Of a DNA stretch of 64,000 nt, positions 1 to 64,000 are shown one piece after another (within the stretch, counting starts at the first letter, position 1; every line of letters starts with the position of its first letter). Origin of the DNA: Mycoplasmatota bacterium (GTDB taxonomy: Bacteria; Bacillota_I; Bacilli_A; Haloplasmatales; Haloplasmataceae); the NCBI GenBank assembly GCA_018394295.1, contig CP074573.1, positions 682,001 to 746,000 of the forward strand, read 5' to 3'. The translations under genes and the position numbers were made by a program. The notes under the pieces are model-generated. The model saw only the letters and a list, made by a program, of their open reading frames with translations. It had not been told where the DNA came from and did no database searches.

Positions 1-1
1 T

Positions 2-433
2 GATAAGAAAGATGCAGGCGATATTGGTGCTGGTTTTACAGTTACAGCATTTTATGAATTGATTATGACCGATTCAAATGAAGAAATCGATAGTATTGAT
101 GATTTGAAATATCAGGAACGTCAGTTTACGAATTTTGATGATGTAATGACTATTAAACTACGATATAAAGAACCAACTGAAGATATCAGTCAATTAATGG
201 AAGAAGTAATTAAGGTTACAGATATTGTAGATAATCCATCTCAAAACTTTTTATTCGCTAGTTCTGTTGCTGAATTTAGCTTATTATTAAGAGATTCTGA
301 ATATAAAGGGAATGCGAATTTCGATCAAATCATCCAAAGAGCAACCCTTTCTAAAGGCGAAGATGAGAAAGGCTATCGTTCTGAATTTATTCGTTTAGTA
401 GGACTTGCGAAAAGTCTAATCAATCGAGAATAG
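2..433 (+). CDS. VWA-domain protein (YfbK-like), C-terminal fragment
   Basis: The open frame runs in from the left edge, so only the last ~143 residues are present; the ATG at 59 is internal because the frame is open back to base 2 and reads DKKDAGDIGAGFTVTAFYEL. That segment (compare the DIGAGHTVTALYE motif) and the later FASSVAEFSLLLRDS and GYRSEFIRLV blocks are characteristic of the C-terminal domain (DUF3520) of YfbK-type von Willebrand factor A proteins. These are usually exported or membrane-anchored lipoproteins of unclear function. The metal-binding VWA domain itself lies outside the window. The gene ends at a strong bidirectional hairpin. Family assignment is fairly secure; the role is unknown. 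Confidence 0.8.
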   Translation, partial: DKKDAGDIGAGFTVTAFYELIMTDSNEEIDSIDDLKYQERQFTNFDDVMTIKLRYKEPTEDISQLMEEVIKVTDIVDNPSQNFLFASSVAEFSLLLRDSEYKGNANFDQIIQRATLSKGEDEKGYRSEFIRLVGLAKSLINRE

Positions 434-453
434 TATAAGTTTAAATTGATATA

Positions 454-505
454 AAAACTTGAATGTAAATTGTACTAATGAGTACTTTTACATTCAAGTT
501 TTTTA
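454..505. terminator. Bidirectional terminator between VWA gene and Cys-rich gene
   Basis: Inverted repeat with arms ACTTGAATGTAAA and TTTACATTCAAGT plus an inner GTACT/AGTAC stem, flanked by A-rich sequence on the left and a T-run on the right. It sits between two convergent genes and can end transcripts on both strands. Confidence 0.85.
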
Positions 506-844
506 TTTATTATCAAATGATTTGATACACATAGAAGCTGATTCTAAACAAACTTGCTGTGTCATTTTTGTACAGACATCATTAAAGTTTTCACATTCTT
601 TTGCGGTGACTTCTGCTAAATGGGCACAAATTAAGGCCATTTTTTTTGCGTGTTTCGATTTTCGTGTTAAAAAACCAACAGTCATCTGTGCATGTATTTC
701 ACATTCTACTAAATTTTTGATCAACTCACCACGATCTTTGAGGTCAGGTGCATTAAGGCATTCATCCAGGCATTCATTACAAGCTTGTGCACAATCATTT
801 AAAAAATCAATACAGATTTGATATTCACTCTCAATAAAATCCAT
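503..844 (-). CDS. Four-helix-bundle cysteine-rich (copper-binding-like) protein
   Basis: A 113-residue protein read from the ATG at 844, which has AGGAGG 6 bases upstream; the longer frame to 898 lacks a ribosome site and would run up to the next gene's stop. The sequence is helical, with cysteines in the pattern CAQACNECLDEC, then isolated Cys/His (VECEIHAQM, ICAHLAE, KECENFNDVC, MCIKSF). This layout is that of the DUF326 four-helix-bundle family, related to the copper-storage proteins (Csp), in which Cys residues line the bundle core. No signal peptide is seen, so it would be cytosolic. It may bind Cu(I) or act as a ferredoxin-like metal protein; metal identity is inferred from family only. 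Confidence 0.75.
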   Translation of the reverse strand: MDFIESEYQICIDFLNDCAQACNECLDECLNAPDLKDRGELIKNLVECEIHAQMTVGFLTRKSKHAKKMALICAHLAEVTAKECENFNDVCTKMTQQVCLESASMCIKSFDNK

Positions 845-897
845 GCTTATCCTCCTTTGTTCATTATAGTATAGTAAACAAAGAGAAGTAAAATACA

Positions 898-2076
898 TTA
901 TTTTGGATTTATTTGTAAAATATATAGTTTTAAATATAGTGATTCATCATATCCCCAAACAATAGGATGGTCTATATCTTGTGTTCTATAGTCTATTTCT
1001 CTGATGGTTTTATGCGCATCATGTGCTGCTTCTTCAAGCATTGTTTTAAATAATTCTGGTTTCATATAATGAGAACATGAAGCGGTTACTAGAAAACCAC
1101 CAGGCTTTACTAATTTCATTCCTCTTAAATTTATTTCTTTGTACCCTCGATAAGCACTTTTAATTTTCTTTGCTGATTTGGTGAAGGCAGGTGGGTCTAA
1201 TATGACTACATCATAAAGTTTAAATGCATCTGTATAAGCTTTAAGTAAATCAAAAGCATTTCCACAAATAAAATTAATTTTGTCTTCTACTTTGTTTAAT
1301 TCTGCGTTCTTTTTAGCAAGTGCTAAAGCCATTTCTGATATGTCGATAGCGTCAACTTCTTTTGCTCCATAGCTAGCAGCATGTAAAGCAAAACCGCCTG
1401 TATGGGTAAAACAATCTAAAACTTTCGCATCTTTCACAATTGCTTTTATGGATGCGTGATTGGCTTTTTGATCTAAAAAACTACCTGTTTTTTGACCACC
1501 TGCGATGTCTACATAAAAATTAACACCATTTTCACTAATAATTGTGACTGGGTCAAATGTTTGATACAGGAATCCTTTTTTTTCTTCTAACCCTTCTAAT
1601 AGACGAACGGAATTATCATTTCGTTCATATATTCCTTTCGGTTTAACTAGTTCAATTAGTAATTTCACAATTAAATCTTTATACTGATCAATCCCATAAG
1701 TTAATGTTTGAATGGATAAATAGTCATTGAATTTGTCAACAATTAATCCTGGTAATTGATCAGCTTCACCAAAAATGAGTCTGTAACTTTCGCTAGTCAT
1801 CATTTTTTGTCTGTATAGATAGGCATTTTCAATTCTTTTCCGAAAAAATTCTTCATTGATTTCTTCATCAATATTTCGGGTCATCATTCGAACTAAAATA
1901 AGTGATTTTGGATTTATATATCCTTTACCTAAAAATCTTCCTTTATGATTATAAACTGATACGATATCGCCTGATTGATAATCTCCTTCGATATGGTCTA
2001 CTTCATTTTTATATACCCAAGGATGATTTTTTTCTACTCTTTTTTTAATACCTAATTTTAATATTACTTTTATCAT
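898..2076 (-). CDS. Class I rRNA large-subunit methyltransferase, RlmI family
   Basis: A 392-residue protein, close to the length of E. coli RlmI (about 396). It has an N-terminal PUA-type RNA-binding domain (roughly residues 1-75; VKKNHPWVYKNEV), a middle RlmI-like region, and a C-terminal SAM-dependent Rossmann domain. The SAM site shows as DCFTHTGGFALHAA with the acidic VDAIDIS strand; VVILDPPAF is the catalytic DPP(A/F) motif and TASCSHYM follows. The family makes 5-methylcytosine in 23S rRNA. The start at 2076 has AAAAGGAGC upstream. It is probably monocistronic or weakly linked to the downstream Cys-rich gene. Exact target base is not determinable. Confidence 0.9.
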   Translation of the reverse strand: MIKVILKLGIKKRVEKNHPWVYKNEVDHIEGDYQSGDIVSVYNHKGRFLGKGYINPKSLILVRMMTRNIDEEINEEFFRKRIENAYLYRQKMMTSESYRLIFGEADQLPGLIVDKFNDYLSIQTLTYGIDQYKDLIVKLLIELVKPKGIYERNDNSVRLLEGLEEKKGFLYQTFDPVTIISENGVNFYVDIAGGQKTGSFLDQKANHASIKAIVKDAKVLDCFTHTGGFALHAASYGAKEVDAIDISEMALALAKKNAELNKVEDKINFICGNAFDLLKAYTDAFKLYDVVILDPPAFTKSAKKIKSAYRGYKEINLRGMKLVKPGGFLVTASCSHYMKPELFKTMLEEAAHDAHKTIREIDYRTQDIDHPIVWGYDESLYLKLYILQINPK

Positions 2077-2207
2077 AAATGCTCCTTTTTTTATTCATTC
2101 CATACCATTATATACTGTTATTATTTGTTAATACAAGGTTTTTATGAAGATGAATGATAAATCTAACTTTTGAAAATAATAAAGAATGATATGAAGGAGT
2201 GATTTAA

Positions 2208-2453
2208 GTGAATAATGATAATAAAAATTCTAAAAATAAAGATGGAATCGAAGAAATACGTGCAAAGAGTGAAGTGTTGAATGATAATAAATATAATGTG
2301 GAAATTGCACAAGATTTTTCTATACCAAATGTATCTAGTCATATAATCGATGTCAATCAACCGATCATTGGTTATACTGCAGGACTAATTACACGAGATT
2401 TAGTTAGTCAAGGAGAAAAAATTGCAGCTGAGAAATATAAAAATAAAAAATAG
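2208..2453 (+). CDS. Small protein resembling alpha/beta-type SASP
   Basis: An 81-residue ORF beginning with GTG, with AAGGAG 8 bases upstream and a terminator 15 bases after the stop, so it looks like a real monocistronic gene. The N-terminal third is Asn/Lys-rich and probably disordered. The core reads VEIAQDFSI, then about 19 residues, then GLITRDLVSQGEK. This parallels the alpha/beta small acid-soluble spore protein pattern (EIASEFGV ... GGEITKRLV), including the E-I-A site that germination protease cleaves. The gap between blocks is about four residues longer than in B. subtilis SspA and the RANGSVGG segment is absent. Alternatively it is an unrelated DNA-associated or hypothetical small protein. 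Confidence 0.55.
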   Translation: MNNDNKNSKNKDGIEEIRAKSEVLNDNKYNVEIAQDFSIPNVSSHIIDVNQPIIGYTAGLITRDLVSQGEKIAAEKYKNKK

Positions 2454-2468
2454 GTTATAGAATAAAAT

Positions 2469-2500
2469 CCACCAACTTTTAAGTTGGTGGGTTATTTTTT
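2469..2500 (+). terminator. Terminator of the SASP-like gene
   Basis: Perfect 10-bp stem CCACCAACTT/AAGTTGGTGG with a two-base centre, followed by GTTA and an eight-T run. It overlaps the stop codon of the convergent zur gene, so it may also shape the 3' end of that transcript. Confidence 0.85.
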
Positions 2501-2907
2501 TTACAATTAGGACAAATTCCAAATAACTCTAGTTTATGATTTGTAATGGTGAAGTTTGTTTCATTTTCTATCGTTTTTTCAAAACCATTGAAAGGGCAGA
2601 AATCAATTTCAACCATCTTTTGACATTTATGACAAATTAAATAATGAGTGTGTTGATGGTGATTGAGTTTATAACAAGCTTTGGTATCTTCTTTAACAAT
2701 GGGTTTAATCACAATTCCTTTTTCTAAAAAAGTATCTAAAATCCGATAAACAGTTGATAAATTGATAGAAAGATCATTTTGTTTACAATAATGATAAATC
2801 TCTTCTGCGGTTAAGGGATTTTCAGATGCAGTTAATAGTTTAAGTAAAAATAAACGATGTTTTGTTTTTTTAAGACCAATTTTACTTAATAGTGTTTCTT
2901 GAATCAT
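2479..2907 (-). CDS. zur: Fur-family metalloregulator, probably Zur
   Basis: A 142-residue Fur-family repressor: N-terminal winged helix (residues 1-80, with LSTVYRILDTF as recognition helix), then the dimerisation and metal domain with HHQHTHYLICHKCQKMVEID. It has two CxxC pairs (CHKC and CPNC) forming the structural zinc site. It is the last gene of the znuA-znuC-znuB operon (41 bases after znuB), and a Zur-type palindrome lies at the operon promoter. The context therefore favours zinc sensing with autoregulation over iron (Fur) or peroxide (PerR). The sensory-site chemistry cannot be proven from sequence alone. Confidence 0.85.
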   Translation of the reverse strand: MIQETLLSKIGLKKTKHRLFLLKLLTASENPLTAEEIYHYCKQNDLSINLSTVYRILDTFLEKGIVIKPIVKEDTKACYKLNHHQHTHYLICHKCQKMVEIDFCPFNGFEKTIENETNFTITNHKLELFGICPNCKKNNPPT

Positions 2908-2948
2908 ACAGTCACCACCCTTTATTTAATTATATCATATAGATGGTA

Positions 2949-3770
2949 TTAACCTAACTTTTTTTTGAGATAAAAAGCGATAAAGAAGAACCCGTTTACA
3001 ACAACAATAGTAGAACCAGTAGGTGAATTGATTATAATTGATAATAATACACCTATTATAATGCTTAAAATCGAAACAATTAAGGATATTTTAATTGTGG
3101 ATTTAAAACCTTTAGAAACTTGTAAAGCTGTTACAGTAGGAAAAATGATTAAACTAGAGATTAACATTGTTCCTACAACACGAATTCCTAAAACAATTGT
3201 GAGAGAAGTAAGAATTGAAATAATATAGTTTAGTCGTTTGGTGTTAAGTCCTAATACTTTTGAGAATTCTTCGTCATAGGTTAAAGCAAATAAACTATTA
3301 TATAAAAATAAGACTGTAATAGTGACCACAATAGATAAGATAATTGATAAAATAACATCAAGATTGGTGACTAATAGAATACTTCCAAATAAGTAACTAG
3401 ATAAATTGACGTTAAAACCACTTGAATAACTCGCGATTAAGTAACCTAAAGCTACTGAAAAAGATGCAACTAAGCCAATGGCAGCATCCCCATGAATTTC
3501 TGCTTTTTCATTTAATTTCAAAATTAAGATTGAAGCTAGGATAACAAGTGGAATAGAAACATAAAGAGGGGTTATTCCTAGAAATAGAGCGATAGCAATT
3601 GTCGCAAAACTAACATGTGCTAGACCATCCCCTATCATTGAGTACTTCTTTAAAACAAGAAAAATTCCTAAAAAAGAACTGCTGATGGCTACTAATATAC
3701 CGACAAGTAGGGCTTTTAAAATGAAAGTTGAGGTAATCGCTTCTAATAATAATTGTATTGTTTCATTCAT
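2949..3770 (-). CDS. znuB: Zinc/manganese ABC transporter permease (ZnuB/AdcB type)
   Basis: A 273-residue, very hydrophobic ABC-3 family permease with about eight or nine membrane segments. The ALLVGILVAISSSFLGIFLVLKKYSMIGDGLAHVSFA region near the N-terminus and the GDAAIGLVASFSVALGYLIAS segment are typical of the family, and the central cytoplasmic loop after YDEEFSKVLGL would contact the ATPase. It follows znuC by two bases. It moves a divalent metal delivered by ZnuA across the membrane; zinc is inferred from the His-rich binding protein and Zur-like control, manganese being the alternative. Confidence 0.9.
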   Translation of the reverse strand: MNETIQLLLEAITSTFILKALLVGILVAISSSFLGIFLVLKKYSMIGDGLAHVSFATIAIALFLGITPLYVSIPLVILASILILKLNEKAEIHGDAAIGLVASFSVALGYLIASYSSGFNVNLSSYLFGSILLVTNLDVILSIILSIVVTITVLFLYNSLFALTYDEEFSKVLGLNTKRLNYIISILTSLTIVLGIRVVGTMLISSLIIFPTVTALQVSKGFKSTIKISLIVSILSIIIGVLLSIIINSPTGSTIVVVNGFFFIAFYLKKKLG

Positions 3771-3772
3771 TT

Positions 3773-4456
3773 TTAAACCTCCAATTCTTGTTGTGAGATT
3801 GCATAATCAGCACTATTTCCAAAATAAATTAATTTTTGATTGATATAGAGTATTTTATTGTTTTCATTTTCTAAATCATTAATATCATGGGTAATATGTA
3901 AAATGGTCACTAATTCTTCTTTATTTAATCGTTGTAATATTTCATAAAATTGTTTTTTGAAATTGGGGTCTAGAGCACTTGTTGGTTCGTCAAGTATTAA
4001 GATACTAGGAGAATTAACAATCGCTCTAGCTAGTAAAACACGTTGTTGTTGCCCACCAGAGAGAAGACCAATCTTCCGATTTTTCAATTCATAGATGTGT
4101 AATTTTTTTAATGTTTCCTCAATTTTTTGATGATCAGTAGAAGTTATTAGTTTTGGATGCTTTTTAGTTCCTAATAAACCAAGTGAGACGATTTCTGAAA
4201 CTGTTGCAGGAAAATGTTTTTCTGTTGTAAAAGCTTTTTGTGGAAGATATCCAATTGGTTGATTGTATCGTTTGATGGTTCCTTTATAATGGTCGATTAA
4301 TCTTAGAATTGCTTTTACAAGCGTTGTTTTTCCTGCACCATTTGGTCCAATTATATTAATATAATCTCCTTTTTCAACGGAGAATGAAATATCATTAATC
4401 ACATCAAAATTCCCATAGGATACATTTAGATGATCAATTGTTAAAACTTTATTCAT
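3773..4456 (-). CDS. znuC: Zinc ABC transporter ATP-binding protein
   Basis: A 227-residue ABC ATPase. Walker A is GPNGAGKTT, the signature is LSGGQQQR, Walker B is ILILDEP with the following SALD, and the switch histidine is in LHITHD. The ATG at 4456 is preferred over the in-frame ATG at 4486 because AAAGGGGC lies just upstream of it. The start overlaps the znuA stop by eight bases, indicating translational coupling. It powers the ZnuB permease. A manganese or iron importer would look similar; the His-rich ZnuA partner and Zur-type operator favour zinc. Confidence 0.9.
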   Translation of the reverse strand: MNKVLTIDHLNVSYGNFDVINDISFSVEKGDYINIIGPNGAGKTTLVKAILRLIDHYKGTIKRYNQPIGYLPQKAFTTEKHFPATVSEIVSLGLLGTKKHPKLITSTDHQKIEETLKKLHIYELKNRKIGLLSGGQQQRVLLARAIVNSPSILILDEPTSALDPNFKKQFYEILQRLNKEELVTILHITHDINDLENENNKILYINQKLIYFGNSADYAISQQELEV

Positions 4457-5384
4457 CGTATATAAGCCCCTTTTTAAAATTTTCAATATTATGATACATT
4501 ATAGAGAGATAGGTAACGTTTTGTTTGAAATCTTCCTTAGATACATTCCCTGCTCCATTTAAAGGTAACATCTGTGCTCCTGTTTCTAAAGAGATGATTT
4601 TTGCTACTTTAGGATTTATCAATTCTTCATAAAAAATGGTTTTAATACCGGTTGAATCAATTAAATTAATTAATTCTTGTATTTTCTTTGGAGTAGGTAA
4701 GGTATCAGGAGAAAATCCATTGTAAGGTGATTGATATTCTAGATTGAATTGATTCGCAAGATATCCAAAAATGAAATGTCCTCCAAAGATAATGGTATCG
4801 TGTTTTACATGACTAAATAAATCTTGATAAGCAGAATCAAGCGCTTGAAGTTGTTTTTTATAGTTTGAAGCATTATCTCGATAAAAACTTTCATTTTGTG
4901 GGTCTACTTGAATTAACCCTTTTACAATGTTGTCAACCATTATCATCGCATTATTGGGATCTAGCCAAATATGGGGATCATAAGTATGATGGTGGTGAAA
5001 AAGATTTTCCTCTTCTTCTCCTGATAATAAAGATACACCCTCACTAGATTTTATAATCATTACATTATCTTCATCTAATACGTTAATAATTTTAGTTGCC
5101 CACACTTCTAAAAAATCACCAGTATATATAAATAGATCTGAGTTCCGGATTTCAAAAATACCTCTTGGTTTTGGTTCATAAGAATGTGGTTCGAAACCAG
5201 GAGGTAAAATTAATTGAACATCAACTTTGTCTTGAACAATTTCTCTTGTGAAATCATATAATGGGAAAATAGTAGTAACCACTTTTAATTTATCCTCATT
5301 TTTATCATCAAATTGACAACTTGTCAATATTAAGAAAACGAATAATAATAGACTTAAAGATAAGCTATATTTAATGTATTTCAT
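4449..5384 (-). CDS. znuA: Zinc-binding lipoprotein, solute receptor of ABC importer
   Basis: About 311 residues. An N-terminal lipoprotein signal ends in the lipobox LTSC, so the mature protein is anchored on the outer face of the membrane. This is the ZnuA/AdcA cluster A-I family: VVTTIFPLYDFTREI, LPPGFEPHSYEPKP, and a histidine-rich loop HHHHTYDPHIWLDP carrying metal ligands; further His occurs in GGHFIFGYLA. The ATG at 5384 has GGAGG five bases upstream; the in-frame TTG at 5396 is too close to that site. It is the first gene of the operon, directly downstream of the Zur-like box. Confidence 0.92.
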   Translation of the reverse strand: MKYIKYSLSLSLLLFVFLILTSCQFDDKNEDKLKVVTTIFPLYDFTREIVQDKVDVQLILPPGFEPHSYEPKPRGIFEIRNSDLFIYTGDFLEVWATKIINVLDEDNVMIIKSSEGVSLLSGEEEENLFHHHHTYDPHIWLDPNNAMIMVDNIVKGLIQVDPQNESFYRDNASNYKKQLQALDSAYQDLFSHVKHDTIIFGGHFIFGYLANQFNLEYQSPYNGFSPDTLPTPKKIQELINLIDSTGIKTIFYEELINPKVAKIISLETGAQMLPLNGAGNVSKEDFKQNVTYLSIMYHNIENFKKGLIYDE

Positions 5385-5433
5385 GACATCCTCCAAATCA
5401 TTAATAGCATTATTATGATATTTTCTATGTAAT

Positions 5434-5462
5434 ATTATGCATCAAAATAAATGTAAATGCAA
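5434..5462 (-). promoter_or_regulatory. Promoter of the znu operon
   Basis: Read on the minus strand: -35 TTGCAT (5462-5457), a 17-base spacer, and -10 CATAAT (5439-5434). The -35 hexamer lies inside the right half of the Zur-like palindrome, so a bound repressor would block RNA polymerase directly. Confidence 0.6.
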
Positions 5463-5476
5463 ATCATTTGCATTTA
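5454..5476. promoter_or_regulatory. Zur-type operator palindrome
   Basis: A perfect inverted repeat: AAATGCAAAT, one central C, then ATTTGCATTT, extendable by one more T/A pair on each side. Size and form match the Fur-superfamily 7-1-7 layout and closely resemble Gram-positive Zur boxes (AAATCGTAAT-N-ATTACGATTT). It lies about 70 bases upstream of znuA and overlaps the inferred -35. The zur gene ends the same operon. Confidence 0.8.
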
Positions 5477-5501
5477 TTCTAAAAATATTTCTTTCGAAAA
5501 T

Positions 5502-5530
5502 AAAAAAAAGAGAGGAATTATCCTCTCTTT
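5502..5530 (-). terminator. Terminator of zinc-ribbon gene
   Basis: Stem AAAGAGAGG/CCTCTCTTT with a six-base loop. On the minus strand it is followed by a run of T, just past the stop of the zinc-ribbon gene. Confidence 0.8.
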
Positions 5531-5545
5531 AACCTCTTAAATCAA

Positions 5546-5707
5546 TTAACGACGGTTTTGATTTCTTTGGTTTTTTCTTGCTCTACGGCAATCAGCACAT
5601 CTTACAGGATCATTTTCAAATCCTTTTTCTTTGTAAAATGCTTGCTCACCTTCAGTGAAAACGAATTCATTTCCGCAATCTTTACATATAATTTTTTTGT
5701 CAGCCAT
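5546..5707 (-). CDS. Small zinc-ribbon protein (zf-trcl type)
   Basis: A 53-residue protein from the ATG at 5707, which is preceded by AGAAGGAGG; the longer frame to 5755 would start inside the leader. It has two CxxC knuckles (ICKDCGNEF and VRCADCRRAR) around a QAFYKEKGFENDPVRC centre, then a basic Arg/Asn-rich tail. This is the probable zinc-binding domain family found as a stand-alone small protein in many bacteria; function is unknown, with nucleic-acid or ribosome association being guesses from the basic tail. It is monocistronic with its own terminator. Confidence 0.85.
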   Translation of the reverse strand: MADKKIICKDCGNEFVFTEGEQAFYKEKGFENDPVRCADCRRARKNQRNQNRR

Positions 5708-5759
5708 GGGTTTACCTCCTTCTAAGATAGGTATAATATTTAGATTTACTGTCATTTAT

Positions 5760-6015
5760 CTTAGACGAGGGTAAATTCAAATATTAGTTCCTAATGATTT
5801 CTTTTATATTCTAACACATTATAATTTTAAACACAACACTTTTTATTTAAAAGTTAACCTTATTTAATACATGTTGAAATTAAAATTATAATTTATTATA
5901 TTTTTTTGTAAAATAATGTTTTTTTATACGTAAATGTAGAAAAATAATGATATAAAATATAAAATTTTATATAATTTGTAATATTATGGTAAAATAGATA
6001 ATGGAGGTAAGAAAC
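5760..6015. other. AT-rich intergenic region upstream of rnr
   Basis: Divergent intergenic stretch, very AT-rich. It presumably holds promoters for both flanking genes, but no single -35/-10 pair stands out. GGAGG at 6003-6007 is the ribosome site for rnr and favours the ATG at 6016 over that at 6001. Confidence 0.4.
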
Positions 6016-8229
6016 ATGAAAGAAAAAATATTGAATTTAATGAACCATCCAGATTATAAACGATTATCAGTTGAGGAAATCGCAGGACAACTTTATATAG
6101 AAGATGCTGCATTATTTAAAGAAATGGTTAAGACGCTTGTACAACTTGAGGATGAATTTATACTTTATCGTGATAAAAAAGATCGTTATGATTTAATTGA
6201 ACGTTTTGGCTTTAAACCAGGAATCTTACAAATCAATAAAAAAGGATATGGATTTGTAACCTTGTTAAATGAAGAGACAAATGACATTTTTATTCCTAAA
6301 ACAGCTTTAAATGGCGCTATGAATCAAGATAAAGTACTGATAAAAGTCATGAAAAAAAAGACTGGTGCTCGATTTGAAGGTGAGATTTATAAGGTTGTTG
6401 AACGTGGAACTCATGATGTGATTGGCGTTTATTCTGAAGATAAAAATGCTGGTTATGTAATAAGTGACGATAAACGATTTAGAGGAAAGATTATCATTAA
6501 TAAAAATAAATCCAAAGGAGCAATGCCAGATCATAAAGTTAAGGTTCACATTGTTAAGTATATTTCTGATGGATTATTAGAAGGTGAAATTGTTGAAATA
6601 TTAGGACATAAAAATGATCCTGGAATTGATATATTATCAGTTGTATACAAGTATAATATTCCGACTCTTTTTTCTGAAAAAGTGTTAGACCAGGCAAAAA
6701 TGATTCGTGATGAAGTAAATGAATCTGATTTAATAGGTAGAAGAGATTTAAGAGATCAATTAATTGTCACAATTGATGGAGAAGATGCGAAAGATTTAGA
6801 TGATGCTGTGACAGTCAGTAAATTAGATAATGGAAATTATAAATTAGGTGTACATATTGCTGATGTCTCTTATTATGTAAGAGAAAATGATGAGATTGAT
6901 AAAGAGGCTTTAAAAAGAGGAACAAGTGTCTATTTAGTTGATCGAGTGATTCCAATGATTCCTCATCGTCTCTCGAATGGTATTTGTTCTTTAAATCCTC
7001 AAGTTAATCGCTTGGTTATATCTTGTGAAATGGAGATTAATGCTTCAGGTGATGTGGTTAAATATGAACTATTTCCTGGTATAATTAAAACTGTAGAAAG
7101 AATGACGTATACAAATGTGAATAAAATACTAGTTTCACAGGATGAAGAAGTCATGAAACGTTATGAACCTTTACTACCATTGTTTAATAATATGTATGAA
7201 TTATATAATATACTTAATAAAAGAAGAAAAGAACGTGGAGCAATTAATTTTGAAACCAATGAAGCAAGAATTATTGTTGATGAAGCTGGTAAACCACTTG
7301 ATATAAAACTAAGACTTCGAGATGTTGCCGAAAAAATCATTGAGGAATTTATGCTTTGTGCAAATGAGACGGTTGCCGAACATTTCCATTGGTTAAACTA
7401 TCCATTTATTTATCGTATCCATGAGAATCCAGATAGTGAAAAGATTAAAAGATTCTATCAACTATGTAATGCTTTAGGATATGTGATTAAAGGTAAAGAA
7501 AATAAAGTTCATCCTAAAGCCTTCCAAGAGATATTAGAAAAAGTAGAAAATACAAAAGAAGCAGCTGTTGTCAACACGATGTTAGTACGCTCAATGGCTA
7601 AAGCTCGTTATTCTGAACTTAGTCTAGGCCATTATGGTTTAGCAACAGATTTTTATACACACTTTACTTCTCCAATAAGACGGTATCCTGATACCATCGT
7701 CCATCGACTAATAAGGGAATTTGTTTTTGATTCAAAATGTGATGAAAAGAATTTTGAAAAATATTCTATTCTATTAAAAGATATTGCACTTCACACCTCT
7801 AAATGTGAACGTAACGCTGTAGATTGTGAGCGTGAAGTGGATGATATGAAAAAAGCTGAATTTATGGAAGATAAAGTAGGGGAAGTTTTTGAAGGAATCA
7901 TTAGTTCAGTCACAAATTGGGGAATTTATGTAGAATTACCGAATACCGTTGAAGGATTAGTACATGTATTAGATATGACAGATGATTATTATGAAATTGA
8001 TCAAAAGACAATGTCTTTAATTGGTGAACGTACGAAAAAGGTTTATCGGTTAGGAGATGATGTGAAAGTAAAAGTCATTAGTTCAAATAAAGAAGAACGC
8101 GAAATAGATTTTGAAATTGTTGGGGTTAAATCACGTAATCGAAATAAAGTAGTACTATCGAAGAAAAGAAGTCAAAAAGATAAATCAAAAAAAAATGACC
8201 GTAGCAAAAGTAAAAAAAATAACCATTAA
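6016..8229 (+). CDS. rnr: Ribonuclease R, 3'-5' exoribonuclease
   Basis: A 737-residue RNase II/R family enzyme. The order is an N-terminal helix-turn-helix-like segment (LSVEEIAGQLYIEDAALFKEMV), cold-shock/OB domains, the RNB catalytic domain, an S1 domain near the C-terminus (VGEVFEGIISSVTNWGIYVELPNTVEGLVHV), and a Lys/Ser-rich basic tail. The catalytic metal site is the IDGEDAKDLDDAV motif (about residues 250-262). It degrades structured RNA processively. The ATG at 6016 is eight bases after GGAGG. The usual neighbours secG and smpB are not adjacent; two transporter genes follow closely (30 bases), so co-transcription is possible. Confidence 0.95.
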   Translation: MKEKILNLMNHPDYKRLSVEEIAGQLYIEDAALFKEMVKTLVQLEDEFILYRDKKDRYDLIERFGFKPGILQINKKGYGFVTLLNEETNDIFIPKTALNGAMNQDKVLIKVMKKKTGARFEGEIYKVVERGTHDVIGVYSEDKNAGYVISDDKRFRGKIIINKNKSKGAMPDHKVKVHIVKYISDGLLEGEIVEILGHKNDPGIDILSVVYKYNIPTLFSEKVLDQAKMIRDEVNESDLIGRRDLRDQLIVTIDGEDAKDLDDAVTVSKLDNGNYKLGVHIADVSYYVRENDEIDKEALKRGTSVYLVDRVIPMIPHRLSNGICSLNPQVNRLVISCEMEINASGDVVKYELFPGIIKTVERMTYTNVNKILVSQDEEVMKRYEPLLPLFNNMYELYNILNKRRKERGAINFETNEARIIVDEAGKPLDIKLRLRDVAEKIIEEFMLCANETVAEHFHWLNYPFIYRIHENPDSEKIKRFYQLCNALGYVIKGKENKVHPKAFQEILEKVENTKEAAVVNTMLVRSMAKARYSELSLGHYGLATDFYTHFTSPIRRYPDTIVHRLIREFVFDSKCDEKNFEKYSILLKDIALHTSKCERNAVDCEREVDDMKKAEFMEDKVGEVFEGIISSVTNWGIYVELPNTVEGLVHVLDMTDDYYEIDQKTMSLIGERTKKVYRLGDDVKVKVISSNKEEREIDFEIVGVKSRNRNKVVLSKKRSQKDKSKKNDRSKSKKNNH

Positions 8230-8259
8230 TCAAGGAATTTTTTAGGATGTGACCGAGTT

Positions 8260-8868
8260 ATGAAAGAAAACGTTAGTCTATTACGACTATTTTGGAAATT
8301 TTTTAAAATCGGAATTTTCACCTTCGGAGGAGGATATGTGATGATTCCCTTAATTGAAAAGGAGATGGTAGAAAATAAATGGATTGATAAAAAGGATATT
8401 GCTGATATCGTAGCTGTTAGTCAGTCGATACCAGGGGCGGTAGCAGTAAATATGTCCCTCTTTGTTGGATTTAAAATAGCCAAAAAAAAAGGAGCAATAA
8501 GTGCTGTTTTTGGTTGTATTCTCCCATCATTTATAATTATATTAATTATTGCGACACTTTTAACGAATATTCAAGATGAAGTGATTGTTCAACATGCATT
8601 TGTGGGTATATTATCTGCCGTTGTTGCTTTAATTATTTTATCAGCCATAAAAATCGCTAAAGTAGCTATCCTAGATAAGGTAACTTTATTTATCACCATT
8701 ATAACTGTTATCCTACTTTTATTAGGACAGTTTTTAACCCTATCAAAGGTACTCACTGGTATATTACCCATATTACTGATTATATCTGGTGCTTTAACTG
8801 GTTTATTAATCTATTTCTTTTACCCCAAAAAAGTTAGACAATTATTTAAAGCGGGTGAAGATAAATGA
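8260..8868 (+). CDS. Chromate-transporter family half-protein 1
   Basis: A 202-residue membrane protein of the CHR superfamily in its half-length (single-domain) form. The family motif FFKIGIFTFGGGYVMIPLIEKEMVE and the SQSIPGAVAVNMSLFVGFKIA segment are clear, with about six hydrophobic stretches. Half-length proteins generally occur as pairs, and the second follows at once with an ATGA overlap. Full-length members export chromate, but the natural substrate of short pairs in anaerobic Bacillota is not established. A weak AGGA site precedes the ATG. Confidence 0.88.
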   Translation: MKENVSLLRLFWKFFKIGIFTFGGGYVMIPLIEKEMVENKWIDKKDIADIVAVSQSIPGAVAVNMSLFVGFKIAKKKGAISAVFGCILPSFIIILIIATLLTNIQDEVIVQHAFVGILSAVVALIILSAIKIAKVAILDKVTLFITIITVILLLLGQFLTLSKVLTGILPILLIISGALTGLLIYFFYPKKVRQLFKAGEDK

Positions 8869-9497
8869 CAGTGTTGTTATTGCGTTTATTTTTCACTTTC
8901 GCTAAGATTGCTTTGTTTAATTTTGGTGGTGGATTTGTCATGATTTCTTTAATAAGACAGGAAATTGTGGGTGCTAGCGGATTTGGATTAACAGATTTTG
9001 AGTTTAGTAATATTATTGCAATATCGCAAATGACTCCAGGTGCAATTGCGATAAACACCGCAACATATGTTGGGTATAAAATTGCTGGGGTTTTAGGGGC
9101 TGTTTTTGCGACCATCGCTATCCCTATTCCTTCATTTTTTATAGTAATATTTTTATCACCCATTTTAGTAAAATATAAAGAACACCATTTAAATAAAATG
9201 ATATTTTATGGTATTCGTGCAGTAGTTGTCGGTCTTATTATCAATGCTGCAATAATTGTCAGTCGAACACCATTTTTTGCTTATGAAAATAAAGAAAAAG
9301 AGATATATAGTCGTTTTCAATTGATAAAAATATTTAAAAATGTTCACCTTCCCGATTTTATTAGTCATTTAAATGTTGGAAGTATTGGTATCTTTTTAAT
9401 CAGTTTATTGTTACTTATTAAGTATAAAATGAATCCTATTTTAGTTATATTTATTTCAGCGTGTTTAGGAGTATTAATTTTTCATTTTAATGTTTAG
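8865..9497 (+). CDS. Chromate-transporter family half-protein 2
   Basis: A 210-residue partner of the preceding gene; the start overlaps the previous stop as ATGA. It repeats the CHR-domain signature (FAKIALFNFGGGFVMISLIRQEIV and SQMTPGAIAINTATYVGYKIAG). It probably inserts with opposite topology to form a heterodimer with the first half. A polar stretch around residues 135-165 separates the last hydrophobic segments. Chromate export is a family label; the sequence does not show which anion is carried. Confidence 0.88.
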   Translation: MTVLLLRLFFTFAKIALFNFGGGFVMISLIRQEIVGASGFGLTDFEFSNIIAISQMTPGAIAINTATYVGYKIAGVLGAVFATIAIPIPSFFIVIFLSPILVKYKEHHLNKMIFYGIRAVVVGLIINAAIIVSRTPFFAYENKEKEIYSRFQLIKIFKNVHLPDFISHLNVGSIGIFLISLLLLIKYKMNPILVIFISACLGVLIFHFNV

Positions 9498-9516
9498 GAA
9501 AGAAAGAGTGAAATTA

Positions 9517-10569
9517 ATGAAAAAGTTATTTTCTCATTTTTTAAGTGCTTGTTTAGGTGCATTCTTGGTTGTTATAGTAATGATTGGCTTTGATAAACTC
9601 TCAACAATCTATCCAATTTATGTACCAAATATTTTTTATAAGGAACAAATTAATTATACTGTTAATGTCGATTCAAAAGTAAGTGAGGCAATTGATGAAA
9701 CAGGAAAGAATGTTGTTCAAGTAAATAATTATTTAGGTAATAAATTACGTTCAGCTGGTTCTGGTGTCATTTATAAATTAACAAATAATAGAGCTTATAT
9801 TGTTACCAATAATCATGTAGTGGAAGATGCATCTAAAATAGAAATTGAAACAACTCATGGGTATAGAGTAATGGGTCAAATTGTAGGAACAGATCCAGTT
9901 ACAGATTTGGCAGTTATCTCAATTCCAAAAGGAACAATTGATTATTATATGGAATTTTCTGATTCACATGCGATAAAAGTAGGTGAGTATGTAATAGCGA
10001 TTGGAAATCCATTAGGGTTATCAGGGAGTGCTACTTTAGGAATTGTATCTTCTAAAGAACGTTTAGTACCAATTGATACAGATAATGATGGTCAAGATGA
10101 TTGGTATGCAAGCGTCCTACAAACAGATGCTCCGATAAATCCAGGAAATAGTGGAGGAGCACTGATTAATCTCGATGGTAAATTAGTGGGAATTAATTCT
10201 ATGAAAATAGCGGAAAGCAATGTTGAAGGCATTGGATTTTCTATTCCTTCTAATTTAGTGAGCAGAGTGATATCAGAATTAGAGGTAAATGGTGTAGTCA
10301 ATCGTCCCACTCGGTTACTTGGAATAACCATTCAAGGTATTAATTATGAGAACCAATTTGCCTTACAAATAGTTGAAGTAACACCAAACTCATTAGCTTC
10401 TACTATAGATTTAGAAGTAGATGATATAATTTTAGAAATAAACACACAAGAGATAATGCAATACTTTGATCTAAAATATTACTTATCAACCACAAAAGTT
10501 AATGAAAAAGTATCATTAACGATTATACGTGATAATAAGACAATTATAAAAGATATACCAATTACATAA
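9517..10569 (+). CDS. htrA: HtrA/DegP-like membrane-anchored serine protease
   Basis: About 350 residues from the ATG at 9517 (AGGAAAGAAAG upstream); the in-frame ATG at 9490 overlaps the transporter gene and has no ribosome site. It has one N-terminal membrane anchor (FLSACLGAFLVVIVMIGF), then a trypsin-like S1C protease domain with the triad His in VTNNHVV, Asp in DPVTDLAVI and Ser in NPGNSGGAL. One PDZ domain follows (GITIQGI ... DDIILEINTQEI). It would degrade or refold damaged proteins outside the membrane. It is the last gene of a putative rnr-chr-chr-htrA run and ends at a hairpin. Confidence 0.93.
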   Translation: MKKLFSHFLSACLGAFLVVIVMIGFDKLSTIYPIYVPNIFYKEQINYTVNVDSKVSEAIDETGKNVVQVNNYLGNKLRSAGSGVIYKLTNNRAYIVTNNHVVEDASKIEIETTHGYRVMGQIVGTDPVTDLAVISIPKGTIDYYMEFSDSHAIKVGEYVIAIGNPLGLSGSATLGIVSSKERLVPIDTDNDGQDDWYASVLQTDAPINPGNSGGALINLDGKLVGINSMKIAESNVEGIGFSIPSNLVSRVISELEVNGVVNRPTRLLGITIQGINYENQFALQIVEVTPNSLASTIDLEVDDIILEINTQEIMQYFDLKYYLSTTKVNEKVSLTIIRDNKTIIKDIPIT

Positions 10570-10629
10570 TAAAGAAATAATCCTAGTAATCTATAATTAA
10601 ATAAGGAGTTTATTTAACTTGTGCAATAT

Positions 10630-10668
10630 AAAAGAGCGAATAGATAAAAATTCATTCGTTCTTTTATT
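10630..10668 (+). terminator. Terminator after htrA
   Basis: Stem AAAAGAGCGAAT/ATTCGTTCTTTT (one G-U pair), followed by further T/A-rich sequence, about 60 bases downstream of the htrA stop. Confidence 0.75.
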
Positions 10669-10696
10669 ATATTTATTTTTATTATGAACATTTTTA

Positions 10697-10725
10697 TTGC
10701 TATTGCATATATTATGTATTATAAT
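10697..10725 (+). promoter_or_regulatory. Promoter of the arsR-type/P-ATPase operon
   Basis: -35 TTGCTA (10697-10702), a 17-base spacer, and a consensus -10 TATAAT (10720-10725). The start point would fall inside or just before the downstream palindrome. Confidence 0.75.
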
Positions 10726-10730
10726 GAACG

Positions 10731-10748
10731 TATGAACAGTCATTCATA
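10731..10748. promoter_or_regulatory. ArsR/SmtB-type operator
   Basis: The palindrome TATGAA-N6-TTCATA lies just after the -10 element and 15 bases before the repressor gene. It resembles the imperfect 12-2-12 sites of SmtB/CzrA/CadC repressors (TGAACA-type half sites). Binding here would block initiation until metal releases the repressor. Confidence 0.7.
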
Positions 10749-10762
10749 TGAGGTGATAAAAG

Positions 10763-11143
10763 ATGAAAAAAGATAAGACAATTTGTGAATGTAATGTGAT
10801 TCATTTAGATATTATTAAAAAAGTGAATAATGAACTTTCTAGTATAACTGAAATAGAAAAAATGTCTGTATTATTTAAAGTGTTAGGTGATCAAACACGT
10901 TTAAAAATAATAAGTACTTTATTAAAAGCAGAGATGTGTGTTTGTGATATTTCCTATTTATTAAATATGAGTCAATCACTAATTTCCCATCAATTACGAG
11001 TATTACGAGAAGCTCGTCTTGTGAAGTTTCGTAGAGAAGGAAAAGTTGTCTACTATTCTTTAGATGATGAGCATATTGAAATGATTGTTCAATATGGACT
11101 AGAACATATTAATGAAAGTGGTGAAATAAGTGAAAGAGATTAA
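10763..11143 (+). CDS. ArsR/SmtB-family metal-responsive repressor
   Basis: A 126-residue winged-helix repressor. The DNA-recognition region is CDISYLLNMSQSLISHQLRVLREARLVKFRREGKVVYYSL, the classic ArsR core. Metal-ligand candidates are the N-terminal CECNVIH, the MCVCD pair in helix alpha3 (the ELCVCDL-type site of CadC/ArsR), and the C-terminal helix with D/H residues (DDEHIEMIVQYGLEHI, alpha5 site of CzrA). It shares an operon with a Zn/Cd P-type ATPase, whose GTG start overlaps its stop by 14 bases. Cadmium, lead or zinc sensing is inferred. Confidence 0.92.
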   Translation: MKKDKTICECNVIHLDIIKKVNNELSSITEIEKMSVLFKVLGDQTRLKIISTLLKAEMCVCDISYLLNMSQSLISHQLRVLREARLVKFRREGKVVYYSLDDEHIEMIVQYGLEHINESGEISERD

Positions 11144-13223
11144 GGATACAAAGAATACTTATAATATTAAAAATCTAAATTGTCCAGGTTGTGCACTTAA
11201 AATAGAGAAAAAGATTAAAGAATTAGATTGTGTTTCATTTGCGAGTATTGATTTGGTTAACAATAAATTGTCGATTACATCTTCAAGTGAAACTATTGAT
11301 ATTTTAAAAACCATAAATCAAATAGTTGATAGAATAGAACCTGGCACGAAAATAACTGAAGTTGTAGAAGAAACTGAAGAAGGTAGAAAGGTAAATTTGA
11401 TTAGTATCATTAGTGGATTTATTTTATTTCTATTGGCCTATTTTAATCTTTTTACTGAAAATATAACAACTGTTTTGTTTATTGTTTCCTATGCCTTTGT
11501 AGGTTATAAAGTTATTTATAAGGCTTTTAAAAATATATCACGAGGTAACTTATTTGATGAAAACTTTTTAATGGTTATGGCAACATTTGCGGCAGTATAT
11601 GTAAAATCATATCCAGAAGCAGTTGCAGTAATGTTATTTTATGAAATAGGAGAATTTTTTCAAGATTTAGCTCTAAATAGGAGTCGAAAATCAATTAAAG
11701 AATTAATTGATATACAGCCTAAATTTGCTCACTTAAAACAAGATAATCAACTAAGTAAAGTAGAACCCAGTGAAGTAAAAGTTAATGATATTATTATTGT
11801 AAAACCAGGTGAGAAAATACCTCTAGATGGAATAATTATCGAAGGACAGTCTTCTGTTGATTCATCTCAATTAACCGGGGAATCGATTCCTAAAAATGTG
11901 GAAGTAGATGATGAAGTTTTAGCTGGATTTATCAATTATAATGGTTTGTTGACAATTAAAGTCACTAAAAAATATGAAGATACAGCAGTTAATAAAATAC
12001 TTGAACTTGTACAAAATGCTCAGAGTAAAAAAGCAAAAGTTGAAAAGTTTATTACCAAATTTGCTAAGATTTATACACCTATTGTAATTTTACTAGCAGT
12101 GCTTACAGTTTTATTACCGATGTTTTTTGTACCAACTTATCAATTTGACGAGTATTTATATCGTGGAGCAATCTTTTTAGTTGTTTCATGTCCGTGTGCC
12201 TTAGTAATTTCAATTCCTCTATCTATTTTTGGGGGTATTGGGGCATCTAGTAAACAAGGAATATTAATCAAAGGTGGTAATTATTTAGACGTCATTAGAA
12301 ATGTAGGAATTGTTGTATTTGATAAGACAGGGACACTTACAAAAGGAAATTTTGTTGTGACTAAAGTCATACCTTTAAAAAATAATTTAGAAAAAATGGT
12401 CGAAAGAACAATATATGCTGAAAGTCTATCTAATCATGCAATCAGTAAAGCAATTGTTAAATACCAATCATTAACAATAGATCAATCTAAAATTAAATCA
12501 TTTGAAGAAATTTTTGGACGAGGTGTCCATGCAGTTATTGAAAATGATGATGTGCTTGCTGGTAATGCTAAATTAATGATTGATAACCACATTTCTTTTT
12601 CAGAAGTTAATGAAGTTGGAACGATTGTCTATGTAGCGATTAACCACACTTATGTTGGTTATTTCGTTATTGAAGATGAAATAAAACAAGAAGCAAAAAA
12701 TACTATTCATCAATTAAAAAAATTAGGGGTATCTAAAACCTTAATGCTAACAGGTGATAGTCAAAAGGTAGCAGAGCATGTTGGAAATGCTTTATCAATC
12801 GATAGAATACATGCAAATTTATTACCTGAAGATAAATTACAAATTCTTGAATCATTAAAAGCAGAAAATTCAAATACATGTGTTATGTTTGTTGGAGATG
12901 GTGTAAATGACACACCTGTTATGACTTTATCAGATGTAGGTGTTGCCATGGGAGCCTTAGGTAGCGATGCTGCGATTGAAACTAGTGATGTTGTGATTAT
13001 GAATGATGATTTAAGTAAGCTTATTGACGCTAAAAAATTGGCTCATATCACACACAAAAAAGTTTGGCAAAATATAACGTTTGCCTTAGGCGTTAAATTC
13101 TTCGTTTTGGCCCTAAGTGCATTTGGACTTGCGAATATGTGGGAAGCGGTATTTGCTGATGTTGGCGTTACTTTATTAGCTGTATTAAATTCAATTTTGA
13201 TTTTAAAATATAAAACAAAATAA
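11130..13223 (+). CDS. cadA: Heavy-metal (Zn/Cd/Pb) P1B-type exporting ATPase
   Basis: A 697-residue P-type ATPase starting at GTG (GTGGTG-like site upstream). It opens with one heavy-metal-associated domain (NLNCPGCALKIEKKIKEL). Membrane segments and an actuator domain follow (QLTGES phosphatase loop), then the transport motif SCPCALVISIP, the phosphorylation site DKTGTLTKG, an HA-type nucleotide-binding loop around SNHAISKAI, and the hinge GDGVNDTPVM. The CPC motif plus the ArsR partner suggest export of Zn2+, Cd2+ or Pb2+. Copper ATPases also use CPC, so specificity is inferred from the regulator. Confidence 0.92.
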   Translation: MKEIKDTKNTYNIKNLNCPGCALKIEKKIKELDCVSFASIDLVNNKLSITSSSETIDILKTINQIVDRIEPGTKITEVVEETEEGRKVNLISIISGFILFLLAYFNLFTENITTVLFIVSYAFVGYKVIYKAFKNISRGNLFDENFLMVMATFAAVYVKSYPEAVAVMLFYEIGEFFQDLALNRSRKSIKELIDIQPKFAHLKQDNQLSKVEPSEVKVNDIIIVKPGEKIPLDGIIIEGQSSVDSSQLTGESIPKNVEVDDEVLAGFINYNGLLTIKVTKKYEDTAVNKILELVQNAQSKKAKVEKFITKFAKIYTPIVILLAVLTVLLPMFFVPTYQFDEYLYRGAIFLVVSCPCALVISIPLSIFGGIGASSKQGILIKGGNYLDVIRNVGIVVFDKTGTLTKGNFVVTKVIPLKNNLEKMVERTIYAESLSNHAISKAIVKYQSLTIDQSKIKSFEEIFGRGVHAVIENDDVLAGNAKLMIDNHISFSEVNEVGTIVYVAINHTYVGYFVIEDEIKQEAKNTIHQLKKLGVSKTLMLTGDSQKVAEHVGNALSIDRIHANLLPEDKLQILESLKAENSNTCVMFVGDGVNDTPVMTLSDVGVAMGALGSDAAIETSDVVIMNDDLSKLIDAKKLAHITHKKVWQNITFALGVKFFVLALSAFGLANMWEAVFADVGVTLLAVLNSILILKYKTK

Positions 13224-13242
13224 ATTTTATTAGTATAAAAAA

Positions 13243-13275
13243 ACAAAGTAATATTTTGTATATTACTTTGTTTTT
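13243..13275 (+). terminator. Terminator of the P-ATPase operon
   Basis: Stem ACAAAGTAATAT/ATATTACTTTGT with a five-base loop and a following T-run. Confidence 0.85.
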
Positions 13276-13718
13276 GTCATAAAACAGGTCCAATTTGCCT
13301 ATTGACTCTAAAATTATTTCCTAAATTTTGTAATTTTTTCTCGTTTTTTGTTGACTAAGTTAGAAATTCATAATATATTTTATAATGTGGTATTATGTAA
13401 TTTTATCACTTAAAATTTTTTCAATATAATAATAAATAAATTGATAAGTAAAGAATCATAATGAATATAAGAAATAAATAATTTGCTATATCAAATTGAA
13501 GTGGTATAATTAATAATATTAAAAAAAGAAAAAAATTGAAATTATTAATATAATTTTGGAATTTATGGTCAATTTCTAATGAGAGATGATCCTTAAAAAT
13601 AAATAGTGAAGATATAGTCATTGATTAAATCAAGTTGTACTTGTAAAATAAACTTTATTAGAAAGATTAATTTTTGGTTTTTTCAATGCTGCTGTGTGGC
13701 TACGGATTGGAGTTAAAT
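13276..13718. other. Long AT-rich intergenic region with a promoter
   Basis: About 440 bases without a convincing gene. On the plus strand TTGACT (13351-13356), 17 bases, and TATATT (13374-13379) make a good promoter, placing a start near 13387 and leaving a ~330-base untranslated leader before the membrane-protein gene at 13719. TATAAT also occurs at 13381-13386. A hydrophobic minus-strand frame at 13421-13621 lacks a ribosome site. A locally GC-richer patch lies at about 13687-13710, just before the ribosome site. A leader regulator or small RNA is possible but no known fold was recognised. Confidence 0.4.
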
Positions 13719-14801
13719 ATGAGAGATTTTATTAAAAAATACAAAAAGAATTTTTTCATTGTCTTTTTAATTGGATTTGGAATTTATTTTTATATATTAT
13801 CTAAACATAATGCTAAGGAAATTTTTATTAAAATAAAAAATATTCATATCAATTATATAATAATTGTATTTATTTTGTTGTTAGCTTATGTTGCTTTAGA
13901 ATCGCTTGTTATTTTTTTATTCGCAAAGAAAAAAGTTAAAGGTATAGGTTTTTTTACTGCTTTTCGTTTAAATTTATCTACACAATTTTTTAATTCTATT
14001 ACTCCTTTTGCAGCAGGTGGGCAACCTTTTCAGGTGTTTTATTTAAATGCTAGAGGAATTAAAACAAAAGATTCAACAAGTATTATTTTAATGAATTTTA
14101 TTACTTATAATATCGCGTTTGTGATTGTAGGTTTTACTTGTTTACTATATCGATTTAATTATTTTAATAACCTTTTAAAAGGAGAAGGCTATAAATATAT
14201 TTTATTAATTGGATTTGGCGTCAATTTGTCTGTTACCTTATTGACATTTGTATTAGCTTTTTCTAAAAAAATATATCATATTTTAATAGAAGTAATTTGG
14301 TTAAAAATTATTCATTGGCCAATTCTTAGAAAATTTAAATTAGAAACAAAGACAGAAAAAATTGAGAAAACAATTGATGATTTTAACCGTGAAATAAAAG
14401 AACTAAATCACCATAAATTATTATGGGTTCAAGCGGTGTTTTATCATATTCTTAGAATCGTTCTATTCTATGCCATTCCATTATTTATTTTTATGGCTCT
14501 AGGAGAAAGTGTCCATGGAAATGAAGCGAATTTAGTCGTTGGTGCTATCTTTGTTGCAATGGTAATGAGTTATATTCCATCACCTGGTGCTAGTGGTGGA
14601 GCTGAAGGATTATTTTATGTAATTTTTAGTTTCTTCTTTCAAAAAGGAGCCCTTGCCCCAGCTTTACTATTATGGCGTTTTATTACCTATTATTTTTATT
14701 TGTTATTAGGTTTTATCGCTTTGTTAACTTTAAACTATACCAAAAATTTGAGAGAGATAAATTATCCGGAAGAAACACTTGCCACAAAAGAAAGTATATA
14801 A
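13719..14801 (+). CDS. MprF-flippase-like / YbhN-family integral membrane protein
   Basis: A 360-residue protein from the ATG at 13719 (TTGGAG upstream), with about eight membrane segments. Motifs LNLSTQFFNSITPFAAGGQPFQ and SYIPSPGASGGAEGLFY are typical of the lysylphosphatidylglycerol-synthase transmembrane region (UPF0104/DUF2029-like flippase domain shared by MprF and YbhN). There is no C-terminal aminoacyl transferase domain, so it is a stand-alone flippase-like protein rather than a complete MprF. It probably handles lipid translocation or a polyisoprenoid-linked substrate; the substrate is unknown. It is monocistronic, with its own terminator. Confidence 0.85.
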   Translation: MRDFIKKYKKNFFIVFLIGFGIYFYILSKHNAKEIFIKIKNIHINYIIIVFILLLAYVALESLVIFLFAKKKVKGIGFFTAFRLNLSTQFFNSITPFAAGGQPFQVFYLNARGIKTKDSTSIILMNFITYNIAFVIVGFTCLLYRFNYFNNLLKGEGYKYILLIGFGVNLSVTLLTFVLAFSKKIYHILIEVIWLKIIHWPILRKFKLETKTEKIEKTIDDFNREIKELNHHKLLWVQAVFYHILRIVLFYAIPLFIFMALGESVHGNEANLVVGAIFVAMVMSYIPSPGASGGAEGLFYVIFSFFFQKGALAPALLLWRFITYYFYLLLGFIALLTLNYTKNLREINYPEETLATKESI

Positions 14802-14804
14802 TTG

Positions 14805-14835
14805 AAAATGAACTCAAGTATGAGTTCATTTTTTC
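14805..14835. terminator. Bidirectional terminator
   Basis: Perfect 12-bp stem AAAATGAACTCA/TGAGTTCATTTT with a four-base loop and T-run, between convergent genes (stops at 14801 and 14840). Confidence 0.85.
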
Positions 14836-14839
14836 TTGT

Positions 14840-15799
14840 TTATGAATGATAGTTTTTAAAATCATATTCTAGTTGGTCTAATACATCATTAGCAGCAATG
14901 ATACCATTGGACGTATAATAAATTTCTGGATTTACTGGATAGATTTTTTCTAATGTCGTCCCAGTTAAATTGGTAATAATAGGATTACTAAACCAGTTCA
15001 TTTGTTGTGCTTTACTTTGTTCATCATAAGTGAAGTATAGTATGATAATTGAAGTTTCTGCAATTGTGAGAAAATCATCTTTTGTAATGGATACAAAATC
15101 TTGCATATTACTTTGCTTATTAATTTCTGTATGCTTTAAACCCAGTTCATCTAAAATATTACCAATGAAACTACTTTGCAGAAAAAGATAGGTTTCATCC
15201 GGGAAAAAGCCGATTACTGCTATTTTTTTATCTGTAAGTTTCTCCTCAATGGCGATATTTTTAACTCTAGTTAAACGACTATTGAAGTTTATAATTACTT
15301 CACTTCCTTGAGCCTCTTTATTTACACTTTCAGCATATTTACTAAAGTTACCACGTATATCACCACTTACATTTTCGGTAAAAATTGTCGGTGCTATATA
15401 AGATAATTTATCATAAATATCTTTATGTAAGCTTTTTGTACCGATAATTAAATCAGGTTTCAGTGAAGAGATTTTATCTATATCCACTTGGTTTTCATAT
15501 CCTACTTCGGAAACACCAGACATTTGATTTTTAATATGTGTAAACCACCAAGGATCACCTGTCCATGATTTAACTGAGCCAACAGGTTGAATGTCTAAAA
15601 CTAACATAGCTTCAGTTGCTTCATTTGTTAAGGTAACAATACGTGTAGGATTAATTGGCACGTTTGTTTTTCCCATAGCATGCATAATAATGCGTGGATT
15701 TGCTTCTACTAAGTTATTATTAATTCCTTCATTACAACTTGTTAAGATTACAAGTGATATAGCAATCATTATATATAATAGATAAGATTTTTCTCGCAT
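14840..15799 (-). CDS. Iron-siderophore-type ABC substrate-binding lipoprotein (orphan)
   Basis: A 319-residue lipoprotein: signal peptide with lipobox LTSC, then the FecB/FhuD (periplasmic binding protein 2) fold. TRIVTLTNEATEAMLVLDIQPVG begins the first lobe; the family segment VDIDKISSLKPDLIIGTK and the second-lobe motif KKIAVIGFFPDETYLF follow. The ATG at 15799 has GGAGG seven bases upstream. No permease or ATPase gene is adjacent, so it would rely on components encoded elsewhere. The ligand is probably an iron chelate or another large metal complex. No clear Fur box was found upstream. Confidence 0.88.
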   Translation of the reverse strand: MREKSYLLYIMIAISLVILTSCNEGINNNLVEANPRIIMHAMGKTNVPINPTRIVTLTNEATEAMLVLDIQPVGSVKSWTGDPWWFTHIKNQMSGVSEVGYENQVDIDKISSLKPDLIIGTKSLHKDIYDKLSYIAPTIFTENVSGDIRGNFSKYAESVNKEAQGSEVIINFNSRLTRVKNIAIEEKLTDKKIAVIGFFPDETYLFLQSSFIGNILDELGLKHTEINKQSNMQDFVSITKDDFLTIAETSIIILYFTYDEQSKAQQMNWFSNPIITNLTGTTLEKIYPVNPEIYYTSNGIIAANDVLDQLEYDFKNYHS

Positions 15800-16025
15800 G
15801 ATTTACCTCCAATATTTAATAACTATTATTACTATTTGCATTTTTTAGTAGTTAATTCGGTAAGAAAATGATAGTTAAATTTTTACATAGTTATAATTAT
15901 ATTAACTACAATAGATCTTAATTTTTATCAGAAAATAAAACTGTTATATTCCATAATATAAGCATTGTATCTTATAATAATTTTTATTTAAAATTGATTG
16001 GATGTGTCAATTATTTGCATAAACA

Positions 16026-16034
16026 TGATATAAT
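16026..16034 (+). promoter_or_regulatory. Extended -10 promoter of galU
   Basis: TG-A-TATAAT (16026-16034) is an extended -10 about 30 bases before the galU ATG. A weak -35 (GTGTCA, 19-base spacer) may accompany it. AGAAGGAG is the ribosome site. Confidence 0.65.
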
Positions 16035-16064
16035 AAAAGAAACAAAAATTAGAAGGAGAAATAT

Positions 16065-16946
16065 ATGAGAAGAGTAAGAAAAGCTGTTATACCTGCAGCT
16101 GGTTTTGGTACTCGTTTTTTACCAGCTACTAAAGCCCAACCAAAAGAAATGCTTCCAATTGTTGATAAACCAACTATTCAATATATAATTGAAGAAGCAG
16201 TGGCATCAGGTATAGAAGAAATATTAATTATTACAAGTGGTCAAAAACGGTCAATTGAGGACCATTTTGATAAATCTTATGAGTTAGAAGATACATTACG
16301 TAAAAAAGGTAAAGATGATTTACTTAAGATGGTAGAAAAAGTTTCAAATATGGTTAATATTCATTATATTCGTCAGAAAGAAGCAAAAGGGTTAGGACAT
16401 GCTATTTTATGTGCGAAAGTTTTTATTAAAGATGAACCATTTGCTGTTTTATTAGGTGATGATGTTGTTGTTAATAAACAAGGAGAACCTGCTTTGAAAC
16501 AACTGATAACTCAATATGGTAAAGTTGGATCTAGTGTTGTTGGTGTTCAAACAGTACCACAAGAAGATGTAAATAAATATGGGATTGTTGAAGTATCAAA
16601 ATCTCATGAGCCTAAAGAAAGACTTTATCAATTAGCCAATATGGTAGAAAAACCAAAGGTTCAAGAAGCACCAAGTCAACTCGCTGTATTAGGGAGATAT
16701 GTTTTAACACCTGAGATTTTTGAAATGCTTGAAACACAAACACCAGGAAGTGGCAATGAGATACAGTTAACTGATGCGATAAAACGATTAATGACTCGTC
16801 AAACGGTTTATGCTTATGATTTTATTGGTGATCGTTATGACGTGGGAGATAAATTTGGATTTATTAAAGCAACCATTGATTTTGCCTTAGATAGAGAAGA
16901 TTTACATGAACAAGTATTAAATTATATTAAAGAAAAGGTAAATTAA
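16065..16946 (+). CDS. galU: UTP-glucose-1-phosphate uridylyltransferase
   Basis: A 293-residue GalU/GtaB enzyme. The N-terminal nucleotidyl-transfer loop reads IPAAGFGTRFLPATKAQPKEMLPIVDKP (first about 30 residues), followed by IIEEAVASGIEEILIITSG, LGDDVVV (metal-binding Asp) and the C-terminal GDRYDVGDKFGFIKA block. It makes UDP-glucose, the donor for the UgtP glycolipid synthase encoded just downstream. Its own extended -10 promoter and strong terminator make it monocistronic. Confidence 0.95.
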   Translation: MRRVRKAVIPAAGFGTRFLPATKAQPKEMLPIVDKPTIQYIIEEAVASGIEEILIITSGQKRSIEDHFDKSYELEDTLRKKGKDDLLKMVEKVSNMVNIHYIRQKEAKGLGHAILCAKVFIKDEPFAVLLGDDVVVNKQGEPALKQLITQYGKVGSSVVGVQTVPQEDVNKYGIVEVSKSHEPKERLYQLANMVEKPKVQEAPSQLAVLGRYVLTPEIFEMLETQTPGSGNEIQLTDAIKRLMTRQTVYAYDFIGDRYDVGDKFGFIKATIDFALDREDLHEQVLNYIKEKVN

Positions 16947-16952
16947 TAAGTG

Positions 16953-16990
16953 ATACCCTATCAAACAACATTTGATAGGGTATTTTTTTT
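16953..16990 (+). terminator. Terminator of galU
   Basis: Perfect 13-bp stem ATACCCTATCAAA/TTTGATAGGGTAT, five-base loop, then eight or more T. Confidence 0.92.
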
Positions 16991-17018
16991 TAAAAATATA
17001 TATTTATTTTTCAATAAA

Positions 17019-17027
17019 TGTTATAAT
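17019..17027 (+). promoter_or_regulatory. Extended -10 promoter of ugtP-recX-glgB
   Basis: TG-T-TATAAT lies about 28 bases before the GTG start of ugtP, right after the galU terminator. No strong -35 is seen; an extended -10 can act without one. Confidence 0.6.
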
Positions 17028-17054
17028 AATAATGACATTTTAGGAGGTAATAAA

Positions 17055-18203
17055 GTGACTGAGAAACTAAGAATACTTATTATTACTGCACCATATGGAA
17101 ATGGTCATTTTGCTGTAGCAAATGGGTTAATTGATGAATTTAAAAAGTATGATAATATAGAATACAGCCTATATGACTTATATACAGAAGATTATCCAGC
17201 AACAACAAAATTTGTTAAGAAGTTTTATTTTAGTACCTATAAGAAAGGACTACAACAACAAGCGTATCGTTTCTTTTATTATGGTTCAGATAAATTATTA
17301 GATTTAAAAATTGCGAAACCTTATTTAAGATTTGGGATTAAGAAATTGGTTAAAAAAATTGAAGAAACTAAACCACATATTATTTTAAATACTTTTCCTG
17401 TTAACTGTACTTACAATTTAATAGATGAAGGAATTAATATTCCTGTCTATACAGTTATAACAGATTATTTTGCTAATTCAAATTGGATTAGTAAACATAC
17501 ACGTCTCCATTTTTTAGCGGTTAATAGTGTTTCAATGCAACTTAAGCAGCGAGGAATTAAGGATCATCAATATTCTGTTACAGGTATTCCAATAAAACCA
17601 ATATTTTATAAAGAATACAGTGATGAAGAAATCCGAAATTTAAAAAAGAAGTTTAATATAGATGAAAACAAAAAGGTGATTTTATTAGTCGCAGGTGCTC
17701 ACGGGGTTGTACCGAATGTTAATAAAATTGTTAATGACATTACTAGTGAAGATAATGTTCAATTAATCGTAGTGTGTGGTAAAAATCTTAGATTATATTA
17801 TCGATTAAATCGTAGATTTTTTAAACACAAAAATTTAGTACTCTTTCAATTTGTTGATAACATGCATGAATTAATGCGAATTTCTGATCTTATGATTACT
17901 AAACCAGGTGGTATTACTATGACAGAAGCAGCTAATATCGGGATTCCTGTCATTTTATATCGCCCTGTATATGGACAAGAATTAGAAAATGCGATTTTCT
18001 TTAGTAGTAAACGCGCAGCAACAATTGCTTTACAAGAAGATGAATTGATATATAAAGCATTAACGATATTAAACGATGATGAATTACTAAATGATATGAA
18101 AAATAATATTAAAAAGATCGCAATTAAAAATTCAGCATTACTGATTATTGATCGTTTGATTAAAGATTATCAATTATTTTTAGAGGAAGAAAATGATAAT
18201 TAG
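17055..18203 (+). CDS. ugtP: Processive diacylglycerol glucosyltransferase (UgtP-like)
   Basis: A 382-residue protein from the GTG at 17055, with AGGAGG eight bases upstream; upstream in-frame codons overlap the galU terminator. The length equals that of B. subtilis UgtP. The MGDG-synthase-like N-terminus is LRILIITAPYGNGHFAVANGL, and the GT28 (MurG-like) C-terminal nucleotide-binding region includes KPGGITMTEAANIGIPVILYRPVYGQELENA. It transfers glucose from UDP-glucose to diacylglycerol to make mono- and diglucosyl lipids used in the membrane and as lipoteichoic acid anchors. galU directly upstream supplies the donor. It overlaps recX by 11 bases. Confidence 0.88.
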   Translation: MTEKLRILIITAPYGNGHFAVANGLIDEFKKYDNIEYSLYDLYTEDYPATTKFVKKFYFSTYKKGLQQQAYRFFYYGSDKLLDLKIAKPYLRFGIKKLVKKIEETKPHIILNTFPVNCTYNLIDEGINIPVYTVITDYFANSNWISKHTRLHFLAVNSVSMQLKQRGIKDHQYSVTGIPIKPIFYKEYSDEEIRNLKKKFNIDENKKVILLVAGAHGVVPNVNKIVNDITSEDNVQLIVVCGKNLRLYYRLNRRFFKHKNLVLFQFVDNMHELMRISDLMITKPGGITMTEAANIGIPVILYRPVYGQELENAIFFSSKRAATIALQEDELIYKALTILNDDELLNDMKNNIKKIAIKNSALLIIDRLIKDYQLFLEEENDN

Positions 18204-18993
18204 TCAAATAAAAAAAAACAAAAATAATTCATATGAACTAACGATTTCAGATGAGGACAAAGAACATCATATTCAATTATCTGAAGATTTAATTATTAAA
18301 CATCATTTATATTTTAATAAAGAAATTAATAAAGAAGAATTTAAGTTTATTAAAACGTTAACTAATTATTCAAAAATATATGCTAAAACGTTGAACTATA
18401 TTGCGTTTAAAATGCGTACAGAAGAAGAAGTTGTGACATATTTAAAAAAGCATGATTGCAGTGAACCGTATTTGACAGAAATTATTCAAAAATTAAAAAG
18501 ATTAAATTATATTAATGATCAATTATTTAGTGACCTATATGTTAAAAATCAATTTGAGATGAATAAAAAAGGTCCACAATTAATTAAAAATGAATTATTA
18601 AAGAAACAAATTAAAGAAGAATTAATTAAAAAGAGTTTACAATACATTTCAAAGGATATGATTAATGATAATATTATCCATCTCATCTGTTCTTATGATA
18701 AATTAAATAAAAGTAAATCTATAAATAAATTAAAAGCCTCTATTTTACGTAGTTTGCTTTTAAAAGGATATGATTATGATATTGTTTCTTTTCAATTAAA
18801 TAAATATCCATTTACGGATAATAATAATGATGAACTATTACTAAAAAAAGAAACGATAAAAATGTTTAAGAAATATCAAAAAAAGTATGAAGGTTATGAA
18901 CTTAAAAATCGAGTCATTAAAACATTACTTAGTAAAGGCTTTTTATACGAAGATATTTTAAATGTACTTGCTTCAATTAATACGGAGGAATAG
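18193..18993 (+). CDS. recX: RecX-family regulator of RecA
   Basis: A 266-residue, strongly basic and helical RecX protein, in the long form usual in Bacillota. The core RecX three-helix repeats appear as AKTLNYIAFKMRTEEEVVTYLKKH, LKRLNYINDQLFSDLYVKNQ and a C-terminal repeat ending VIKTLLSKGFLYEDI. RecX binds RecA filaments and modulates recombination. The ATG at 18193 lies inside the end of ugtP with GAGGAAG upstream, so translation is coupled. glgB begins five bases after its stop, putting a DNA-repair regulator between lipid and glycogen genes. Confidence 0.88.
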   Translation: MIISQIKKNKNNSYELTISDEDKEHHIQLSEDLIIKHHLYFNKEINKEEFKFIKTLTNYSKIYAKTLNYIAFKMRTEEEVVTYLKKHDCSEPYLTEIIQKLKRLNYINDQLFSDLYVKNQFEMNKKGPQLIKNELLKKQIKEELIKKSLQYISKDMINDNIIHLICSYDKLNKSKSINKLKASILRSLLLKGYDYDIVSFQLNKYPFTDNNNDELLLKKETIKMFKKYQKKYEGYELKNRVIKTLLSKGFLYEDILNVLASINTEE

Positions 18994-18997
18994 GTTT

Positions 18998-20866
18998 ATG
19001 ATAAATCAACCCACTGATTTTGTATCGTATTTGTTTCATAAAGGTGAATTAAAAGAAGCCTTTAAACATTTTGGTAGTCATTTAGTTTTTGATGAAGAAA
19101 AAAATGTCATTGGTGCATCTTTTTGTGTGTATGCACCACATGCGAAAGAGGTTAGTGTCATTGGTGATTTTAATAATTGGGATTATTCTGTAAATCCAAT
19201 GAAAAAAATTTCTGAGGGTGGTATTTGGTATAGTTATATATCAGGTATCATGGAATATACGAGTTATAAATATGAGATAGTGACCTGGGAAAATAATCAT
19301 TTACAAAAAGCAGATCCGTTTGCCTATCATCATGAAACAAGACCAAAAACAGCCAGTAAAGTATATCCTATTGATGGTTATAAGTGGAATGATGAAGACT
19401 ATTTAGAAAAACAAAAAAGTATTAATTTGTATGAAAGTCCTATTTCAATCTATGAGTTTCATTTTGGTACATGGAAGAAAAAAGATAATAATATAAATTA
19501 CTCTTATGTAGAAATGGTTGATGAAGTAATTCCTTATATCTTAGAACAAGGGTTTACTCATATTGAACTATTACCTTTGGTTGAGCATCCTTATGATGGT
19601 TCTTGGGGATATCAAGGAACAGGATATTATGCAGCTACTAGTCGATATGGTACGCCTAAAGATTTAATGTATTTTATTGACCGTTGCCATCAAGCAGGAA
19701 TAGGTGTTATTTTAGATTTTGTTCCAGGACATTTTTGTCGAGATGCTCATGGTTTATATATGTTTGATGGTGAACCCACCTATGAGTATCCATTTGATGA
19801 TGTCAGAGAAAATGTTGTATGGGGAACTGCTAATTTTGACTTAGGGAAAAACGAAGTAAGAAGTTTTTTGATTTCAAGTGTATTATTTTGGATGAAGTAT
19901 TATCATTTAGATGGATTTAGAATGGATGCTATCGCTAATATCATTTATTGGTTAGGCGATAAAAGCCGAGGTTATAATTATAAAGCACTTGAATTTATTC
20001 GCTTAATGAATACAGCTGTATTTGAATATTATCCAAATGCTCTGATGATTGCTGAAGATTCAACTGATTTTCCGATGGTAACAAAACCTGTTTATATGGG
20101 TGGGTTAGGGTTTAATTATAAATGGAATATGGGTTGGATGAATGATGTATTAGAATATTTTGAAGAAGATTCATTGTTTAGAAAATATTTGCATAATAAT
20201 ATTACCTTTGGGCTTGTTTATGCATTTTCAGAGAATTTTATTTTACCATTTTCACATGATGAGGTTGTTCATGGAAAACGATCTCTCCTTAATAAAATGC
20301 CCGGTGATTACTGGCAAAAATTTGCTAATTTCAGGTTAATCATTGGATTTTTGATGACTCATCCTGGAAAAAAATTAATGTTCATGGGTGGAGAATTTGC
20401 TCATATGACTGAATGGAAAGATAAGGAACAACTTGATTGGAATTTATATCAATTCCCATCCCATGATTCTGCTAACTATTTCGTACGTGATATGATCAAT
20501 TTATATAAATCTGAAAAAGCACTTTATGAAACAGATCATTTAGAACAAAGTTTTTTATGGATAGATGCTAATAATTCGGATCAAAGTATTTTTTCTTATG
20601 TAAGAAAAAGTAAGGATAATGAAGAAGTATTAATCATTATTATGAACTGTACACCACTTGTCTATCATGAGTATAAATTAGGGGTTCCTTATGAAGGGGT
20701 TTATCAAGAAATTGTTAATAGTGATAGAGATTATTACGGTGGTTCTAACCAATATAATGGAGAATTAATTCATACTACCGCAGAAAAAATGCATGGATTT
20801 GAACAACAGATTAAATTATTAATTCCTCCATTAGGGATATCAATATTAAAATTAGTCAATAAATAG
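18998..20866 (+). CDS. glgB: 1,4-alpha-glucan (glycogen) branching enzyme
   Basis: A 622-residue GH13 enzyme starting at the ATG 18998 (GGAGG nine bases upstream). It has an N-terminal CBM48 (SFCVYAPHAKEVSVIGDFNNWD), then the TIM-barrel with conserved region VILDFVPGHF, the nucleophile in DGFRMDAIANI (Asp about 310), the acid/base in MIAEDSTDFP (Glu about 353), and the third acidic residue in FSHDEVVHGKRSLL. A C-terminal beta domain follows. It lacks the extra N1 domain of the E. coli enzyme, hence its shorter length. It forms alpha-1,6 branches in glycogen and is the first gene of the glycogen locus. Confidence 0.95.
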   Translation: MINQPTDFVSYLFHKGELKEAFKHFGSHLVFDEEKNVIGASFCVYAPHAKEVSVIGDFNNWDYSVNPMKKISEGGIWYSYISGIMEYTSYKYEIVTWENNHLQKADPFAYHHETRPKTASKVYPIDGYKWNDEDYLEKQKSINLYESPISIYEFHFGTWKKKDNNINYSYVEMVDEVIPYILEQGFTHIELLPLVEHPYDGSWGYQGTGYYAATSRYGTPKDLMYFIDRCHQAGIGVILDFVPGHFCRDAHGLYMFDGEPTYEYPFDDVRENVVWGTANFDLGKNEVRSFLISSVLFWMKYYHLDGFRMDAIANIIYWLGDKSRGYNYKALEFIRLMNTAVFEYYPNALMIAEDSTDFPMVTKPVYMGGLGFNYKWNMGWMNDVLEYFEEDSLFRKYLHNNITFGLVYAFSENFILPFSHDEVVHGKRSLLNKMPGDYWQKFANFRLIIGFLMTHPGKKLMFMGGEFAHMTEWKDKEQLDWNLYQFPSHDSANYFVRDMINLYKSEKALYETDHLEQSFLWIDANNSDQSIFSYVRKSKDNEEVLIIIMNCTPLVYHEYKLGVPYEGVYQEIVNSDRDYYGGSNQYNGELIHTTAEKMHGFEQQIKLLIPPLGISILKLVNK

Positions 20867-20878
20867 ATAATGAATAAA

Positions 20879-20915
20879 AGGTGGGAAAACTTTATGGTTT
20901 GACCCACTTTTTTTT
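20879..20915 (+). terminator. Intercistronic terminator or attenuator between glgB and glgC
   Basis: Imperfect hairpin built from AAGGTGGG and CCCACTT arms with an inner AAAC/GTTT pair, followed by a run of nine T. It sits inside the glg cluster, so it may only partly stop transcription and set a lower level of glgC and downstream genes. Confidence 0.65.
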
Positions 20916-20933
20916 ATGAAAGGATGATCACTT

Positions 20934-22052
20934 TTGCATAAAGAGGTTGTTGCTATTTTACTTGCTGGAGGAAAAGGGTCTAGGTTAAAAGAATTAACCG
21001 ATACCCATCCTAAACCAGCACTTCATTTTGGTGGTAAATATCGCATCATTGATTTTGCTTTAAGTAACTGTACAAATAGTGGTATTGATACAATTGGGAT
21101 CATTACGCAATACGAACCAATTGAATTAACCTCTTATATTGGGAGTGGTAGTGCTTGGGATTTAGATGTTTTAAATGGTGGGGTTACTGTATTACCACCT
21201 TATACCTCTAAACAGCAGGGTTTTTATTGGCAAAAAGGAACAGCTCACGCGGTATATCAACATTTAAACTATTTAGATTTATATCAACCTAAGTATGTAC
21301 TTATCTTATCAAGTGACCATGTTTATAAAATGGATTATAGTGAAATAATCGCATATCATATCGAAAAAAAAGCTGATCTAACCATCTCATCAGTGAAGGT
21401 TAATCATGAAGATGCGAAGCGTTTTGGTATTTTAACAATCAATGAAAACAACAAAGTCACTTCTTTTGAAGAAAAACCAGACAATCCCACATCTTTCCTT
21501 GCTTCTCAAGGAATATATGTGTTCAATTATCAAATATTAAAATCATTATTATATGATATGAGTTACCAATCAACTGCTGAGATAGATTTTGCCAAACATA
21601 TTATTCCACATATGATAAAGCATTTTAATGTATATACATATTTATTCAATGGATATTGGCAAGATATTGGAACAATTTATTCCTTATGGAAAGCAAATAT
21701 GGATTTGATTGATGATCCCCACTTGATTGAACTTGGCGATAATAAATGGCGAATTTTTTCTAATACAATTCATCTGCCAGGACATCATGTATATAAAAAT
21801 GCAAAAATAAAAAACTCTCTTATAAGTGAAGGAAGTATTATTTATGGGAATGTTTATCATTCTGTACTATCTCACTCTGTAATAATAGGCGAAAATAGTA
21901 CGATTGACAATACAGTAATTATGCCAAGGGTCAGAATAGGAGAAAATTGTTTAATTAAAAATGCGATTGTGAAAATGAATGTAAAAATCCCTAATAAAAC
22001 GCACTTAGTTTATGATTCAGTTAAGATAATCTCTGAAGAGGTGATATCATGA
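20934..22052 (+). CDS. glgC: Glucose-1-phosphate adenylyltransferase (ADP-glucose pyrophosphorylase)
   Basis: A 372-residue protein beginning at TTG (AAAGGATGA about eight bases upstream). The N-terminal catalytic signature is LLAGGKGSRLKELTDTHPKPALHFGGKYRIIDFALSNC. Other landmarks are the glucose-1-phosphate site FGILTINE ... EEKPDNP, the WQDIGTIYSLW segment, and a C-terminal left-handed beta-helix made of hexapeptide repeats (NSLISEGSIIYGNVYHSVLSHSVIIGENS). It makes ADP-glucose for glycogen synthase. It probably pairs with the GlgD-like domain of the next gene, as GlgC-GlgD do in Bacillota. Its stop overlaps the next start as ATGA. Confidence 0.95.
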   Translation: MHKEVVAILLAGGKGSRLKELTDTHPKPALHFGGKYRIIDFALSNCTNSGIDTIGIITQYEPIELTSYIGSGSAWDLDVLNGGVTVLPPYTSKQQGFYWQKGTAHAVYQHLNYLDLYQPKYVLILSSDHVYKMDYSEIIAYHIEKKADLTISSVKVNHEDAKRFGILTINENNKVTSFEEKPDNPTSFLASQGIYVFNYQILKSLLYDMSYQSTAEIDFAKHIIPHMIKHFNVYTYLFNGYWQDIGTIYSLWKANMDLIDDPHLIELGDNKWRIFSNTIHLPGHHVYKNAKIKNSLISEGSIIYGNVYHSVLSHSVIIGENSTIDNTVIMPRVRIGENCLIKNAIVKMNVKIPNKTHLVYDSVKIISEEVIS

Positions 22053-24457
22053 TTCCAAAAATGTTAGGAGTTATTGATGCTACTGTTTTTTATAAAGATT
22101 TACATAAACTCTTTATTCATCGATTACCAAGTGCCATTCAATTTGGTGGTCGTTACCGACTGATAGATTTTAGTTTATCTAATTTTAAAAACTCTGGAAT
22201 CCGTAATGTAGCTATCTATCCAAATGGAAATTATCGTTCTTTGACTGACCATGTTTCATCAGGTAAAGTTTGGGATTTAGACCGGAAAAGAGATGGACTT
22301 TTTATCTTACCTCCTAAACGAATTATTGACCAAAGTGAAGAGATGATTTCATTTGCTCGTATGAAGGAACATATGGAATACTTTTTGCGAAGTAAACAAG
22401 ATTATGTCGTTTTAACTAGTGGCGTTCTTGTTTGGAATATAAATTTTACAATCCCATTAAAAAATCATATTGATACCCAAGCAGATATTACTGAAATAAA
22501 AGTAAAAAATCAAAGAGTGAATACTTTTATATTAAAAAAAGCTTATTTAATTCAATTAATATTACAACATGAATATTTAGGATTTAAAAATTTAATTGAA
22601 GTTATTCAGTTTGCCCATAACATAAAGGTAAACGATTATGAACATCAAGGTTACACAAAGATGATTAAAAGTATACAAGACTTGTATGAGAGTCATATGG
22701 ATATGCTAAATTTTGATATTGGAAAATCAATATTTAAAGAAGAAGAACCGATGTTATCCAAAACAAAAGATTCACCCCCTACTTTTTATAAAGATAAAGC
22801 AAAAGTTAAGAATACGATTGTTGCAAATGGGGCAAACATTAATGGTTATATAGAAAACAGCATTATTTCTCGTGATGTATTCATTGAAGAAGGCGTTAGT
22901 ATTAATCACTCTATTATCATGCAGCAATCTAAGATATTAGCTAACGCGATTTTAGATTACTGTATAATAGATAAAAATACGATTATTGGCGAAAATGTTG
23001 TATTAAAGGGATCTAAGGAAAATCCTGTGATAGTTGAAAAAGAAGAAAAAATCATAACCAAATCAAAAATGAAGATATTTCATGTGGCAACAGAATGTGC
23101 ACCATTTATAAAAACAGGTGGGTTGGCTGATGTTTTAGCAGCACTCCCTAAAAGTCAACGTGATTTAGGGATTGAAATCAGTGTATGTATTCCACTTTAT
23201 CAACAAATTAAAAACAATTATCAAAAACAACTCCATCTTGAATATACTATTTTAATTGATGATCAAAACTGTTTAGTTTATTCTCTTAATCGTGAAGGGG
23301 TACGATATTATTTTATTAAAATAGAAGATTATTTTGAACAAAAAAAAATATACGGAAATGATAATGATCTTGTAAGGTATTATTATCTGAATAAATGTGT
23401 CCTTCAGTTAATAGAAAAATTTGAATATCCGCCTGATATTATTCATATTCATGACTATCATGTCTGTTTAATTCCTATTTTGATAAGGCACATATATAAG
23501 CAATATAATAGACCTAAGACATGTTTAACAATTCATAATATAAAGTATCAAGGAATCTATTATAATGAAAAATTTATAAATAAATACTTGAAAGATATCA
23601 CAAGTGACGATTCAATTAATTTCTTAAAACTTGGATTATCATATACAGATATCATTACAACCGTCTCACCTACTTATAGTAAAGAATTACAATATGAATT
23701 CTTTAGTGAAAATTTACAGGATATAATAATCAAAAGGAAAAATGATTTATACGGTATATTAAATGGTTTAGATGATAATGTATTTCACCCAAAAACAGAT
23801 ATTTCTATTGCTTTAAATTATGACATAAACTCGATTGATAAGAAAAAAGAAAACAAACGATACTTACAACAACATTCAAATCTGACAGTTGACGAACACA
23901 TTCCGATAATTGGGATGGTAACTAGACTTGTTGAACAAAAAGGGATAGATTTAGTTTTATCGATATTTGATAAATTAATGGAAACTGAGAAGGTACAATT
24001 CGTTTTACTTGGGACAGGTAATACGGTCTATGAAACAGAATTTAAATATTTTGAGAAAAAATATCCGAAACGTGTTAAAGCAAATATTGGTTATGATGCT
24101 TTTAATCCAAATCAAATTTATGCAGGTGCTGATCTTTTTTTAATGCCATCTAAGTTTGAACCATGTGGAATTTCACAAATGATTGCACTTAAGTATGGAA
24201 CTATTCCAATTGTTAGGGAAACAGGTGGATTAAAAGACACGGTGTTTGCCTATAATGAGTTCACTAAAAACGGAAATGGTTTTACATTTACAAATTATAA
24301 TGCGCAAGATATGTTACATACTATAAAAAGAGCAATCACTTTTTATAATCAGAAAAATGATTGGAATGAAATTGTAAAAAGTGCTATGAATTATGATTTT
24401 AATTATCATAAAACAGCCATGAAGTATTATCGTTTATATGAAATATTATTAAAATAA
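22049..24457 (+). CDS. glgDA: Fused GlgD-GlgA: ADP-glucose pyrophosphorylase regulatory domain plus glycogen synthase
   Basis: One uninterrupted 802-codon frame. Residues 1 to about 335 match GlgD: SAIQFGGRYRLIDFSLSNFKNSGI, SGKVWDLDRKRDGLFILPPK and a C-terminal hexapeptide beta-helix, but the GGKGSR catalytic loop is missing, as usual in GlgD. From residue 341 (DNA 23069) a complete GT5 glycogen synthase begins (MKIFHVATECAPFIKTGGLADVLAALPK). It holds the KTGGLADV ADP-glucose site, VSPTYSKEL, GMVTRLVEQKGIDL, and the C-terminal FEPCGISQMIALKYG and ETGGLKDTV. The joint has no stop, frameshift or ribosome site near the internal ATG. GlgD and GlgA are normally separate adjacent genes, so this is a real or recent gene fusion tying substrate synthesis to polymer growth. 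Confidence 0.92.
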   Translation: MIPKMLGVIDATVFYKDLHKLFIHRLPSAIQFGGRYRLIDFSLSNFKNSGIRNVAIYPNGNYRSLTDHVSSGKVWDLDRKRDGLFILPPKRIIDQSEEMISFARMKEHMEYFLRSKQDYVVLTSGVLVWNINFTIPLKNHIDTQADITEIKVKNQRVNTFILKKAYLIQLILQHEYLGFKNLIEVIQFAHNIKVNDYEHQGYTKMIKSIQDLYESHMDMLNFDIGKSIFKEEEPMLSKTKDSPPTFYKDKAKVKNTIVANGANINGYIENSIISRDVFIEEGVSINHSIIMQQSKILANAILDYCIIDKNTIIGENVVLKGSKENPVIVEKEEKIITKSKMKIFHVATECAPFIKTGGLADVLAALPKSQRDLGIEISVCIPLYQQIKNNYQKQLHLEYTILIDDQNCLVYSLNREGVRYYFIKIEDYFEQKKIYGNDNDLVRYYYLNKCVLQLIEKFEYPPDIIHIHDYHVCLIPILIRHIYKQYNRPKTCLTIHNIKYQGIYYNEKFINKYLKDITSDDSINFLKLGLSYTDIITTVSPTYSKELQYEFFSENLQDIIIKRKNDLYGILNGLDDNVFHPKTDISIALNYDINSIDKKKENKRYLQQHSNLTVDEHIPIIGMVTRLVEQKGIDLVLSIFDKLMETEKVQFVLLGTGNTVYETEFKYFEKKYPKRVKANIGYDAFNPNQIYAGADLFLMPSKFEPCGISQMIALKYGTIPIVRETGGLKDTVFAYNEFTKNGNGFTFTNYNAQDMLHTIKRAITFYNQKNDWNEIVKSAMNYDFNYHKTAMKYYRLYEILLK

Positions 24458-24474
24458 AATATAGAGGTGAACCT

Positions 24475-26904
24475 ATGCCAACAGGAATTTTTAGAACTAA
24501 AAAAGTATTTACAGAAACTTATATAAAACGTATTGAAAATATGTATGGAAAAAGATATAATGAAACATCGATTCATCAAAAATATTATGCCTTAGCTACA
24601 TTAGTACGTGAGCATGTAAGTAAAAATTGGATAGAATCAAAAGAAACGGTTATTAAAAACAAACAAAAACAAGTTTATTATTTCTCAATGGAATTTTTAA
24701 TGGGGCGATTATTAACCAATAATTTAATTAATTTAGGCGTTCGCAATATTATTAACTCTTCATTTGCTGATATGAATTTAGATTTAAAGGAAATTGAAGA
24801 TGTTGAAAGTGATGCTGGATTAGGAAATGGTGGTTTAGGTCGACTAGCTGCTTGTTTTTTAGATTCACTGGCTTCATTAAGTTATCCTGGTCATGGAAAT
24901 TGTATACGATATCGTTATGGCTTTTTTAATCAAAAGATAATCAATGGTTATCAAGTTGAAATACCTGATCAGTGGTTACAAAGAGGGTATGTCTGGGAAG
25001 TTAGAAAATCTAATGAAAGTACAAATGTTCCTTTTTATGGATATATTAGAATGGAAAATGTGGATGGAAAACTACAATTCATTCATGAAAACTCGATTTG
25101 TGTAAAAGCAGTTCCCTATGATGTACCAATTGCTGGATTCGATACTAAAACAGTAAATAATTTAACTCTATGGTCAGCTGAACCTTGTGAACAATATCCA
25201 GAAGGAATTAATCCTGCTGATTATGAACGAGAAGTACGACAAATCTCTGAATTTTTATATCCAGATGATTCAACTGATGAAGGAAAAATATTACGATTAA
25301 AGCAACAATATTTCTTTGTCGCTGCTGGGTTAAGAAGAATTATCACTCAACATAAATCACTCTATCATACAATGGATAATTTCCATGAGAAAATTACACT
25401 ACACATTAATGATACGCATCCTGCGCTTATCGTTCCAGAATTAATGCGTATTTTAATTGATGAAGAAGGATTTGATTGGGATAGTGCATGGGATATTACA
25501 ACACATACTTGTGCGTATACAAATCATACTATTTTATCTGAAGCATTAGAAAAATGGCCCGTTCGATTATTTCAACCATTATTACCTAGAATTTATATGA
25601 TTGTTGAAGAAATGAATCGTCGTTTATGTTTAACATTAATCAATAGATATGGTGATAATCATCCTAAAATAACTGATTTAGCAATTATCAGTCATGATTT
25701 AGTTCATATGGCGCATATTGCGATTGTTGGTTCATTTAGTGTGAATGGAGTTGCTGAATTACATACTAAAATTTTGAAGGATATTGAAATGAAAGACTTC
25801 AATGAATTATATCCACATAAATTTAATAATAAAACTAATGGTATTACACACAGAAGATGGGTCTATCAAGCTAATCCTGAATTAACCGCATTTTTAAATA
25901 AATATTGTGGAAAAGAATGGGTCAAAGAACCTGAATTGTTAAAAAATTTACTCCCCTTTGTAAATGATGAAAAAGTAAAAAAAGCGTTATATAAAATAAA
26001 ACAAGCGCGTAAAAAAGCTTTAGCAAGTAAAATAGAAAAAACACAAAACATTAAATTAGATGTGAATTCTATCTTTGATATCCAAGTCAAACGTCTTCAT
26101 GAATATAAAAGACAATTAATGAATGTTCTACATATTATGTATTTATATAACCGTCTCAAAAATGATCAGTCGTTTTATGACAATTTTTACCCACAATCAT
26201 ATATCTTTGGTGCTAAAGCTGCAAGTAGTTACTATTTAGCTAAAAAGGTAATTAAATTAATTAACTCTGTTAGTGAAATTGTCAATAATGATGAACTTGT
26301 TAATGAAAAAATGAAAGTAGTTTTTGTTGAAAATTATAATGTTTCTTACGCAGAGGATATTATGCCAGCAGCTAATTTATCTGAACAAATATCGACAGCT
26401 TCTAAAGAAGCATCGGGGACTGGAAATATGAAATTTATGATGAATGGTGCTTTAACAATAGGAACACTAGACGGGGCTAATATTGAGATATCTGAACTAA
26501 CAGGAATAGATAATGAGTTTATATTTGGACTGACTGCTGATGAAGTTAACGAATTATATGAAGCAAAAACATATGACCCATGGGATATTTATCATCAAGA
26601 TTTACATCTACAAGAAGTTCTAGATCAATTAGTTAATGGTTTCTTTAATGATGTTCAAGAAGATGAATTCAAAGATATTTATGACAATTTATTGTATCGT
26701 GGTGATCAATACTTTGTTTTGAAAGATTTTGATAGTTATAGAAGAGCACAAGAAAAAGCAAATCAAACCTATAAGAATCAAGATAAATGGTTAGAGATGG
26801 CTTTAATTAATATTGCTAAATCAGGTTATTTTTCAAGTGACCGAACAATAGAACAGTACGTTAATGAGATTTGGCATCTTGAAAAAAATATGTTTGATCA
26901 ATAA
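24475..26904 (+). CDS. glgP: Glycogen phosphorylase
   Basis: An 809-residue GT35 phosphorylase with a full-length alpha-glucan phosphorylase fold: SMEFLMGRLLTNNLINLG near the N-terminus, DAGLGNGGLGRLAACFLDSLAS, the NDTHPALIVPELMRIL segment, and the pyridoxal-phosphate lysine in GTGNMKFMMNGALTIGTLDGAN. It releases glucose-1-phosphate from glycogen ends. Transcription ends just beyond at a strong hairpin. GAGGTGAACC is the ribosome site. It provides degradation alongside the synthesis genes glgB, C and DA. Confidence 0.96.
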   Translation: MPTGIFRTKKVFTETYIKRIENMYGKRYNETSIHQKYYALATLVREHVSKNWIESKETVIKNKQKQVYYFSMEFLMGRLLTNNLINLGVRNIINSSFADMNLDLKEIEDVESDAGLGNGGLGRLAACFLDSLASLSYPGHGNCIRYRYGFFNQKIINGYQVEIPDQWLQRGYVWEVRKSNESTNVPFYGYIRMENVDGKLQFIHENSICVKAVPYDVPIAGFDTKTVNNLTLWSAEPCEQYPEGINPADYEREVRQISEFLYPDDSTDEGKILRLKQQYFFVAAGLRRIITQHKSLYHTMDNFHEKITLHINDTHPALIVPELMRILIDEEGFDWDSAWDITTHTCAYTNHTILSEALEKWPVRLFQPLLPRIYMIVEEMNRRLCLTLINRYGDNHPKITDLAIISHDLVHMAHIAIVGSFSVNGVAELHTKILKDIEMKDFNELYPHKFNNKTNGITHRRWVYQANPELTAFLNKYCGKEWVKEPELLKNLLPFVNDEKVKKALYKIKQARKKALASKIEKTQNIKLDVNSIFDIQVKRLHEYKRQLMNVLHIMYLYNRLKNDQSFYDNFYPQSYIFGAKAASSYYLAKKVIKLINSVSEIVNNDELVNEKMKVVFVENYNVSYAEDIMPAANLSEQISTASKEASGTGNMKFMMNGALTIGTLDGANIEISELTGIDNEFIFGLTADEVNELYEAKTYDPWDIYHQDLHLQEVLDQLVNGFFNDVQEDEFKDIYDNLLYRGDQYFVLKDFDSYRRAQEKANQTYKNQDKWLEMALINIAKSGYFSSDRTIEQYVNEIWHLEKNMFDQ

Positions 26905-26911
26905 TATAATA

Positions 26912-26934
26912 AAAACGGGGTTTCCCCGTTTTTT
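26912..26934 (+). terminator. Terminator after glgP
   Basis: Compact GC stem AAAACGGGG/CCCCGTTTT with a three-base loop and a T-run. It separates glgP from pulA. Confidence 0.88.
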
Positions 26935-26957
26935 AAAGTGATGACTCGGAGGTTTAC

Positions 26958-29078
26958 ATGAATCATTTATTTAATGCATACTTAGACGATTTTAATAAAG
27001 TTACGATTATACTTCCTAAAAATTATTTTCAAGGTAGAAGTCGATCTTTTATATTAATACATGAGAATGAAGAAATTGATTTATTTATTGAACAAGTTAT
27101 TGATATAGGTGATTATAATAAGTATATATGTTTATTACCTACATTTGTAGAATTAGGAGTTTTATACTTTGTTAAAGATGAGTATGGTAATCAAACTGTG
27201 TTACAATCTGGTGCAATTGTTAGAAGTAGTCGTTTTGATACTTTATACTATTATGAGAAGAAAGATTTGGGGGTTACCTATCGAAAAGAAGCATCTACTT
27301 TTAAATTATGGGCTCCTACTGCGACAAAAGTATCTTTAATTATAAAAAGTGATGAACAAGAATACTTATATCCAATGAGAAGATGTAAAAAAGGAATATA
27401 TGAAGTAATCATTAAAGGTGATTTAGATGGAAAGTTATATCGTTATTTGGTTACGAATAATAATAGAGAAAGAGAAATTATTGATGTATATGGAATTAGC
27501 TCTAATGCGAATTTACAATATAGTGCCATCATAAATCCTGAAAAATTGATTGATATAAAACCACTCAGTCAACCAATTAAAGAACCAACCGATGCCATCA
27601 TTTATGAAATGAATATTCGTGATTTTTCAATTGATAAAAATAACGGAGTTAAATATAAGGGTAAATATTTAGGGTTAACTGAAAAAAATACAAAATCAAC
27701 TAATAATAATCCAACGGGATTAGATTATTTAATTAATTTAGGGATTACTCATGTTCAAATTCTTCCATTTTTTGATTTCGGTGGCGTTGATGAACTAGAT
27801 CCTGATAAAATGTATAACTGGGGATATAATCCAGAACAGTATAATACACCTGAGGGAAGTTATAGTTTATATCCAAATGATGTTTATTCTCGGTTAAATG
27901 AATTACGACAGATGATTAACGTTTTACATGAATATAATATTGGCGTTATTATGGATGTTGTCTATAATCATGTACATAATATGAACACTTTTCCATTTGA
28001 TCATATGATACCAGGGTACTTTTTTCGTTATAACCAATATGGCATGCCAACTAATGGATCAGGCTGTGGCAATGATTTAGCGACTGAACGAGAGATGGTA
28101 AGAAAATTTATTATTGATTCAGTTAAATATTGGGCAAAAACTTATCAATTAGATGGATTTCGCTTTGATTTAATGGGCTTAATTGATATTGAGACAATGA
28201 ATCGAATAAGACGAGAATTGAATGATATTAATCCTGGTTTTTTACTTTATGGTGAAGGTTGGAATTTGAATACCGCTCTTCCAAATGAGCTTAAATCGAC
28301 TTTAACCAATGCTTATAAACTCCCAGGAATTTATTTCTTTAATGATCAATATCGTGATTTCATTAAAGGAAATACATTTGTGATTAATGATTTAGGTTAT
28401 CCATTTGGTCATTTCGAATACTTAGAATCTGTTAAACAAATGTTAGCTGGAAGTGTTGGTTATGAGAAACAAAAAACACATATGTTTTTTGAACCCTATC
28501 AAACCATTAACTATATAGAATGCCATGATAATTTCACAATGTATGATAAAATCAAACTAGCTAAAGCATTTGAACCAAAAGAAAAGAGAATCAAAAGACA
28601 AAGGTTAGCCACTAGTATGTTATTACTATCACAAGGTATTCCCATGATTCATAGTGGTCAAGAATTTTACCGTACAAAGTATGGAGTAGAAAATAGTTAT
28701 AACTCGCCTGATAAAATAAATATGATTAATTGGAAACGAATGGATGACCATATTCAGGACGTACATTATATCCAAGAATTGATTAAGGTTAGAAAAAGTC
28801 ATCAGGCTTTTCATTTTAATTCAGCAGCAAAAATAAAAAAGCATCTCACTTTTCTTGAAAGTGATCAAGGCGTTATTATTATATTACTTCATAATGTAAA
28901 ACAATATGGTTGTTTTAATGATATTCAAATTATCTTTAATTGTACAGAAGAGGATTTTGCTTATAGATTTGATGATGATTATAAACTACTTTTTGATGAA
29001 AAAGCTTATCTATTAGGTAAAGATATTCCTAACTATTTAATTATAAAAGCATTAAGTGTTATGATAATAGGAAAATAA
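26958..29078 (+). CDS. pulA: Type I pullulanase (glycogen debranching)
   Basis: A 706-residue GH13 debranching enzyme. A CBM48-like domain (VTYRKEASTFKLWAPTATKVSLII) precedes the catalytic barrel. The hallmark type I pullulanase motif appears as YNWGYNPEQYNTPEGSYS. Catalytic regions are DVVYNHV, GFRFDLMGLID (nucleophile Asp), LLYGEGW (acid/base Glu) and IECHDNFTMYDKI. No signal peptide is visible, so it is intracellular and likely clips alpha-1,6 branches left by glycogen phosphorylase. GGAGG lies seven bases before the ATG; the gene has terminators on both sides and is probably transcribed partly by read-through. Confidence 0.94.
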   Translation: MNHLFNAYLDDFNKVTIILPKNYFQGRSRSFILIHENEEIDLFIEQVIDIGDYNKYICLLPTFVELGVLYFVKDEYGNQTVLQSGAIVRSSRFDTLYYYEKKDLGVTYRKEASTFKLWAPTATKVSLIIKSDEQEYLYPMRRCKKGIYEVIIKGDLDGKLYRYLVTNNNREREIIDVYGISSNANLQYSAIINPEKLIDIKPLSQPIKEPTDAIIYEMNIRDFSIDKNNGVKYKGKYLGLTEKNTKSTNNNPTGLDYLINLGITHVQILPFFDFGGVDELDPDKMYNWGYNPEQYNTPEGSYSLYPNDVYSRLNELRQMINVLHEYNIGVIMDVVYNHVHNMNTFPFDHMIPGYFFRYNQYGMPTNGSGCGNDLATEREMVRKFIIDSVKYWAKTYQLDGFRFDLMGLIDIETMNRIRRELNDINPGFLLYGEGWNLNTALPNELKSTLTNAYKLPGIYFFNDQYRDFIKGNTFVINDLGYPFGHFEYLESVKQMLAGSVGYEKQKTHMFFEPYQTINYIECHDNFTMYDKIKLAKAFEPKEKRIKRQRLATSMLLLSQGIPMIHSGQEFYRTKYGVENSYNSPDKINMINWKRMDDHIQDVHYIQELIKVRKSHQAFHFNSAAKIKKHLTFLESDQGVIIILLHNVKQYGCFNDIQIIFNCTEEDFAYRFDDDYKLLFDEKAYLLGKDIPNYLIIKALSVMIIGK

Positions 29079-29080
29079 AA

Positions 29081-29113
29081 AAAATCTTTCGAACATTTTC
29101 GAAAGATTTTTTT
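29081..29113. terminator. Bidirectional terminator
   Basis: Perfect stem AAAATCTTTCGAA/TTCGAAAGATTTT, four-base loop, with T-runs on either strand, between the convergent pulA and the small lipoprotein gene. Confidence 0.88.
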
Positions 29114-29116
29114 ATA

Positions 29117-29488
29117 TTAATTAATATCCCAAGAAACTGTAAAAGTTCCTCCATGATTATCAGCATATACTTTTACTTTATAAGATCCTTTTTTATCGAT
29201 TGTCACTTCTGAATCATCTTCTATCATAGTAATTACTTTATCATTTAAAAGAAGTTTTGCTTTAATCGTCCCTTTCTTAGTTGTTTCTCTAAAATGAAAA
29301 TGAATGACATCTCCTTCTTCTAATTTAACCGTTTTAAAGTAATTACCATCAAATGTTTTATAAGAACCTTGAATAGAATTTGAAGTAGTATCAAGGTTTC
29401 CAACAGTTATTTTATAGCTCCCACCAGAACAACCACTAATAATAAGTAATGAGATCATTAACATAAATGTCATTACCAATTTTTTCAT
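29117..29488 (-). CDS. Small secreted lipoprotein, copy 1 of a tandem pair
   Basis: A 123-residue lipoprotein; the ATG at 29488 is seven bases from GGAGG, while the ATG two codons upstream is too close. The signal peptide ends in the lipobox ISGC. The mature part is a single beta-rich domain (GSYKTFDGNYFKTVKLEEGDVIHFHF ... KKGSYKVKVYADNHGGTFTVSWDIN). It resembles small jelly-roll-like extracellular domains but matches no named family that I recognise. The next upstream gene is a clear paralogue (shared GSYKTFDG, LEEGD, ADNH-GxFxVSW). Role unknown. Confidence 0.8.
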   Translation of the reverse strand: MKKLVMTFMLMISLLIISGCSGGSYKITVGNLDTTSNSIQGSYKTFDGNYFKTVKLEEGDVIHFHFRETTKKGTIKAKLLLNDKVITMIEDDSEVTIDKKGSYKVKVYADNHGGTFTVSWDIN

Positions 29489-29551
29489 ATGCATACCTCC
29501 AGTATTTATTGTTATTGTTTTTAGTTCAAACTCATGTTTAAATATTAAAAA

Positions 29552-29923
29552 TTATTTAATTTCCCAAGATACCTTAAAACTTCCACTATGATTATCTGCG
29601 ATTACTGTTACTTCATAAGTTCCTGTTGTGTCAATTGTTACTTCACATTTATCTTGAATAGTTGAAATCAATTGGTCTTGAAAATATATTTCAGAAAGTA
29701 TTGTTCCTTTATTTGTAGTTGATTCAAAATGAAATTGAACAATATCTCCTTCTTCTAATTTAATATTTTTATGGTAATCACCATCAAATGTTTTATAAGA
29801 CCCTTCAATGTAATGTGAAGTTGCGCTAACATTTCCTCTTTCTATATAGTAACTATTATTAGAGCAACCACTAATAAACAGTAAAAAGAAGATCATGATA
29901 AATGATAAAAATACTTTTTTCAT
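29552..29923 (-). CDS. Small secreted lipoprotein, copy 2 of a tandem pair
   Basis: A 123-residue paralogue of the gene at 29117-29488, with lipobox ISGC and the same domain (EGSYKTFDGDYHKNIKLEEGDIVQFHFESTT ... TYEVTVIADNHSGSFKVSWEIK). AGGAGG precedes the ATG by six bases. Its leader and signal peptide (MKKVFLSFIMIFFLLFISGC) nearly match those of the disrupted foldase copy whose start lies at 32328. That suggests recombination carried this expression and export module onto that gene. Molecular function is unknown. Confidence 0.8.
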   Translation of the reverse strand: MKKVFLSFIMIFFLLFISGCSNNSYYIERGNVSATSHYIEGSYKTFDGDYHKNIKLEEGDIVQFHFESTTNKGTILSEIYFQDQLISTIQDKCEVTIDTTGTYEVTVIADNHSGSFKVSWEIK

Positions 29924-30039
29924 ATATACCTCCTAATCTATATAGTAATTATAAATTTTTTTGAAACAAATGTCTATAAAATAAAAAAAATAATGGAAAA
30001 ATATGGATTATTTGATAACTAATATAAGAAAGAAAGATA

Positions 30040-30076
30040 AAAACATCATCTAATAGAGATTAGGTGATGTTTTTTT
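30040..30076. terminator. Terminator downstream of the disrupted foldase copy
   Basis: Stem AAAACATCATCTAAT/ATTAGGTGATGTTTT (one G-U pair), four-base loop, T-tract. A related hairpin (AAAACATCTTCCAA/TTGGGAGATGTTTT) follows the intact foldase gene, so the duplicated unit included the terminator. Confidence 0.8.
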
Positions 30077-30085
30077 AAATGATTA

Positions 30086-32328
30086 TTAATTATCTTCAGG
30101 ATTATATGTTTTTTGAAGTGTATTGATATTTTCATAGATTGATTGAATTTCAGGATCATTAAAATGGATGTTATTTAAATCACGTAATTCAGCAAGTATT
30201 TTATTTTCATAATCAGCCTGTTGCTTCTCTTTTTTTATACTTTGTTTGAAAGTCTCTCTATATGTTTTATAACTTTCAAAATTAGTGATTTTTGATTGAG
30301 TATATCTTTCATTAATATTAATATCAACATCATCTAAATCAGCGATATATTGTTTATAAGTTGCTAGTTCAAATACTTTAGCATTACTACTAGTTACATA
30401 AATAACACGGAACCCATGCTTTATTCCACTATATCGTTTTATGCATGATTCGATAGGAACTAATGTGAAGGGGGTACCCCCTCAAGGGTACGATCAGCGA
30501 TTTCTTTAGCTGCATTTTCAAATTCATCCATGATATGATTAGGACTAAAGAATCCTAAATCACCACTATTTTTTTCAGCACTTGGGTCTTGACTATACAT
30601 TTTTGCTAATGCTTCGAAAGCACTCTTATATTGAGAAGCTTTAATTTCATCTAACCCTGCAAAAGGTAACTCATCGTTTGTAGGATCTTCAGGATCATAA
30701 TAGATATAACAAGTATCCTCAGTTATTCCATCTCTGAATTCTCCATTATCTGTACAACCATTAATAACTTGTTTACCTTTTTCAAGCGCTAACGCTTTTG
30801 AGGCTTCATCCTCTGGTTCAAATGTGAATAAGATATGATTTGCTTTAACACTAAACCATTCTTGATAAGCTTCGTAGATTTCTTCTTCTGTTATAACGCT
30901 AACACCTTTATAATCGTTATACCCAAACATATAACGTTCGATTAATTCTGGTGCTGCCAAGATATCAGCTAATTGTTGATCACTGAATGCACCAAACTGA
31001 AGGGCAATAAAGTCAGACCAACTATAAGGTGATGGTTGTTGTAAAAATTGTGTTTTATAAACTTTAATTTGGCTCATAAACTCATCTTTTTCAGATTCAG
31101 ATAACCGAATATCTTTAATTGATTTTAATGCTTCAGTATTAATGTTATCTAATAATAATTGTATCGCATATTTTGTTTTCATTAAATCATATATATCATC
31201 AGTATAAACATATTTAGTTTTACCATCAATAATATGTGATGCTAAGATATGTTCACCATTTTTGATTTTTAATAATTTTTCTTCTATTTTAAATTTATCA
31301 TCAAAATTTTCTTTATATTGTTTAGCTAAATCTTTATCAAAAATTCTTAAACTAATTGTGTTATGTAAGTCTTCAATTTCATTTGTAATATAACTACTTG
31401 TTAATTTATTTTCAACCAATTTATCTAAAATGTATTGATTAAATTCTTCAGATTGTCTAAAGTTTTCAATATATTTTGGTTGACTTACTTTATATACAAA
31501 ATAGTAAGTTCTGTCATTGTGAATATATTTTGGTGCTTTATTATAATCTCCAATACCAAACGATTCACCACTTATTGTATCATTAAAGATGAAATCCTGT
31601 AAGTCTGAAGTTTCTAAATAATCTGTATAAACCACTCGATCATATTCACAGATAAATGGTTCTGTGATAAATGGAGGTTCTTCTACAGTTGTCACTTTAT
31701 CATTTTTGTGTTGTTTTGCATTTTCATCTTTAAAAAATTGTAGAATATTGTTTTCTTGAGTCAACTTGTCTTTAATCTCATCAGCTTCATAGATACTATC
31801 ATATTTTAAGGTAATAATACATAAATCTTCATGATAAGCATCTTTAGTTTTTTGTATAGCGTGGGTCTTTGATTCTTCATCAATTATTTCATTTCTTGCT
31901 ACTTCTTTTGCATAAGCTTTTTGTAAGAAACTGAGTAAATAGAAATCTTTTATTTTTTCTTCAGCATCAGGGTCATCTTTTGATGAAATAACACCTTGGT
32001 ATACCATACCTTGATAGAAAGTTTCTTCACCTTTTATTTTTTTGTCTTCTGAAATTTTATCCTCAAGTGCTTCTGTATCTACTTTATCTTTATAATCAGC
32101 GAGTAGATCTCTATCAACCTTGTCCATTAAAACAAGTAAACCATAATTTTTTTTCATCATTTCATATAAATCACCTTTAGTAATATCCAGTTTATTAAAA
32201 TCTAATACTGTATCACTAGAATGTGTTACTTTAGGTTGTGACTTAATGGAAAAAGAGATTTTTGGAAAACAGCCACTTATAAACAGTAGAAAGATGATCA
32301 TGATGAATGGTAAAAATATTTTTTTCAT
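30086..32328 (-). pseudogene. Frameshifted chimeric PrsA-like foldase copy
   Basis: From the ATG at 32328 (AGGAGG upstream) the frame encodes 622 residues: a lipoprotein signal (MKKIFLPFIMIIFLLFISGC) joined to a body nearly identical to the intact protein at 35282-37564. It stops early at 30460, where the text after the parvulin domain reads LEGVPPSH. In the next frame the homologous tail continues without interruption (FTLVPIES ... DLDDVDININERYTQSKITNF ... IYENINTLQKTYNPEDN) to a stop at 30086. The break lies in a G-rich run near 30470-30480, consistent with loss of one base. The intact paralogue has a plain membrane anchor instead of a lipobox, so this copy is also a 5' chimera. It may still make a truncated lipoprotein. 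Confidence 0.85.
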
Positions 32329-32500
32329 AAATATACCTCCTAATTTGACTATAGGTTTATTATAATTCTTTTGTTATATTTTGTCTACAAAGTAATTTTT
32401 TTTGATTTAATTTATTTTTAAAAGTAATGAGATTTAGTATTTGATAATTTGTTTAGATTATACTATACTATATAGAGGTATTAGTAATCGGAGGTTTAAA

Positions 32501-32761
32501 ATGGATAATAAAAAAAATATATTACATCGTTTAAGTATTATAGAAGGGCAAATCAGAGGTATAAAAAAGATGATTGAAGAAGATCAACAATGCAAAGCAA
32601 TTGTGACACAAGTCACTGCTGCTAAGTCAGCCTTTGAAAATACTTTAGCGTTAATTTTGACACAAAATCTAGAATCTTGTTTAGCAGAACGATTGAAAAA
32701 TAATAAGAATGTAGATTCAGCCATTAAAGAAGCAATCGTCATGATTACAAAAACAATTTAA
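32501..32761 (+). CDS. CsoR/RcnR-family repressor, CstR-like cysteine pattern
   Basis: An 86-residue all-helical repressor from the ATG at 32501, with CGGAGG seven bases upstream; the longer frame to 32441 has no ribosome site. It has the DUF156 core HRLSIIEGQIRGIKKMIEEDQQCKAIVTQ. Cysteines fall at residues 31 and 60, while the third copper ligand of CsoR (His four residues before the second Cys) is Asn56. Two Cys without the His is the fingerprint of the persulfide sensor CstR rather than of copper-binding CsoR. No sulfide-detoxification genes are adjacent; hemZ follows by 11 bases. The signal sensed is inferred. Confidence 0.8.
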   Translation: MDNKKNILHRLSIIEGQIRGIKKMIEEDQQCKAIVTQVTAAKSAFENTLALILTQNLESCLAERLKNNKNVDSAIKEAIVMITKTI

Positions 32762-32772
32762 GATGTGATTAC

Positions 32773-34224
32773 ATGAAATTTCATATTATTGGTGTTCCAG
32801 AAAAAAATATACGGATTGCTTTACTAAAATTACTGAAAGCTTTTGAACCTCATCATGAAATTGTGTCTGATAAGTTTGATTATATGGTATATATCGCTAC
32901 AATTATTTATGAAAAAGAAGTGAAGGTTTTTCTAAAATGTGATAATGTAATTATAGAACGTACAACAGAAATCATAAGTAATGTAGCTTATGATAAGAAA
33001 TATTTAATTTTGGTTGTATTTTATCAACTACTTGTTAAATTGACTAATAAAAAGTTAAGTTATGGTGTATTAACGGGAATTAGACCAACAAAACTAGTTC
33101 ATCATTATAAAAAAAGTTTCTCTGATGAAATTGTTCTTTCGATTTTACAAAATAAATATCTTATATCTCATGAAAAGGCAAAATTACTTCTTACTGTTGT
33201 CAATAACCAATATCATATGATTAAAGATTTTGAGGCTTTAACTAAGGATGTTAGTGTTTATATTAATATTCCTTTTTGTTTATCAAGATGTAGCTATTGT
33301 TCTTTTACATCCTATCCAAGTGATTACAAAAAGGTAACACGACAAGAATATTTAAAAACATTATTTAAAGAAATTGAAGAAATTGGTCATTTTTTACGGA
33401 TGAAGAAGATCAATATTACTACGATATATATTGGTGGAGGAACACCAACCGTTCTAAATGACGAGGAATTATATGATTTACTTTACAAAATAGAGTCATC
33501 TTTAGTAGATGATTTAGTTTTGGAATATACTTTAGAATGTGGTAGACCTGATACGATAACGAAGTCTAAATTAGAAATAATAAATCAATTTTCTGTTTCA
33601 AGGATTAGTATTAATCCACAAACATTTAATGAAAATACTTTATTTGCGATTAATAGAAAACATACTATAAAAGATATACTAGATAATTATAAACAAGCAA
33701 GAGCATTAGGAATGGAAAATATCAACATGGATTTAATTATTGGACTCCCAAATGAGAATTTAGATGATTATATAAATTCAATTGATCAAACCATTCAATT
33801 ATTACCTGAATCAATTACCATTCATTATTTAGCAAGAAAAAAAGGGTCTAAATTATATAATGAAGAAATAAATAATCATACAGACGATTATTTTAAATTG
33901 TTTGCATATGCGTATGAGATACTTAAAAGAGAAAATTATAATCCATATTATTTATATCGTCAAAAAAATATTTCTGGTAATTTAGAAAATATAGGGTATT
34001 GTCAAAAAGGATATGAAAGTTTATATAATATTTTAATGATTGAAGAAGCCCAGACTATTATTGGCTTAGGATGTGCCTCATCAAGTAAATTTTTAAATCA
34101 TAAAATAATATTAAATCCTAAAGATTTAATTAGTTATATAAAAAGTCATGAAATATACTTAAATAAAAAGATTAAAGGCTTAGAAGAAACATTATTGAAA
34201 GTGGAGGAAAATAATTATGAGTGA
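32773..34224 (+). CDS. hemZ: Radical-SAM coproporphyrinogen dehydrogenase-like protein, HemZ type
   Basis: A 483-residue protein with a ~160-residue N-terminal domain characteristic of HemZ (SYGVLTGIRPTKLVHHY) followed by a radical-SAM barrel. The cluster motif is VYINIPFCLSRCSYCSF (CxxxCxYC), with the SAM-binding GGGTPT motif after it and a HemN-like C-terminal part. HemZ/HemN proteins act on coproporphyrinogen III, but relatives such as HemW instead bind or insert heme; no other heme genes are in the window, so the activity is not certain. It overlaps yhaM by eight bases. Confidence 0.85.
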   Translation: MKFHIIGVPEKNIRIALLKLLKAFEPHHEIVSDKFDYMVYIATIIYEKEVKVFLKCDNVIIERTTEIISNVAYDKKYLILVVFYQLLVKLTNKKLSYGVLTGIRPTKLVHHYKKSFSDEIVLSILQNKYLISHEKAKLLLTVVNNQYHMIKDFEALTKDVSVYINIPFCLSRCSYCSFTSYPSDYKKVTRQEYLKTLFKEIEEIGHFLRMKKINITTIYIGGGTPTVLNDEELYDLLYKIESSLVDDLVLEYTLECGRPDTITKSKLEIINQFSVSRISINPQTFNENTLFAINRKHTIKDILDNYKQARALGMENINMDLIIGLPNENLDDYINSIDQTIQLLPESITIHYLARKKGSKLYNEEINNHTDDYFKLFAYAYEILKRENYNPYYLYRQKNISGNLENIGYCQKGYESLYNILMIEEAQTIIGLGCASSSKFLNHKIILNPKDLISYIKSHEIYLNKKIKGLEETLLKVEENNYE

Positions 34225-35182
34225 TTTGTTTAATTTGGATGATAAAAAAAAGATATGTGACGTTAAGAATAATGAAAAGATTTCAATATATGCGAAAATT
34301 GAAAATCTTAACGTTCAACAAGCAGTTAATCAAACCCATTTCTTAAGTTTGATGTTAATAGATGAAACTGGATATATATACGCTAAAAAATGGAATATCA
34401 AAGAAGAAGAAAAGAAGCTATTTAAAACTGGACAACTTGTTTTTATTACAGGTATTGGCAATGAATACAATAACAAAACACAATTAATCATTGATGAAAT
34501 GCGTTTAATTGATGAAAATGATAAGATTAATATAAATGAGTTTTATCTATCATCGCCTATTTCAAAAGAGAAATTAAGAATTAACATCACTTCCTATATT
34601 GAAATGATTAATAATAAAAATTTAAAGCCGATAACTTCAACGCTTTATTATAAATATGAAAACCAATATTTAGTTTTTCCTGCTGCTTCAAAAAACCATC
34701 ATGCTTATATTTCGGGACTTGCTCATCATGTTTCAACCATGCTAGATCTCGCAAAATCAATTGCAATGTCCTATCCTAACATTAATTTAGATTTACTTTA
34801 TTCAGGGATTATACTACATGATATTGGGAAAGTGATAGAATTATCTGACTACTTAGCACCAGAGTATACAACCGTAGGAAAATTGATTGGGCATATTAAT
34901 ATTTGTTTTGAAGAGATTCGAGTAATCGCAAATGATTTAAATATTAAGGGTGAGGAAGTTATGCTTTTACAACATATGATCTTATCCCATCATGGTTTAT
35001 TAGAGTATGGTTCTCCTAAACGTCCACTAATTTTAGAAGCAGAAGTACTTCATCTAATTGATATGATTGATTCAAGAATGAACATGATAGATTCTGAATT
35101 AGAAGAGATAAACAATAGTGATTTTACTAAAAGAATTTATGCCCTTGATGGACGTTCATTTTATAAACATAATTTATCATAA
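34217..35182 (+). CDS. yhaM: 3'-5' exoribonuclease YhaM family (OB-fold plus HD domain)
   Basis: A 321-residue protein. An N-terminal OB-fold nucleic-acid domain (ISIYAKIENLNVQQAVNQTHFLSLMLIDETG) is followed by an HD metal-dependent hydrolase domain: HHAYISGLAHHVSTM with HDIGKV as the HD pair and HHGLLEYGSP later. This is the architecture of YhaM, a 3'-5' exonuclease active on RNA and single-stranded DNA. The ATG lies inside hemZ with GGAGG upstream, so translation is coupled. The operon csoR-like/hemZ/yhaM ends at the hairpin following the stop. Confidence 0.9.
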   Translation: MSDLFNLDDKKKICDVKNNEKISIYAKIENLNVQQAVNQTHFLSLMLIDETGYIYAKKWNIKEEEKKLFKTGQLVFITGIGNEYNNKTQLIIDEMRLIDENDKININEFYLSSPISKEKLRINITSYIEMINNKNLKPITSTLYYKYENQYLVFPAASKNHHAYISGLAHHVSTMLDLAKSIAMSYPNINLDLLYSGIILHDIGKVIELSDYLAPEYTTVGKLIGHINICFEEIRVIANDLNIKGEEVMLLQHMILSHHGLLEYGSPKRPLILEAEVLHLIDMIDSRMNMIDSELEEINNSDFTKRIYALDGRSFYKHNLS

Positions 35183-35190
35183 AAACAATT

Positions 35191-35227
35191 AACGCAAGAT
35201 AAATCATAATGATTTTCTTGCGTTTTT
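35191..35227 (+). terminator. Terminator of the hemZ-yhaM operon
   Basis: Stem AACGCAAGA/TCTTGCGTT continued by AAATCAT/ATGATTT, then TTTTTA. Confidence 0.85.
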
Positions 35228-35234
35228 ATGTAAA

Positions 35235-35270
35235 AAAACATCTTCCAAGTTAAATTGGGAGATGTTTTTA
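35235..35270. terminator. Terminator of the intact foldase gene
   Basis: Stem AAAACATCTTCCAA/TTGGGAGATGTTTT; on the minus strand it ends in a seven-T tract. Similar in sequence to the hairpin at 30040-30076. Confidence 0.8.
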
Positions 35271-35281
35271 AAAGTATTTAA

Positions 35282-37564
35282 TTATTGTTCATCTTCAGGA
35301 TCAAAAGCTTTTTGAAGTGTATTGATATTTTCATAGATTGCTTGAATTTCAGGATCGTTAAATTGAATATTTTTTAAATCACGTAATTCAGCAAGGATTC
35401 TATTTTCATTCTCAGGCTTTTGCTTTTCTTCTTTTATTGATTGTTCTAAAGTCTCTCTAAATGCTTTATAAGCATTAAATTTAGTAATTTGTGATTGAGT
35501 ATATTCCTCATTAATATTAACATCAACATCATCTAAATCAGCGATATATTTTTCATATGTTGCTTGTTCATCTTCATCTATAGAAGCTTTATCTTTACTT
35601 CCAGTTACATAAATAACATGGAATCCATGAGTATCTCCATCAGGTCGTTCAATGGTAGACTCAACAGGAATTAATGTGAATGGTACGCCACCCTCTTCGA
35701 TGCGGTTAGCGATTTCTTTAGCAGCATTTTCAAACTCCTCAACCATTTGGCCTGGACCAAAGTATCCTAATTCACCACTGTTTTTTTCAGCACTTGGGTC
35801 TTGACTATATTCTTTCGCTAATGCTTTAAATGCACTCTTATATTGAGAAGCTTTAATTTCATCTAACCCTGCAAATGGTAACTCTTCGTTTGTAGGATCT
35901 TCAGGATCATAAAAGATATAACAAGTATCTTCAGTTATTCCATCTCTATATTCCCCATTATCTGTACAACCATTAATAACTTGTTTACCTTTTTCAAGCG
36001 CTAATGCTTTTGACTCTTCATCTTCTGGGTCAAATGTGAATAAGATATGACTTGCTTCAATACTAAACCATTCTTTGTAAGCTTCGTTAATTTCTTCTTC
36101 TGTTATAACGCTAACACCTTTATGATCTTTATATCCAAACATATAACGTTCGATTAATTCTGGTGCTGCCAAGATATCAGCTAATTGTTGTTCACTGAAT
36201 GCACCAAACTGAAGGGCAATGAAGTCAGACCAACTATAAGGTGATGGTTGGCTTAAATATTTTGTTTTATAATCTTTAATTTGACTCATAAACTCATCTT
36301 TTTCAGATTTAGATAACCGAATATCTTTAATTGATTTTAATGCTTCATTATTAATTTTATCTAATAATAACTGTATTGAATATTTTGTTTTCATTAAATT
36401 ATATAAATCATCAGCTTTAACATATTTAGTTTCACCATCTATTTTATAAGATGCTAAGATCTGTTCACCATTTTTGATTTTTAATAATTTTAAATCCGTT
36501 TTAAATTTATCATCAAAATTTGCTTTATATTGTTTAGCTATCTCTGTATCATAAATTTTTAAATTAATTGTATCACGTAAGTCTTTAATTTCATTTGAAA
36601 TATAAGTACCAGTTAATTTATTTTCAACTAATTTATCTAAAATATATTGTTTAAATTCTTCAGATTCTCTAAAGTTTTCAATATATTTTGGTTGACTTAC
36701 TTTATATACAAAATAGTAAGTTTTGTCATTAGGAATATATTTTGGTGCTCTATTATAATCTCCAATACCAAACGATTCACCGCTTATTGTATCATTAAAG
36801 ACGAAATTACGGAAGGCTGAAGTATTAGAATAATTTGTATAAACAACACGATCATATTCACAGTTAAATGGTTCTGTGATAAATGGAGGTTCTTCTACAG
36901 TTGTTTCATCATCAGTATCTATATCATTTTCATGTTGTTTTGCATATTCATCTTTAAAAAATTGTAGTATATTGCTTTCTTGAGTCAATTTGTCTTTAAT
37001 CGCATCTGCTTCATTTTTACTATCATATTTTAAGGTAATAATACATAAATCTTCATGATAAGCATCTTTAGCTTCTTTTATAGCGTGGGTCTTTGATTCT
37101 TCATCAATTATTTCATTTTCTGCTAATTCTTTTGCATAAGCTTTTTGTAAGAAACTAAGTATATAGAAATCTTTTATTTTTTCCTCAGCATCAGGGTCTT
37201 CTTTAGATGAAATAACACCTTGGTATACCATACCTTGATAAAAGTCTTCTTCACCTTTTGCTTTGTCTTCTGAAATTTTATCCTCAAGTGCTTCTGTATC
37301 TACTTTATCTTTATAATCAGCGAGTAGATCTCTATCAACCTTGTCCATTAAAACAAGTAAACCATAATTTTTTTTCATCATATCATATAATTCACCTTTA
37401 GTAATATCCAGTTTATTAAAATCTAATACTGTATCCTCTGAATCTGTTACTTTAGGTTGTGGTTTAGGTCTACTAACAATTGCGGCTACTATTACAACCA
37501 CAGCTGCAATTAAAAATACAGGTAAACCTTTATAAAGAATTTGTTTCCAATTCATTTTTGACAC
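35282..37564 (-). CDS. Membrane-anchored PrsA-like peptidyl-prolyl isomerase (foldase)
   Basis: A 760-residue acidic protein. A single N-terminal membrane segment (GLPVFLIAAVVVIVAAIV, residues about 14-31) anchors it with the rest outside. A SurA/PrsA-like N-terminal region (DFNKLDITKGELYDMMKKNYG) occurs twice in altered form (again near residues 350-380, KADDLYNLMKTKYSIQLLLDKI). A parvulin domain at about residues 495-640 follows (EASHILFTF ... AKEYSQDPSAEKNSGELGYFGPGQM ... HGFHVIYVTG). It is far longer than PrsA (about 290). It probably folds exported proteins. A disrupted, lipoprotein-signal-bearing copy lies 3 kb away on the same strand. Confidence 0.88.
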   Translation of the reverse strand: MSKMNWKQILYKGLPVFLIAAVVVIVAAIVSRPKPQPKVTDSEDTVLDFNKLDITKGELYDMMKKNYGLLVLMDKVDRDLLADYKDKVDTEALEDKISEDKAKGEEDFYQGMVYQGVISSKEDPDAEEKIKDFYILSFLQKAYAKELAENEIIDEESKTHAIKEAKDAYHEDLCIITLKYDSKNEADAIKDKLTQESNILQFFKDEYAKQHENDIDTDDETTVEEPPFITEPFNCEYDRVVYTNYSNTSAFRNFVFNDTISGESFGIGDYNRAPKYIPNDKTYYFVYKVSQPKYIENFRESEEFKQYILDKLVENKLTGTYISNEIKDLRDTINLKIYDTEIAKQYKANFDDKFKTDLKLLKIKNGEQILASYKIDGETKYVKADDLYNLMKTKYSIQLLLDKINNEALKSIKDIRLSKSEKDEFMSQIKDYKTKYLSQPSPYSWSDFIALQFGAFSEQQLADILAAPELIERYMFGYKDHKGVSVITEEEINEAYKEWFSIEASHILFTFDPEDEESKALALEKGKQVINGCTDNGEYRDGITEDTCYIFYDPEDPTNEELPFAGLDEIKASQYKSAFKALAKEYSQDPSAEKNSGELGYFGPGQMVEEFENAAKEIANRIEEGGVPFTLIPVESTIERPDGDTHGFHVIYVTGSKDKASIDEDEQATYEKYIADLDDVDVNINEEYTQSQITKFNAYKAFRETLEQSIKEEKQKPENENRILAELRDLKNIQFNDPEIQAIYENINTLQKAFDPEDEQ

Positions 37565-37913
37565 TCCTTTTTCGTTTTGTATAACGTTTTTATAATATCA
37601 TTTTTAGACAATTTAAACAATAGTTTTATAAAAAATATCATGACTTAATAAGCTATTATAACATAATTTTTAATAAATTATTCTTGAATAGTTGCTAGGA
37701 GGAGGAATTATTTTGGACTATTGTACTAGCTTATTAGAATAAAATAATATTGTTAGTCATAATTTGTTTCAGTTTTAACTAAAGATGATACTTTTAAAGC
37801 TTATACCTTATAGTGATGCTACAGGTGATGAAAGGTATTTTGACTCAACCTACAAATTATAGACGAATGAAATGAATCTTTTATTGCATTATTTTGTAAA
37901 AAAAATGTTTGTT
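37565..37913. other. Intergenic region, possible gene relic
   Basis: About 350 bases. AGGAGGAGG at about 37699-37707 looks like a ribosome site but is followed only by a nine-codon frame from TTG. A 25-codon frame at 37785-37862 (ending DATGDERYFDSTYKL) lacks a ribosome site. These may be remnants of a decayed gene. No hairpin or known RNA recognised. Confidence 0.35.
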
Positions 37914-38582
37914 TTATTCAATTAATTGCTTAAAATAATAAAAATCTTTAATATAGATATGTTTTCTGTCATAAAATAAACGATTATTTTTTTGTAAATT
38001 ATTTAATTCTCTAATTAATGATTGTCTCTCAACACCAATTAATTCAGCTAAATGGGTTTTAGTGTCAATTTCATACGTGAAATTATTTTCTGTTATATGA
38101 GCATAATAGATAAGGTAATAAGCCAATTTACAAACAATTGTTTTTTTCGTGATTAATTTTATATACTTATTTAAATTCATATAACTGTTTGATATATGAT
38201 ATAAAAATTTTTCTAATATATTTATATCCTCTTTAAATATTTTAAGCAAAATTGGTTTTGTTATAAATAAAACTTCACAATTGCTTACTGCAATTATCTC
38301 ATAAGGATATGTAGGTTCATTTGCAAATAGTAATATTTCTCCAAAGATATCATATTCATTTAAAGTGTTAATAATATTTCTTTTTCCATTTGCGTGTAAT
38401 TGTTCTATTTTAATTTGACCTTTCAAGACAATACCAATAGAAGAACAACAATCATCACTAAATGCAATGACCTGTTGTTTGCTAAAGTTTCTTACTGAAT
38501 AAGGATATTTTTTTTGAAGAATAATGGATAATAGGTCTTGATAGAAAAGTGCATGGAAGTTTTTTAAGTATTCTTTGTTCAT
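37914..38582 (-). CDS. Crp/Fnr-family transcription regulator
   Basis: A 222-residue protein from the ATG at 38582 (AAGAGGTG upstream); the longer frame to 38657 would run through the divergent promoter. It has a cyclic-nucleotide-binding-type effector domain (VLKGQIKIEQLHANGKRNIINTLNEYDIFGEILLF) and a C-terminal winged helix (DTKTHLAELIGVERQSLIRELNNLQ as the recognition helix). There is no FNR-type cysteine cluster at the N-terminus, only a CC pair (DDCCSSIGIV), so it is not a typical Fe-S FNR. It is divergent from an ABC importer and probably controls it. The signal is unknown. Confidence 0.88.
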   Translation of the reverse strand: MNKEYLKNFHALFYQDLLSIILQKKYPYSVRNFSKQQVIAFSDDCCSSIGIVLKGQIKIEQLHANGKRNIINTLNEYDIFGEILLFANEPTYPYEIIAVSNCEVLFITKPILLKIFKEDINILEKFLYHISNSYMNLNKYIKLITKKTIVCKLAYYLIYYAHITENNFTYEIDTKTHLAELIGVERQSLIRELNNLQKNNRLFYDRKHIYIKDFYYFKQLIE

Positions 38583-38604
38583 TTTTTCACCTCTTTTATA
38601 AAAG

Positions 38605-38620
38605 TGTAACATATGTGACA
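38605..38620. promoter_or_regulatory. Candidate Crp/Fnr-family operator
   Basis: TGTAACATATGTGACA in the divergent intergenic region is a palindrome apart from one pair (TGT-A-ACATATGT-G-ACA). This form suits a Crp/Fnr-type dimer (compare TGTGA-N6-TCACA and GTAAC-type HcpR sites). It sits between the regulator and the importer it presumably controls. Confidence 0.6.
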
Positions 38621-38678
38621 TTTGAAATAAAGATAAAATTGTAAAATATAGATACAATAATTAGGAGGAAATGTATTG

Positions 38679-39614
38679 ATGAAAAAAAATATTTTTGTGT
38701 TAAGTTTTATTTTTGTTTTAGTAATCTTATCTGGTTGTGCAAAAGAATCAAATGAAAAAGTAAAAGTGTTGATTCCTGCAGGGGCACCTACGTTAGGATT
38801 TGTACAAATGATTCATGATGATAAAGAAATTTTAGATTATGATATGACTTATGAGTCAGTTAGTGGACCAGACCTATTAGTGAGTGCAATTACAAGTAAA
38901 TCACATCAAATAGTCGTTGCACCAACCAATATTGGTGCAAAATTATATGGGAAAAGTCCAGATTATGTTTACGCTGGAACGTTAACTTTTGGAAACTTAT
39001 ATTTAGTTAGTAGTGAAGAGATGACAATAGATGATTTAGAAAATGAAACAATTTATGCATTTGGTCAAGGCGGAACACCTGAGATTTTATTAAGAAAAGT
39101 ATTAGGTGATAAAAATGTGGATATTCAATTTTTAAGTAGTGTCAATGATGTGAATGGTGGATTTAATGCTGGAAACTATAAAGTCGTTTTATTAGCTGAA
39201 CCTATATTATCCGTTGTAAAAGCAAAGAAAGATGTTTATACAGTACTTGATTTACAAGAGGAGTATCAAAAATTAAGTGGTTCATCTTCTTACCCACAAT
39301 CAGGTGTTTTTATCAACAAGGATTTTGCTTCTAAAAATGAAAAATTTGTTGAGAAATTTTTAGAAAAGTTACAAAGTAGCGTACAATATGTTAATTCTGA
39401 AAAAGAAAGCGCAAGTGATTATTATATTGAAGAAGAATTATTACCTCAACTACCAAAACAAGTACTTATTAATTCTATCCCAGGGTCTCATATTGAATTT
39501 TTAAATAGTGATGATTCTAAACCACTACTTGAGGACTATTTCAACATGATATTAACTTTCAAGAAAGAATTGATCGGTGGAAAATTACCAAATGATGATT
39601 TTTATTTAGGATAA
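38679..39614 (+). CDS. ABC importer substrate-binding lipoprotein, NMT1/SsuA-like
   Basis: About 311 residues from the ATG at 38679 (AGGAGG ten bases upstream). The signal peptide has lipobox LSGC. The mature protein has the NMT1/SsuA-type fold: VKVLIPAGAPTLGFVQMIHDD, then VVAPTNIGAKLYGKSPDYVYAGTLTFGNLYLVS and the hinge TIYAFGQGGTPEILLRKVLG. Relatives bind sulfonates, nitrate, thiamine precursors or riboflavin-like compounds; nothing here fixes the ligand. It is the first gene of a three-gene importer divergent from a Crp/Fnr regulator. Confidence 0.87.
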   Translation: MKKNIFVLSFIFVLVILSGCAKESNEKVKVLIPAGAPTLGFVQMIHDDKEILDYDMTYESVSGPDLLVSAITSKSHQIVVAPTNIGAKLYGKSPDYVYAGTLTFGNLYLVSSEEMTIDDLENETIYAFGQGGTPEILLRKVLGDKNVDIQFLSSVNDVNGGFNAGNYKVVLLAEPILSVVKAKKDVYTVLDLQEEYQKLSGSSSYPQSGVFINKDFASKNEKFVEKFLEKLQSSVQYVNSEKESASDYYIEEELLPQLPKQVLINSIPGSHIEFLNSDDSKPLLEDYFNMILTFKKELIGGKLPNDDFYLG

Positions 39615-39618
39615 TAAA

Positions 39619-40368
39619 ATGAAAAAATTAAATTGGTATTATGGATTAGCAATAGTAATATTAACAGTGGTTTATGTTATTTTAAGTGAAAAAGTCGATA
39701 ATGAAATGATTTTACCAAAATTAGGATTAATCTTTAACTATTTTAAAAACCTTGATTTTACAGTTTTCGTTACACATACAGGTGCTACGGTATTAAAAGT
39801 AGTTATTAGTTATCTTTTGAGTTTGACGTTAGCCTTGCTATTAGCGATTATCGCCTATTACCGAAAATTCTTTCGAATGATTAATCCCTACATAAGTATA
39901 TTAAAGACATTACCCACGATATCAATTATATTAATCGCATTAATTTGGTTAGGAAATGAAAAATCAATCTATCTAATCGCTAATTTAGTAATTCTTCCCA
40001 TCTTATATGAAACATTTTTTTATCATTTGAAAAATATAGATCCTAAATTAGTAGATGTGAGTAAAATATATCAATTTAATTTTAGAAAGAAACTAAGGTT
40101 TCTCTATTATTATCCTTTATTAGAAGGACTAATGGTATCGTTAAAACAAACTTTTGGATTATGTTTTAAAGTCATTGTGATGGCTGAAGTTATTGGACAA
40201 TCTCAGAGTGGAATTGGTGCCCAAATTCAAAATGAAAAAGTGAATTTAGAAATGGTAGGGGTGTTTTCTTGGACCATTATATTGATAATATTTGTTTTAA
40301 TGATAGATTTTGCTTTAGATTATATTGCGAAAAAAATCATAAGATGGAAGTGTTATAATGAAAATTAA
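39619..40368 (+). CDS. ABC importer permease, SsuC/TauC-like
   Basis: A 249-residue permease with six predicted membrane segments and the binding-protein-dependent transport inner-membrane signature (ISILKTLPTISIILIALIWLGNEKSIYLIANLVILPILYETFF; MVSLKQTFGLCFKVIVMAEVIGQSQSGIGAQI as the EAA-like loop). It follows the binding protein by four bases and overlaps the ATPase gene by 11, so the three are translated together. It forms the membrane channel of the importer; substrate unknown. Confidence 0.88.
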   Translation: MKKLNWYYGLAIVILTVVYVILSEKVDNEMILPKLGLIFNYFKNLDFTVFVTHTGATVLKVVISYLLSLTLALLLAIIAYYRKFFRMINPYISILKTLPTISIILIALIWLGNEKSIYLIANLVILPILYETFFYHLKNIDPKLVDVSKIYQFNFRKKLRFLYYYPLLEGLMVSLKQTFGLCFKVIVMAEVIGQSQSGIGAQIQNEKVNLEMVGVFSWTIILIIFVLMIDFALDYIAKKIIRWKCYNEN

Positions 40369-41044
40369 TATCTCAAAATCATACAAAGATATAATAATCT
40401 TCAAAAACTTTGAAATCGAATTAAAAGACAATTTAATAAATGTTATAATAGGTCCATCCGGAAGTGGTAAAACAACTTTATTACGTTGTATTGCTCGCTT
40501 ATGTGAGTATGAGGGAAGGATTGAATCAAAGGTCCAATCAATTGGTTATGTGTTTCAAGAAGACAGGTTATTCCCATATCTTAAAGTAATAACAAATTTA
40601 TTAATTGTTGATAAAGACATTGATAAAGTGGAAACATTATTGAAACAATTTAATGTCTATGATTTAAAAGATAAGTATCCTCATCAATTAAGTGGTGGTG
40701 AAAAGCAAAGAATTTCTATTATTAGAGCATTCTTAGGTGAGAAAGAACTCATATTGATGGATGAACCGTTTAAATCACTTGATTACCATTTGAAAATGAA
40801 TTTAGTTGAGATGATATATAAGATCCAAAAATTAACGAATAAAACAATCGTTTTAGTGACACATGACTTAGATATCGCTCTTTATTTAGGAGATTATATT
40901 CATGTGCTATCTAAAAAAGTCACTCGTTTAAAAGAGACCATTTTTAACCCCTATGTACATCAAGAATTAGATTCCCAAAGTGTAGTATTACGTAATAAAT
41001 TAAAACATTTGATACCATTTTCTAATAATGAACTCCAAGAATGA
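40358..41044 (+). CDS. ABC importer ATP-binding protein, SsuB/TauB-like
   Basis: A 228-residue ABC ATPase: Walker A GPSGSGKTT, Q-loop VFQEDRLFPY, signature LSGGEKQR, Walker B ELILMDEP, switch His in LVTHD. It belongs to the nitrate/sulfonate/taurine ATPase group, matching the permease and receptor encoded just upstream. The start lies inside the permease gene. Slightly shorter than typical members (about 240-260 residues). A hairpin ends the operon. Confidence 0.9.
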   Translation: MKINISKSYKDIIIFKNFEIELKDNLINVIIGPSGSGKTTLLRCIARLCEYEGRIESKVQSIGYVFQEDRLFPYLKVITNLLIVDKDIDKVETLLKQFNVYDLKDKYPHQLSGGEKQRISIIRAFLGEKELILMDEPFKSLDYHLKMNLVEMIYKIQKLTNKTIVLVTHDLDIALYLGDYIHVLSKKVTRLKETIFNPYVHQELDSQSVVLRNKLKHLIPFSNNELQE

Positions 41045-41066
41045 AAATTTAGGAGTTCTTTTTTTG
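41030..41066 (+). terminator. Terminator of the importer operon
   Basis: Stem GAACTCC/GGAGTTC overlapping the stop codon of the ATPase gene, then a seven-T run. Confidence 0.75.
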
Positions 41067-41112
41067 TGTGCGAGCAAAAGTCACGATTTTTTAAAAAATT
41101 TATCGAAAATTG

Positions 41113-41140
41113 TTGAAATTTTCTTTAAATATAATATAAT
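41113..41140 (+). promoter_or_regulatory. Promoter of the hydrogenase operon
   Basis: -35 TTGAAA (41113-41118), a 16-base spacer, -10 TATAAT (41135-41140). It is followed by a ~115-base leader containing two Rex-like sites. Confidence 0.7.
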
Positions 41141-41161
41141 AAGGTAGTATAGATTAAGAAA

Positions 41162-41179
41162 TTGTTATTTTTTTCACAA
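41162..41179. promoter_or_regulatory. Rex-like operator 1
   Basis: TTGTTATTTTTTTCACAA matches the redox-repressor Rex consensus layout (TTGTTA or TTGTGA half sites, six-base centre, inverted TCACAA). It lies about 22 bases after the -10, where a bound repressor would block elongation or initiation. A further half site (TTGTTGA) follows at 41181. Confidence 0.7.
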
Positions 41180-41232
41180 ATTGTTGAGAAAATAGTTATT
41201 TTTAATCATAATCTACATATTATAAAGCGAAA

Positions 41233-41250
41233 TTATGAAATTTTTCACAA
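41233..41250. promoter_or_regulatory. Rex-like operator 2
   Basis: TTATGAAATTTTTCACAA differs by one base from the perfect palindrome TTGTGAAATTTTTCACAA, a near-ideal Rex site. It covers the ATG at 41235, supporting the ATG at 41262 as the true start of the first gene. Confidence 0.72.
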
Positions 41251-41261
41251 GAAGTGATGGG

Positions 41262-41618
41262 ATGAAAATAATAGATATTGTTCAATTAATAGAAGGAAAG
41301 TTACTTACCTTTCCTAATCAAAATATTAACGAAAAAGAATACTTAAAGGCTTTTGCTTGTGATTTAATGAGTGATTGTTTGGCCTATGTAAATGTTGACA
41401 ATTGTTTGTTAATAACAGGCCTCGCAAATCAACAAGCATTAAGAACAGCTGAGATGTTAGATATTGATTGTATTATATTTGCACGAGGGAAGAAATTAAG
41501 TAAAGAGATGCTTGAATTAGCAAAAGAAAATAATATGACGTTAATTGCAACTCAATATACCTTATTTGAAGTGAGTGGTTTATTATATCAAGCAGGGATT
41601 CTTGCTTTAAAAATATAG
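41262..41618 (+). CDS. DRTGG-domain protein 1 of hydrogenase-linked module
   Basis: A 118-residue protein from the ATG at 41262 (weak GTGATGGG site); the in-frame ATG at 41235 lies in a Rex-like operator. It has a single DRTGG-type domain (AFACDLMSDCLAYVNVDNCLLITGLANQQALRTAEMLDIDCIIFARGK), known from phosphotransacetylase and CBS/HPr-kinase contexts and from a conserved cluster beside [FeFe] hydrogenases. A second, shorter DRTGG protein lies three genes downstream. Biochemical role is not established; a regulatory nucleotide- or partner-binding role is plausible. Confidence 0.78.
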   Translation: MKIIDIVQLIEGKLLTFPNQNINEKEYLKAFACDLMSDCLAYVNVDNCLLITGLANQQALRTAEMLDIDCIIFARGKKLSKEMLELAKENNMTLIATQYTLFEVSGLLYQAGILALKI

Positions 41619-41626
41619 GTGATATT

Positions 41627-42043
41627 ATGAATATTAAGTTTGAATTTGATATTTATCATGATGATTATCAAAGAGCAGGAAGTGCTTCTAGTGAAATTAA
41701 GAAGTATTTAGCACAGATAGGACTTTCTCCTAAATTAATACGAAAAATTGTGATTAGTTCCTATGAAGCTGAAATGAATGTGGTTATTCACTCTTTTGGA
41801 GGGAAATTGAAAATAGAAATTGAGGATAATCATATTAGTTTAACATCAGTAGATACAGGTCCAGGAATTGAGAATATAGATTTAGCTTTAACAGAAGGTT
41901 ATTCAACAGCTTCTCAAAAAGTGAGAGAAATGGGATTTGGGGCTGGAATGGGATTACCTAATATGAAAAAAAACAGTGATACTTTTGAGATTGAGTCAAG
42001 TCCCAAAGGATCAATTGTTAAATTATCTTGGGTGATAGTATGA
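41627..42043 (+). CDS. RsbT/RsbW-like ATP-binding kinase
   Basis: A 138-residue GHKL-fold ATPase of the anti-sigma/serine-kinase type. N-box SSYEAEMNVVIHS, G1 box DTGPGI and G2 box GFGAGMGLPNM are all present; GxGxGLP is typical of RsbT-like switch kinases. No sigma factor or anti-anti-sigma (STAS) gene is next to it. GGTGAT lies before the ATG, nine bases after the DRTGG gene, and its stop overlaps the next start as ATGA. It probably signals redox or hydrogenase state, but the partner is unknown. Confidence 0.85.
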   Translation: MNIKFEFDIYHDDYQRAGSASSEIKKYLAQIGLSPKLIRKIVISSYEAEMNVVIHSFGGKLKIEIEDNHISLTSVDTGPGIENIDLALTEGYSTASQKVREMGFGAGMGLPNMKKNSDTFEIESSPKGSIVKLSWVIV

Positions 42044-43260
42044 AACATATTGTTGATATTCATGTTGATAGATGTATTGGATGTACTAGATGCATGAGAG
42101 CATGTCCAACAGAAGCGATACGAATTAAAAATGGAAAAGCACATCTTTTAAATGAAAGGTGCATTTTTTGTGGAAATTGTATTATAAATTGCCACAAAAG
42201 CGCTTACAAGGTATCCGGTGATAGTTTTGCGAATTTAAATAAACATAAGATAAGTATTGTAATTCTTCCAATATCAATTTTTGGTATGGTGACATCTATG
42301 GAAGAATTAGGTGGGATATATCAGATTTTATATAATTATGGATTTGATGAAGTATATGATTTATCACTTGTAACAGCACTTTTAAAAGAAAAAATTAACG
42401 AATTTCTAAAGCGAGATGATAAAACTTATATCTTGTCTCAGTGTCCATCCGTTATTAGATTAATCCAATTAAAATATCCATCGTTATTACCTAATCTATT
42501 GCCTTTTGATTTTCCATTTGAAATTGGTGCCAAATTGGTTCGGAAAATTGCGAGTGAAAAGTATCAAGTGAAAGAAGAAGATATTGGTATTAGTTATGTC
42601 AGTGAATGTTTATCTAATTTTATAGCGATTAAAGAACAATTAGGAAAAAGTCAATCAAGTATAGATAATGTTTTCTTGTTAAATGATTTATTTAGAAACA
42701 GTATTGAATCAAAAGATATGGAGATTCAAGTGGCTAAAAAAGGGGTTCAATTTGCTAAAGTAGGAACCTTTGATTGTATGACAAGTCTTCATAAAGTAAT
42801 ATCAGTTGATGGAATCAAACAGGTTGATGAAGTATTGGAAAAAGTCTATTTAAATAAACTAACGAATATTAAGTTGATTGAGGCTTATTCTTGTATTGGA
42901 GGCTGTGTTGGTGGTAACTTCACTTTAGAAAATACTTATGTCTCTAAATGGAAAATTAATCAATTTTGTGACAAGATTGATGATGGTTCAAGTGATAAAT
43001 TGGTAAAGAGATATCGAGGATTATTAAAAGATCAAGAATGGTTTTTCGAAAATGCATTAAAACCTCAAGCACCATATAAATTAAGTGATGATTTAAATCA
43101 ATCAATAATAAAAATGAATAAAATTAATGAAATATTAAAACAGTTACCAAATATTGATTGTTGCGCATGTGGTTCTCCATCTTGTCGTGCTTTGGCAGAA
43201 GATGTGGTGAATCAAGTGAAAACAATTAATGATTGTTGCATGTTAAAAAAGGAGGAATAA
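42040..43260 (+). CDS. Ferredoxin-like [FeFe]-hydrogenase-related protein (putative sensor)
   Basis: A 406-residue protein from the ATG at 42040 that overlaps the previous stop. Order: two [4Fe-4S] motifs (CIGCTRCMRACP and CIFCGNCIINC, residues 13-50), a hydrogenase-large-subunit-like domain, and a C-terminal Fe-S motif (CCACGSPSCRALAEDVV). The hydrogenase-like domain keeps a Cys at each H-cluster position: Cys135 (SQCPSVIRLIQLKYP, L1-like), Cys190 (SECLSN, L2-like), Cys285 and Cys289 (YSCIGGCVGG, L3-like). Spacing is the same as in the catalytic HydA encoded downstream. L1 and L3 flanking residues are divergent and the GGGQP is lost. It may be a sensory H-cluster protein or an electron carrier. 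No PAS domain is present. Confidence 0.82.
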   Translation: MKHIVDIHVDRCIGCTRCMRACPTEAIRIKNGKAHLLNERCIFCGNCIINCHKSAYKVSGDSFANLNKHKISIVILPISIFGMVTSMEELGGIYQILYNYGFDEVYDLSLVTALLKEKINEFLKRDDKTYILSQCPSVIRLIQLKYPSLLPNLLPFDFPFEIGAKLVRKIASEKYQVKEEDIGISYVSECLSNFIAIKEQLGKSQSSIDNVFLLNDLFRNSIESKDMEIQVAKKGVQFAKVGTFDCMTSLHKVISVDGIKQVDEVLEKVYLNKLTNIKLIEAYSCIGGCVGGNFTLENTYVSKWKINQFCDKIDDGSSDKLVKRYRGLLKDQEWFFENALKPQAPYKLSDDLNQSIIKMNKINEILKQLPNIDCCACGSPSCRALAEDVVNQVKTINDCCMLKKEE

Positions 43261-43261
43261 T

Positions 43262-43591
43262 ATGAAGGTTCTTCATTTACTTCAAGATAAGTCATTTCAA
43301 CTTGTTACAGGAAAAGATTTGGATAACGAAATTAATGGGATTTATAGTGGAGATTTACTAAGTTGGGTGATGAGTCATGCAAAAGCACAAGATGCTTGGT
43401 GTACTGTATTGACACATGTTAATATTGTTGCTATCGCCTCATTAGTCCAATTATCATGCATTATCATTTGTGAAAATGCACAAATCGACGTGGATACAAT
43501 TGAAAAAGCAAAACAAGAAAATATTATAATAATTAAAACAAAGTTAAATAGTGTTGAAGTGATGAAAAAGTTGATGACAACTCATGCATAA
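43262..43591 (+). CDS. DRTGG-domain protein 2 of hydrogenase-linked module
   Basis: A 109-residue protein with AAAGGAGG before the ATG. It resembles the DRTGG protein at 41262 in length and layout (DLLSWVMSHAKAQDAWCTVLTHVNIVAIASLVQLSCIIICENAQID), with the same pattern of a polar N-terminal half and a hydrophobic IVAIASL/IIICE core. Two such proteins flanking an ATPase and an Fe-S protein suggest a heteromeric or switch complex. The gene overlaps the following PHP gene by eight bases. Function is not established. Confidence 0.75.
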   Translation: MKVLHLLQDKSFQLVTGKDLDNEINGIYSGDLLSWVMSHAKAQDAWCTVLTHVNIVAIASLVQLSCIIICENAQIDVDTIEKAKQENIIIIKTKLNSVEVMKKLMTTHA

Positions 43592-44300
43592 TTGTTATTA
43601 TGATTTACATATTCACTCAGCGCTATCTCCTTGTTCAAGCAATGATATGACATTAAATAATATTATTAATATGTCCTATTTAAAAGGTTTAGACATAATT
43701 GCGATCACTGACCATAATAGTGCTAAGAATATTGAAGTAGCAATTAATATTTCACAAAATAAAGATTTGATTATCATTCCTGGGATTGAAGTAGAAACTT
43801 ATGAAGGGATTCATATGGTATGTTATTTCAAAACATTAGAAGATATAAAACTGTTTGATGAACTTCTCTATCAAAATATCCCAGAAATTCCTAACAAGGA
43901 AGACTTATGGGGACAACAACTTATTTTAGATATAAATGATAATACGATTGATAAAGAAGCTAAAATGCTCATTAATTCAACAAGACTTAAATTAAATGAA
44001 TTAATTGATTTGGTACGATCATTTAATGGTCTTATTTTCACAGCTCATATTAATCGATATTCAAATAGTATATTAACTGTTTTAGGTTTTATTCCTGAAA
44101 ATATTGATATAGATGGTATTGAAATTAACGCAAATGATAGTATAGATAATTTCAAAAATAAAGACCTCTTTAGTAAGTTTCGAGTGATTCAAAACTCTGA
44201 TGCGCATTATTTAGGTGATATTTCTGAAAAAACAAATAGCATAAATTTACGAGAAAAGTCTATTGATGCTTTTTTCGATTATTTTCGAGGTGAAAAATGA
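43584..44300 (+). CDS. PHP-domain metal-dependent phosphoesterase-like protein
   Basis: A 238-residue PHP protein: DLHIHSALSPCSSNDM (first metal motif), ITDHNSAKNIEVA, GIEVETYEGIHMVCYF, and the later TAHINRYSNS and NSDAHYLGDI motifs make a complete metal-binding set. It starts inside the preceding DRTGG gene and its stop overlaps the next start as ATGA. PHP proteins hydrolyse phosphate esters or nucleotides; stand-alone forms include histidinol phosphatase and 3',5'-nucleotide phosphatases. Here the substrate may be a signalling molecule of the hydrogenase-linked module. Confidence 0.85.
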   Translation: MHNCYYDLHIHSALSPCSSNDMTLNNIINMSYLKGLDIIAITDHNSAKNIEVAINISQNKDLIIIPGIEVETYEGIHMVCYFKTLEDIKLFDELLYQNIPEIPNKEDLWGQQLILDINDNTIDKEAKMLINSTRLKLNELIDLVRSFNGLIFTAHINRYSNSILTVLGFIPENIDIDGIEINANDSIDNFKNKDLFSKFRVIQNSDAHYLGDISEKTNSINLREKSIDAFFDYFRGEK

Positions 44301-44815
44301 GAGATATCTCGATGCATGTTTTAGATATTGTGATGAATTCCATTCATGCAAAAGCGTCGTTAATTGAGATAACAATTACAGAAAAAAAAGAAACACTAAC
44401 ATTAGTAATTAAAGACAATGGTTCTGGTATGACAAAAGGAATGTTAGAAAATGTTAAAGACCCGTTTTGTACGACTAGAAAAACAAGACATGTTGGGTTA
44501 GGGATTCCCTTATTATATCAAAATGTTAAAAATACAGGTGGTGTATTTAATATAACATCAAATATAAACGAGGGGACAATTATTGAAGCTATTTTTAATA
44601 AAAATCATATTGATTGTATACCACTAGGTAATATGAACGAAACGATTTTATCTTTAATAGCACTTGAACCCGATATTGATTTTATTTATACTCGTATAAA
44701 AAATCAGAATCAATATGTACTTAATACACAAGAGATTAAAGGTGTATTGAGAGGGGTTTCTATTAATGAACCCGAAGTAATTAATTGGTTAAAAGAGGAC
44801 TTATTACAACAATAA
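44297..44815 (+). CDS. GHKL-type ATP-binding protein (histidine-kinase-like ATPase)
   Basis: A 172-residue ATPase with an N-box in MHVLDIVMNSIHAKASLIEI, a G1 box DNGSGM, an F-box DPFCTTRKT, and a G2 box VGLGIPLLYQ. This is a histidine-kinase or MutL-like ATPase without a phospho-acceptor histidine domain or sensor. It belongs to a different branch from the RsbT-like ATPase at 41627, so the module has two distinct ATPases. The ATG overlaps the PHP gene stop. The hydrogenase subunit genes follow 39 bases later with a strong ribosome site. Confidence 0.82.
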   Translation: MRDISMHVLDIVMNSIHAKASLIEITITEKKETLTLVIKDNGSGMTKGMLENVKDPFCTTRKTRHVGLGIPLLYQNVKNTGGVFNITSNINEGTIIEAIFNKNHIDCIPLGNMNETILSLIALEPDIDFIYTRIKNQNQYVLNTQEIKGVLRGVSINEPEVINWLKEDLLQQ

Positions 44816-44854
44816 TAAGAACTTTTTAATAAGAACAACTCAAGGGAGGTTAAA

Positions 44855-45346
44855 ATGTCTATGTTAGAATTAACTCAAGAAAAGTATGCAAAACTTAAAA
44901 AATTCATTGATGAAAATCAAAATGAGACAAGTGGATTAATGCCTATTTTACATGAAGCACAAGATATCTTTGGTTGTATTCCATTAGAGGTTCAAAAATT
45001 TATTTCCAAAGAAACAAACATTTCTGTGGCTGAAATATATGGGGTTGTCACATTTTATTCCCGTTTCTCAACAGAGCCTGTTGGAGATCATGTCATCAGT
45101 GTATGTTTAGGAACTGCATGTTATGTGAAAGGTGCACAAAATATTTTAGATGAATTGGTAAAAAAATTATCAATTCAACCAGAAAGTACGACAAAAGATG
45201 GAAGATATACTTTAACTGCAACACGTTGTGTAGGGGCTTGTGGATTAGCACCAGTTATGATGATTGATGATGAAGTGTATGGTCGAGTAACTCCAGACAA
45301 TATTCCAGAAATCTTATCGAAATATGATGAGAAGGAGGGTAAATAA
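44855..45346 (+). CDS. hydC: NuoE/HydC-like [2Fe-2S] subunit of NADH-dependent hydrogenase
   Basis: A 163-residue NuoE family protein (24-kDa subunit). Thioredoxin-like [2Fe-2S] ligands appear as VCLGTACYVKGA and TRCVGACGLAPVMM. The GVVTFYSRFSTEPVG segment is typical of the hydrogenase-linked form. The ribosome site is GGGAGG. It should bind a [2Fe-2S] cluster and sit beside the NuoF-like flavin subunit in an electron-bifurcating (HydABC-like) hydrogenase. Its stop overlaps the next start. The hyd name is used by analogy to Thermotoga-type enzymes. Confidence 0.9.
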   Translation: MSMLELTQEKYAKLKKFIDENQNETSGLMPILHEAQDIFGCIPLEVQKFISKETNISVAEIYGVVTFYSRFSTEPVGDHVISVCLGTACYVKGAQNILDELVKKLSIQPESTTKDGRYTLTATRCVGACGLAPVMMIDDEVYGRVTPDNIPEILSKYDEKEGK

Positions 45347-45720
45347 TGAAAAAATCAATTGCTGATTTAGCTAGAATTCGTCAAGAAGCATTAAAGAATA
45401 TTCAGTTAAGAGATCAAAATGAAGCAAGTTGCCGAATTGTTGTTGGAATGGGAACTTGTGGAATTTCAGCAGGTGCTAGACCTTGTTTAACAGCTATAGT
45501 AGATGAGGTACATAAAAGAGGTTTAACAAATGTTCAAATCGTTCAAACAGGATGTGTTGGAATGTGCCGTTTAGAACCTATGTTTGATGTTTATTTAGGA
45601 AATGAAAAAGTAACCTATGTAGATATGACACCAGAAAAATCAAGACAAGTTGTTGTTGAACATGTTGTGAATAAGAGAGTTATTCATGAATATACAATTG
45701 GTGCAGTTGAAAATAAGTAA
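45346..45720 (+). CDS. Thioredoxin-like [2Fe-2S] ferredoxin (HydD-like) protein
   Basis: A 124-residue protein that starts within the previous stop. The thioredoxin-like ferredoxin ligands are MGTCGISAGARPC and TGCVGMCRLEP. It resembles a stand-alone version of the N-terminal domain of the NuoF-like HydB, and such small ferredoxins occur between NuoE and NuoF genes in several bifurcating hydrogenase clusters. It probably transfers electrons within the complex. The precise subunit name differs between organisms, so none is assigned. Confidence 0.85.
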   Translation: MKKSIADLARIRQEALKNIQLRDQNEASCRIVVGMGTCGISAGARPCLTAIVDEVHKRGLTNVQIVQTGCVGMCRLEPMFDVYLGNEKVTYVDMTPEKSRQVVVEHVVNKRVIHEYTIGAVENK

Positions 45721-45732
45721 GGAGGGATAATT

Positions 45733-47553
45733 ATGCAATTTTATCGTGCACATGTGCTGATTTGTGGAGGTACAGGATGTACATCTAGTAAATCAGTTGA
45801 AATAAAAGCTGAAATGGAGAAAGAGCTAAAAGCATTAGGGATTGACAACGAAGTTCAAGTCGTTATGACAGGTTGTTTCGGTCTATGTGAAGCAGGACCT
45901 ATAATGATTGTCTATCCTGAAGGAACATTTTACTCACATATTAAAATATCAGATGTGAAGAGAATAGCTTCCGAACATTTATTAAAAGGTCGAGTTGTTA
46001 AAGATTTATTATATTATGAAGCAATACAACAAGATAAAATAAAATCTGTTAATGATGTAGATTTTTATGCAAAACAAAAACGTATTGCACTTGCAAATTG
46101 TGGTTTAATTGACCCAGAAAATATTGATGAATACATCGCTTTAGATGGATATCAAGCCTTAGTTAAAGTATTAACACAAATGAAGCCTGAAGATGTTATA
46201 GAAGAAGTCAAAATATCAGGACTTCGTGGAAGAGGTGGGGCTGGTTTCCCTACTGGATTAAAATGGCAATTTGCAGCTAATTATGAAGATGATATGAAAT
46301 ACGTTTGCTGTAATGCTGATGAAGGTGACCCTGGAGCATTTATGGACCGTTCTATTTTAGAAGGAACACCTCATTCATTGTTAGAAGCAATGACAATTGC
46401 AGGATATGCAACAAACGCTAAAAAAGGTTATATTTATGTAAGAGCTGAATATCCTATTGCGGTAAAAAGATTAGAAATTGCGATTAAACAAGCAAAAGAA
46501 TATGGCTTATTAGGTGAAAGTATATTTGATACTAATTTTAGTTTTGATATAGAAATAAGATTAGGTGCAGGAGCATTTGTTTGTGGTGAAGAGACAGCAC
46601 TTATTGAATCTATTGAAGGTAAAAGAGGAATGCCAAGAACAAAACCTCCTTTCCCAGCTGAAAAAGGGATTTGGGGAAAACCAACATTGATTAATAATGT
46701 TGAAACATTTGCGAATATTCCTGCAATTATTTTAAAAGGCGGGGAATGGTTCTCAAAAATTGGTACAGAGGATTCAAAAGGAACAAAAGTATTTGCCTTA
46801 GGAGGAAAAATTACTAATACAGGACTAGTTGAAATCCCAATGGGAACAACACTCCGTGAAGTAATTTACGATATCGGAGGCGGATGTCCTAATGGTAAGA
46901 AATTTAAAGCAGTTCAAACCGGTGGACCTTCAGGTGGTTGTTTAACAAGCGAACATCTTGATACGCCAATTGGCTATGATAATTTAGTTAAACTAGGTTC
47001 TATGATGGGATCAGGTGGTATGATTGTCATGGATGAAGATAATTGTATGGTTGATATAGCCCGATACTTCTTAGATTTTACTTGTGATGAATCATGTGGT
47101 AAATGTACCCCATGTAGAGAAGGGACAAAACGTCTGAAAGAATTATTAGATAAAATTTGTACAGGTAAGGGATCATTAGAAGATTTAGATCGCTTAGAAG
47201 CATTGGCTTATTATATTCAAGATAATTCATTATGTAATTTAGGTCAATCAGCTCCAAACCCTGTCATTTCAACTTTAGTACATTTCCGTGATGAGTACTT
47301 AGCACATGTTATCGATAAAAAATGTCCTACTGGTGTATGTAAAGATTTACTTCACTATACGATTACTGATAAATGTATAGGATGCGGAAGTTGTTCAAAA
47401 GTATGTCCTCAAGGGTGCATTGAACCTGTTGGAAAAGTAATAAATGAAAAAACAAATAGACGAGCTTATGTAATAGATAGTTCAAAATGCATTAAATGTG
47501 GTGCTTGTATGGACGCATGTCCACCTAAAGTTAGTGCAATTATAAGACAATAG
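45733..47553 (+). CDS. hydB: NuoF/HydB-like flavin subunit of NADH-dependent hydrogenase
   Basis: A 606-residue protein with the complete HydB architecture. It opens with an N-terminal thioredoxin-like [2Fe-2S] domain (CGGTGCTSSKS ... TGCFGLCEAGP). The NuoF core follows with an FMN/NADH site (GLRGRGGAGFPTGLKW, CNADEGDPGAFMDRSILEG, RLGAGAFVCGEETALIESIEG) and the [4Fe-4S] ligands SCGKCTPCREG. It ends in two C-terminal [4Fe-4S] ferredoxin motifs (CIGCGSCSKVCPQGC and CIKCGACMDACP). It takes electrons from NADH (and possibly ferredoxin) through FMN and passes them to HydA. Key residues are intact. Confidence 0.94.
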   Translation: MQFYRAHVLICGGTGCTSSKSVEIKAEMEKELKALGIDNEVQVVMTGCFGLCEAGPIMIVYPEGTFYSHIKISDVKRIASEHLLKGRVVKDLLYYEAIQQDKIKSVNDVDFYAKQKRIALANCGLIDPENIDEYIALDGYQALVKVLTQMKPEDVIEEVKISGLRGRGGAGFPTGLKWQFAANYEDDMKYVCCNADEGDPGAFMDRSILEGTPHSLLEAMTIAGYATNAKKGYIYVRAEYPIAVKRLEIAIKQAKEYGLLGESIFDTNFSFDIEIRLGAGAFVCGEETALIESIEGKRGMPRTKPPFPAEKGIWGKPTLINNVETFANIPAIILKGGEWFSKIGTEDSKGTKVFALGGKITNTGLVEIPMGTTLREVIYDIGGGCPNGKKFKAVQTGGPSGGCLTSEHLDTPIGYDNLVKLGSMMGSGGMIVMDEDNCMVDIARYFLDFTCDESCGKCTPCREGTKRLKELLDKICTGKGSLEDLDRLEALAYYIQDNSLCNLGQSAPNPVISTLVHFRDEYLAHVIDKKCPTGVCKDLLHYTITDKCIGCGSCSKVCPQGCIEPVGKVINEKTNRRAYVIDSSKCIKCGACMDACPPKVSAIIRQ

Positions 47554-47564
47554 GGAGGTTACAA

Positions 47565-49316
47565 ATGAAGGTTAAAATCAAAATTGACGGGATAAATTAT
47601 GAAGTACCTAGCCATTATACCGTTTTAGATGCTTGTAAAGAAGCTAATTTACAAATACCTACATTATGTTTTTTGAAAGATTTAAATGAAACTGGCGCTT
47701 GTAGAATGTGTGTTGTGGAAGTAGATGGTGCTAGAAGTTTACAAGCTTCATGCGTGTTAAAAGTTCGAGATGGAATGAATATTAAAACAAATACTAAAAG
47801 AGTTCAAAAATCTCGCGTACAAACTTTAGAATTGTTACTAGCTAATCATAATAAAGATTGTTTGAAATGTAACCGAAATGGAAAGTGTGAATTACAAGAT
47901 TTAGCAGAGCGTTTCCATATTAAAGATATTTATTTTGATTCATTTGAAAAAAGAACACCACACTTTGATGATTCTTCTGTTTCTATTGTTCGAGATCAAT
48001 CTAAATGTATATTATGTGGACGCTGTATTGCAGCTTGTCAAAAAACGGCAGGTATGTCTGTTTTAACTTATATTAATCGTGGATTTGAGGCAGTTGTTGG
48101 AACTGGATTTAATTATGAATTAGAAGATGCAGGATGTATTTACTGTGGTCAATGTATAAATGTTTGTCCAGTAGGTGCTCTAAAAGAAAAAACACATATT
48201 GAGCGAGTTTGGGATGCGATTAATAATCCAGCAAAACACGTGGTTGTTCAAACTGCACCAGCAGTTCGTGCTGCAATTGGAGAAGAATTTGGTTTTGAAA
48301 TTGGAACACGCTGTACTGGAAAGATGGTTTCTGCAATAAGAAGATTAGGTGTTGATAAAGTCTTTGATACTAACTTTGCCGCTGATTTAACTATTATGGA
48401 AGAAGGAACTGAATTATTAGATCGTATTCAAAACGGAGGCGTTCTACCAATGTTAACTTCATGTTCACCTGGTTGGATTCGTTTAGTTGAACAATATTAT
48501 CCAGAATTCATTCCAAACTTATCAACATGTAAATCACCTCAACAAATGTTTGGGGCAATTATTAAATCATATTATGCTGAAAAAATGAACTTAGATCCTG
48601 CAGATATTTTTGTAGTATCAGCAATGCCATGTTCAGCGAAAAAATATGAAATGAATCGTGAAGAAATGCAAAGAAATGGTATTAAAGATGTTGATGCTAT
48701 CTTGACGACAAGAGAATTAGGAAACATGATAAGAGAAGTTGGTATTGATTTCAAAGCATTACCTGATGAAGATTTTGATCATCCGTTAGGTGAATATACC
48801 GGTGCTGGTGTTATTTTCGGTGCTACTGGTGGTGTTATGGAAGCTGCTTTAAGAACTGTTGCGGATATTTTAGAAAAGAAAGATTTAGATGAAATTGAAT
48901 ATAAAGCTGTTCGTGGCGTTGAAGGAATTAAAGAAGCAGTAGTAGAAATTGCTGGTAAAACAATTAAGGTTGCTGTAGCACATGGTGGAGAAAATGCCAA
49001 AAAGATTATGGATTTAATTAAGAGTGGTAAAAAAGAATATCACTTTGTTGAAGTAATGGGATGTAATGGTGGATGTGTAAATGGTGGTGGACAGCCATAT
49101 GTTGATGCAAATGTACGTAATACTGGTATTGATGTAAGAAAATTACGTGCACAAGTATTATATGAAGAAGATGAGTCAAAAGCAGTACGTAAAAGTCATC
49201 TAAATAAAGAAATTCAAACATTATATAAAGAATATTTAGAAAAACCAAATAGTCATAAGTCTCATGAATTACTCCATACACATTATAAAAAACATGATTT
49301 ATTCCCAAAAAGATAA
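47565..49316 (+). CDS. hydA: [FeFe] hydrogenase catalytic subunit
   Basis: A 583-residue hydrogenase. N-terminal [2Fe-2S] (CFLKDLNETGACRMCVVEV), a His/Cys-ligated [4Fe-4S] (HNKDCLKCNRNGKCEL) and two [4Fe-4S] clusters (CILCGRCIAACQ and CIYCGQCINVCP) precede the H-domain. H-cluster ligands: Cys300 in TSCSPGW, Cys356 in MPCSAKK, and Cys500 and Cys504 in GCNGGCVNGGGQP. The residue after the first ligand is Ser301, where the prototypic CpI has a proton-relay Cys (TSCCP). The C-terminal tail (last about 60 residues) is Lys/His-rich. It evolves or oxidises H2 with NADH and ferredoxin as partners. Ends at a GAAA-loop terminator. Confidence 0.95.
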   Translation: MKVKIKIDGINYEVPSHYTVLDACKEANLQIPTLCFLKDLNETGACRMCVVEVDGARSLQASCVLKVRDGMNIKTNTKRVQKSRVQTLELLLANHNKDCLKCNRNGKCELQDLAERFHIKDIYFDSFEKRTPHFDDSSVSIVRDQSKCILCGRCIAACQKTAGMSVLTYINRGFEAVVGTGFNYELEDAGCIYCGQCINVCPVGALKEKTHIERVWDAINNPAKHVVVQTAPAVRAAIGEEFGFEIGTRCTGKMVSAIRRLGVDKVFDTNFAADLTIMEEGTELLDRIQNGGVLPMLTSCSPGWIRLVEQYYPEFIPNLSTCKSPQQMFGAIIKSYYAEKMNLDPADIFVVSAMPCSAKKYEMNREEMQRNGIKDVDAILTTRELGNMIREVGIDFKALPDEDFDHPLGEYTGAGVIFGATGGVMEAALRTVADILEKKDLDEIEYKAVRGVEGIKEAVVEIAGKTIKVAVAHGGENAKKIMDLIKSGKKEYHFVEVMGCNGGCVNGGGQPYVDANVRNTGIDVRKLRAQVLYEEDESKAVRKSHLNKEIQTLYKEYLEKPNSHKSHELLHTHYKKHDLFPKR

Positions 49317-49327
49317 TGATTAAAATG

Positions 49328-49353
49328 GGGTGAGGGAAACCTTACCCTTTTTT
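49328..49353 (+). terminator. Terminator of the hydrogenase operon
   Basis: Stem GGGTGAGG/CCTTACCC (one G-U pair) closed by a GAAA tetraloop, then six T. Confidence 0.88.
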
Positions 49354-49549
49354 AACGCATTACTATATACTAAAATTTATATGATAAAATCTCATAATTT
49401 ACTTTAACTAGTATAAAATAAATATATGAATATACCTAATTTTAATGATATTAGTATTATTTATAAACATAATTAGGTTAGGAAAATTTAAAACAATTCC
49501 AAGTACTAAATAATCTTATAATTATATTATGAAAAATGAATATGTCTTA

Positions 49550-49578
49550 TTGTAAGTTATTGTCATTTGATGTATAAT
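49550..49578 (+). promoter_or_regulatory. Promoter of the PFOR gene
   Basis: -35 TTGTAA (49550-49555), 17-base spacer, -10 TATAAT (49573-49578), about 34 bases before the ribosome site AAGGAGG. The preceding ~200 bases are AT-rich with no other feature seen; no Rex-like site was found here. Confidence 0.65.
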
Positions 49579-49618
49579 AAACTTTGGTAAAAATTATAAT
49601 TTACAAGGAGGAAGCTAA

Positions 49619-52600
49619 ATGACTAAAAAATTCCAATCTATGGATGGAAACCAAGCGGCAGCTTATGCAGCTTATGCGTTTACGGAAGTAGCAGGTATAT
49701 ACCCAATTACACCTTCATCTCCAATGGCAGAATATGTAGACTTATGGGCTTCTCAAGGTAAGAAAAATATATTTGGTATACCCGTAAAAGTCGTTGAAAT
49801 GCAATCAGAAGCAGGTGCAGCTGGTACAGTTCACGGGTCATTGCAAGCAGGAGCATTAACAACTACATTTACAGCATCACAAGGACTTTTATTAAAAGTC
49901 CCAAATATGTATAAAATTGCAGGGGAATTATTACCTGGTGTTATTCATGTTGCAGCTAGAAGTCTTGCAACTCAAGCTTTATCAATTTATGGTGACCATC
50001 AAGATGTTATGGCAGCTCGTCAAACAGGATTTGCTTTCTTAGCAACATCATCTGTTCAACAAGTTATGGACTTAGCTGGAGTTGCTCATTTATCAGCTAT
50101 TAAATCAAAAATTCCATTCTTACATTTCTTTGATGGATTCCGTACTTCACATGAAATTCAAAAAGTTGAAGTAATGGATTACAGTGTATATGATCGTTTA
50201 ATTGATCGAGAAGCTGTACAAGCTTTCAGAGATAATGCATTAAATTCAAGCCATCCTGTAACACGTGGTTCTGCACAAAATGATGATGTTTACTTCCAAG
50301 GTCGTGAAGTTCAAAACAAATATTATGATGCAGTTCCAGATATCGTAGCAGAATATATGAAAGAAATATCTCAAGCTTGCGGTCGTGAGTATAAACCATT
50401 TGTATATTATGGTGCAAAAGATGCGACAAATATCATTGTTGCAATGGGTTCTGTCAATGAAACTATTGAAGAAACGGTTGATTATTTAAATGCGAAAGAT
50501 GAAAAAGTAGGTTTAATTCGTGTTCATTTATATCGCCCATTCTCTACTAAATATTTCTTTGAAGTATTACCAAAAACAGTTCAAAATATCGCTGTTTTAG
50601 ATAGAACAAAAGAACCTGGTTCAACAGGAGAACCATTATATCTAGATGTTAAATCTATCTTCTATGGAAGAGAAAATGCCCCTCGTATTATTGGTGGACG
50701 TTATGGTTTATCTTCTAAAGATACAACACCAGCACAAATTGTTGCTGTGTATAATCACTTAGCACAAAATGGGCATGATAACTTCACAGTCGGTATTAAT
50801 GATGATGTGACTCATTTATCATTACCATTAGATAACACAATTAGTGTTGCAGATAAAGCTACAACTGAAGCTTTATTCTTCGGATTAGGATCTGATGGTA
50901 CTGTTGGTGCTAATAAAAATACAATTAAAATTATTGGTGACAACACAGACCATTATGCACAAGCTTATTTTGCGTATGATTCTAAAAAATCTGGTGGTGT
51001 AACACGTTCTCATTTACGTTTTGGTAAAAACCCTATTCGTTCAACTTATTTAGTAACAAAACCTTCTTTTGTTTCTTGTTCATTAGATTCATATTTAGAT
51101 AAATATGATATGTTATCTGGTCTTAAACAAAAAGGTACATTCTTACTAAATACGATTTATAGTACTGAACAAATTGTTGAGAGAATGCCAAATAATGTTA
51201 AGCGTATGTTAGCTGAAAAAGAAGCTAAATTCTATATTATAGATGCAATTACTTTAGCTCGTGAAATTGGTTTAGGAAATCGTACAAATACAATTTTACA
51301 ATCTGCTTTCTTTAAATTAAATGAACAAATCTTACCATTCGCTAAAGCAGAAGAGTTAATGAAAAAATATGTTGAAAAAGCTTATTCACGTAAAGGTGAA
51401 GCAATTGTAAAAATGAACTGGCGTGCAGTTGAATTAGGATATGAAGGATTAACTGAAGTAAAAGTAGATCCAGCATGGAAAGATTTAAAAGACGAAGAAA
51501 AAGTTATCGAAAAAGATCGTCCTGATTTTGTTAAAGATATTGCTGACCCTATCAATCATATACATGGTAATGATTTACCTGTTTCAGCATTCTTAAACTA
51601 TGATGATGGAACAATGGAAAATGGTTCTACTCAATATGAAAAACGTGCTGTAGCTAATTTTGTACCTAGATGGATTGAAGAAAATTGTATTCAATGTAAC
51701 CAATGTTCATTTGTTTGTCCACATGCAGTCATTCGTCCATTCTTAATGACAGAAGAGGAAATGAATGATGCGCCTGAGGGATTAATTACTTTAAAACCAG
51801 TTGGAAAAGGATTAGATGGATTACGATATCGTATCCAAGTATCTGTGCTTGACTGTACTGGATGTGAAGTATGTGTTAATGCTTGTCCAGGTAAAAAAGG
51901 CGTTAAAGCACTTGAAATGGTACCAATTGGTGAAGAAATCGAAAGAAATGAAGCAGAAAATACTGATTATTTATTCAACAACGTAACTTATAAAGATAAC
52001 TTGATGTCTAAAAGTAATGTAAAAGGTTCACAATTTGCACAACCATTATTTGAATTCCATGGTGCATGTGCGGGTTGTGGTGAAACTGCATACATTAAAT
52101 TAGTAACACAATTATTTGGAGACAGAATGATGATCGCTAATGCGACTGGATGTTCATCAATCTATGGTGGAACATATACTGCTACTCCTTATACAAAAAA
52201 TGCTGATGGACGCGGTCCTGCTTGGTCAAATTCATTATTTGAAGATAACGCTGAGTATGGTTTTGGTATGAGAATCGCATCTGAAACAATTCGTGATCGT
52301 ATTCAAAATATTATGGCATTAAATATTGACAAAGTAGAAGACAACCTAAAAGCATTATTTACAAAATGGATGGAAAATAGAAGTTCAGGTGTTGTTACGC
52401 ATGAGATTGAAAAAGATTTAATCAAAGCTATCGAAGCAAGTAACAATGAAGAGGTTAAAGCCATCTTAGATTTAAAAGATAATATTGTAAAACAATCTCA
52501 ATGGATCTTTGGTGGAGATGGATGGGCTTATGACATCGGTTATGGTGGATTAGACCATGTTATCGCTAATAATGAAGATGTTAACATTTTAGTTGTCGAT

Positions 52601-53161
52601 ACTGAAGTATATTCAAATACTGGTGGACAATCTTCAAAATCTTCTCAAACAGGTTCAATTGCGAAATTTACAGCTGCAGGAAAACCTGGTAAGAAGAAAG
52701 ATCTTGCTGCAATAGCAATGAGTTATGGTCATGTTTATGTCGCTACAATTTCTTCAGGATATTCAAAAGCACAAATGATAAAAGCAATCGCTGAAGCAGA
52801 GGCTTATCCTGGTCCATCACTAATTATTGCTTATGCACCATGTATTGCTCATGGTATTAAAGGTGGATTATCTAATTCTCAATTCCAATCAGCTCTAGCA
52901 ACTGAATGTGGATATTGGCCAACATTTAGATTTAATCCAGTATTAGCTAATGATGGAAAAAATCCATTTGCTATAGATTGTAAAGAACCTAATTGGGATA
53001 AATATCATCAATTCTTAATGAATGAAGCACGATATGCTCAATTAAACCAAATTAATCCAGAATTAGCACAAGATTTACTTGCTGCTAACATAAAAGAAGC
53101 TAAACGTCGTTATGCAATGTACAGACGATATGAAGCAATGGATTATTCAGTTGAAGAATAA
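49619..53161 (+). CDS. nifJ: Pyruvate:ferredoxin (flavodoxin) oxidoreductase, single-chain
   Basis: An 1180-residue fused PFOR. Domain I begins with IYPITPSSPMAEYVDLWASQG (pyruvate site). Domain II and the gamma-like domain follow. The two [4Fe-4S] motifs are IQCNQCSFVCPHAV and CTGCEVCVNACPGKKG. The third cluster and TPP-binding domain contains HGACAGCGETAYIKLVTQLFG, NATGCSSIYGG and GGDGWAYDIGYGGLDH with the NTGGQSSKSSQTG loop. It converts pyruvate and CoA to acetyl-CoA, CO2 and reduced ferredoxin, which the adjacent NADH-linked hydrogenase could re-oxidise. Full length, no gaps. Confidence 0.97.
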   Translation: MTKKFQSMDGNQAAAYAAYAFTEVAGIYPITPSSPMAEYVDLWASQGKKNIFGIPVKVVEMQSEAGAAGTVHGSLQAGALTTTFTASQGLLLKVPNMYKIAGELLPGVIHVAARSLATQALSIYGDHQDVMAARQTGFAFLATSSVQQVMDLAGVAHLSAIKSKIPFLHFFDGFRTSHEIQKVEVMDYSVYDRLIDREAVQAFRDNALNSSHPVTRGSAQNDDVYFQGREVQNKYYDAVPDIVAEYMKEISQACGREYKPFVYYGAKDATNIIVAMGSVNETIEETVDYLNAKDEKVGLIRVHLYRPFSTKYFFEVLPKTVQNIAVLDRTKEPGSTGEPLYLDVKSIFYGRENAPRIIGGRYGLSSKDTTPAQIVAVYNHLAQNGHDNFTVGINDDVTHLSLPLDNTISVADKATTEALFFGLGSDGTVGANKNTIKIIGDNTDHYAQAYFAYDSKKSGGVTRSHLRFGKNPIRSTYLVTKPSFVSCSLDSYLDKYDMLSGLKQKGTFLLNTIYSTEQIVERMPNNVKRMLAEKEAKFYIIDAITLAREIGLGNRTNTILQSAFFKLNEQILPFAKAEELMKKYVEKAYSRKGEAIVKMNWRAVELGYEGLTEVKVDPAWKDLKDEEKVIEKDRPDFVKDIADPINHIHGNDLPVSAFLNYDDGTMENGSTQYEKRAVANFVPRWIEENCIQCNQCSFVCPHAVIRPFLMTEEEMNDAPEGLITLKPVGKGLDGLRYRIQVSVLDCTGCEVCVNACPGKKGVKALEMVPIGEEIERNEAENTDYLFNNVTYKDNLMSKSNVKGSQFAQPLFEFHGACAGCGETAYIKLVTQLFGDRMMIANATGCSSIYGGTYTATPYTKNADGRGPAWSNSLFEDNAEYGFGMRIASETIRDRIQNIMALNIDKVEDNLKALFTKWMENRSSGVVTHEIEKDLIKAIEASNNEEVKAILDLKDNIVKQSQWIFGGDGWAYDIGYGGLDHVIANNEDVNILVVDTEVYSNTGGQSSKSSQTGSIAKFTAAGKPGKKKDLAAIAMSYGHVYVATISSGYSKAQMIKAIAEAEAYPGPSLIIAYAPCIAHGIKGGLSNSQFQSALATECGYWPTFRFNPVLANDGKNPFAIDCKEPNWDKYHQFLMNEARYAQLNQINPELAQDLLAANIKEAKRRYAMYRRYEAMDYSVEE

Positions 53162-53211
53162 TAAAAAATATATAGTGGGTTGTAACTAAAGTTAACGAGT
53201 TATTACCTCAT

Positions 53212-53253
53212 AAAAACAAGAGTTTTCCAAAAAGGATAACTCTTGTTTTTTTT
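53212..53253 (+). terminator. Terminator of nifJ
   Basis: Stem AAAAACAAGAGTT/AACTCTTGTTTTT with an inner TCC/GGA pair and eight T after it. Confidence 0.9.
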
Positions 53254-53607
53254 ATTATAATTTAATTGAAAAACAATGAAAAATACTTGTATTCTAACTC
53301 TCCTATTTGATGTATTTTATTGCTTTATCCCACTATTATTTAATAAAGAATAAATTTTATTGAAATTTTGTCGAATAATATAATTATTTGTATAAATACG
53401 ATGTATTTTATATTTTTTTAGATTAGTAAAATAAACTAAATTAATTTAAATGAATAATTCGATAATTTCCTACAGTTTTTGCACTATGGTTTAGTTATTA
53501 TTTAACTAACTTTATATATTGAATAAGACACAGCCTATTTATATTAGTCATTATAAAACTACTTCTTTTTGTGGTTTTATTTTTATTTTATAGGAGGGTA
53601 GAATTAC
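53254..53607. other. AT-rich intergenic region upstream of the opp operon
   Basis: About 350 bases, no gene. It must hold the opp promoter. TTGTAT (53388) with TATTTT 17 bases later, and TTGAAA (53360) with TATAAT only 13 bases later, are weak candidates. A small hairpin AAAACTAC/GTGGTTTT (G-U pair) lies at about 53557-53580, just upstream of the oppB ribosome site AGGAGGG, and might modulate translation. Confidence 0.35.
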
Positions 53608-54528
53608 ATGCTTAAATTTACGATTAGAAGATTCCTATCAGTTATAATTACATTACTTGTAATATCATTTCTAACATTTGTCTTAATGCATCTTGCCCCA
53701 GGTAATCCTTTTTTAAGTGAAAAAGGACTTGATCCAGATGTTTTAGAAGCATTAAATAAACGTTATGGTTTAGATGATCATCTTATAGTACAATATTTTA
53801 ATTATTTAAAAGGTTTAGTTCAATGGGATTTTGGAGTCTCTTTTAAGCTAAAAGGTATGACGGTAGAACGTATGATAAAAGATGGTTTTAAGCCAACTGC
53901 TTTAGTTGGATTCTACGGTTGTATATTAATCGTGCTGTTAGGTATACCATTAGGGATAATATCAGCATTAAAACACAATAAATTTATTGACAGATTTTCG
54001 ATGTTTATTTCTGTTATTGGTGTTACAATACCAGGGTTTGTATTTGCGACATTATATCTATATGTTTTTAGTGCTAAGTTAGGATGGGCACCTCCTTTTG
54101 GTGTAGGTACATTCAAGCACTATATTGGTCCAGCTTTATGTATATCATTCTTTTCTCTAGCATTTGTTACTAGACTCACAAGAACTAGTATGTTAGAAGT
54201 GTTACAGCAAGATTACATAAGAACAGCTAGAGCAAAAGGGCTTAGTAATTTTAAAGTTCTGTACAAACATGCTTTAAGAAATGCTGTTATTCCGGTGGTA
54301 ACTTATATAGGACCGATGATTGCAGCTATTTTAACAGGATCGTTTGTAATAGAAAAAGTATTTGCGATTCCTGGAATTGGTAGTTATTATACTGAAAGTG
54401 TTAGTAACAGGGATTATACATTAATCATGGGAATGACTATGTTTTATGCAGTATTTTTAGTAATCGCAGTTTTTATAGTAGATATATTATATGCTGTTAT
54501 TGACCCAAGAATCAAATATGAAAAGTAG
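53608..54528 (+). CDS. oppB: Oligopeptide ABC transporter permease, OppB/DppB type
   Basis: A 306-residue permease with six predicted membrane segments. The N-terminal signature is FTIRRFLSVIITLLVISFLTFVLMHLAPGNPF; the EAA loop is DYIRTARAKGLSNFKVLYKHALRNAVIPVVT. This is the usual length. It forms the membrane pore with OppC. First gene of the operon, with AGGAGGG upstream; the spacing to oppC is eight bases. Peptide rather than nickel or sugar uptake is inferred from the OppA-type receptor of the same operon. Confidence 0.93.
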   Translation: MLKFTIRRFLSVIITLLVISFLTFVLMHLAPGNPFLSEKGLDPDVLEALNKRYGLDDHLIVQYFNYLKGLVQWDFGVSFKLKGMTVERMIKDGFKPTALVGFYGCILIVLLGIPLGIISALKHNKFIDRFSMFISVIGVTIPGFVFATLYLYVFSAKLGWAPPFGVGTFKHYIGPALCISFFSLAFVTRLTRTSMLEVLQQDYIRTARAKGLSNFKVLYKHALRNAVIPVVTYIGPMIAAILTGSFVIEKVFAIPGIGSYYTESVSNRDYTLIMGMTMFYAVFLVIAVFIVDILYAVIDPRIKYEK

Positions 54529-54536
54529 GTGAGGAA

Positions 54537-55808
54537 ATGGATCACGAGAGAATAGAAGATATTAATTTTCAAGATAAATGGGCAAAACTAGACAAAGATA
54601 TTATCAAGTCAGAAGAAATAAAACGACCAAGTTTAACCTATTGGAGAGATGCTTTCAGAAGATTAAAACAAAATAAATTGTCAATGATATCATTAATTTT
54701 CTTAATAATATTAATAATTGTGGTAATCGTTTTACCTATGAGATGGAAGTATACTTATGAGGAACAACATTTGGACTATAAAATGATTAAGCCTTATATT
54801 GATGTTTATGATATTGGTGATGGTGATTATGTACATGTTACAAATGACCATAAAGTAATTTCAGTTTCAAAAGATGGTAAATTGCTTGGAGCACCAGATC
54901 TTATTAGGAATAATATGATGGGCAGAGAAGCAATCTATGAAGATATAAATGGTAAATCAATTGTAGTTGATTATGGAGTCCTTATTAGAGCAAAGAAAGC
55001 TTTAAGAATTGAAGCAAGGAATGATCCTACAATTGATTACGAAGCAGAAGAGAAAAAATTAGAAGAAACGATAAATCCTGTTAGATTACTTGTTAATGAT
55101 GTCGAAATGAAAGATTATAAAACTGTAAAAAATACTTCTTACTTACTTGGAACCGATTCTTTAGGACGAGATTTATTTATTCGTACAATATATGGAGGAA
55201 GAATTTCACTACTAATCGCATTTTTTGCCGCAACCATTAATTTCGTAATTGGTGTGACTTATGGTGGTATATCAGGATTTTTTGGTGGAAAAGTTGATAA
55301 TGTGATGATGAGAATTGTTGATACGATTAGTACAATACCATTAATCTTATATGTTATTGTCTTAATGGTTGTTTTAACACCAAGTTTATCAACAATTATC
55401 ATTGCTTTGAGTTTGACCTATTGGGTTGGAATGGCCAGAATTGTTAGAGGGCAGGTTCTTAGTTTAAAAGAACAAGAATTTGTTCTTGCTGCCAAGACAA
55501 TTGGGGCAAAAACACCTAGAGTTTTATTTAGACATATCATCCCAAATACAATGGGACCAATTATGGTGGCACTAACGATGCAAATTCCAGCAGCTATTTT
55601 TACTGAAGCATTTTTAAGTTTTATTGGGTTAGGAGTTCCTGAACCAATTCCTTCATGGGGAACTTTAGCTAATAATGCTTTAAGAGGATTTACTATCTAT
55701 CCATACCTTCTACTATGGCCAGCTCTATTGTTAAGTGTGACATTATTAGCATTTAATCTTCTAGGTGATGGATTAAGAGATGCTCTAGATCCAAGACTTA
55801 GAAAATAG
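54537..55808 (+). CDS. oppC: Oligopeptide ABC transporter permease, OppC type with extended loop
   Basis: A 423-residue permease, about 100 residues longer than most OppC. The usual cytoplasmic N-terminus (YWRDAFRRLKQNKLSMISLIFLIILIIV) leads into TM1. Then comes a ~140-residue polar stretch (residues about 65-200, WKYTYEEQHLDYKM ... VKNTSYLLGTDSLGRDLF) before TM2, which would lie outside the membrane. The EAA loop LSLKEQEFVLAAKTIGAKTPRVLFRHIIPN and the remaining segments are normal. Extended exterior loops occur in some Gram-positive OppC proteins. It may help dock the receptor OppA. Confidence 0.9.
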   Translation: MDHERIEDINFQDKWAKLDKDIIKSEEIKRPSLTYWRDAFRRLKQNKLSMISLIFLIILIIVVIVLPMRWKYTYEEQHLDYKMIKPYIDVYDIGDGDYVHVTNDHKVISVSKDGKLLGAPDLIRNNMMGREAIYEDINGKSIVVDYGVLIRAKKALRIEARNDPTIDYEAEEKKLEETINPVRLLVNDVEMKDYKTVKNTSYLLGTDSLGRDLFIRTIYGGRISLLIAFFAATINFVIGVTYGGISGFFGGKVDNVMMRIVDTISTIPLILYVIVLMVVLTPSLSTIIIALSLTYWVGMARIVRGQVLSLKEQEFVLAAKTIGAKTPRVLFRHIIPNTMGPIMVALTMQIPAAIFTEAFLSFIGLGVPEPIPSWGTLANNALRGFTIYPYLLLWPALLLSVTLLAFNLLGDGLRDALDPRLRK

Positions 55809-55821
55809 AGGAGGAGATAAG

Positions 55822-56856
55822 ATGAAGAAAACGATATTGAAAGTAGAAAATTTAAAAACTTCTTTTTATACACACTTAGGAGAAGTTCAAGCGATAAGAG
55901 GCATCTCTTTCTCATTAGATGAAGGAGAAATATTAGGAATAGTAGGTGAATCTGGTTCTGGTAAAAGCGTAACGGCTTTATCAATAATGAAATTAGTACA
56001 ATATCCAGGAAAAGTAAAAGAAGGAAATATCTATTTTAACATTGGACATTTTAATGAAAATGAATTAGAGGATTTAACAGGTCTTAGTGATTCAGCTATG
56101 CGACATATAAGAGGAAATGATATATCAATGATATTTCAAGACCCCATGACTTCATTAAATCCTGTGTATACAATTGGAAATCAAATAATTGAAGTATTAA
56201 AAATACATACTGATTTATCGCATAAAAAAGCAAAAAAACGAGCTGTAGGATTACTTAAGATGGTTGGGATTCCATCACCTGTTCAAAGATTAAAGAATTA
56301 CCCCCATGAGTTTTCAGGTGGGATGAGACAGAGGGTAATGATTGCTATGGCTTTAGCTTGTGAACCAAAATTATTGATAGCTGATGAACCAACTACAGCT
56401 TTAGACGTTACCATACAAGCTCAGATTTTACGTATTATTAAAAAATTAAATAAAGAAAAAACACTAAATAAAGAAAATGCAGTTATCCTTATAACCCATG
56501 ATTTGGGGGTGGTTGCTGAAACATGTGATAAAGTTATTGTTATGTATGGTGGATTAATAATGGAAAAAGGGACGGTTCAGCATATATTTACCAACCCATC
56601 CCATCCGTATACGATTGGTTTAATGAGATCACTTCCTAAGATAGATAGCTCAACAAAGCAAAAATTAAAACCAATTAAAGGAACACCACCAGATTTATTA
56701 TATCCTCCTAAAGGTTGTCCATTTGCAGCAAGATGTGAAAGTGCAATGAATATTTGTGCAAATGAAGCACCAGAGATGTATGAAATAGAAGAAGGACATA
56801 GTGCTTTCTGTTGGCTTCATCATCCTGATTGTCATAATCATATGGAAGAGGTGTAA
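55822..56856 (+). CDS. oppD: Oligopeptide ABC transporter ATPase, OppD type
   Basis: A 344-residue ABC ATPase: Walker [10 protein letters not shown]-loop [19 protein letters not shown], signature FSGGMRQR, Walker [19 protein letters not shown], switch His ITHD. The C-terminal oligopeptide domain has the Cys motif [14 protein letters not shown] ... C, typical of OppD/F and possibly binding an Fe-S cluster. AGGAGGAG precedes the ATG. It works as a heterodimer with OppF, four bases downstream. Confidence 0.94.
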
Positions 56857-56859
56857 TGA

Positions 56860-58098
56860 ATGGAGAATATTGATAATAATAATATACTAGAAGTCAAAAA
56901 TTTAAAGAAATATTTTGTCAAGAATAAGGGGTTGTTTGGACAAAGAAAACAATATGTTCAAGCAGTCGATGATATTAGTTTCTATATAAAAAAAGGTGAA
57001 ACATTTGGGCTAGTTGGTGAATCAGGATGTGGAAAAACAACCGTCGGTCGGTCACTAATTAAACTTTATGAATCAACTGGTGGTGAAGTTTATTATAAAG
57101 GGGAACGAATATCAGTTGGTAAGTTAGATATCTTTAAAATGAAAAAAGAAAAATGGAATAAGTGTAAAGAATATAAAATTAAAAAAGTCAAAATTAAAAA
57201 GAAGTTTGTATTAGATATACAAAAAATAAAAGGTATAAATCAAGATAAAATTGAAATCAAAAAGAAAATTAAATTAGCTAAGCAAGATTATAAAGTTGAA
57301 GTTAAATTACTTAAAGAAGATAAAACTAAAAAATTAAACATAATCAGAGAGAAAATTAAAGAAGCTAAACAAGATAATAAAGTAAAACCACAATTACGTA
57401 AATCAATGCAAATGATTTTTCAGGATCCTTATGCTTCTTTGAATTCAAGAATGACAGTTGCTGATATTATAAGTGAACCCATGAAAATTCATCAATTAAT
57501 GCCATATCATATGCAAAAGCAAAAAATATATGAATTGTTAAATATGGTTGGTTTAAGTAAAGAACATGCTAGTCGTTATCCTCATGAATTCTCAGGAGGA
57601 CAAAGACAAAGAATTGGAATTGCAAGGTCTCTTGCAGTTAATCCAGAATTTATTATTTGTGATGAGCCGATTTCAGCATTAGATGTTTCAATTCAAGCAC
57701 AAATTATTAATTTACTTGAAGAATTACAAGAAAAATTAGGTTTAACCTATATGTTTGTCGCTCATGATTTGTCTATGGTAAAGCATATTTCAAATAGAAT
57801 TGCCGTAATGTATTTAGGAAAGATAGTAGAAGTGACTACAAGCAACGAATTGTTTAAAAATCCATTGCATCCTTATACAAAAGCATTACTATCAGCGGTT
57901 CCGATTCCAAACGTAAATAACGATTTAAAGAGTGAGAAAATTGAACTTGAGGGAGATATCCCAAGTCCAATAAATCCTCCTTCTGGTTGTCGTTTTAGAA
58001 CTAGATGTGAATTTGCTTCTGAACGCTGTAAGAAAGAAGAACCTGTTTTACAACAAATAGATGATGGGCATATTGTCGCTTGTCATTTAGTTGATTAA
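56860..58098 (+). CDS. oppF: Oligopeptide ABC transporter ATPase, OppF type with Lys-rich insertion
   Basis: A 412-residue ABC ATPase, where OppF is usually about 310-330. Walker A GESGCGKTT, Q-loop IFQDPYASLNSRMTVADI, signature FSGGQRQR, Walker B FIICDEPISALDVSIQAQ and switch His VAHD are intact. The C-terminal Cys motif CRFRTRCEFASERC is present. Between Walker A and the Q-loop, residues about 87-180 form an insertion of nearly 90 residues, extremely Lys/Glu-rich and predicted helical or coiled-coil (KIKKVKIKKKFVLDIQKIKG ... REKIKEAKQDNKVKPQL). It sits where short beta strands normally occur. Base composition does not look foreign. Confidence 0.93.
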   Translation: MENIDNNNILEVKNLKKYFVKNKGLFGQRKQYVQAVDDISFYIKKGETFGLVGESGCGKTTVGRSLIKLYESTGGEVYYKGERISVGKLDIFKMKKEKWNKCKEYKIKKVKIKKKFVLDIQKIKGINQDKIEIKKKIKLAKQDYKVEVKLLKEDKTKKLNIIREKIKEAKQDNKVKPQLRKSMQMIFQDPYASLNSRMTVADIISEPMKIHQLMPYHMQKQKIYELLNMVGLSKEHASRYPHEFSGGQRQRIGIARSLAVNPEFIICDEPISALDVSIQAQIINLLEELQEKLGLTYMFVAHDLSMVKHISNRIAVMYLGKIVEVTTSNELFKNPLHPYTKALLSAVPIPNVNNDLKSEKIELEGDIPSPINPPSGCRFRTRCEFASERCKKEEPVLQQIDDGHIVACHLVD

Positions 58099-58102
58099 GC
58101 CC

Positions 58103-58118
58103 CCACTTACCTAAGTGG
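58103..58118 (+). promoter_or_regulatory. Small hairpin between oppF and oppA
   Basis: Perfect inverted repeat CCACTTACCTAAGTGG without a T-run, in the 54-base oppF-oppA gap. Such hairpins can protect the upstream mRNA end or change the amount of receptor relative to transporter. No separate promoter for oppA is obvious. Confidence 0.45.
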
Positions 58119-58152
58119 TAATTTAAATAAAAAAGAATAGGAGAGTGTTAAG

Positions 58153-59931
58153 ATGAAAAAAATCTTATTTCTTGCATTACTGATTGTTGGGTTAACATTA
58201 GTAACTGGTTGTAAAGAAAAAGAAACGACAACAACCGAATCTGAAACAACAACAACTGAACAAACAACAACAACTACAGAAGAAACAACAACAACAACTA
58301 CAGAAGCTATAGGTGACCCAAATAAGCAATATTTGGCTTATAACCTAGGAACAGATTCAGAAACTTGGGACCCTGGATTTAATTCCGCAAGTGATGGTGG
58401 ACATATTGTAAATCATCTGTTTGAAGGTTTGTATAGAGCAACACCAACTGGTCAAGAACTAGCAGGAGCGGAATCAGTAACGATTAGTCCTGATAATCTT
58501 ACCTATACTTATACATTACATGATGATCACTATTGGTCAAATGGTGAGCCAGTTACAGCTCATGATTATGTGTATGGTTGGTTAAGAGTAATAGACCATG
58601 ATAATCCTTCAGATTATGCATATATTATGTATCCATTCATAGTAGGGGGAACAGAATATTTTGAAGGAACTGGAAGTGCTGAAGATGTTGGTATCAAAGC
58701 AATCGATGATACTACTCTACAAATTACGTTAGCTCAACCGATACCATTCTTTGAAGAATTATTATCATTCTATACATATATGCCAATTTATGACACTGGC
58801 TCAGAATTAGAAGATGGTTGGGAAAAAGATGGTTCAGCGATTTCTAATGGTCCATTCAAAATGGTTGAATATGTGATTGGTTCTCATGTATTAGTAGAGA
58901 AGAATGAACATTATTGGAACAAAGATAATATTAATATTGATGGAATTAAATTCTTAATCATTGATGATGCAACAACTGCATTAAATGCTTATGATGCTGG
59001 TGAAGTTCAAGTATTAGATGCAGTACCTATGGACAGAATTGCTGATTTATTAGAAAATGATTTAAACTATGAAATACAACCAGACATCGCAACTTATTTT
59101 TATGTAATTAATATGGATGATTTATATATTGGTACGCCTGCTGGAGAGAATGGGCATAAAATTCGTCTAGCTTTATCAAAGGCGATTGACCGTCAATCAA
59201 TTGTTGAAAACGTAACAAGAGGTGGTCAAATACCAGCTGTTTCATTCGTTCCACCAACCTTAAGTTATTCTGATGGTAGCCCATGTGGAGAAGATATTTA
59301 TGGAATCGAAGCAACTGCTACACAAGCATTAATTGATGAAGCTAATCAATTACTAGATGAGGCTGGCTATGATACTCCTGAAAAAAGAGCTATATTGGGT
59401 TCACGCATTACTTTAGGATTTAACCAAACAGCAACTGATGGCCATAGAGATGTTGCTTCTGCTGTCCAACAAATGTGGAAAGAAAATCTTGGAATTGAAG
59501 TTAAGTTAGAACAACAAGAGTGGGCTGTATTCCAAGAATCAAGAAGATTAGGTCAATTTCAAATGGCTAGACATGGTTGGGGAGGAGATTATCCAGATCC
59601 TAATACAATGTTAGACCTATTCACTTCATATTCAGGAACTAATGACGCACAATGGCGTCATGAAAATGGTAGTGCTTGGGATTTTGATACTGTATTAAAC
59701 CCTGGTCAAGAAGCATATGATATTGCCATTCAAAATGCGATGAATTCTACAGGTGCACAACGTGATGAATATCTAAGAGAAGCTGAAAGAATCTTATTAG
59801 TAGATGAAACAGCAATTATTCCAGTTTATCACTACACTAGAGAATTATACATTAATGCTGACGTAGTTTCAGGTGTTGAAAGAACACTTATGGGTACTTG
59901 GTACTTTGGTAATGCAGAATTTTTAGACTAA
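58153..59931 (+). CDS. oppA: Oligopeptide-binding lipoprotein, OppA type
   Basis: A 592-residue lipoprotein. The signal peptide ends in lipobox VTGC. It is followed by a ~35-residue Thr/Glu linker (repeats of TTTTE) that presumably spans the cell wall. The family 5 extracellular solute-binding domain covers the remainder: LGTDSETWDPGFNSASDGGHIVNHLFEGLYR, YTYTLHDDHYWSNGEPVTAHDYVYGWLRV and a C-terminal ARHGWGGDYPDPNTMLDLF ... YWHEN-like region. It captures peptides for OppBCDF. It ends with a strong terminator. Confidence 0.94.
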   Translation: MKKILFLALLIVGLTLVTGCKEKETTTTESETTTTEQTTTTTEETTTTTTEAIGDPNKQYLAYNLGTDSETWDPGFNSASDGGHIVNHLFEGLYRATPTGQELAGAESVTISPDNLTYTYTLHDDHYWSNGEPVTAHDYVYGWLRVIDHDNPSDYAYIMYPFIVGGTEYFEGTGSAEDVGIKAIDDTTLQITLAQPIPFFEELLSFYTYMPIYDTGSELEDGWEKDGSAISNGPFKMVEYVIGSHVLVEKNEHYWNKDNINIDGIKFLIIDDATTALNAYDAGEVQVLDAVPMDRIADLLENDLNYEIQPDIATYFYVINMDDLYIGTPAGENGHKIRLALSKAIDRQSIVENVTRGGQIPAVSFVPPTLSYSDGSPCGEDIYGIEATATQALIDEANQLLDEAGYDTPEKRAILGSRITLGFNQTATDGHRDVASAVQQMWKENLGIEVKLEQQEWAVFQESRRLGQFQMARHGWGGDYPDPNTMLDLFTSYSGTNDAQWRHENGSAWDFDTVLNPGQEAYDIAIQNAMNSTGAQRDEYLREAERILLVDETAIIPVYHYTRELYINADVVSGVERTLMGTWYFGNAEFLD

Positions 59932-59938
59932 CAAATTT

Positions 59939-59973
59939 AAAAGTTCCTAGGAGCAATCTTAGGAACTTTTTTT
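59939..59973 (+). terminator. Terminator of the opp operon
   Basis: Stem AAAAGTTCCTA/TAGGAACTTTT with a ten-base loop and T-run, eight bases past the oppA stop. Confidence 0.9.
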
Positions 59974-60267
59974 ATGGTTTGGAATGACTATCTCTAATTA
60001 GTTTTGATGTTTTTTGTATTAAAATAAATTAAGAATTATTTATTCATCAATAGGATTGATATTTAATAAAAGTATATTAGTTGTATTTTCATTTAGAATA
60101 TGAAAAAATATAAATGTCTTTAATTTCGTTAATTTAAAATATTAACGCTTTTTTTGATTAAAATAATAATAATTAAAAAAATTATAATTTATTATTATAT
60201 TATTGGAAATAAGTCACAATTTTTTGTATAATTAATATTAGTGAAATTTATGTAGTAGGAGGAAAAA
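59974..60267. other. Intergenic region between opp and suf, with an orphan hairpin
   Basis: About 290 bases, AT-rich, no gene. A stem CGTTAAT/ATTAACG (60127-60147) followed by CTTTTTTT looks like a terminator with no gene before it. It could end read-through from oppA, or a small transcript. The suf promoter lies at the right end. Confidence 0.4.
60203..60232 (+). promoter_or_regulatory. Promoter of the suf operon
   Basis: -35 TTGGAA (60203-60208), 18-base spacer, -10 TATAAT (60227-60232), 35 bases before the sufC ATG; AGGAGG is the ribosome site. No clear repressor palindrome was seen. Confidence 0.65.
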
Positions 60268-61101
60268 ATGAAACCTGTATTAAATATAAAAAATCTACAT
60301 GTTAACGTTGAGGATAAAGAAATATTAAAGGGTGTTGATTTAAAAATGCAAGGTGGAGAAATCCACGTAATTATGGGTCCTAATGGAACGGGAAAATCAA
60401 CCTTATCTTCTGCGATTATGGGGAACCCAAAGTATCATGTAACTGAAGGAGAAATTAGTTTAAATAATGAAAATGTAGTGGATATGCCAGTTGATGAACG
60501 AGCACGAAAAGGCTTGTTTTTAGCGATGCAATATCCATCAGAAGTCCCTGGTGTGACAAACTCTGATTTTATTAGAACAGCAATGCAATCAAAAACGGGA
60601 AAATCTATTCCATTATATAAATTTATTATGGATTATGATAAGGCAATTGAAAAACTTCAAATGCGTAGTGATTTACCACATCGTTATTTAAATGATGGTT
60701 TTTCCGGTGGAGAAAAGAAACGTAATGAAATCCTACAAATGTTAATGCTTAAGCCAAACTTTGCCATATTAGATGAAATAGATTCTGGTCTAGATGTAGA
60801 TGCCTTAAGAATTGTTGGTGAAGCAGTTAATTCAATGCGTAGTGATTCATTTGGCTGTTTATTAATAACGCATTATCAAAGAATTCTTGATTACATTAAA
60901 CCAGATATTATCCATGTTATGATGAAAGGTAAAATCGTTAAAACTGGTGGATTAGAGTTAATGGAAAGAATTGATAAAGAGGGTTATGACTGGATTAAAG
61001 AAGAACTTGGAATTGTTGATGAAAAAGTCATCCCTGAAGAAACGAATCAAAGACCAGTAATGATTGGGGAATGCGCAACTAAAAAATCATTGGATTTATA
61101 A
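60268..61101 (+). CDS. sufC: Fe-S cluster assembly ATPase SufC
   Basis: A 277-residue ABC-type ATPase. Walker A GPNGTGKST, Q-loop LAMQYPSEVPGVTN, signature FSGGEKKRNEI, Walker B FAILDEIDSGLDVDAL and switch His LITHY are all of the SufC subclass. It is about 25 residues longer than usual at the C-terminus (ending RPVMIGECATKKSLDL). It drives the SufBCD scaffold complex. The first gene of the operon; sufD, sufS and sufU follow, which would supply clusters to HydABC, PFOR and the other Fe-S proteins upstream. Confidence 0.95.
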   Translation: MKPVLNIKNLHVNVEDKEILKGVDLKMQGGEIHVIMGPNGTGKSTLSSAIMGNPKYHVTEGEISLNNENVVDMPVDERARKGLFLAMQYPSEVPGVTNSDFIRTAMQSKTGKSIPLYKFIMDYDKAIEKLQMRSDLPHRYLNDGFSGGEKKRNEILQMLMLKPNFAILDEIDSGLDVDALRIVGEAVNSMRSDSFGCLLITHYQRILDYIKPDIIHVMMKGKIVKTGGLELMERIDKEGYDWIKEELGIVDEKVIPEETNQRPVMIGECATKKSLDL

Positions 61102-61128
61102 ACATCATAACAGATTGGAGGTATAATT

Positions 61129-62385
61129 ATGTCAGAAGAAGTAATGCGTGAAGATTTAAAAATGCATTTCGATTATGATGATGATCAAATTATTGAGTTA
61201 AGACATAAAATAATTGAAGATATTGCTCATAAAAGTTACCCTAAAATAGGGAAAATAAAACTTGAAAATTTTCATTTTGATCAATTAAATGTTAAGTATA
61301 TTAAAGAAGAAAAAGTTTCGGTATTACCAGATGAAATTAAACTTAAAATAGATGAAGAAGAAAATACCTTAGTTTTAAAAGACGGAAACATAATTTTTTC
61401 TAATTTAGATGATGAGTTTAAAAAAGTTAAAATTGTTAGTTATTATGATGCAGTTAACAATAATGATGAGGAAGCTTTAAGGATATTTAAGGAAAATTTT
61501 ATTAAAGTAGATGATGATAAATTAAAGAGACTTAATAGTGCTTACCAAAATAGTGCTTTACTTATTCATATTCCTAAAAATGTTGTGGTAAATGAAGCAC
61601 TTAAATTACACATTATTGGACAATATAGTGATTTAGTACATCATACAACCATAATAAGTGAAGCAAGTAGTGAATTTACTATTGTAGAAAAAATACATAA
61701 TTTTAATTCAATTAAGGTAAATTATGTTAGTGAAGTTAGAGTTGATGAAAATGCTAAGTTAAATTATATCGGAATCGACCGATTAACAGAAGATACAGTT
61801 GCTTTTATTGATAGAAGTGGACTTGTAAAAGATGATGGGTCTTTAATTTATGCGTTGGGTCAATTAAATGATGGAAATACTGTATCAAATAATGTAATTA
61901 AATTAATTGGAAAAAATGCTTATTGTGAATCACGTAATGTATTATTTACTGATAAAGAAAGTATTCATGCAATTACCGTTAATGTTGAACACTTATCTCC
62001 ATATAGTGTTGGGACAATTACTAATCATGGAATTGTAAAAGATAACGGTGTTTTACATGTTGATGGAATTGGAAAAATCCATCAAGGAATGAATAATTCT
62101 AATTCTCAACAGCAGACAAGTATTATTACTTTATCTGATAGCGCCAAAGTAAATGCAAATCCTTATTTATTGATTGATGAATATGATGTGCAAGCAGGAC
62201 ATGGTGCTGGGATTGGTAAAGTAGATGAGGAACAATTATATTACTTAATGAGTCGAGGGTTATCAAAGAAAGAAGCTGAAAAACTTATTATATTAGGTTT
62301 CTTATACCCAATCATTGAAATGATTTCATCAGATAAAATTAAAACAAATTTTATTCAAACAATAGAAAAAAAACTATCAATATAA
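61129..62385 (+). CDS. sufD: Fe-S cluster assembly scaffold SufD
   Basis: A 418-residue member of the SufB/SufD family. The right-handed beta-helix core contains LNYIGIDRLTEDTVAFIDRSG and ESRNVLFTDKESIHAITVNVEHLSPYSVGTITNHG. The C-terminal block HGAGIGKVDEEQLYYLMSRGLSKKEAEKLIILGFLYPI carries the conserved His. It is placed between sufC and sufS, the position of sufD in Bacillota; sufB is expected beyond the window after sufU. GGAGG precedes the ATG by eight bases. Confidence 0.9.
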   Translation: MSEEVMREDLKMHFDYDDDQIIELRHKIIEDIAHKSYPKIGKIKLENFHFDQLNVKYIKEEKVSVLPDEIKLKIDEEENTLVLKDGNIIFSNLDDEFKKVKIVSYYDAVNNNDEEALRIFKENFIKVDDDKLKRLNSAYQNSALLIHIPKNVVVNEALKLHIIGQYSDLVHHTTIISEASSEFTIVEKIHNFNSIKVNYVSEVRVDENAKLNYIGIDRLTEDTVAFIDRSGLVKDDGSLIYALGQLNDGNTVSNNVIKLIGKNAYCESRNVLFTDKESIHAITVNVEHLSPYSVGTITNHGIVKDNGVLHVDGIGKIHQGMNNSNSQQQTSIITLSDSAKVNANPYLLIDEYDVQAGHGAGIGKVDEEQLYYLMSRGLSKKEAEKLIILGFLYPIIEMISSDKIKTNFIQTIEKKLSI

Positions 62386-62404
62386 ATTGAAAGTGACTGA
62401 TATT

Positions 62405-63610
62405 ATGGATGTGAATAAGATAAGACAAGACTTTTATGTTCTTGCCAATAGTAATTTATCCTATTTAGATAATGCTGCTTCTACACTTAAGCCTAAATCA
62501 GTGATAGATATGTTAAACTATTATAATGAAAGATTAGGTGTTAATATTCACCGTGGAGTATATCGTATTAGTTATGAAGCAACAGAATTATATGAGAAAT
62601 CTCGAAAAAAGACTGCCGATTTGCTAAACTGTCAATTTGAAGAGGTTGTTTTTACACGTGGTACTTCAAGTGCATTAAATTTAGTCGCATCTAGTTATGG
62701 AATGAATATGATTCAAGAAGGTGATGAAATCATTACCTCTGAACTAGAACATCATTCATCAATGTTACCATGGCAAAATGTCGCTAAAATCAAAAAAGCT
62801 AAATTAGTTTATGTCCCATTAGATGATGATAAGAGAATAACAATTGAAAATTTCAAAAAAGTCTTAAGTGATAAAACAAAGATTGTCGCATTAAACTATG
62901 TTTCAAATGCGATGGGATATATGACACCAATTGAAGAAATTATTGAACTCACCCATCAGAAAAACGCCTTAGTGATTGTTGATGCAGCGCAAGCTGTTCC
63001 ACATATGAAAGTAGATGTAAAAGCACTTGATTGTGATTTTTTAGCTTTCTCAGGACATAAAATGTGTGGACCTACAGGAATTGGTGTCCTCTATGGAAAG
63101 TATCATTTACTTCAAGAAATGGAACCAATTGAATTTGGTGGCGATATGATTGATCACGTAGGACTTAACGAAGTAACTTATAAAGATGCACCTTATAAGT
63201 TTGAGACAGGAACACCATTAATTGCCTCTGCGATTGGATTAGGTGCAGCGATTGATTATATTCAATCAATTGGTTTTGATTTTATTGTTAAGCATGAACA
63301 AATGTTAAGAGATTATATGCTTAGTCAAATGAATAAATTAGATGGTGTTACAATTTATAATTTAAAAACAGATACTGGTATTGTTTCATTTAATATTGAT
63401 GGTGTCCATCCTCATGACGCTGCAAGTGTTTTTGATGAAGAGAATGTGGCGATTCGTGCAGGACATCATTGTGCTCAGCCACTAATGCATTGTTTGAATC
63501 AAATCGCAACCGTCCGTGCATCTGTTTATTTTTACAATACAAAGGAAGATATTGATCAATTAATTGAAGTAATCAAAAAAGCTAAAGCCTTTTTTGATAA
63601 CTTTATGTAG
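62405..63610 (+). CDS. sufS: Cysteine desulfurase SufS
   Basis: A 401-residue PLP-dependent desulfurase. It is read from the ATG at 62405 (MDVNKIRQDFYVL matches the usual N-terminus); TTG at 62387 and GTG at 62393 are alternatives in frame. YLDNAASTLKP, NIHRGVYRISYEATELYE and TSELEHHSSMLPW are group II signatures. The PLP lysine is in FSGHKMCGPTGIGVLYG and the active-site cysteine in RAGHHCAQPLM. It mobilises sulfur from cysteine to SufU. Confidence 0.95.
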   Translation: MDVNKIRQDFYVLANSNLSYLDNAASTLKPKSVIDMLNYYNERLGVNIHRGVYRISYEATELYEKSRKKTADLLNCQFEEVVFTRGTSSALNLVASSYGMNMIQEGDEIITSELEHHSSMLPWQNVAKIKKAKLVYVPLDDDKRITIENFKKVLSDKTKIVALNYVSNAMGYMTPIEEIIELTHQKNALVIVDAAQAVPHMKVDVKALDCDFLAFSGHKMCGPTGIGVLYGKYHLLQEMEPIEFGGDMIDHVGLNEVTYKDAPYKFETGTPLIASAIGLGAAIDYIQSIGFDFIVKHEQMLRDYMLSQMNKLDGVTIYNLKTDTGIVSFNIDGVHPHDAASVFDEENVAIRAGHHCAQPLMHCLNQIATVRASVYFYNTKEDIDQLIEVIKKAKAFFDNFM

Positions 63611-63623
63611 AGGGGAAAAAAAG

Positions 63624-64000
63624 ATGTCAAATGGTAATTTAGAAACCTTATATCGTCAAGTAATTATGGATCATTATAAAAATCCACGAAATAAAGGATT
63701 AAAAGAGAATGAGTTATATTATACTGTCCATTTAAAAAATCCAACTTGTGGTGATGATTTAACTATTCAAATTAAAGTTGAAGATAATATAATAACGGAA
63801 GTTTTCCATGATGGGTCGGGTTGTTCTATATCGATGTCAGCTGCTTCTGTCATGAGCGAAACGATTAAAGGATTAAGTTTAGATGAAGCCCAAAAAATCA
63901 TTGAAAATTATGTTCATATGGTTAAAGGTGAAACTTTCGATAGCGAAATGTTTATGGGTGATGCAATTGTTTATCAGGGTGTGTCTAAGTTTCCAGCTCG
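63624..64000 (+). CDS. sufU: Zn-dependent sulfur-transfer protein SufU (cut by window end)
   Basis: The first ~125 residues of a protein normally about 145 long; no stop is reached. ATG at 63624 follows AGGGGAA. The IscU-like signature includes YRQVIMDHYKNPRNKG, the first zinc ligands in NPTCGDDL, and the second in GSGCSISMSAASVMSE; the third Cys lies beyond the window. It activates SufS and accepts sulfur. The insertion after the second motif (IKGLSLDEAQKIIENYVHMVKGE) is the SufU type, which separates it from IscU. Confidence 0.92.
   Translation, partial: MSNGNLETLYRQVIMDHYKNPRNKGLKENELYYTVHLKNPTCGDDLTIQIKVEDNIITEVFHDGSGCSISMSAASVMSETIKGLSLDEAQKIIENYVHMVKGETFDSEMFMGDAIVYQGVSKFPA

Follow-up and report, generated by a model that had tools for sequence, protein, structure and literature searches.

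In the window, by which we mean the whole 64,000-nt stretch of DNA that was analysed, the ADP-glucose pyrophosphorylase subunit GlgD and the glycogen synthase GlgA share one open reading frame. Our favoured reading, to which we give a probability of about 0.6, is that this is a true, translated fusion whose GlgD half pairs with GlgC and thereby tethers glycogen synthase to ADP-glucose production. The frame announced by the sequence-only reading is indeed present: it runs from 22049 to 24457 on the forward strand, starts with ATG and has 802 codons, giving 802 amino acids with no internal stop. As that reading also stated, glgC adjoins it upstream through an ATGA overlap. The genes are arranged in the order glgB-glgC-[glgD::glgA]-glgP-pulA (Table 1). 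Downstream of this operon, on the reverse strand (29117-29923), lies a tandem pair of small genes, of 125 and 123 aa, that resemble each other and look lipoprotein-like; each has an ISGCS motif close to its N-terminus.

Table 1. Features of the glycogen operon and of the fused gene, in window coordinates
Feature	Position	Strand	Evidence
glgB, 1,4-alpha-glucan branching enzyme	18962..20866	+	Pfam Alpha-amylase_C, CBM_48
glgC, catalytic ADP-glucose pyrophosphorylase, TTG start, presumed partner	20934..22052	+	NF003670, TIGR02091, motifs
GlgD domain, residues 1-336	22049..23056	+	TIGR02092, Hexapep_GlmU, motif survey
Approximate site of the missing glucose-1-phosphate-binding segment (EEKP hairpin), ~residues 151-153	22499..22507	+	Alignment of 39 fusions
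Junction, Lys331 and the nine residues before GlgA begins	23039..23068	+	Junctions of 39 fusions
GlgA domain, residues 341-802 and stop, complete GT5 glycogen synthase	23069..24457	+	TIGR02095, active-site residues
glgP, glycogen phosphorylase	24475..26904	+	TIGR02093, 1099.6 bits
pulA-type debranching enzyme (pullulanase)	26958..29078	+	PulA_N1, Alpha-amylase, pulA_all-beta

The N-terminal half is of the GlgD type: it scores 285.2 bits with the NCBIfam model TIGR02092 (glgD; cut-off 236.6), and its C-terminal left-handed beta-helix is matched above cut-off by Pfam Hexapep_GlmU (residues 249-318). It consists of a degenerate nucleotidyltransferase fold and a left-handed beta-helix (~249-320). 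The claimed absence of the GGxGxR loop holds as well, the alignment placing ATVFYKDL where GlgC has AGGKGSRL. The loss goes further than this loop. In a motif survey the GlgC motifs GGxGxR, KPA, (G/S)DH, EKP and DxGT were all without counterpart in the fusions. When 39 fusions were aligned with full-length GlgD and GlgC, a glucose-1-phosphate-binding segment of ~33-36 residues, containing the EKP motif, was found deleted in every one of them, which is why the fused GlgD is ~35 residues shorter than a full-length one. Because both the catalytic motifs and this segment are lost, synthesis of ADP-glucose by the GlgC mechanism is not expected of the GlgD half, and it is predicted to be non-catalytic. 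Residue numbering was anchored on GlgC and GlgA of E. coli; using the window's own GlgC as anchor gave an identical outcome for the loss of GlgD motifs.

The shortened GlgD is not unique to fusions, a possibility ruled out by the same deletion in the unfused GlgDs of Anoxybacillus amylolyticus, of genus g60 and of the second glg set of the window genome. In A. amylolyticus, a 342-aa unfused GlgD sharing the deletion of the window protein is encoded between glgC and glgA on plasmid NZ_CP015439.1 (L110 4001-5029), and is annotated merely as a sugar phosphate nucleotidyltransferase.

The proposal that a complete GT5 synthase starts at residue 341 was borne out: TIGR02095 gives 496.9 bits (cut-off 328.45), residues 341-798 covering positions 1-475 of the 477 of the model, and Pfam Glyco_transf_5 matches residues 342-560. 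The equivalents of E. coli GlgA active-site residues K15, D21, H161, R300, K305 and E377 are kept in all 39 fusions; by its predicted active site, the GlgA half is an intact glycogen synthase. In comparison with characterised GT5 GlgAs (TIGR02095; structures 3D1J, 2QZS and 1RZU), it is full length and keeps the checked active-site residues, but carries an N-terminal GlgD domain and usually lacks a start codon of its own. The adjacent GlgC is above cut-off with NF003670 (502.7 bits) and with TIGR02091 (425.5 bits), and has all five motifs (GGKGSR, KPA, SDH, EEKP and DIGT). In the 38 loci checked, the glgC genes beside the fusions keep the GGxGxR, K, D, EKP and DxGT regions, with some variation near the KPA lysine.

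A joined frame of this kind was found in 57 of the 395 sampled genomes of the class (3 of the 57 were cut by contig ends). The fusion is therefore real and in a single frame, as had been proposed, but it is not peculiar to the window genome: it is old and common to five families, namely f1 (3 genomes), f11 (6), f12 (25), f20 (4) and f22 (19). Identity to the window protein is 70% in the sister species, 54% in another genus of the family and ~37-47% elsewhere, and the order glgB-glgC-glgDA-glgP is kept among the fusion loci. A joined frame kept in relatives rules out a frameshift or an assembly error as its cause. No fusion was found outside these five families in a phylum-wide sample of 392 genomes, nor among 391 Clostridia (the class of a Clostridiaceae MAG) at E<=1e-130, a threshold below which a very divergent fusion might score. 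Every two-domain match in the Clostridia had at least one stop inside. Apparent fusions in these and in families f5, f7, f16, f17 and f19 were discarded, at least one stop standing between the genes. A GlgC-GlgA fusion, suspected from long open frames in two genomes (G028 and G050), was likewise ruled out by a stop between glgC and glgA. In the second cluster of f11 (L046 7152-7154, L047 5768-5770, L050 ~550-552), glgC and glgA share a frame broken by a single stop, one step short of a GlgC-GlgA fusion.

As to its origin, the fused proteins form one clade in the GlgA tree (support 100/99). The GlgD tree unites the short GlgDs, all of them, in one group (98/88, or 89/81 once Anoxybacillus is added), and the unfused GlgD2 of the window genome and of f1 falls, on a long branch, inside or beside the fused GlgDs, a placement that makes a later separation possible. 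Constraining the fused GlgDs to one clade was not rejected (AU test, p=0.20). In f5, f7, f16, f17 and f19 the unfused glgD and glgA often share a frame and are parted by a single stop, whose loss would suffice for fusion. The history is most simply explained by a single fusion in a shared ancestor, followed by losses; transfer of the fusion between lineages is possible. In genus g60 of f11 (L086, L087; G074, G082) a short GlgD and a GlgA share a frame that one stop interrupts. Taking this operon for a preserved pre-fusion state is weakened by its GlgA, which groups with that of Anoxybacillus (100/99) and not with the fusions of f11; the operon may be a separate acquisition.

The joint itself has kept its length. 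From Lys331 to the GlgA start there are exactly nine residues in all 39 fusions examined, with the pattern K-x-Q in most of them and K-E-E/D in f1. The position of the GlgA start, Met341 in the window, is Met in only 5 of the 39; the other 34 have I, L, Q, P or Y, with a TTG codon there in four cases. The 24 nt upstream of the internal ATG at 23069 hold no Shine-Dalgarno-like sequence, in agreement with the earlier statement that no ribosome site precedes it, and across the fusions such matches before the GlgA start are few, sporadic and not conserved. With the internal Met lost in 34 of 39 and no conserved ribosome site, one polypeptide is expected. Between the two nearest genomes, dN/dS is ~0.11 for the GlgD half and ~0.13 for the GlgA half, dS being near saturation, and third codon positions are the most variable in either half as well as across the joint; the substitution pattern points to similar purifying selection on the two halves. 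An AlphaFold prediction of the whole fusion from a six-row alignment gave a poor model (pLDDT 57.8, pTM 0.37).

The window genome also carries an unfused glgC2-glgD2 pair, with glgA2 ~10 kb away. The frame of this glgA2 is interrupted around codon 10 by a TAA (INVLFAVSE*PLYAKTGG; L051 ~3545-3600, G000:C1 ~120.55 kb) at a position that is open in the sister species (L059). The gene may be a pseudogene, may have undergone a recent nonsense mutation, or may owe this TAA to a sequencing error; a genuine stop could leave the genome with the fusion as its sole intact GlgA-type glycogen synthase. At the expected start of glgA2 (L051 ~3540-3560; L059) neither species has an ATG, GTG or TTG. In both, an ATT follows a good ribosome site, GAGGTGAT, which suggests that this rare start codon is used.

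What the fusion may do can be approached from the GlgC/GlgD pairs of other Bacillota (Geobacillus, Streptococcus mutans, Ruminococcus albus), where a non-catalytic GlgD likewise stands beside a catalytic GlgC; the window GlgD half differs from them in continuing, at its C-terminal end, into an entire glycogen synthase. By itself the GlgD of Bacillota has no activity; it associates with GlgC and modulates that subunit (PMC9093745). In Geobacillus it raises the efficiency of GlgC and widens its substrate use, the enzyme being insensitive to allosteric effectors; in other Firmicutes, Ruminococcus among them, the allosteric response is shaped by GlgD (PMC9093745). From this behaviour and from the constant pairing of glgC with glgDA, we infer binding of GlgC by the GlgD half, which would bring GlgA into the complex. 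The stop between adjacent glgD and glgA would have been lost, most likely once, in an ancestor of the five Bacilli families, which include the wall-less Izemoplasma-type lineages. The GlgD half would then join GlgC in a mixed ADP-glucose pyrophosphorylase, raising or tuning GlgC activity, and GlgA would sit close to the site of ADP-glucose release. As GlgD and GlgA are covalently joined, each mixed complex would carry the synthase in fixed proportion; with two subunits of each kind it would be of ~270 kDa. A kinetic benefit of the tethering may be presumed by analogy. The more specific version is tentative: within a GlgC:(GlgD-GlgA) complex, either ADP-glucose would be handed locally to the attached synthase or the effectors of GlgC would also control elongation, an arrangement fixed once, in the ancestor of the Izemoplasma-type bacteria and their relatives.

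It could also be that the join is near-neutral, GlgD and GlgA working as if apart, with 1:1 expression as its sole effect and neither channelling nor coupled regulation. The step required is small, the unfused genes sharing an operon and, in many cases, a frame broken by one stop, and in most bacteria little else draws on ADP-glucose. A neutral join should however drift and split more than is observed, the junction length being constant in five families and no clear re-separation being seen in the 57 genomes; we consider this explanation unlikely.

Less probable still is that the GlgD half has given up its pairing with GlgC and now serves GlgA as a module for oligomerisation or for anchoring to glucan, leaving GlgC to work as a homotetramer. 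Given its divergence, the GlgD part could have lost the ability to bind GlgC; it retains no catalytic motif and no glucose-1-phosphate segment, and GlgC can be active alone as a homotetramer (PMC9093745). Such a role sits poorly with the genomic context, glgC directly preceding the fusion, with an overlap or a gap of at most 10 nt, in all 38 loci checked, with the short GlgD of the same deletion that stands unfused beside glgC in Anoxybacillus, and with the action of the Geobacillus GlgD on GlgC (PMC9093745). An assembly or sequencing artefact, or two products made from the frame by an internal start (in the window an ATG does stand where GlgA begins) or by cleavage, is very improbable given the intact fusion in many independently assembled genomes, the disappearance of the internal start codon from most fusions and the lack of a conserved ribosome site.

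The GlgD-GlgA fusion, which in our preferred reading pairs with GlgC, can be compared with other natural fusions between alpha-glucan enzymes. In the chlamydial Waddlia, GlgA is fused to GlgB, the synthase part being active and the branching-enzyme part inactive (PMC7935935); glycogen synthase is there likewise joined to another enzyme of the pathway, but the partner is a branching enzyme, the order is different and the lineage has lost glgC. TreS-Mak and GlgB-MalQ (PMC11046441) are further natural fusions of the kind, involving other enzymes and other steps. A GlgD-GlgA fusion was not found described in the literature searched, which lay mostly outside the subscription journals; within it, fused glycogen enzymes are thus already known and the pairing of GlgD with GlgA is apparently new. 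To conclude, if our reading is true, the step at which bacteria regulate glycogen synthesis would be physically tied to the next enzyme, and this tie between pyrophosphorylase and glycogen synthase would make channelling and the function of GlgD testable in one protein. The fusion event, apparently single and rare, is also a possible marker for the relation of the Izemoplasma-type wall-less bacteria to other Bacilli.
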